A stretch of 27,525 bases of DNA from a bacterium (GTDB lineage Bacteria; UBP15; UBA6099; JAJRTR01), in NCBI GenBank assembly GCA_024278215.1, contig JAJRTR010000009.1, positions 1 to 27,525 on the forward strand, read 5' to 3'. A program made the translations under genes and the position numbers. Below the pieces are notes generated by a model, which was not told where the DNA came from, searched no databases, and saw nothing but the letters and a program-made list of their open reading frames with translations. Shown in pieces: positions 1-27,525 of the stretch. Numbering within the stretch: position 1 is the first letter of the stretch; every line of letters begins with the position of its first letter.

Positions 1-2
1 GT

Positions 3-1457
3 AAGTGGCTGAACGATAATAGCATCCCGACCGTTCGCGGCAACAAATGGAGGGCTGCTTCGTTCTCGCGCATGCTCCGGAACGAAATCTATATCGGACA
101 TATCGTGTACAACAAAGAGGAAAGAAAAGGGATAAAGAACGGCAATCCGCGAAACCAGAAGGACAAAGATAAATTGATTCGAGTAGAAAACGCCGTGCCG
201 CCCATTGTGCCGACAGTCGTATTCGACCGCGTTCAGAAAAGACTGGGGGAAAAAGGCCGGGCAAACGCGCAATACAACAACTCGCAATACCTCCTGAGCG
301 GTCTGATAAAATGCAATGTCTGCGGTCTGGCCTATTTCGGACGTTCTCCAAAGCACAAATCCAATGGAAAAACATACGTGCTATCTCAATACATCTGCTC
401 TAAGCAGAACCGCTATAACGAAAAGCGCGACAACGTGAATCTGCGACGGGAGTGGTTTGAGGAGCTTATCGTCAACCGGCTCTTCAACAAAATTCTATCG
501 GAGACAAATATCAAAGAGAAGGTCAGGAATGTGAAGGCCTCAATGGAAAATGCAGTTGCGGAGCGAAAGGCGGCTATCGGTAAGCTGAACAAAAAGAAGA
601 AACAGATTGAAGATGGCATGGAGAAATATTACGAAGCGTTCGAACAAGGAACCCTGAATCCCGCCGACCTTGAGCGCCGCATAAAAGGCCAGCGTGAAAG
701 GCTCGAGGAAATCGACATCGAGTTAGTGAATCTGCATAACGAAATTCTTCTTTGTGAAGTCCGCCAAGACAGCAGGTCTGAAACGATTCTGGACATCGAT
801 ATAGACAGGTTGAAAGAACTCTTCGAACTGTTGCCAATAGAAAAAAGGAAGCAATTCATAAAAGCGTTCATCGAGAAGATCGTGGTTGATCCATCCTGGT
901 TTGAAATCCATTATTCGCTGCCAACCGGCTTTGAAATCGAGCGCATCATTCAAGGGAACAGTCCGGACGACGGAGGCGGAGGAAATGGCAATAATGGGGG
1001 CAGTGGAAACGGCGACGGGACGCATTACTTAAGTAGGTTGCAAAACGATTTTAGTACATGTAAGAGTCAGCATTTAAGTAAAATTTCAGGCGCGAAACCG
1101 GTATCCGACGCGCTTTTGCTCGACGGCGGAAAAGAAAGCGCGTTACATCCGAAAATCGACGGGGTCACAAAAAACCGCGCAAACAGCGGGCTTTTTTTGA
1201 TAGAGGGCGGAAACAGCAACGGAAAAAGCCGCTCACATTTTTGTGCATATGATACAAACGGAGAGGGTGGGATTCGAACCCACGTAGATGCAGAACACCT
1301 AAACGGTTTTCGAGACCGCCGCCTTCAACCGCTCGGCCACCTCTCCTTGTATAAATTACTCATTATAGGTTTTATGCTGTTTTTGTCAATGTGCTTCGAA
1401 CCGTGGGTGGGATATGATATAAAAGTGGGTATAAGGGGGGGGACTCTTTTTTTGTGA
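3..1457 (+). CDS. Large serine recombinase, C-terminal part (5' truncated by window edge, no stop before host sequence)
   Basis: This is the 3' part of a large serine site-specific recombinase, the enzyme that integrates or excises a mobile element. The frame is open from base 3, and the N-terminal catalytic resolvase domain lies outside the window. Visible parts are the end of the recombinase DNA-binding domain (RMLRNEIYIGHIVYNK), a zinc beta-ribbon (LIKCNVCGLAYFG, then a later Cys in YICSKQ) at about 79-108 counted from the first Met (base 72), a Lys/Glu-rich coiled coil at about 155-225, and a closing FEIHYSLPTGFEIE segment. After about base 960 comes a Gly/Asn-rich tail and then sequence unlike any recombinase. 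The frame continues across a terminator and an antisense tRNA-Ser gene to TGA at 1455-1457. The last 80 or more residues are therefore probably not real protein. The genuine end is likely between 960 and 1080, near the element's attachment site (inference). Confidence 0.85.
   Translation, partial: KWLNDNSIPTVRGNKWRAASFSRMLRNEIYIGHIVYNKEERKGIKNGNPRNQKDKDKLIRVENAVPPIVPTVVFDRVQKRLGEKGRANAQYNNSQYLLSGLIKCNVCGLAYFGRSPKHKSNGKTYVLSQYICSKQNRYNEKRDNVNLRREWFEELIVNRLFNKILSETNIKEKVRNVKASMENAVAERKAAIGKLNKKKKQIEDGMEKYYEAFEQGTLNPADLERRIKGQRERLEEIDIELVNLHNEILLCEVRQDSRSETILDIDIDRLKELFELLPIEKRKQFIKAFIEKIVVDPSWFEIHYSLPTGFEIERIIQGNSPDDGGGGNGNNGGSGNGDGTHYLSRLQNDFSTCKSQHLSKISGAKPVSDALLLDGGKESALHPKIDGVTKNRANSGLFLIEGGNSNGKSRSHFCAYDTNGEGGIRTHVDAEHLNGFRDRRLQPLGHLSLYKLLIIGFMLFLSMCFEPWVGYDIKVGIRGGTLFL
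1168..1198 (-). terminator. Probable intrinsic terminator of the tRNA-Ser gene (also T-rich on the + strand)
   Basis: A short GC stem (CCGC / GCGG, 7-nt loop) lies between a run of six A and a run of seven T. It reads as a hairpin followed by a T-run on both strands. It starts about 60 bp downstream of the tRNA-Ser 3' end on the minus strand. On the plus strand it would also stop transcription of the recombinase frame. The GC part of the stem is only 4 bp, so strength is uncertain. Confidence 0.5.
1259..1346 (-). tRNA. tRNA-Ser(CGA)
   Basis: The minus strand folds as a class II tRNA. The acceptor stem is GGAGAGG / CCTCTCC with discriminator G. The anticodon stem GCGGT / ACCGT encloses the loop CTCGAAA, giving anticodon CGA (reads UCG, Ser). 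There is a long variable arm as expected for serine, and a T-arm GTGGG-TTCGAAT-CCCAC. The 3' CCA is not encoded, since the next bases are TTT. It must therefore be added by a CCA-adding enzyme, and one is encoded at 8909-10204. A consensus promoter lies just upstream. The gene overlaps, in antisense, the run-on frame of the serine recombinase. Confidence 0.97.
1362..1389 (-). promoter_or_regulatory. Sigma-70-type promoter of tRNA-Ser
   Basis: On the minus strand there is a perfect -35 TTGACA (1384-1389), a 16-bp spacer and a perfect -10 TATAAT (1362-1367). The expected transcription start is about 9 bases before the tRNA 5' end. It matches the RpoD-family sigma factor encoded in the same window. 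Confidence 0.88.
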
Positions 1458-1460
1458 GAT

Positions 1461-1486
1461 TTTCCCCCCGACAAAACAGGGGGAAA
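1461..1486. repeat. Short perfect hairpin (TTT-CCCCC / GGGGG-AAA)
   Basis: An 8-bp inverted repeat at 1461-1469 and 1479-1486 lies between tRNA-Ser and the 178-bp repeat. No T-run follows on the plus strand, and on the minus strand the nearest A/T-rich run is offset. I do not call it a terminator. The rest of 1390-1573 shows no gene. Confidence 0.4.
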
Positions 1487-1573
1487 TGGAATTATGTTGA
1501 TAAACAAAGCTGAGTTTTCAATTTCATCACAACGACGAGCAAACAGTTCAGTAACGGTAAGGAAGTAACAAAG

Positions 1574-1751
1574 GAGCCAATTGCACAATTATGATTCGGC
1601 TGCGCTCAGTTGCTATTGTCCATAGTTGCGTTGTCGGCATATAATTGTCCTCGACTTACTCGGCGAGTACGCCTGCGAGGATTTTACACCTCCGCCTTGC
1701 TCTGAACAATTTCGCTCGACCTCGCTTTGAACATAATTTTGCAATTGGCTC
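1574..1751 (+). repeat. 178-bp palindromic repeat element, copy 1 (MITE-like)
   Basis: The element is bounded by terminal inverted repeats, GAGCCAATTGCACAATTATG at the left and the complement of GAGCCAATTGCAAAATTATG at the right, with one mismatch. The interior contains a smaller inverted repeat around TACTC-GGC-GAGTA, so most of the element can fold back on itself. A second copy of exactly the same length lies at 22076-22253 in the opposite orientation. By hand alignment the two are roughly 85% identical. There is no open frame inside. It is probably a non-autonomous mobile repeat (inference). No clear target duplication is visible at this copy. Confidence 0.85.
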
Positions 1752-1802
1752 TTGAAAATATTGTTGTTACACACGAATCGAAATATATATCATGTTTTCT
1801 TG

Positions 1803-1829
1803 AATAATGTAAAATATTTTATCATTATT
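1803..1829. promoter_or_regulatory. AT-rich near-perfect palindrome upstream of dnaG
   Basis: AATAATG and CATTATT arms flank the self-complementary TAAAATATTTTA about 45 bp before the dnaG start. It could be an operator or a promoter/UP region. I see no convincing -35/-10 pair for dnaG in 1752-1875, so regulation of this gene is unclear. Confidence 0.35.
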
Positions 1830-1875
1830 AAGTTAAGAATCCCTGTGTCGGAGTCGCATCCGTCAGAACTGGACA

Positions 1876-3657
1876 ATGGCGACAGAACAAGAAAAAGAAT
1901 TGATTCGTGAGAGGGTCAGCCTCGTTGAACTGGTATCTACGTATACCAGCCTGAAAAAGAACGGTAACCGTTATTCCGGTCTCTGCCCGTTCCCAAGCCA
2001 CAACGACAAGGACCCGTCTTTCACTGTGGACGATGAGCGCAAGCTTTTTCACTGCTTTGGATGTGGACAGGGCGGCGACATGTTCACTTTTGTGATGCAG
2101 ATGGAAAATATTGATTTCGGCACAGCGCTCGAGTTGCTTGCGAGGCGTGCGGGGGTCACCCTGACGAAAAAGGGGCGTTCGGACGGCGGGAAGCGAAAAA
2201 AGGTTAAAGAACGTGTCGCGGCAATAAACGAGATTGCCACGAAATATTTCTTCAAAGTACTTATTTCAACCGATCATGGCGCTAAATTTCTTGAGTATCT
2301 GATGGATCGGGGAGTCACTAAAGACCAGATAAGGGAGTATAAACTCGGTGCCGCGCCGGACTCCTGGGACAGCCTGATAAACACGCTGCGGAAAAAAGGT
2401 TTTTCACCGACCGAAGTTGCTACAGCCGGACTCGCTGTTCACAAACAGGATAGAAACTCGCATTATGACAGGTTCCGCAACAGGCTTATGTTTCCGCTGT
2501 TCAACATATTCGGAGAAGTCACCGGATTTGCGGGTCGTGCTTGGGGCGACGATATGCCCAAATATCTTAATACGCCCGTGACACCGCTCTTTATCAAGAG
2601 CAAGATGCTGTACGGGCTGCATATAGCACGCAAAAATATTGTTAAAAATGTGATTTATCTCACAGAAGGCTATATGGATGTTATAGCGCTGCACAGAGTG
2701 GGTATAAAGAATAGTGTGGCATCCATGGGAACGGCCCTGACCGAAGAACAGGTGAACATGTTGAGCAAGTATTGCGAGCGCGTAGTGCTGGCCTACGATT
2801 CCGACTTCGCGGGCGACAGGGCGTCGATGCGTGGGATTGAGATGCTTGTCGAAAAAGGTATGGGAGTGAGAGTTGTCAGCCTGCCGGAGGGAGAAGACCC
2901 CGACAGTATCGTTAAGACGGGCGGCAGGGAGGCGTTCGAGGAATATGCTGCAAAATCTTTGGACTATTTCGATTATTTTATTGAAAAATCAATAGAAAGC
3001 GTCGGCGGCGACACGCCGGACCAGAAATGGAACGTGATAAAAATGATGGCGCCGTTGATGGAGAAAACTCCAAACGCCAGCCTGAGAGACTACCAGCGTA
3101 AGATAGTTGCCGAACGGCTCGATGTGCGTGAGGAACACGTCGAGACCGCGCTCGAACAGGGAAAGAAAAGATCATACGGATCGAAGGTGGTGTCCGAAGA
3201 GGAAAAAGCTGTGAAAAAAGCGATCTCCGGTGTTCAGAACCTGGAAAAGAATATACTCGAGGATATTCTGACAACTCGAGAAAACGCCGATAAAATCCTT
3301 CGTGAACTCGAACCTGCGGACTTCTCGGGCCGCGCGGGCAGGACTTTTTTCCAGTACTGTCTGGATTATGCCGCCCGTAACGAGGGTTTCGAGCCCGACG
3401 AATTTCTGAATGCGTCGCATCCACAGGAAATTGTCATGATCCTGAGTAAGTTGTCTCTTGTCGGCAAAGAAGAGGAAGCTCTTGTCGGCACGATGATCGA
3501 CACGAAACTGGCACGCTTCCGCCAGGAGCAGTCCAAACGTGAAATAAGGATGCTCAAAAGCGAACTGCTGGACGCCGAGAAGAGCGGCGACACTGAAAAG
3601 GTAAGGGGGCTGATGTCGCGGATAAACGAATTGATGAGAATGAGACATGCCAGGTAG
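1876..3657 (+). CDS. dnaG: DNA primase DnaG
   Basis: This enzyme makes the RNA primers for replication forks and is recruited by the replicative helicase. At 593 aa it has normal length. The N-terminal CHC2 zinc domain covers about residues 1-100, with ligands Cys37, His42, Cys60 and Cys63. It has a C-x4-H first half (CPFPSH) instead of the commoner C-x2-H (CPFH). A catalytic core and TOPRIM domain follow, with EGYMDVIAL and later AYDSDFAGDRA carrying the metal-binding Glu and Asp residues. A C-terminal helical region would bind DnaB. The ATG start places RERVSLVELV where family members have it, but no Shine-Dalgarno sequence precedes it. It is followed by rpoD, as in the macromolecular synthesis operon of many bacteria. 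rpsU is absent on the 5' side. Confidence 0.97.
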   Translation: MATEQEKELIRERVSLVELVSTYTSLKKNGNRYSGLCPFPSHNDKDPSFTVDDERKLFHCFGCGQGGDMFTFVMQMENIDFGTALELLARRAGVTLTKKGRSDGGKRKKVKERVAAINEIATKYFFKVLISTDHGAKFLEYLMDRGVTKDQIREYKLGAAPDSWDSLINTLRKKGFSPTEVATAGLAVHKQDRNSHYDRFRNRLMFPLFNIFGEVTGFAGRAWGDDMPKYLNTPVTPLFIKSKMLYGLHIARKNIVKNVIYLTEGYMDVIALHRVGIKNSVASMGTALTEEQVNMLSKYCERVVLAYDSDFAGDRASMRGIEMLVEKGMGVRVVSLPEGEDPDSIVKTGGREAFEEYAAKSLDYFDYFIEKSIESVGGDTPDQKWNVIKMMAPLMEKTPNASLRDYQRKIVAERLDVREEHVETALEQGKKRSYGSKVVSEEEKAVKKAISGVQNLEKNILEDILTTRENADKILRELEPADFSGRAGRTFFQYCLDYAARNEGFEPDEFLNASHPQEIVMILSKLSLVGKEEEALVGTMIDTKLARFRQEQSKREIRMLKSELLDAEKSGDTEKVRGLMSRINELMRMRHAR

Positions 3658-3757
3658 ATTATTGTAACATTCAACAATTTCGATTATTGCTTTCGCAGAC
3701 GGCGCCGGGCTGGTTTGCGGATGACGACTATGTATAAGGGAAGCAGGGGGGATTAAC

Positions 3758-4882
3758 TTGGCATCAATTGCTACAAGAAATGTCCGTCCGATTTACGAAC
3801 TATACAAAAAATCCAAAAAGGACGGAAGTGTTCTATACAAAGAAATCGACGATCTGCTGTGCGATGAAGAACTTGAGCCGGATGACATCGAAGCTGTCTT
3901 CGACGACTTCATCGACTTGGGTATAGATATACTCGATAGGGACGGCGTGAATCTCCTGGAAAGAGATATTATCGAGCTCAATGAGGAAGACGACGAGATT
4001 CGGAAAGTAAGCAAACCGGAGTTGGACATCCTCATGAAAATGCCGGGAGAAATCCGGATCGACGACTCTGTCAGGCTATACCTGAAAGATATCGGCAAAG
4101 TGCCGCTCATCTCGGCTGAAGAAGAAGTCATGTTCGCCAAGAGGATCGAAATGGGCAGCGCCGAGGCCAAGCAGATGCTCACTGAAGCCAACCTGCGGCT
4201 CGTTGTGAGTATTGCCAAAAAGCATATCGGTCACGGAATGAATTTTCTCGACCTCATCCAGGAAGGCAACCTCGGCCTGATACGCGCCGTCGAGAAATTT
4301 GATTACACAAAAGGCTACAAGTTCAGCACTTATGCTACCTGGTGGATTCGACAGGCCATAACACGCGCGCTTGCCGACCAGGGCGACATCATCCGCAAAC
4401 CTGTCCACATGGTGGAAACAATCAATAAACTCATAAAAGTATCGCGCCACCTGATGCAGGAACTGGGCCGCGAACCCACGGAACAGGAAATAGCAAAGGA
4501 AATGGGTGTCTCGCGTGAAAAGGTACGTGAAATTATAAAAATATCACAGAAACCTATTTCTCTCGAAACCCCGATAGGCGAAGAAGAAGACAGCCATCTG
4601 CGCGACTTCCTCGAAGACCAGGGCTGCGAGTTGCCCCTTGATGCCGCATCCGACATGATGCTCAAGGAACAACTCAAGTCTGTCCTGCACACGCTGTCCG
4701 AGAGAGAAAGAAAAGTGCTCGAATTGCGCTTCGGACTCGCCGACGGACACCCGCGCACACTTGAAGAGGTCGGCAGGCAGTTCAAGGTCACACGCGAGCG
4801 CATCCGGCAGATAGAAGCAAAGGCGTTGCGCAAACTCCGCCACCCAAGCAGAAGCAGATGCCTGAAAGGATACCTGGAATAG
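3758..4882 (+). CDS. rpoD: RNA polymerase principal sigma factor RpoD/SigA
   Basis: The housekeeping sigma factor directs RNA polymerase to -10/-35 promoters. At 374 aa it is the short SigA-type form without the long non-conserved insert of proteobacterial sigma-70. An acidic region 1.1 occupies about the first 80 residues. Region 1.2 contains [17 protein letters not shown]-like sequence, and region 2 contains [12 protein letters not shown] and the promoter-melting [15 protein letters not shown]. Region 3 follows, and region 4 ends with the helix-turn-helix [20 protein letters not shown]. The start is TTG at 3758, supported by a strong AGGGGGG Shine-Dalgarno sequence 6 bases before it. No in-frame ATG is better placed. 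It lies 100 bp after dnaG on the same strand and is probably co-transcribed. It converges on larB across a MITE-like element. Confidence 0.97.
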
Positions 4883-4920
4883 GGCCGTTTTATACTGGCT
4901 CAATATACTATTGTCGTGAC

Positions 4921-5072
4921 AACGATGATTCGTGTGTAATAAGTCGGAGATGACAAATGTCAACCAACAATGCTCGACTATAACGAACGTTCGTTCAGCA
5001 TTTTAAAGCATCCTGACCGACTTTGACAAAAACATTGTTTTGAAAATGACTTATTACACACGAATCAACGAT
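4921..5072. mobile_element. 140-bp MITE-like element with 19-bp TIRs and AACGAT target duplication
   Basis: Perfect 19-bp terminal inverted repeats, GATTCGTGTGTAATAAGTC at 4927-4945 and its complement at 5048-5066, delimit a 140-bp element. It is flanked by direct repeats of AACGAT at 4921-4926 and 5067-5072, as expected for a target duplication of 6 bp. Inside are further palindromes: AACGAACGTTCGTT (4982-4995), AATGCT/AGCATT around it, and TGACA-AA-TGTCA near 4952-4963. There is no coding capacity. It sits between the convergent rpoD and larB genes, 11 bp beyond the larB stop, and may act as a bidirectional terminator (inference). Confidence 0.85.
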
Positions 5073-5082
5073 AAGACGGAGT

Positions 5083-5844
5083 CTACTTGTCTGCGCAACT
5101 ATCACGGCAAACGACAGCGGCGAAATAGCCTGCGCCGAAGCCGTTGTCGATGTTCATCACGGCAACGCCCGGAGCGCACGTGTTCAGCATTCCCAGAAGC
5201 GCGGCGAGTCCGCCGAATGCCGAACCGTAGCCGACGCTTGTAGGCACCGCGATCACCGGTCTTGACGTGAGTCCTCCTACCACACTCGCCAGCGCTCCTT
5301 CCATACCGGCGACGACGACGATCGCTCCAGCTTTTTCAAATATCTCGGAAACCCCCAGCAGCCGGTGGATTCCTGCAATCCCAATATCATACTGTTTCTC
5401 GACCCGGCATCCCATCGTACCGGCTGTGACGCATGCTTCCTCCGCAACGCCTATGTCCGATGTGCCCGCCGCCACTACTACCACCGGTCGCTCGCACTCG
5501 GGCAGCGGGTCGTATGTCTTCCAGATGCAGCGTGCTTCACTGTTATATTCCGCGCCGGGTTCGATCTGACGCACGATCCTGAATACTTCGTCACCGGCGC
5601 GGGTCAGCAACATATTAACGCGGCGCTCGACATATACTTTTGCAATACTCCCGATTTGTTCGATACTCTTTCCCTCACAGTATACAACCTCGGGATAGCC
5701 TGTTCGCAGCGAACGGTGATGGTCGAGCTTTGCGACGCCGATATCCTCGAATGGGAGATTGCGGAGACGCTCCAGCGCCCTGTCAACGGATACTTTACCA
5801 TCTCTTATATTTTCAAGCAGTTCTTTTATTCGTTCCTGATTCAT
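5083..5844 (-). CDS. larB: Pyridinium-3,5-biscarboxylic acid mononucleotide synthase LarB
   Basis: LarB carboxylates and hydrolyses nicotinic acid adenine dinucleotide. This gives the pyridinium biscarboxylate mononucleotide, the first step towards the nickel-pincer cofactor of lactate racemase-type enzymes. At 253 aa it has family length. The C-terminal half is the PurE/AIR-carboxylase-like domain, with VVVAAGTSDIGVAEEA (about 122-136), VVAGMEGALASVVGGL (177-192), and PTSVGYGSAFGG followed by MLNTCAPG and NIDNGFGAGYF (201-241). It begins 7 bases after the larE stop and is clearly co-transcribed with it. LarC (nickel insertion) and LarA (a client enzyme) are not in the window. Confidence 0.93.
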   Translation of the reverse strand: MNQERIKELLENIRDGKVSVDRALERLRNLPFEDIGVAKLDHHRSLRTGYPEVVYCEGKSIEQIGSIAKVYVERRVNMLLTRAGDEVFRIVRQIEPGAEYNSEARCIWKTYDPLPECERPVVVVAAGTSDIGVAEEACVTAGTMGCRVEKQYDIGIAGIHRLLGVSEIFEKAGAIVVVAGMEGALASVVGGLTSRPVIAVPTSVGYGSAFGGLAALLGMLNTCAPGVAVMNIDNGFGAGYFAAVVCRDSCADK

Positions 5845-5851
5845 TATTACG

Positions 5852-6679
5852 TTATTCTTTCCCGTTGTTTTCCGTGATACTTCTGTTCATGCTGCCGGTG
5901 CTGTATCCTTCGAGGTCGAGAGCGATATAATGGTATCCAAGTTCTTTCAGCGCGCCGATGATTCGAGATCTGATACTGGTGGACACAAGGCATTCGATAT
6001 GTGAGGTATCGACTTCAATTCGGGCGACATCGCCGTGGTGGCGCACTCTTACGACATCACATCCCGCGATTTCCCTGACGGCCTGTTCCGCCTTTTCGAT
6101 TCTTTCGAGAAGGTCGGCGGTTATCCCGGTTCCATAAGGAATGCGAGAAGCGAGGCACGCATCAGAGGGCAGGTCCCATGTCGGAAGTTTCAGCGAATGT
6201 GAAGCTTCGCGAACTTCGGATTTGTTGAAACCCGCTTCGGCCAGGGGGCTGACAATACCAAGTTCTTTTGCCGCCTTAGCGCCGGGCCTGAAATCACCTG
6301 CGTCATCGGTGTTCGAGCCATCGACAACACCACCGTACCCGAGGCTCCCGCACTTTTCTACAAGCGTGCCGAGCCGCTCGAGTTTGCAGTGGTAGCACCT
6401 GTCTTTCGGGTTCGCCGCGAAAAGCGGATTGTCGAGTTCGCAGGTTCTTACAACCTGATAATCCGCGCCCAGCAACTCTGCAATCTTTCGAGACCTTTCG
6501 AGTTCGCGCCGTGTGAAAGTTTCTGAAACAAGCGTTACCAGCAATACATTAGCACCGAGTGTATCGACGGCTAGTTTCGCGACGAGGGTGCTGTCCACAC
6601 CGGCCGAGAACGCGACAACAACGCTGCCGAGACTTCTTATTATCGACACTGCTTTTTCGATTTTTTTATCTGTACCCAT
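5852..6679 (-). CDS. larE: ATP-dependent sulfur transferase LarE
   Basis: LarE adenylates the pyridinium biscarboxylate made by LarB and replaces its oxygens with sulfur, giving the dithiocarboxylate that LarC metallates. The 275-aa form starts with a PP-loop ATP-pyrophosphatase motif, AFSAGVDST (23-31). It carries Cys175 in DACLASRIPYG, the place of the sacrificial cysteine in the Lactobacillus enzyme, and also a CYHC pair at 95/98. This three-cysteine set is the pattern of LarE proteins that bind a [4Fe-4S] cluster. The ATG at 6679 is preferred over the one at 6715: an AGG lies 5 bases before it, and KKIEKAVSIIRSLGSVVVAFS then matches the usual N-terminus. It sits downstream of scpB and overlaps neither neighbour. 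Confidence 0.92.
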   Translation of the reverse strand: MGTDKKIEKAVSIIRSLGSVVVAFSAGVDSTLVAKLAVDTLGANVLLVTLVSETFTRRELERSRKIAELLGADYQVVRTCELDNPLFAANPKDRCYHCKLERLGTLVEKCGSLGYGGVVDGSNTDDAGDFRPGAKAAKELGIVSPLAEAGFNKSEVREASHSLKLPTWDLPSDACLASRIPYGTGITADLLERIEKAEQAVREIAGCDVVRVRHHGDVARIEVDTSHIECLVSTSIRSRIIGALKELGYHYIALDLEGYSTGSMNRSITENNGKE

Positions 6680-6741
6680 AATAACCTGTGCCGGAAAATT
6701 CGGTTGATGAATCATATAAAACGATAAGCGGGAATGCGCGT

Positions 6742-7263
6742 TCAGAATTTCTTTTCAAAACTGTCGAGAGCGGGCAGGTCTTCAAGGGAATCGACGCCCA
6801 GGTATCTGAGGAAATCGTCGGTAGTCGAGAAAAGGAAAGGCCTGCCGATGGCTTCGCTCTTGCCCGTGATGTTGATCAGGCCCCTGTCGAGCAGCGACTT
6901 GAGGACACCCGATGAATTAACACCCCGGACCGACTCGATCTCGTTGCGCGTCACAGGTTGCTTATAAGTAATGATCGAGAGAGTCTCAAGCGCGGCGCGT
7001 GAAAGGCGTGTACTGTCGAGCTTGCCGAAGAAAGCGCGCAGATGTTCGCTGTATTCAGACCTTGTGACAAGTTCGAAGCCTCCGGCAACCTTCATAAGTT
7101 CCAGCCCGCCGCCCTCGAGCTTTTTCTCCAGTGCGATTATCGCATGTTCGACAAGCGCCGCATCTATCTTAAGATGTTCGGCAATATCTTTTGTCGACAC
7201 AGGGAGCGGCGAAAGGAATAGAATACCCTGTATCACATTAACTGTCTCATTCAGGTTCAGCAT
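6742..7263 (-). CDS. scpB: Segregation and condensation protein B
   Basis: ScpB forms the condensin complex with SMC and ScpA and acts in chromosome compaction and segregation. At 173 aa it has the two winged-helix domains expected. The N-terminal one is VIQGILFLSPLPVSTKDIAE, and the second contains the signature LSRAALETLSIITYKQPVTR followed by EIESVRGVNS. The start overlaps the scpA 3' end by 17 bases and is preceded by AGGAGG with a 10-base spacer. The coding order scpA-scpB is typical. A separate smc gene is not in the window. Confidence 0.95.
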   Translation of the reverse strand: MLNLNETVNVIQGILFLSPLPVSTKDIAEHLKIDAALVEHAIIALEKKLEGGGLELMKVAGGFELVTRSEYSEHLRAFFGKLDSTRLSRAALETLSIITYKQPVTRNEIESVRGVNSSGVLKSLLDRGLINITGKSEAIGRPFLFSTTDDFLRYLGVDSLEDLPALDSFEKKF

Positions 7264-8038
7264 TCAACGAAGCCCTCCTTTCGGACCGTCTGATTGTGAG
7301 GTAAATATCTCCATAAGGCGTCTGCTGCCTCGCGACGACTTTACCCTGTGTAACGAGAAACACTACCGCGAGAAAAGACAACACGACTTCCGGTTTTTCC
7401 TGTTTCTGTTCCTCTATCACATCGTCGAAAGAAACTGTTGTTCCGCGCCGCTGAAAAACGAAATCGAATACTCTTGATATTCTGTCCGAAAGGAGTTGTG
7501 CTTCGTCCACTTTCACCCTGTATACCGGTTGATCCATGTTGCGCTTCAGTATCTTGTTCATCGTGATCATCAGGTCGAAAGGCGTGATCTGCTCGATGTA
7601 AGCGATCTCATCTATGAACTCGGGCAACTCGCCCCTGCGTGTCTGGAAAGAGCGCAGCCTCTTGTTGTTCTCGGCGGCAATTGCCTTGAAATATTCTCCG
7701 GCGGCTTTTACGGTTTTGTACACTTCCTCGAGTCGTTCGCGCACTCTTGTGGGTTCTTCTTCATCCTCCGGGACATCTTCATCTTCGAGGTCGCCTTCAT
7801 CGAGTACCTCTTCTCCGGGAAGCAGTGTGCGCGATTTGATGAACATGAGTTTTGAAAGTGTGAGGAACGGTGAAAAGCGCAGCAGGTCGACATCTTCCAA
7901 CAGTTCTCCGGCCACCTGTCTGGCGACATCCGAAAGTCTGACATCCACAATATCTATCTCGTAGCGTCTGACCCACTGCACAAGCAGATCGAGAGTGCCC
8001 TCGAAGCCCGGAATCTCTATGTTTATCTCGTAATACAT
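7247..8038 (-). CDS. scpA: Segregation and condensation protein A (kleisin)
   Basis: ScpA is the kleisin subunit that bridges SMC heads together with ScpB. The sequence shows the N-terminal SMC-binding region, YYEINIEIPGFEGTLDLLV..RRYEIDIVDV, then LLRFSPFLTLSKLMFIKSRTLLP. A strongly acidic linker (EGDLEDEDVPEDEEEP) follows, and a C-terminal winged helix near VVLSFLAVVFLVTQGKVVARQ. I chose the ATG at 8038, giving 263 aa. The open frame extends upstream to a TTG at 8080, but that adds 14 residues unlike the family. No good Shine-Dalgarno sequence precedes either start. Confidence 0.94.
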   Translation of the reverse strand: MYYEINIEIPGFEGTLDLLVQWVRRYEIDIVDVRLSDVARQVAGELLEDVDLLRFSPFLTLSKLMFIKSRTLLPGEEVLDEGDLEDEDVPEDEEEPTRVRERLEEVYKTVKAAGEYFKAIAAENNKRLRSFQTRRGELPEFIDEIAYIEQITPFDLMITMNKILKRNMDQPVYRVKVDEAQLLSDRISRVFDFVFQRRGTTVSFDDVIEEQKQEKPEVVLSFLAVVFLVTQGKVVARQQTPYGDIYLTIRRSERRASLNAEPE

Positions 8039-8113
8039 TATATTGTCTCGATGTTTATCCTCTGTCTGAACTGTCGGCAATCATGTTGCATATTGATATT
8101 GCGCGGGCACGAT

Positions 8114-8791
8114 CTACAACATGAAAACAAAAAATGCGAGGCTGTTAACAACACTTATCGCTGCATAGAAAATGTAATCTAAAACATGAAAAAAGAGTAG
8201 ACCAAAAATAATGATAAGTCCATATCTCTCGATACTCGCGAAGGCAACAGCCTGTTCGCGCGGAAGCAATGTCATGAGAACCTTCGAGCCGTCCAGGGGT
8301 GGAATCGGTATGAGATTGAACACCAGCAGCACACCGTTCAGCATCATGAACCACATCATGTGGCGTAAAACGACTCTCATGGCATAGCCCGATATGAAGC
8401 CACCTGCCGGCAGGAATTCTATGAGCCCGAAAATGCTGAGGGCTTTAATGAGAAAAATAGTGAAAAGGATCAGCGCGAGGTTCGCGGCCACTCCCGCGAG
8501 TGAAACAACGATCATGCCCTGGCGCCTGTCGCTGAAACGTGACGGATTTATGGGCACGGGTTTTGCCCATCCGAACCCGACGCCCGCTATTGATGATATT
8601 ACAAAAACCATCAACCCGACAGGGTCGATGTGCATTACAGGGTTGAGTGTGAGGCGGCCCATGTCGCGTGCCGTCGTGTCTCCATATCTGAGCGCGGCAT
8701 ATCCGTGTCCCACCTCATGGAGCATGATTGCGATAAGGAACAGTGGAAACCTTACTATTAAATCTATTGCTGTCTGAAGTATATGGTCCAT
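8114..8791 (-). CDS. Site-2 protease-like M50 family membrane metallopeptidase
   Basis: This is an integral membrane zinc peptidase of the short YwhC/M50B type, which lacks a PDZ domain. The zinc motif is HEVGH (25-29) in the first membrane helix. The third ligand is Asp167 in NLIPIPPLDGSKVL, the NPDG-like motif. Several further hydrophobic helices (about 92-118, 132-161 and 178-220) make a compact six-segment protein of 225 aa. The substrate is unknown. Homologues are often found beside scpAB, as here. A longer start at 8833 is possible (MECWRQPDRND), but the ATG at 8791 puts the HExxH where short M50 proteins have it. Confidence 0.9.
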   Translation of the reverse strand: MDHILQTAIDLIVRFPLFLIAIMLHEVGHGYAALRYGDTTARDMGRLTLNPVMHIDPVGLMVFVISSIAGVGFGWAKPVPINPSRFSDRRQGMIVVSLAGVAANLALILFTIFLIKALSIFGLIEFLPAGGFISGYAMRVVLRHMMWFMMLNGVLLVFNLIPIPPLDGSKVLMTLLPREQAVAFASIERYGLIIIFGLLFFHVLDYIFYAAISVVNSLAFFVFML

Positions 8792-8908
8792 AAACACTAT
8801 GTCGTTTCTGTCGGGTTGGCGCCAGCACTCCATATTGTGCTGCGTCCAATAGACAATTGTATTATTATAATGGATTGGTTCCCTTTTTTCTTCGCAATGC
8901 GGTGATTA

Positions 8909-10204
8909 TTATTCAGGGCCGGAGATTTCGGCTATCAACTCTTTGGCTTTTGCGAGTTCGTCGGCGCGGGTCGGGAGTTTGCCTTCCTTTTTCAGGTCCA
9001 GTAATTCCCTAAGAATTCTGCCGATATCTTCTGACGGTTGCAATCCCATTTCTATAAGTTCGCGTCCGCCGATCTCGAGTCGCACATTACTGATGCCGTT
9101 GCAATAATCCTCGATAATCCCTTTGACGGCATCGCTGCCCGATGCGTGTGCAATGACCAGTAAAGGGAATGGCATATTATACAGAATATCAGTTATTTCA
9201 GATGGTTCGGCGTCAGGCTCGTGAAGAGTCTTAATTGTTTTATTGTCTATTCCCGGACATTCGGACAGAATATGCCTCTCTTTAGAATTCATATCGAGCC
9301 TGTCTGCAAAGATGGCTGCACTACCAATGGAATCGGGAAGCAGAGCGGCGGCGAGGTAGACCGTCCAGTATTCATCGGAGTCCACGACATCGCTGCCCGA
9401 GCATCGTGCCAGACGCGATGCGGCGTATGATACCATGTCGTTGGGTTCGAGCAGCCGACCGGTGAAAGAAATTCCGGGTGCAAGAGCGGCGTCGAGTTTC
9501 AATCTCGAGCATTCGTCCATCATGCCGCCGCGATGTTTTTCTTTCATTATCAAGCGGATTTCTTTATAAATTCTTCTTCCGGAAACCGTGCCTACCGCGC
9601 CGCGGGCCACAGCATCCTTCATCAACAATTCTGTGTCGGCGTCATAGTTGAAACCGAATCTGCATTTGAACCGCACAGCGCGAAATATTCTTGTCGGGTC
9701 GTCAATAAAGCTGTTGCGGTGCAGGATTCTAATGGTTCCGGCGTGCAGGTCGTCGAGTCCGCCGAACGGGTCGAAAAGGGTACCGAATGAGCCTGAGTTC
9801 AAAGAAAAGCACATTGCGTTTATGGTGAAGTCGCGTCGTTTCAGATCGTCTTCCATTGAAGCCGGGCCAACTTCGGGCAAAGCGCCCGGGCGGCTGTATG
9901 TTTCGGTGCGTGCCGTGACGAGATCGACCGTGGCGTGTTCGGTGAACAGCGTTGCCGTACCGAATTCCGCGTATGTTTTGATTTTGTAATTGAAAGATTC
10001 AGATAAGTGTTTACCTAAAGTGATCGCGTCGCCTTCGACAAGAACGTCGAGGTCGGGGCTTGCGGTACCGGCGATAATATCCCTGACGGCACCACCGACA
10101 AGAAAGACTCTCACACCTGCCGGGTCCGCGGCAGCCCCTATCCGGTCCAGCAGCGCCATGTCGGCGGCAGACAGCCCGCGCTGAATCAAATCCGCGTAAT
10201 TCAC
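8909..10204 (-). CDS. cca: CCA tRNA nucleotidyltransferase / poly(A) polymerase family (class II)
   Basis: This enzyme adds CTP and ATP to tRNA 3' ends. The head domain has LVGGAVRDIIAG (35-46) and the metal-binding pair Asp51/Asp53 in SPDLDVLV. RRDFTINAM follows at 123-131, then DPFGGLDDL and FIDDPTRIFRAVRF at 166-179, the standard class II motifs. The roughly 200-residue C-terminal part is a divergent helical body and tail. At 431 aa it lacks CBS or DHH domains. From sequence alone I cannot rule out a CC-adding or A-adding specialist or a poly(A) polymerase. The start is GTG at 10204, overlapping the stop of the upstream lipoprotein gene (GTGA), which suggests translational coupling. The tRNA-Ser in this window needs CCA addition. 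Confidence 0.9.
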   Translation of the reverse strand: MNYADLIQRGLSAADMALLDRIGAAADPAGVRVFLVGGAVRDIIAGTASPDLDVLVEGDAITLGKHLSESFNYKIKTYAEFGTATLFTEHATVDLVTARTETYSRPGALPEVGPASMEDDLKRRDFTINAMCFSLNSGSFGTLFDPFGGLDDLHAGTIRILHRNSFIDDPTRIFRAVRFKCRFGFNYDADTELLMKDAVARGAVGTVSGRRIYKEIRLIMKEKHRGGMMDECSRLKLDAALAPGISFTGRLLEPNDMVSYAASRLARCSGSDVVDSDEYWTVYLAAALLPDSIGSAAIFADRLDMNSKERHILSECPGIDNKTIKTLHEPDAEPSEITDILYNMPFPLLVIAHASGSDAVKGIIEDYCNGISNVRLEIGGRELIEMGLQPSEDIGRILRELLDLKKEGKLPTRADELAKAKELIAEISGPE

Positions 10205-10974
10205 TCGATCCTCACAAGTTCTGATACTGTTCGCCGCGTGTCGACTATCTCTCTTGATTTGCCGGTGTATGTGTCCGTGAAACGCCTGAGCCGTGTATCG
10301 GTCGTCACCATTTTCAGGAGATAGCCGCGTGCGCTGTCGAAATAAATATCTTCTTTATAGTGTAGTTCAAGGTAAAGGTTAAGGTACATGTCCCTGTCGG
10401 GGTTGTTGATATGATCTTTTACATTGTATTCGGCCGTGCCGTGAATATGCGCGCAGTTGCGTTTCAGCACTCTTGCGTTCCCGACATATTCCATCGTGAG
10501 GTCCAGATCGACAGATTTCTGCATGTAATCATTTGAAATAACGCGTTTCCATTTATCCCCTTTTGACAATCTGCCGGACGGCAATTCGGGAATTACAAGC
10601 CGCAGTTCCACAGGAATGCCCATGCCGTATATTTCCTCGATGTTTCCTTTGTTGTCGATACGGATATCGTTTTCGCCGAGGTTTTTGTAAAGAGACCGCG
10701 CGGCGCGTTCACGTGATGGCGCCGCAACGACTTTTATGCTGTAGCGACCGCCGATATTCTGCTTGATGAGCAGTTTTACATCGAGATTTATCTTTCGCGG
10801 GTTATACTCTGTTTTGCCGTCTTTGACAAGCCCGTACTGCCGTGTGACAGCATAGAAAAGAGTTTTATGAACTGGGAAATCGTACTCCAGCGACCTTCCG
10901 CAACCGCCGCCGAACACAAGCAGAAGAAAGGCTGCCGCGAAAAGTAGTCTTCTAAGACTTCTTTTTCGGTACAC
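10201..10974 (-). CDS. Hypothetical lipoprotein
   Basis: I do not recognise a named family. The product begins with a basic patch and hydrophobic core (RKRSLRRLLFAAAFLLLVF) followed by GGGC, a plausible though atypical lipobox, so it is probably a lipoprotein. The mature part of about 230 residues is rich in beta-strand patterns. It includes IPELPSGRLSKGDKWKR, a 'G-D-x-W' arrangement seen in several periplasmic beta-sandwich families. The start is uncertain. I use GTG at 10974 because the open frame upstream (to 11034) runs through a hairpin repeat. No Shine-Dalgarno sequence is evident. It overlaps the CCA-adding enzyme gene by 4 bases, but I see no functional link. Confidence 0.65.
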   Translation of the reverse strand: MYRKRSLRRLLFAAAFLLLVFGGGCGRSLEYDFPVHKTLFYAVTRQYGLVKDGKTEYNPRKINLDVKLLIKQNIGGRYSIKVVAAPSRERAARSLYKNLGENDIRIDNKGNIEEIYGMGIPVELRLVIPELPSGRLSKGDKWKRVISNDYMQKSVDLDLTMEYVGNARVLKRNCAHIHGTAEYNVKDHINNPDRDMYLNLYLELHYKEDIYFDSARGYLLKMVTTDTRLRRFTDTYTGKSREIVDTRRTVSELVRIE

Positions 10975-11007
10975 ATGTGGCTGGAATAGAAAAATGGAAG
11001 ACACCGC

Positions 11008-11069
11008 CGGTTCCCGCTTTTGTGGGAATGACATTCATAAGGCAGATGAAATTAATAATTTGAATGTCA
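11008..11069. repeat. Two adjacent hairpins between vor gamma subunit and lipoprotein genes
   Basis: TTCCCGC-TTTT-GTGGGAA (11011-11028) is a 7-bp stem with one G-T pair. It resembles the widespread intergenic 'ATTCCCGC...GCGGGAAT' hairpins. Directly next to it, TGACATTCA (11029-11037) and TGAATGTCA (11061-11069) form a 9-bp perfect inverted repeat with a 23-base loop. No T-run follows, so it may mark the 3' end of the oxidoreductase transcript or protect it from decay (inference). Confidence 0.5.
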
Positions 11070-11095
11070 TGCAAAATTATATACTATCGTTATCT

Positions 11096-11731
11096 TTACT
11101 TTTTCTTTACGTTCTTTTTCTTCGCAGACTTTTCAGCCGCTTTCCTAGAGGTTTTCTTTTTCTTCTTTTTCTTTGCGGCGGCCTTCTTCTTCTCATCCAT
11201 TACGAATTTATATCCAGCTTTAATGGCCTTCTCGTTAAGGACGGCGAAAGCCTTGTTCTTCTTTGCCGTAACACTCGCGACAGTGTCCTGGAGAACGCTC
11301 AGGGGCACAATGTCGGTGGCGGCGGCCAGCGCGCCGAGTATGACCATATTCGCCGAACGCGCCGATCCGATCTTCTCTGCTATGCTGCCTGCGGGAACAC
11401 GGTATTCCGTGACATCATTACGGGGAATCTTTTTCGAGATAAGCGTCGCGTTCGAGATGCAGACACCGCCGGATTTTATTACGTTCTGAAATTTCACGAG
11501 AGAAGGTTCATTCATTGCCACGAGCACTTCGGGTTGTGAGGCGATAGGCGATGCTATCTCATCGGTGGATACGCAGATAGTGCAATTGCACGTGCCGCCC
11601 CTGACTTCCGCGCCGTAGGCCGGAAGATAAGTTACGTGCTTATCCTGCGACATGCCGGCTGTCGCCAGGCAGTAGCCCATCATCAGCACACCCTGTCCAC
11701 CGAATCCGGCGAATATTGTTTTTGCAGACAT
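11096..11731 (-). CDS. vorC: 2-oxoacid:ferredoxin oxidoreductase, gamma subunit, with lysine-rich C-terminal tail
   Basis: This is the gamma (catalytic-accessory) subunit of a ketoisovalerate-type 2-oxoacid:ferredoxin oxidoreductase, in which it packs against the TPP-binding beta subunit. The family signature FGGQGVLMMG is at 9-18, followed by YLPAYGAEVRGGTCNC and MNEPSLVKF. The domain ends near residue 178 (AGYKFVMDEKK). The last 33 residues are 18 Lys mixed with Ala and Ser (for example AAAKKKKKKK), resembling histone-H1-like tails. This tail is not part of the usual fold. It begins 1 base after the beta subunit gene ends and is last in the four-gene set. Symbol assigned by family resemblance. 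Confidence 0.9.
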   Translation of the reverse strand: MSAKTIFAGFGGQGVLMMGYCLATAGMSQDKHVTYLPAYGAEVRGGTCNCTICVSTDEIASPIASQPEVLVAMNEPSLVKFQNVIKSGGVCISNATLISKKIPRNDVTEYRVPAGSIAEKIGSARSANMVILGALAAATDIVPLSVLQDTVASVTAKKNKAFAVLNEKAIKAGYKFVMDEKKKAAAKKKKKKKTSRKAAEKSAKKKNVKKK

Positions 11732-11732
11732 G

Positions 11733-12497
<765 letters not shown>

Positions 12498-12583
12498 AAT
12501 GCCTGTCCTTATCGTTTTTAAGTACTTGTCGCGTCGCGGTGCCCCGGCGAGAGCATCGTCCGCGGGGGCGTCACCATTAACAG

Positions 12584-13669
12584 CTACTCATAATCTTTCA
12601 TTATCTTATTATAAGTGCGTGTGATCACCCTTGAGAGTTCCGCTGGGGTGGGCACAACGCGGCCGGGCCTGCCGTATAGCGAAACGCCCGCGCGGCCTTC
12701 TACAGCTAGCTTTACATCGTCTATCATCTGCCCGGCGCTCATCTCGAACGTCAGGAAATGCTTCACCGTGCCGGCGGCTTCGTAGATATGTTTCATTGGG
12801 AACGGCCACAGCGTAATCGGCCTGATGAGGCCGACATGCATGTTCTTATCCACGCAACGTTTCACCGCGGCTTTGGCTATGCGAGCCGCGGTGCCGTAAG
12901 CGACCACAGCAATGTTCGCTCCGGTCATGTTGTATTCCTCGAAGCGCACTTCGCGTTCCTCGATGCGCTGGTGCTTGCGGTAGAGGCGCCAGTTGTGTTC
13001 TTCCTCGAGGTCCGGGTTGAGAATGAGCGACCTGATGAACCTGCTGGACCTGCCCTTCGAGCCGCCGAGAGCCCATTTCTTAGAGGGCAATTTCTTCGGG
13101 TCTTTCGGTTTCGTCTTGAATGTTACCGGTTCCATCATCTGGCCCATCATGCCATCCGCGAGAATCATTACCGGAATGCGATAGGCGTCGGCCTTATCGA
13201 AAGCCTCGTAGGTGAGGTCCGCGAGTTCCTGGACGGAAGCGGGCGCATAGACAAGCGTGCGGTAGTCGCCGTGTCCGCCGCCGCGTGTCGCCTGGTAGTA
13301 GTCGCTCTGCGACGGCGCGATGTTGCCCAGTCCCGGACCGCCGCGCATGACATTGACAATGACCGACGGCAGTTCCATTGCCGCGATGAACGAGATGCCT
13401 TCCTGCTTGAGGCTGATGCCCGGCGAGGACGACGACGTCATCACGCGCTTGCCTGTGGCGCTCGCGCCAAGCACCATGTTTATCGCCGCCAGTTCACTCT
13501 CGGATTGCAGAAAAACCCTATTTTCTTCGAGCATGCGGCGCGCCATGTATTCCGTTAGTTCGTTCTGTGGTGTGATGGGGTATCCGAAGTAGCACTGGCA
13601 ACCTGCCCTGACGGCGGATTCGCCTATCGCCTCGGTGCCCCTCAGCAACTGTTTCGTTTCACTCTTCAT
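12584..13669 (-). CDS. vorB: 2-oxoacid:ferredoxin oxidoreductase, alpha subunit (VorB-like)
   Basis: The alpha subunit of the ferredoxin-dependent 2-oxoacid dehydrogenase contains the pyrimidine-binding domain I (GYPITPQNELTEYM at 29-42; QSESELAAINMVLGAS) and the C-terminal domain II with IAVVAYGTAARIAK and LIRPITLWPFP. At 361 aa it matches 3-methyl-2-oxobutanoate dehydrogenase VorB in length and motifs (SSPGISLKQEGISF, MRGGPGLGN). I chose the ATG at 13669 because GAGG lies 6 bases before it. The open frame extends further upstream, but into the ferredoxin gene. It overlaps the delta gene by 11 bases. The complex would convert branched-chain 2-oxoacids plus CoA to acyl-CoA, CO2 and reduced ferredoxin. 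Confidence 0.93.
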   Translation of the reverse strand: MKSETKQLLRGTEAIGESAVRAGCQCYFGYPITPQNELTEYMARRMLEENRVFLQSESELAAINMVLGASATGKRVMTSSSSPGISLKQEGISFIAAMELPSVIVNVMRGGPGLGNIAPSQSDYYQATRGGGHGDYRTLVYAPASVQELADLTYEAFDKADAYRIPVMILADGMMGQMMEPVTFKTKPKDPKKLPSKKWALGGSKGRSSRFIRSLILNPDLEEEHNWRLYRKHQRIEEREVRFEEYNMTGANIAVVAYGTAARIAKAAVKRCVDKNMHVGLIRPITLWPFPMKHIYEAAGTVKHFLTFEMSAGQMIDDVKLAVEGRAGVSLYGRPGRVVPTPAELSRVITRTYNKIMKDYE

Positions 13670-13901
13670 CATAAACCTCGATAGCAAGATCCGGACACAC
13701 GAGCATGCACGCTGCACATCCGGTACATTTTGGAGCTTTGCCGAATTCCGCGGGGTGGTAACCCTTCGCGTTCAGCTTCTTAGAAATCGTTATGTTATCG
13801 TTGGGACATACATAGATGCACAGATAGCATCCTTTGCAAAGTTCCCGGTCGATAACGATCTTGTGTTGTTTTTTCTTCTTTTTCGCAGCTGTTTTCGCCA
13901 T
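13659..13901 (-). CDS. vorD: 2-oxoacid:ferredoxin oxidoreductase, delta subunit (2x[4Fe-4S] ferredoxin)
   Basis: The electron-transfer subunit has two CxxCxxCxxxCP motifs, at Cys22/25/28/32 and Cys59/62/65/69, each binding a [4Fe-4S] cluster. It is 80 aa long from the ATG at 13901. An upstream TTG would add 15 residues without family support. The N-terminus MAKTAAKKKKKQHK is unusually lysine-rich for this small acidic family and resembles the tail of the gamma subunit. It is the first gene of the four-gene set, about 140 bases after a promoter. Confidence 0.92.
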   Translation of the reverse strand: MAKTAAKKKKKQHKIVIDRELCKGCYLCIYVCPNDNITISKKLNAKGYHPAEFGKAPKCTGCAACMLVCPDLAIEVYDEE

Positions 13902-14037
13902 AACGGCCCGCCTGTTCTTCTGTTGATGTGTACTTGTGTGCTTCAATTACAATAAATGTTAATGATTCCTTATAAAAACGTCCAGTTAAACGTTCCGGGC
14001 GGCGGCAAGTCTTCACAGTCCCGGTGCATAGCGGTGT

Positions 14038-14066
14038 ATTGTAAACCTGATGCGTTTTTTTTTCAA
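14038..14066 (-). promoter_or_regulatory. Promoter of the 2-oxoacid oxidoreductase operon, with structured leader
   Basis: The minus strand has -35 TTGAAA (14061-14066), a 17-bp spacer and -10 TACAAT (14038-14043). The leader from about 14031 to 13902 holds two inverted repeats. One is CCGGG...CCCGG. The other is a short stem AACGT-TTAACTGG-ACGTT followed by T's, which could act as an attenuator (weak). The gap 13902-14113 contains nothing else I can support. Confidence 0.6.
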
Positions 14067-14113
14067 GAGAGCACACTGCGGCGGAGTTGCAGATAAATCA
14101 AAAAGCAATCGTA

Positions 14114-16000
14114 TCACAGATTTTTCCGGCACCAATGCTCGAAAAGTATCAGACTCCATATCTGCCATGTATAATCAGCGCGGCCGGAAAGGTGCGCCCG
14201 CGCCATCTTAGCCGCGCCGTCCGCTCGTATAAACTCTCCGCTCTTCATTTCGCCACCTGCGAGGCATTCCTCGACGAACGGTCTCAACTCGCCCCTGAAC
14301 CATATCCCGAGCGGCAGGAAGAAAGGCTGCTTTTTCCTGTATATTATCTCATCGGGCAGCAGTCCGCGCATCGCCTGTTTCAACGGATATTTCGCCTCTC
14401 CGTTTTTTAGCTTCATCGCTGCCGGGAGAGACGCGGCGAACTCCACAAGTTCGTGATCCAGAAAAGGCGTTCTCGCTTCGAGCGACCATGCCATGCTCAT
14501 CCGGTCAGTATAATTAAGGAAGTCGTCCGGAAGCGTCGTTTTGAGTTCGAGAAAACTTATTAGATCGTCGAATTCTTCGGGTATTTCACTTTCCGAAAAA
14601 CTATCAAAAACATAGTCATGAACCGGGTTGTCCCGCGATTCATTAAAGAAACCATAAGTATATATATCTTTTTTCATACCTTCGTTGAAAACAGAAATCC
14701 AATCGAAATAGACACTGCGTTCAGAGGCCGAGGCAAGGCGGTCGAGTTTATCCAGTTTGTCCGCGAACTGTCTGCCTCCGGGCAATCCGGCGATAGCCGC
14801 CGAGCCTTTTCTCAGCACGGTTTTAGCACTGCTCGGAAGTCCTGAATACAGTTCGACGAATTTAGCCTTCTTCTGTCGTTCGTAGCCGAACAGCAATTCG
14901 TCGGCACCTATTCCCGAAAGCGCTACCTTCACTTCCTTTATCGCCAGTTCTGACACAAGATAAGTGTGCAGCCCGCCTCCGAACGGTTCGTCGAAGTGCT
15001 CCAGCACGTGCTCGAGGCGCGACTTCACATCACCCGGTTTTATCACCCACGTGTGAGCATCGGCGGCGCAGTGGCGGGCAGTCTCCTCGGCATAGCCCAG
15101 TTCGTTGTAGCCCCTGGCTTCCGCACCGAAACCGATGGAAAACGTCCTGACCGGCGCATCCGTAAGTGACGTCATCACTGCGACAACAGCGCTCGAGTCT
15201 ATGCCGCCGCTCAGGAACGCGCCCAGCGGCACATCGGCGATCATCCGCCTCCGCACCGCATCGGTGAAAAGCCGCCTGAAACGTTCGACAACATCTTTGT
15301 CGGACATACGCGACTTCTGCGACGGGAATTTCACCTGCCAGTATCGCCTTGTTTTGAAGCCCGCGCTGCCGACACGCATCAAATGTCCGGGGAGCAGCTT
15401 TTTTACTCCTTTAAGGTGTGTCCTGTCAAGCGGGAAATACTGTGTGGTCAGATACCAGTCGAGCGCGCGCGAATCTACGCCGGACCTGAGTCGCGGCGCG
15501 GCAGCCGTAATACACTTTATCTCCGAACCGAAAAGAAACTCGTTTTCAAGGTCGGCATAGTACAGCGGCTTGATCCCGAGTCTGTCCCTTACAAGCAACA
15601 GGCCGTTCGCGTGGCTGTCCCACAGCGCGATTGCAAACATTCCGTTTAATTCACAAACGAAGTTCTCACCGTAGTCTTCATAGAGATGAACGATAACTTC
15701 GGTGTCAGAGTTTGTTCGAAAAATATGCCCACCGGCTTCGAGATTCCTTTTCAGTTCGCGGTAGTTGTATATCTCGCCGTTGAAGACGACGGCAATGGAC
15801 TTGTCCTCATTGAACATGGGCTGCCTGCCGCCGTCGAGGTCGATGATGCTCAGGCGTCTCATGCCCATGCCGAGTGGGCCGTCGAAGAAAAAACCCGAGT
15901 CGTCGGGGCCGCGATGAACGATTGTTTCCGTCATCAGCTCGACGCGGTCGCGCTCCGGCTGCCTGCCGTTATAGCTGAAGATTCCCGCTATTCCGCACAT
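14114..16000 (-). CDS. asnB: Asparagine synthase (glutamine-hydrolysing), AsnB-type amidotransferase
   Basis: This is a glutamine-dependent amidotransferase. Cys2 of MCGIAG is the N-terminal nucleophile after Met removal. The glutaminase domain (about 1-200) has HRGPDDSG, NGEIYNY (74-80) and SDTEVIVHLYE. The synthetase domain has the PP-loop FLSGGIDSS (262-270), then LSGIGADELLFGY and EARTPFLDHELVE. At 628 aa it is the longer form common in exopolysaccharide clusters, where such enzymes amidate sugar acids rather than aspartate. The glycosyltransferases beside it support that role (inference). It is divergent from the plus-strand glycosyltransferase. I see no strong Shine-Dalgarno sequence or convincing promoter for it. 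Confidence 0.93.
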   Translation of the reverse strand: MCGIAGIFSYNGRQPERDRVELMTETIVHRGPDDSGFFFDGPLGMGMRRLSIIDLDGGRQPMFNEDKSIAVVFNGEIYNYRELKRNLEAGGHIFRTNSDTEVIVHLYEDYGENFVCELNGMFAIALWDSHANGLLLVRDRLGIKPLYYADLENEFLFGSEIKCITAAAPRLRSGVDSRALDWYLTTQYFPLDRTHLKGVKKLLPGHLMRVGSAGFKTRRYWQVKFPSQKSRMSDKDVVERFRRLFTDAVRRRMIADVPLGAFLSGGIDSSAVVAVMTSLTDAPVRTFSIGFGAEARGYNELGYAEETARHCAADAHTWVIKPGDVKSRLEHVLEHFDEPFGGGLHTYLVSELAIKEVKVALSGIGADELLFGYERQKKAKFVELYSGLPSSAKTVLRKGSAAIAGLPGGRQFADKLDKLDRLASASERSVYFDWISVFNEGMKKDIYTYGFFNESRDNPVHDYVFDSFSESEIPEEFDDLISFLELKTTLPDDFLNYTDRMSMAWSLEARTPFLDHELVEFAASLPAAMKLKNGEAKYPLKQAMRGLLPDEIIYRKKQPFFLPLGIWFRGELRPFVEECLAGGEMKSGEFIRADGAAKMARAHLSGRADYTWQIWSLILFEHWCRKNL

Positions 16001-16071
16001 GAATATCTATTTCTTTCGGTCGTGATATGGTTTTTGTCCGGCACTTGTCCGAATCCCCGATTCGTAAATCA

Positions 16072-16100
16072 TTGAGAAATCGCTGTGCCCATTATAGAAT
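16072..16100 (+). promoter_or_regulatory. Promoter of plus-strand glycosyltransferase
   Basis: TTGAGA (16072-16077), a 17-bp spacer and TAGAAT (16095-16100) give a good sigma-70-type promoter in the asnB/glycosyltransferase divergent gap. The predicted start is near 16107, leaving a leader of about 75 bases before the ribosome binding site at 16167-16172. Confidence 0.6.
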
Positions 16101-16180
16101 AGAGAACAGGTTTTTCCAACGACGACACAGACGATATGGTATTCCGGGTAAAAGATGTAAAGTAACGGAGAGTAAAAAAG

Positions 16181-17359
16181 ATCGCGGCGATAAAAACATT
16201 ATTTCTCACACATGCGGCGCAGTTCGGGGGCGCAGAACTCAGCCTGCTCGAACTGCTCGGCGCGTTCGAGCGCAATTATATCGAGCCGTATTTTATCAGT
16301 TTTTCGGATGGGCCGCTGGTCGGCAAAATCGAGAAACTGGGCATACGATGTGATGTTGTGGAATCTGCTGTGGAACTTGCACAGGCGCGGCGCGGCGAGT
16401 TCGACGTCGCATCCGGTGCGCTGCTTCAGGCGCCGCGCAGGATTGCGAAAATGATACCGGCGATAAAAGAACTCGCCGCAAAGATCGAGAGTCTCGGCGT
16501 CTCGCTCGTATATTCGAACTCGTCGAAAGCGCATGTGCTCGGCGGTTTCGCGGGACGCCGGGCAGGTGTAAAAACATTGTGGCATTTCCGTGATTATTAC
16601 GTGAATAAAGTCACACGTAACTTCTTCTCCGCAATGGCATACTACAATGCCGACACAGTTATATGCAACTCCGATTTTACCGCCGGTCAATTCGTCACAC
16701 ACAACAACTGCCGTGTCGTACGAAACGGACTTGCGCAGGGAAGAATCAAGGCGTGCAGGGCGCGTGGCGAGGTTATGACCGAACTCGGGTTCCCGGCCGA
16801 TGCGCCTCTTGCGGGCACTGCCGGAAGGCTCGAACGCTGGAAGGGAATACATATATTTATAGAAGCGGCGGCAATGGTTTCGGAAAAATATCCTGATGCG
16901 CGTTTCGTCGTTGTCGGCGATGCCATATATGGAGACGATGCCTATCTCGATGAGTTAAGGGCAATGGCGAAGGAAAAGAATATTGAAGATAAAATCGCTT
17001 TCACGGGTTTCAGAGAAGACGTATTCGACATTATGGGTGCGATGACGATTTATGTTCATCCGTCGGTCGAGCCGGAACCGTTCGGGCGCGGGATAGTCGA
17101 GGCGATGTTCCTTGAGAAGCCGGTGATTGTGCCGGGCGCGGGCGGCCCGCTGGAGATTGTGGTGAATGAAAAGACCGGTCTGTTTTTCGAACCTGGCAGC
17201 GCAAAAGCAATGTCGAAAAACATATCCGCCCTGCTGGATGATCCGGTGAAAGCAGGCGATATGGGCAGGGCGGGCCGTGTGCGGGCGGAAAAAGAATTCA
17301 CTTTCGAGCGTGCGCTGCGGGGAATAACCGCGCTGATAAGAAAGACCGCGGCTGTCTGA
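16181..17359 (+). CDS. Family 4 glycosyltransferase with non-canonical (ATC) start
   Basis: This retaining GT-B glycosyltransferase probably acts in surface polysaccharide assembly. The N-terminal nucleotide-binding fold begins TLFLTHAAQFGGAELSLLEL, with the GGAE loop typical of GT4. The C-terminal domain carries GTAGRLERWKGIHIFIEAA and EPFGRGIVEAM, the donor-binding E-x7-E motif. In this frame there is no ATG, GTG or TTG between a TAA at 16163-16165 and a GTG at 16358. Starting at that GTG would delete the essential first strand and the GGAE loop. A GGAGAG (16167-16172) lies 8 bases before ATC at 16181, so I place the start there. ATA at 16190 is the alternative. It runs convergent with the next glycosyltransferase, 13 bases apart. 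Confidence 0.85.
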   Translation: MAAIKTLFLTHAAQFGGAELSLLELLGAFERNYIEPYFISFSDGPLVGKIEKLGIRCDVVESAVELAQARRGEFDVASGALLQAPRRIAKMIPAIKELAAKIESLGVSLVYSNSSKAHVLGGFAGRRAGVKTLWHFRDYYVNKVTRNFFSAMAYYNADTVICNSDFTAGQFVTHNNCRVVRNGLAQGRIKACRARGEVMTELGFPADAPLAGTAGRLERWKGIHIFIEAAAMVSEKYPDARFVVVGDAIYGDDAYLDELRAMAKEKNIEDKIAFTGFREDVFDIMGAMTIYVHPSVEPEPFGRGIVEAMFLEKPVIVPGAGGPLEIVVNEKTGLFFEPGSAKAMSKNISALLDDPVKAGDMGRAGRVRAEKEFTFERALRGITALIRKTAAV

Positions 17360-17372
17360 TTTTCTGAATGGG

Positions 17373-18497
17373 TTATCCTTCTTCCATAACACTTATAAAA
17401 AGATCACGGTTCAACTTCGCGAGTGTTTCAAAGGTATAATGTTCTTCTACCCTGCGGCGGCCCTTTTCGGACAGTGCGGGGAGAAGTTCCGGATTGTCGA
17501 TAAATCGTTGCAGGTGCGCCGCAAGCTGTTCATGATTTTTTTCTTCAAAAATCATACCGGCATCGCCGACAACTTCAGGCACCGAACCGGAATCCGAGCC
17601 GATCACAGGCACGCCCACGCTGAAAGCCTCGGTTATCACACGCCCGAACTGCTCTTTCCATGTCGGCGTGGTTTCCGAGGGTACGACAAGCACATCGAAT
17701 GTGTCCATCACTACGTGTACTTCGCTATGGGGGACAGGCTCGATAAATAATAGATGGTTAGCGACTCCTGCTTTTTTCGCTTCGTCAAGTATGCCGTCGA
17801 CAGCAGGTCCGCAGCCCAGCAGGTGCAGCCTTACGTCGCCTTTCAATCCTGAAAACGCGCGCAAAAGCGTAAATAGGCCCTTTTCCTCGACCAACTGCCC
17901 TGCATAGCCGACGATAAAAGGCTGTCCGGACTTATCCGCATCACGCGGCCTGTAGCTGAAAAGGTCGGGGTCTATGCCCAGAGGGAATATCTCGAACCTT
18001 TTTTCATAACCCTTCCTCCGCGCCACCTCGCGCACTCCCTCGCAGCATCCGTATCCGGCAACTGCCGACCGATACATCCACTTTTCTATCTGTCCGAACG
18101 GAGGCGGATAATTTTTATAAATGTTCTGCGCCGAACAGAATACAATTTTTGATTTCGGTGAGTACATCTTAGCGGAGGCAAGCACCTGTCCGGCTGTCAG
18201 AGAGCAAGGCTCTTCGTGGCAACTGACGATGTCGGGCTTCAAGCGCCTGATGATCTCGCCTAGCTTCTGAATATAAAATGTGGTGACATAATGCTTTGTC
18301 AGGACAGTCTTTGCGATGTTAAGATTGTCTCTCGTGGTTTCTCGCAGCACCCGCATATTGCCGCTTTCGATGCCCCATCGAGGACAAATAGCGTGAACTT
18401 CCAATTCGGGGAAATTACTGAGTTCATCCAGCAACTTTTGATTCGTGGGTTCAACGAAATTATGCTGAATACGCAGTACTCTGACGGGTTTTTTCAT
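17373..18497 (-). CDS. Family 4 glycosyltransferase
   Basis: This is a GT-B glycosyltransferase of 374 aa. The N-terminal domain includes KPDIVSCHEEPCSL. The C-terminal GT1/GT4 domain has IVGYAGQLVEEKGLFTLLRA, then the donor-binding EQFGRVITEAFSVGVPVIGS and SVPEVVGDAG. It probably adds a sugar in the same surface glycan pathway as the neighbouring transferase and asnB. Acceptor and donor cannot be read from the sequence. The ATG at 18497 has no Shine-Dalgarno sequence. A strong promoter ends 9 bases before it, so its mRNA should be leaderless or nearly so. Confidence 0.93.
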   Translation of the reverse strand: MKKPVRVLRIQHNFVEPTNQKLLDELSNFPELEVHAICPRWGIESGNMRVLRETTRDNLNIAKTVLTKHYVTTFYIQKLGEIIRRLKPDIVSCHEEPCSLTAGQVLASAKMYSPKSKIVFCSAQNIYKNYPPPFGQIEKWMYRSAVAGYGCCEGVREVARRKGYEKRFEIFPLGIDPDLFSYRPRDADKSGQPFIVGYAGQLVEEKGLFTLLRAFSGLKGDVRLHLLGCGPAVDGILDEAKKAGVANHLLFIEPVPHSEVHVVMDTFDVLVVPSETTPTWKEQFGRVITEAFSVGVPVIGSDSGSVPEVVGDAGMIFEEKNHEQLAAHLQRFIDNPELLPALSEKGRRRVEEHYTFETLAKLNRDLFISVMEEG

Positions 18498-18506
18498 GTT
18501 AAAACG

Positions 18507-18535
18507 ATTCTACGCGCAACTTCGGATTATGTCAA
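18507..18535 (-). promoter_or_regulatory. Promoter giving a leaderless glycosyltransferase mRNA
   Basis: The minus strand has a perfect -35 TTGACA (18530-18535), a 17-bp spacer and -10 TAGAAT (18507-18512). The expected +1 is near 18500, and the ATG is at 18497, leaving an untranslated leader of about 3 bases. Confidence 0.75.
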
Positions 18536-18580
18536 AAATGATTTGGGGCACAAGATGGAAAATCAGTTCAGTTATTTCAA

Positions 18581-19507
18581 TCATGCGTTGCGGACAGTGA
18601 GTCCCTGGACAACGACGTTTTTAACACCGCACGATTCCGCCAGCGATTTCAACTCATCCATGCTTTCCTGCGCGGGCAGTTCTGTTTTCCTGAATCTGAA
18701 AGGCATGTCGAGACGTTCATACTTGGAAATACAAAGATTGCTGAAAGGCAACAGGTCGTATCGCTCGCAATTCGGCAGATTCGCTACGATGAATCTGCTT
18801 ACTGCTTCAATGTTGTCCGGCGAATCCGTCGCGCCGGGCACGACCGGAGTGCGCACCCAGACCGGCTTGCCGGATTGCCCCAGCCGCCTCGCGTTTTCGA
18901 GAATAAGATCGAGAGAAACTCCTGTGAATTCGCGGCTTGCAGCATCGTCCATCGTTTTAAGATCGAGGAGAACGAGGTCGGCGGGACCGGTGACGTTGTC
19001 GAATATCCCGGGCGAAGCAAAGCCTGTTGTGTCCACTGCGACATGAAGTTTATTCTGTTTGCATTTATGTATCAGCGCCGAAGCGAAGTCGTGCTGCAAC
19101 AGCACCTCGCCGCCGGAAAGTGTTATTCCGCCCCCGGAGTTTTCATAGAAAGAAACGTCGCGTACAATCTCGTCGAAAAGTTTATCGAGCGTCCATGTTA
19201 CGCCGATGATGTCGAGAGCCGCGGCGGGGCATTCTTCGGCGCATGTGCCGCAGGCGGTGCATTTATCGCGATCAATATTCATGCCGTCGGCAGTGAGTTC
19301 GAGCGCGCTTTCGGGACACGCGGCGAGGCAGTCGCGCGCGGCGATGCAGTGGGTGTCGTACCACATCAGTTCGGGTCGTGGGGAAATGCCTTCGGGGTTG
19401 TGGCACCACGCGCATCTGAGCGGACAGCCTTTAAAAAAAACAGTTGTTCTTATGCCGGGCCCGTCCTCGGTGCTGAACCTCTGGACATTGAATATTGTTG
19501 CTTCCAT
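18581..19507 (-). CDS. Glycyl radical enzyme activating protein (radical SAM)
   Basis: This protein uses S-adenosylmethionine and a [4Fe-4S] cluster to abstract a hydrogen from the glycyl residue of its partner enzyme. The radical SAM motif CPLRCAWC gives Cys28/32/35. A ferredoxin-like insert follows (CIAARDCLAACP and CTACGTCAEECP, about 54-94), carrying extra cysteine clusters. This is found in activases of dehydratase, decarboxylase and lyase type enzymes but not in the pyruvate formate-lyase activase itself. FYENSGGGITLSGGEVLLQ is the GGE region. At 308 aa it has family length. It lies 35 bases downstream of the glycyl radical enzyme gene and is co-directional, so one operon is likely. No Shine-Dalgarno sequence is visible. 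Confidence 0.94.
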   Translation of the reverse strand: MEATIFNVQRFSTEDGPGIRTTVFFKGCPLRCAWCHNPEGISPRPELMWYDTHCIAARDCLAACPESALELTADGMNIDRDKCTACGTCAEECPAAALDIIGVTWTLDKLFDEIVRDVSFYENSGGGITLSGGEVLLQHDFASALIHKCKQNKLHVAVDTTGFASPGIFDNVTGPADLVLLDLKTMDDAASREFTGVSLDLILENARRLGQSGKPVWVRTPVVPGATDSPDNIEAVSRFIVANLPNCERYDLLPFSNLCISKYERLDMPFRFRKTELPAQESMDELKSLAESCGVKNVVVQGLTVRNA

Positions 19508-19542
19508 AACATTTATGTATTATCCGCGTTGAATTTCTGCAA

Positions 19543-21942
19543 TTACAGCACACCGCTTTCACGGGCGATAATCTCTTCCTGTATCTCGCGGCCGAGATTG
19601 ACAAAATATGCGTTATAGCCGGTAACCCGCACCAGCAGGTTACTGTATTCCTGCGGATTGTCGCGAGCTTTTTTCAGTGTGTCCACATCAAGCATATTTA
19701 TCTGGAGCGCGGTGCCGCCCTGCTCACCGTAAGCGCGGATGAGCGCGGCAAGTTTTTCTTTATGCTCGGGGTCGCGCAGCAGCGACGGGCTGATGCTCAT
19801 AGTGTGCGAAGCACCGTTGGGAGCGGTCTCGAGCCCGACTTTGCCTACGGAACGTATATTCGCCGTCGGCCCTTTTTTATCCATACCGTTTACCGGGCCG
19901 ATGCCGTTGGAAAGAAATTGGCCGCGCAGGCGACCGTCGGGAGTGGCGGCGGTGAGGGGCCCGTAACTTATCCAGTAATTCCAGGAAAGGTAGCCGCCGC
20001 GGAACCTGCGTCCTGTTTTTTTGCTGACTCTGCCGAATGTTCTCTTCGTCCAGTGTTCACTCAGTTCGCGGGCCAGTTTGTCGGCCTCGTCGCTGTCTGT
20101 CCCATACTTCGGAGCACGGTTCATCAGCAACATGCGTGTCTTTTCGTGGCCCTCGAAATTATCTTTTAGAGCGAGCGCAAGTTCGTGCATAGATATTTTT
20201 TTCTGATCGAAAACAAGCGATTTAACGGCGACGACAGAATCGACGAGGGTTGCGAAACCGATACCTTCGACAGTAATGAAGTTGTACTCCGCGCCGCCGG
20301 ATGTTATGTCGACTCCGTTTTTAATGCAACCGTCGACCAGTGTCGAAAGGTACGGGGTCGGCTCGAAAGCAGCGCGCATTCCATCCGCCTCACCGGCGGC
20401 TTCGATGATCCTGTCAACGATAGCGTCGAGCTGTTTATTCAAGGCGGAATAAAAGGCCTCGAATGTCTTGAATGATTCCGGCTCGCCGGTTCGCGGTCCG
20501 AGACGCCGGCCGGTCAGTTCGTCGCGACCGTTGTTGAAGACAAGTTCCACAGCCTTGGCGACATTAAGATTCACATCGACAGTGCCGGAACGGTCATTGC
20601 CCTGAAGCGTGTTTTCGAGACAACCGACCGGCGCGTAATCCCATAGTTGATCTTCGGGCAGCCCCTGCCATTTCAGGCCGCGGATCGAAGCCTCGTCGAA
20701 ATTCAGCAGGAAAGGCGCACCCTGTGCCCGCGCGAGCATCTCACAAATACGTTCGAGCAACTCGGGGGGCGTGTTCTTGTGGATGCGGATGTTGGGTTTC
20801 GGTTCGAGCAGGTTCATCTCTTCGATGACCTCGAGTATCAGCCATGTGAGATCGTTTGTCAGGTCTTCGCCGTCGGGGCCGCAGCCGCTGAGCGTGACAA
20901 GCTGGCCGAAGCCGGAGTTGATGCCCTGGTTGCTGCCGATGCGGCCCTGGAAGTCGTAAGCGTAGTTGTGCCTGATCCAGTAGCACATGAGAAGTTCCTT
21001 CGCCTGATCGCGGGTTATGCGGCCTTCCCGGATGTCCTTTGCATAAAGATGTTCGAGGTACTGGTCGATGCGACCGTGAGACAGGCCGGGGCCGGGATAT
21101 GACTCGGCGGCCATTACCAGCATGTGAGTGAACCAGAGCGCCTGGAGCGCCTCGTGGAAAGTCTCCGGCGCGTCCCACGGAACCTTGCGGCATATACGCG
21201 CTATATCGAGCAGTTCGGCGCGCCGGTTCGCGTCGTCGGTTGCGGAAGCGAGACGTTCTGCCTCGACTGCATAACGCTCCGTCAGGCCCGGAACAGCTTC
21301 GAGACATATCCGCATCGCGTGCAGGTTGTCTCTTTTCGACTTCGGGGGTCTGACGGCGAGTTCCTCCTCGATCTCATCGACAATGCCTGTGAGGCCTCTC
21401 TGCACAACCTTCTTATAATTTGGGATCAGGTGGCCCGGCACAGCGCCGCAATTGCCGATTCCCGTTTCGTGGATCATGCGCGCTTCATCCAGCCAGCGCG
21501 TTACACAGCGTTTCAAAATACGGCCTTCACGCTTCGTATGATTTTTCGAGAGCGCGGTGTTGAAATATGAGCCGACAATGAGTTCGCCGTCGAGTATCTT
21601 CACAGGCAAACGCTCTGAAATCACCTGTCCGAAAAACTCCGCGCGACGCACCGCAAGCGGTTTGCTCCAGTAGTCCTTCGGCTGTTCGACAATCTCGGCC
21701 GATGCGAGCAGCGAGTCCGAAAACGCCGTAAAAAACGGGAACAACTCCGGCAGTATCGTCCAGACATAAATACTGTATACGCTGTCCCACTCGGTGCCTG
21801 TCGAGTAAGCACGCACCTCGTTGCGAAAGTAGTCTCGGTCATAGAATGAGAAATATTCATCTCGAAGCTTCTTCACTCGCGGCGGCAGGTTCTCCGAAGG
21901 ATTCCATATTCCTGTTACTCCACATGCGGCCTGTTCGGTCAT
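19543..21942 (-). CDS. Glycyl radical enzyme, GCxE type, substrate unknown
   Basis: This is a PFL-like glycyl radical enzyme of 799 aa. The C-terminal radical loop is RVTGYNAYF (Gly near 774). The active-site loop is VGCLENT (Cys near 441, Glu near 443). A Cys-x-Glu pair is the pattern of dehydratases, C-N/C-S lyases and decarboxylases. Pyruvate formate-lyase has Cys-Cys, so this is not a true PFL. The body contains TSGGAEYNFITVEGIGFATLVDS and TAATPDGRLRG, as in the PFL2/dehydratase group. The first 130 residues are divergent from the members I know. There are no microcompartment or transporter genes nearby to suggest the substrate. A Shine-Dalgarno AAGGAG lies 6 bases before the ATG. The activase follows directly. 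The enzyme implies anaerobic growth. Confidence 0.93.
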   Translation of the reverse strand: MTEQAACGVTGIWNPSENLPPRVKKLRDEYFSFYDRDYFRNEVRAYSTGTEWDSVYSIYVWTILPELFPFFTAFSDSLLASAEIVEQPKDYWSKPLAVRRAEFFGQVISERLPVKILDGELIVGSYFNTALSKNHTKREGRILKRCVTRWLDEARMIHETGIGNCGAVPGHLIPNYKKVVQRGLTGIVDEIEEELAVRPPKSKRDNLHAMRICLEAVPGLTERYAVEAERLASATDDANRRAELLDIARICRKVPWDAPETFHEALQALWFTHMLVMAAESYPGPGLSHGRIDQYLEHLYAKDIREGRITRDQAKELLMCYWIRHNYAYDFQGRIGSNQGINSGFGQLVTLSGCGPDGEDLTNDLTWLILEVIEEMNLLEPKPNIRIHKNTPPELLERICEMLARAQGAPFLLNFDEASIRGLKWQGLPEDQLWDYAPVGCLENTLQGNDRSGTVDVNLNVAKAVELVFNNGRDELTGRRLGPRTGEPESFKTFEAFYSALNKQLDAIVDRIIEAAGEADGMRAAFEPTPYLSTLVDGCIKNGVDITSGGAEYNFITVEGIGFATLVDSVVAVKSLVFDQKKISMHELALALKDNFEGHEKTRMLLMNRAPKYGTDSDEADKLARELSEHWTKRTFGRVSKKTGRRFRGGYLSWNYWISYGPLTAATPDGRLRGQFLSNGIGPVNGMDKKGPTANIRSVGKVGLETAPNGASHTMSISPSLLRDPEHKEKLAALIRAYGEQGGTALQINMLDVDTLKKARDNPQEYSNLLVRVTGYNAYFVNLGREIQEEIIARESGVL

Positions 21943-21984
21943 CGGGGACTCCTTGAATATATTACGTTACAGAGCATTTTAACC

Positions 21985-22013
21985 ATTATAACCAAGCAGG
22001 CGGTGAGTGTCGA
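21985..22013 (-). promoter_or_regulatory. Promoter of the glycyl radical enzyme operon
   Basis: The minus strand has -35 TCGACA (22008-22013), a 17-bp spacer and a perfect -10 TATAAT (21985-21990). The leader is about 36 bases and ends in a Shine-Dalgarno sequence. The promoter lies between the gene and the second 178-bp repeat. Confidence 0.7.
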
Positions 22014-22075
22014 TGTTGCGGTGGCCGGTTTCTTGATGGAAGTGAGCTGAAGTCCTTATCGCACCGTAAGCGACA

Positions 22076-22253
22076 GAGCCAATTGCAAAATGATGTTCGA
22101 AGCGAGGTCGAACGAAATTATTCAGAAGCAAGGCGGAGGTGCAAAATCCCCGCAGGCGTACTTGCAGAGTAGTTGAGGAAGATTTTGTGCCGACAACGCT
22201 GCTGTTGACAAATGCAGCCGACCGCAGCCGAATCAGAATTTTGCAATTGGCTC
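22076..22253 (-). repeat. 178-bp palindromic repeat element, copy 2 (MITE-like)
   Basis: Terminal inverted repeats GAGCCAATTGCAAAAT are perfect over 16 bp. The element has the same length as copy 1 (1574-1751), in opposite orientation, and is roughly 85% identical by hand alignment. Conserved blocks include GCAAGGCGGAGGTG, GCAGGCGTACT, GCCGACAACGC and GCGCAGCCGAATCA-like sequence near the end. The tetranucleotide GACA lies directly outside each end (22072-22075 and 22254-22257), a possible 4-bp target duplication. It sits between the divergent glycyl radical enzyme and atp promoters. No coding frame is present. Confidence 0.85.
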
Positions 22254-22290
22254 GACAGTGGTGTTGTCAATAAAGGAAAACACCATATTG

Positions 22291-22319
22291 CTGACAAAAA
22301 ATCAATTATAGGGTAGAAT
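22291..22319 (+). promoter_or_regulatory. Promoter of the ATP synthase operon (leaderless)
   Basis: CTGACA (22291-22296, one mismatch to TTGACA), a 17-bp spacer and TAGAAT (22314-22319). The expected +1 is 22326-22327, which is the G of the GTG start of atpZ. The operon mRNA would therefore begin at, or one base before, the start codon. Confidence 0.75.
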
Positions 22320-22326
22320 AACCTCC

Positions 22327-22611
22327 GTGACCGATGAAAACCAAAAAGATGCAGATGAAAAAAGTTCTACGGAGCATGAACCGGAGAATGAGAGCCGATT
22401 ATATAAGAAGCTCACGCCCTTCAGGTCTGCTGCTGTATTCGTCAATATACCGATAACTCTTCTGGCATGTACTATAGTAGGTTACCTTATAGGAGATTTT
22501 ATAGAGAAACGGATACCCGCTGGTGGTGCTTTTGTAGCGGTTTTTTCGATGCTGGGCGTTGCCGCAGGCTTTCGCGAGATACTGATGCTGGTAAAAAAAC
22601 GCAATAAATAA
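22327..22611 (+). CDS. atpZ: AtpZ-like F0F1 ATPase-associated membrane protein
   Basis: This small protein at the head of the atp operon has 94 aa. It has a hydrophilic, acidic N-terminus (1-30) and two membrane segments (about 34-55 and 66-85), separated by the short loop GDFIEKRIPAG. This layout and GYLIGDFIEKR match AtpZ/AtpQ-type proteins. Those are encoded with AtpI and are thought to help assemble the c-ring or move Mg2+/Ca2+. The GTG start coincides with the predicted transcription start, so it should be read without a Shine-Dalgarno sequence. Confidence 0.8.
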   Translation: MTDENQKDADEKSSTEHEPENESRLYKKLTPFRSAAVFVNIPITLLACTIVGYLIGDFIEKRIPAGGAFVAVFSMLGVAAGFREILMLVKKRNK

Positions 22612-22633
22612 AGGTTTTTTTGAAGATTGTTTT

Positions 22634-23020
22634 ATGGAAGAAAATAATAATTCGCACACTCTTGACAAAAGCCTACTTACCAATATAATTGGAAACTCAT
22701 GTTGGACTGCTCCATTTATTGGACTTGTCCTGTACCTTGTCAGGTCATATCTACCGGGAAGATTCGCAGAGGGCTTCCTTTACGGGGCCGTATGCGGGAC
22801 TGCCAACCTCTATTTTCTGAGAGTACTCCTCACGGAAACAACGAATCCACAGGGGGCAAAGATAATCAGAGTGGCATGGAGCGCAGTGGGGTTGATCGGA
22901 ATAATCGTCGCCTACTTCTACATCTTCTCGACACACTGGTTGAACGATGCGGCGATGGTGATAGGATTTTCATACTTCATCGTCATGACGGTAATTGCAG
23001 GAATATTTCGGAAAAGCTAA
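22634..23020 (+). CDS. atpI: AtpI-like ATP synthase assembly protein
   Basis: This membrane protein of 128 aa has four hydrophobic segments (about 25-41, 45-66, 78-100 and 106-125), placed between atpZ and atpB as AtpI usually is. AtpI acts as a c-ring assembly factor in characterised bacteria. Sequence conservation in this family is low, so the call rests mainly on topology, length and position. The ATG at 22634 has only a weak upstream GAAG. Confidence 0.75.
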   Translation: MEENNNSHTLDKSLLTNIIGNSCWTAPFIGLVLYLVRSYLPGRFAEGFLYGAVCGTANLYFLRVLLTETTNPQGAKIIRVAWSAVGLIGIIVAYFYIFSTHWLNDAAMVIGFSYFIVMTVIAGIFRKS

Positions 23021-23035
23021 GAAAGGCTCTACGGA

Positions 23036-24013
23036 ATGAGCGCACAAGAACAGGCAGTGCACAGCGGCGGGCAAATGGAGATGGAACACGCTCCCGCTTA
23101 CAACACAAATGCAGCTACGGCTCACAGCGAAGCAGCGGTGCAGGGCAATGCACATACCGGAGCAGAAGCCGGCGGACATGGCGAGCAGCAGGAAGAAGGC
23201 ATTCCGGAGCTTGAGAATTTCCTCGACTACTATCTGATGGCAAAAACTGGTGAAGACCTGCATACTATTCACAATACTGTGCTGGTCGGAAAACAGCCCG
23301 CGCCCGGCGAAGAACCCAGTTCGATGACGCTCACATGGCTTGATCTCATAAATGTATCTTACGCTTTTCTCACCATAATTATACTCACGGTCATATCACT
23401 TCGTGTAAAAAGCAAACTCACAAAGATACCGTCAGGTTTCCAGGTACTTGTGGAAGCATTTGTACAATGGATGGACGGATTCGTCAAAGCGATAATTGGC
23501 CACGACGGCAGGAAATTCACTCCTTTCATCGGAACAATATTCATTTACATACTCTTTATGAACTATCTTGGGCTCATCCCCTTTATGAAAGCGCCTATCG
23601 CGCTTAATATCAATGTGCCGTTATCAATGGCAATCTGTGTTTTCTTCCTCGTGCAGTACAGAGGCATCACCCAGAACGGATTGGTGAAATACATCAAGCA
23701 CTTCACAGGCGATTCGTCCGGTATGGTCGTGCTCGACGTTTTATTGATGCCACTTAATCTGGTATTGCATACAATAGGGGAAATCGCAAAACCGCTCACG
23801 CTCTCACTCAGGCTTTTTGGAAACATTACGGGTGAGGATGTTGTCATCGCCGCGCTGGTAGGCCTGACGGTGGGAGTAACATTTTTCCCGATACCGCTCC
23901 AGGCGCTGTTCTATCCGCTGGCGCTGCTGTTCGGATTCATTCAGGCATTAGTGTTTGCCACCCTCAGCGCTGTCTACATTCTTCTGATGTCGGCGCATGA
24001 GGAGCATCATTAA
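23036..24013 (+). CDS. atpB: F0F1 ATP synthase subunit a, with long hydrophilic N-terminus
   Basis: Subunit a forms the ion half-channels against the c-ring. The essential Arg is at 259 in LTLSLRLFGNITGED. Other family segments are FIGTIFIYILFMNYLGLIPFM and IGEIAKPLTLSLRLFG. At 325 aa it is some 50-80 residues longer than common forms. The excess is at the N-terminus, where residues 1-95 are hydrophilic and rich in Ala, His, Glu and Gly, before the first membrane helix at about 98-120. Membrane segments follow at about 162-184, 193-207, 231-250 and 265-318. It is 15 bases downstream of atpI. Confidence 0.95.
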   Translation: MSAQEQAVHSGGQMEMEHAPAYNTNAATAHSEAAVQGNAHTGAEAGGHGEQQEEGIPELENFLDYYLMAKTGEDLHTIHNTVLVGKQPAPGEEPSSMTLTWLDLINVSYAFLTIIILTVISLRVKSKLTKIPSGFQVLVEAFVQWMDGFVKAIIGHDGRKFTPFIGTIFIYILFMNYLGLIPFMKAPIALNINVPLSMAICVFFLVQYRGITQNGLVKYIKHFTGDSSGMVVLDVLLMPLNLVLHTIGEIAKPLTLSLRLFGNITGEDVVIAALVGLTVGVTFFPIPLQALFYPLALLFGFIQALVFATLSAVYILLMSAHEEHH

Positions 24014-24055
24014 GCATAAATCAGACTGTTAGAAAGTGGAAGGAGGACACACTTC

Positions 24056-24295
24056 ATGGACGCCAAAGAAGCAGTTGATCTGATGAGGTTAGGACTACCG
24101 ATGGGAGTCGGGCTCGCCGCATTCGGATGTGCGCTCGGACTGGGTAACGCAGTCAGCAGTGCGATGAACGCGATCTCCAGACAACCGGAAGCCGCAGACA
24201 AAATCCAGACGGCAATGATCATCGGTTGTGCTCTGATCGAAGCTCTCACGATTTACGCTCTAGTCGTAGTGTTCGTACTTTCGGGCAAGCTGTGA
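24056..24295 (+). CDS. atpE: F0F1 ATP synthase subunit c
   Basis: The rotor-ring subunit is 79 aa, a two-helix hairpin with the polar loop RQPEA (42-46). The ion-binding carboxylate is Glu62 in helix 2 ([13 protein letters not shown]). The residues that make a sodium site are missing. The Gln of the Ilyobacter sodium ring aligns with Leu29, and the Ser after the carboxylate aligns with Ala63. The ring is therefore probably proton-specific (inference from alignment by eye). Helix 1 has a reduced glycine motif (FGCALGLG). A strong AGGAGG lies 8 bases before the ATG, fitting the high demand for this subunit. Confidence 0.95.
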
Positions 24296-24369
24296 TCCCG
24301 AAGAAACCGCGTTTTCGCCCATAAAGCGGAGACGGCAATTTTCCTTGCTGTAGTTCTGGAGGTGCTGGA

Positions 24370-24876
24370 ATGGAAGAGATATTTGGTTCGCTGGGTATTA
24401 AACCTATGCAAATTGCTATACAGATGCTGGGATTTTTTCTGGTATTCGGGCTGCTGGCCAAGCTTCTGTGGAAGCCTGTACTCGACCTCATGGACGCGCG
24501 GGAAAATGAAGTAAAAGATCTCTTCGACAAGGCTGAAAACGCCAAGAAGGAGAGCGAGCAGTTGATGGCGGAGTACAAGGACCATCTCGAAAAAATCAAG
24601 GAAGAGGCCCAGGAGAAAATCGCCGAGGGCATCGCCAGAGGCAACGAGATGGGTGATAAGATCGTAAACGATGCCAGAAAGATGGCGGAGCAGGAAAAAC
24701 AGCGAGCAATAAACGCCATTGAGGACGAGGCTACAAAAGCCAGGATGGAACTGCGGGATTTCGCCGTCACTCTCTCCATGGATATAGCCGAAAAGGTTCT
24801 CCAGGCTGAGGTTGACAGGTCAAAGCACGAGAATCTCGTCAAAAAGCTTGTATCCGATCTGGAATCTATGAACTGA
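24370..24876 (+). CDS. atpF: F0F1 ATP synthase subunit b
   Basis: The peripheral stalk subunit is 168 aa. It has one N-terminal membrane helix (about 11-33, IQMLGFFLVFGLLAKLLW) followed by a long charged coiled coil (AENAKKESEQLMAEYKDHLEK and on) that holds delta and alpha. Only one b gene is seen, with no b' copy. GGAGG precedes the ATG by 9 bases. The gap after atpE contains a weak CCGC/GCGG inverted repeat that could separate expression of c from the rest. Confidence 0.94.
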   Translation: MEEIFGSLGIKPMQIAIQMLGFFLVFGLLAKLLWKPVLDLMDARENEVKDLFDKAENAKKESEQLMAEYKDHLEKIKEEAQEKIAEGIARGNEMGDKIVNDARKMAEQEKQRAINAIEDEATKARMELRDFAVTLSMDIAEKVLQAEVDRSKHENLVKKLVSDLESMN

Positions 24877-24892
24877 GGAGCTGTAAGGGAAC

Positions 24893-25438
24893 ATGCTGAA
24901 ACGCGCCATAGCTACAAGATACGCAACGGCTCTTTTCCTGCTTGCTGAAGAAAAGGGTATACTCGAGGACATCGAAAGAGACTTCCCCGGTGTAGCCGAT
25001 GTATACAGCAGCAGTGAGGAACTAACACGTTTCCTGACACACCCGGCAATAGGTCCCGGAGAGAAGAAGGAAGTGCTCGAAAAACTTTTCGAGGGGAAGA
25101 TTCACGAGACTCTCTATGATCTAGTGATGATGACTGTCGACAAGAACCGCGAGGAGTACATCCCCCTGATATGGGAAGACTTCAGGCGGTTGCTGATGGA
25201 GCATCGCGGACAGATGAGGGCGACGATATTTTCGCCATTTGAGCTGTCCACAGAATTGAAGCAGGAAGTTGAGATCGGTCTTGAGAAAGTGACCGGCAAG
25301 ACAATTCTGCTTGAAGAGAAAGTCGACAACAGTTTAATAGGTGGTATCAGAATTCTGATTGGCGACCGCGTTTATGACGGCAGCGTGGTCAGCACACTGG
25401 AGCAGTTGCGTGAAACGCTGATGACTGCGCCGGTATGA
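24893..25438 (+). CDS. atpH: F0F1 ATP synthase subunit delta
   Basis: The delta subunit links the top of F1 (alpha) to the b stalk. At 181 aa it has the usual length, beginning AIATRYATALFLLAEEKG. The C-terminal signature GKTILLEEKVDNSLIGGIRILIGDRVYDGSV matches the family segment that contacts subunit b. It lies 16 bases after atpF. An AAGGGA lies just before the ATG. Confidence 0.95.
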   Translation: MLKRAIATRYATALFLLAEEKGILEDIERDFPGVADVYSSSEELTRFLTHPAIGPGEKKEVLEKLFEGKIHETLYDLVMMTVDKNREEYIPLIWEDFRRLLMEHRGQMRATIFSPFELSTELKQEVEIGLEKVTGKTILLEEKVDNSLIGGIRILIGDRVYDGSVVSTLEQLRETLMTAPV

Positions 25439-25452
25439 TTAGTTAGAGGTGA

Positions 25453-26979
25453 ATGATGAGCCTGAAACCGGAAGAAGTAAGCTCAGTACTGAAAGACCAA
25501 CTGGAAAAGTACCAGTCCAAGGTCGAAATGACCGATGTGGGCACCATACTCCAGGTTGGTGACGGTATCGCACGAATATACGGCCTCAGCAGCGCGATGG
25601 CCGGGGAGATGCTCGAATTTCCCGGCGGTGTCAAAGGCATGGTTCTCAACCTTGAAGAGGACAATGTCGGCGCAGTTCTGTTCGGTTCCGATGTAGGAAT
25701 CAAAGAGGGCGACACGGTACGCTGCACGGGTAAAATCGCCTCCGTTCCTGTTGGTGAAGCCATACTCGGCAGAGTTCTCAACGCTGTCGGCGAGCCGATC
25801 GACAACAAGGGGCCCATCGCTTCAGATGAAAACCGTGTTATCGAAATAAAGGCGGTCGGCATCACGGAACGCCAGCCGGTAAAGCAGCCTGTCCAGACAG
25901 GTGTCAAGGCCATCGACGCCATGATCCCCATCGGACGCGGCCAGCGCGAACTAATCATCGGTGACCGCGGCACAGGCAAAACAGCTGTCGCCGTCGACGC
26001 TATTATTAATCAGAAGAGCTCAGACATGCTCTGCATCTATGTCGCTATCGGACAGAAGGCTTCAACGGTTGTCGGCATCCACGATGTTCTTTAAAAACAC
26101 GGCGCGATGGAATATACCACCATCGTTACCGCCAGTGCCATGGAACCAGCACCGCTCCAGTATGTAGCGCCATACGCGGGATGCACTATGGCTGAGTACT
26201 TCATGCTGAAAGGCAAGGACGTCCTTATAGTATACGACGATCTCTCGAAACAGGCTGTCGCGTACCGGCAGCTTTCACTACTGCTGCGCCGCCCACCCGG
26301 ACGAGAAGCATACCCCGGAGACGTTTTCTATCTGCACAGCAGGTTGCTCGAGCGAGCTGTCAAGCTCAGCGATGAAAACGGTGCCGGCTCGATCACCGCA
26401 CTGCCGATAATCGAGACACAGGCAGGTGACGTATCGGCATACATACCGACGAATGTTATTTCCATTACGGACGGACAGATGTTCCTTGAAACCGACCTGT
26501 TCTACGCCGGCGTAAGACCGGCCATCAATGTTGGTATATCCGTTTCCCGCGTAGGCGGCAACGCGCAGACGAAAGCTATGAAGAAGGTGGCCGGCAAGCT
26601 GCGGCTCGACCTTGCACAGTATCGCGAGCTCGAGGCATTCGCGCAGTTCGGTTCCGACCTCGACAAAGCCACACAGATGCAACTCACACGCGGTGCGCGC
26701 ATGGTCGAGATTCTCAAGCAGGATCAGTATGTACCGCTGACACTCGGTAAGCAGATATTGATTATTTTCGCAGGCAGTAATGGCTATATCGATGATGTGC
26801 CAATCGAAGCGGTAGCGCAATTTGAAAAAGAGTATTATCTATTTATGGATAGTAAATATCCTGATATTGCTAAGGAAATAGAAGAGTCAAAAGATATTTC
26901 CGAGAGCCTGGATAAAAAGATGAGAAAAGCGATAGAAGAATTCAAGTCACAGTTTAAACCGGCGGAAGCGAAAATTTGA
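25453..26979 (+). pseudogene. atpA: F0F1 ATP synthase subunit alpha, interrupted by an in-frame TAA
   Basis: The nucleotide-binding, non-catalytic F1 subunit has a Walker A motif GDRGTGKTA (170-178) and IGQKASTVV. The frame meets TAA at 26092-26094 (codon 214) and continues in the same frame as [11 protein letters not shown], then [18 protein letters not shown] and the C-terminal domain. The distance from STV to GAM equals that in other alpha subunits. Exactly one codon, usually Glu or another residue, is replaced by a stop. The whole region is 508 codons, normal for AtpA, and has no other damage. It could be a recent nonsense mutation, a sequencing or assembly error, or read-through. An AGAGG lies 6 bases before the second ATG (25456), the likelier start. 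Confidence 0.93.
26092..26094 (+). other. In-frame ochre codon inside atpA
   Basis: The codon series is GTT CTT TAA AAA CAC GGC GCG ATG. A change of T to G gives GAA, the residue commonly seen here (L-E-K-H-G-A-M). Both sides are in the same frame, so neither a +1 nor a -1 shift would restore the protein. Confidence 0.9.
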
Positions 26980-27016
26980 CGGCGCGTGAGAGACCTTAAG
27001 AGAGGGGTGATCGGCT

Positions 27017-27525
27017 ATTCCTGAAAATCCGAGACAAATACGCAGAAGAATAGGAAGCGTCAAGAGTACGCAGAAGATCACGAGCGCCATGAAGATGGTT
27101 GCAGCCGCAAAACTCAGACGCGCTGAAGAACGCGCGAAAACTGCAAAGCCCTATTCAGATAAACTCCAGTCTTTTTTTGAAAGATTGGATGTCGGGCAGG
27201 ACAATATCCCCCATCCTCTTGCGGCCACAAGGCCTCATGTCAACAATACCGGTTTAATTATCATCACATCCGATAAGGGGCTTTGCGGCAGTTTCAACAG
27301 CAATATCATACGGAAAGCACATGTGTGGATTACCGAAAAGGATGAATCAAAAGTAAAACTATATGTAGTAGGGCGTAAGGGTGTGGGCACGTTAAAAAAG
27401 CAGCACGGGATGAATATAGAGGAAACTTATGTTGGTATCAACCAGGCTCTTGATTACAAGGAAATCAAAAGAATAGCAGACAAAGTTTCCAAAGATTTTA
27501 TCGAAGAGAAAATTGATGAATGCTA
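27017..27525 (+). CDS. atpG: F0F1 ATP synthase subunit gamma, 5' part, with ATT start
   Basis: This is the central rotor shaft of F1. About 169 residues are present before the window ends. After the start the sequence reads PENPRQIRRRIGSVKSTQKI, then ITSAMKMVAAAKLRRAEE and IITSDKGLCGSFNSNIIRKA, all diagnostic of gamma. No ATG, GTG or TTG is available. The frame is closed by TGA at 27008-27010, and the codons after it are TCG, GCT and ATT. The ATT at 27017 falls where the family Met is, and an AGGGG (27003-27007) lies 9 bases before it, so it is the likely start. The next Met would remove the N-terminal helix. It follows atpA by 37 bases. atpD and atpC are expected beyond the window. Confidence 0.92.
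   Translation, partial: MPENPRQIRRRIGSVKSTQKITSAMKMVAAAKLRRAEERAKTAKPYSDKLQSFFERLDVGQDNIPHPLAATRPHVNNTGLIIITSDKGLCGSFNSNIIRKAHVWITEKDESKVKLYVVGRKGVGTLKKQHGMNIEETYVGINQALDYKEIKRIADKVSKDFIEEKIDEC

Follow-up and report, generated by a model that had tools for sequence, protein, structure and literature searches.

The window, by which we mean the whole stretch of DNA that was analysed (27,525 nucleotides, contig C141), carries atp genes up to its right-hand end. The features considered here are as follows.

22327..25438, + strand: upstream atp genes (atpI-like, atpB, atpE, atpF, atpH), all open, named from the known operon order and the sequence
25453..26979, + strand: atpA (F1 ATP synthase alpha), 508 codons plus a terminal stop, full length save for one in-frame TAA (from the open reading frame listing, the read-through translation, and Pfam and PDB matches that span the site)
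26092..26094, + strand: in-frame TAA, codon 214 of atpA (from the sequence and the homologue residues at this column)
26107..26979, + strand: open reading frame of 290 amino acids whose ATG lies 12 bases past the TAA; it is the C-terminal portion of AtpA rather than a gene in its own right, and lacks the P-loop
27017..27523, + strand: 5' part of atpG (gamma subunit), with an ATT start at 27017 behind GAGAGGGG; the gene continues on contig C94
27469..27525, + strand: contig end overlapping the start of C94 over about 57 bases with two mismatches; a GAG here is TAG in C94

At the contig start, a site-specific recombinase reading frame (window 3-1457) overlies a tRNA-Ser(CGA) gene (1259-1346) on the opposite strand, an arrangement of the kind seen where an integrated element ends.

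The atpA frame from 25453 to 26979 contains exactly one internal stop, with 213 codons on its 5' side and 294 codons on its 3' side. Translated through the site with X at position 214, AtpA aligned with solved F1 alpha subunits over residues 3-502, gap-free at the site (9nvl, E 3e-232), and matched the Pfam family ATP-synt_ab at all 213 model positions, the domain spanning the stop. The reading frame around the TAA is certain and the stop is present in the sequence as given; the original prediction, that codon 214 is TAA with frame and spacing intact on both sides, was confirmed by the continuity of the Pfam and PDB alignments.

The residue at this position varies among relatives, always with a sense codon. 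In 95 aligned relatives, column 214 holds Glu in 60, Arg in 15, Lys in 10 and a few other residues (sense codon in 95/95), and within the order the codon reads GAA in G002 and AAA in G001, G003 and G004, so that the TAA proposed as something to look for in sister genomes was not found there. Of the listed AtpA matches, which cover 60 genomes, the copy in this genome alone has a stop. Over the near-invariant AtpA columns (at least 95% conserved, n = 156, 95 relatives), the protein shows 2 deviations, both conservative, against a median of 1 in the relatives; judged by these columns, AtpA conservation is normal and the protein appears to be under no relaxed constraint. Residue 173 (window 25969-25971), within the P-loop GDRGTGKT, is Gly where 89/95 relatives carry Gln; Gly occurs in two relatives.

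We searched the whole assembly (4.55 Mb, 207 contigs, about 95% complete) with the ATP-synt_ab family (PF00006), which matched four genes, namely atpA here, atpD on C94, fliI on C128 and rho on C126. A second F-type alpha subunit or a V/A-type ATPase was not found in this search of the 207 contigs, and the suggestion of a nonsense mutation backed by a second ATPase therefore fails. As there is no substitute for AtpA, a real nonsense mutation would leave the cell without ATP synthase.

We then scanned 1.22 Mb of the same assembly by coding potential for stop codons with uninterrupted coding sequence on either side. Curation by eye, drawing on Pfam, relatives and a single solved structure, left about ten more in-frame stops, each the only lesion of an otherwise intact gene. 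One further case lies beyond these; where residues in relatives were seen, they are given.

C39: hrcA, single in-frame stop
C86: thrB, single in-frame stop; Lys in relatives
C86: glutamine-synthetase-like gene, single in-frame stop; Arg/Asn in relatives
C6: moaE, single in-frame stop; Ser in relatives
C16: hsdM, single in-frame stop
C139: epimerase gene, single in-frame stop
C31: acyl-CoA-synthetase-like gene, single in-frame stop; Asp in relatives
C91: hydrolase gene, single in-frame stop
C98: metallo-beta-lactamase-like gene, single in-frame stop
C94: atpG, single in-frame stop (TAG, against GAG in the window)
C123: ABC domain, one more in-frame stop, beyond the about ten

The same scan over 0.63 Mb of the sister genomes gave, by inspection, ordinary in-frame gene boundaries only and no comparable stop. 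By homology, the sisters showed 0 in-frame stops in 76,703 homology-covered codons, in a scan run with one reading frame per locus since shadow reading frames swamp it otherwise. The homology stop count for this genome is a biased rate, the sister loci having been fetched with the interrupted genes as queries, and the fair comparison of stop frequency between genomes is the coding-potential scan. Isolated stops are in excess in this assembly over related assemblies. A PEGA-domain candidate on C150 was discarded as a conserved gene boundary, whose TAA recurs at this position in four sisters.

A direct conflict within the assembly is found at the end of the window, where the last 57 bases are repeated, with the two mismatches listed above, as positions 1-57 of C94 (locus L003). 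Past the overlap, C94 continues with the rest of atpG, then atpD and atpC, their frames open. Base errors at contig ends with poor coverage produce just such a pair of versions of one atpG stretch, one with a stop and one without; two strains could do the same. A repeat family of about 75-140 bases is dispersed over dozens of places in this genome, often at contig ends (L119 11-94, L180 68-142, L184 14989-15062), and probably breaks the assembly; because it fills the contig ends, their comparison beyond C94 was uninformative.

The interrupting stops are all TAA or TAG and none is TGA. At about 7 of the 11 stop sites that could be read, homologues carry Glu or the duplicate copy carries GAG, against a Glu share of 20% expected for nonsense changes under uniform mutation (the probability of at least 6 of 9 is about 3e-3), and at none of the sites is a transition in a Gln, Trp or CGA codon needed. 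This enrichment suggests G-to-T (or complementary C-to-A) changes. TGA would be expected in only 19% of cases if the changes are G>T or C>A, and its lack is therefore not telling. For missense G>T at conserved columns no excess could be resolved: the ratio was 1.16, with controls at 1.30 and 0.58, in a comparison that had no power and was confounded by divergence. Oxidised DNA is a documented source of artefactual G>T in sequencing libraries (PMC12390751). We offer oxidation chemistry as a suggestion for what caused the stops; the presumed cause lies in chemistry or coverage. In the order's seven genomes (this genome, G000, and sisters G001-G006), the search for Fpg/MutM found none, and MutY-like matches stayed below the family cut-off. 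As Fpg is missing order-wide and its absence is not peculiar to this genome, we rejected lost 8-oxoguanine repair as the cause of the stops.

Altogether, the atpA TAA is very probably an error of the draft consensus that does not exist in the living genome, because AtpA has no substitute, all relatives carry a sense codon, constraint on the protein looks normal, many similar stops lie elsewhere in the assembly and C94 contradicts the window. One base would have been miscalled at a Glu (or Lys) codon of an intact, essential atpA, and the TAA would be one of many isolated TAA/TAG codons strewn over functional genes throughout the assembly; G-to-T (or C-to-A) errors may have entered the consensus uncorrected where coverage was thin or the DNA oxidised. 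We infer that the reads hold a sense codon at 26092-26094. Consensus error was among the options originally listed, and it is the one favoured. Spurious internal stops are documented to arise from assembly at low coverage (PMC11017572). That the contigs bearing stops include long ones, of 86 kb and 63 kb, weighs against this explanation, as do the unresolved missense excess, the stops in thrB, moaE and the glutamine-synthetase-like and acyl-CoA-synthetase-like genes, where the relatives seen have residues other than Glu, and the chance that two strains lie behind the mismatched overlap.

The best-surviving alternative is that some of the population truly carries the nonsense allele, either because strains vary or because 8-oxoguanine repair is weak in a mutator, and that the consensus caught it. 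The two differing copies of the contig-end stretch, the undetected Fpg/MutM with its sub-threshold MutY-like matches and the G-to-T-like spectrum all fit such an allele, but the sisters lack Fpg as well and yet are without such stops, a lineage could hardly keep nonsense changes in its only atpA and several conserved genes at once, and there is a single lesion per gene. We consider this unlikely. Less likely still is that the organism truly bears TAA/TAG at Glu positions of essential genes including atpA, and tolerates them through a low level of read-through or because they segregate as mutator alleles.

It is highly improbable that the codon is truly TAA and decoded as an amino acid, by read-through or a suppressor tRNA. 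Several stops are indeed TAA or TAG at Glu positions with no TGA among them; the absence of TGA, however, carries no weight on the figure given above, and other stops fall at Lys, Arg/Asn or Ser positions, with sense codons in the sister genomes. Long open reading frames in this genome end in TAA 118 times, in TAG 101 times and in TGA 227 times, TAA and TAG together closing 219/446. A genome search gave 46 tRNA matches above the cut-off, and ARAGORN read 46 distinct tRNAs, none with a UUA, CUA or UCA anticodon, in an assembly that lacks up to 5% of the genome. The lack of a stop-reading tRNA, the use of TAA or TAG at the end of about half of the long reading frames and the unconserved atpA stop make suppression unlikely. 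The argument that TAA is a normal stop here and reassignment improbable held up, given the 118 TAA-ended frames and the sense anticodons of all 46 tRNAs, while local read-through, also put forward, found no support with TAA and TAG as routine stops and no suppressor tRNA.

We regard real pseudogenisation, with the ATP synthase being lost, as equally improbable. It would account for the stop in atpA and for an atpG without an ATG, GTG or TTG start. In all 6 of the 6 atpG genes found in the order, however, the start position reads ATT (G000, G002) or ATA (G001, G003, G004, G006), each preceded by a Shine-Dalgarno-like stretch and lying 3 to 6 bases past a TGA in frame. These six genes offer no canonical start ahead of the conserved atpG N terminus; 82 other distinct atpG genes have one available. 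The observation that atpG lacks ATG, GTG and TTG therefore stands, but its reading as a sign of decay does not, as ATT or ATA is common to all six. Incipient decay of the operon is likewise rejected, with AtpA deviating at 2 of 156 near-invariant columns against a median of 1, the other atp genes open (save for the one atpG codon at which C94 is at odds with the window), the atpG start conserved, and no alternative rotary ATPase present. The ATT start as another G-to-T error was ruled out by its conservation in the sister genomes. Finally, a split alpha subunit, restarted at the in-frame ATG at 26107 12 bases past the stop and assembling from two polypeptides, is barely credible, since no Shine-Dalgarno-like ribosome-binding sequence is visible before this ATG, which relatives whose genes are intact share as the conserved Met of 'GAMEYT', and the break would fall within the nucleotide-binding domain.

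With consensus error as the preferred explanation, this is a draft genome with scattered false stops, and claims of gene loss, pseudogenes or recoding made from it need read-level checks. Were the stops real, they would challenge our view of how a cell copes with nonsense changes in essential genes, but the evidence speaks against this. The conserved non-AUG atpG start is a more interesting feature than the atpA stop. The non-AUG start of atpG predicted from the six genes is conserved and resembles that of infC in form; the order makes up the whole of its (small) phylum in the collection searched. An AUU or AUA start may limit gamma-subunit synthesis, and its presence on every atpG found in the phylum could open translational control of gamma-subunit dosage to testing.

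Compared with known systems, the gene is like other F-type ATP synthase alpha subunits in its full-length family match, gap-free alignment and normal operon order, and differs by the one in-frame TAA in its consensus. Stop-codon recoding and suppressor tRNA systems likewise have in-frame TAA/TAG in coding genes; unlike them, this genome has no suppressor tRNA, uses its stops normally and does not share the site with relatives. The spurious pseudogenes of low-coverage drafts (PMC11017572) resemble the present case in showing isolated stops in intact conserved genes in excess over relatives, whereas here a fragmented draft was judged from its contigs alone and the spectrum hints at G-to-T. For the atpG start, non-AUG starts with extended Shine-Dalgarno sequences are described for S. 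aureus infC, ccpN and cvfC1 in the portion of PMC13009471 on which we draw. The start described here is predicted from the sequence and, unlike those cases, sits on atpG, a gene without mention in that portion; an AUU or AUA start, a strong Shine-Dalgarno-like sequence and conservation in relatives are common to both.
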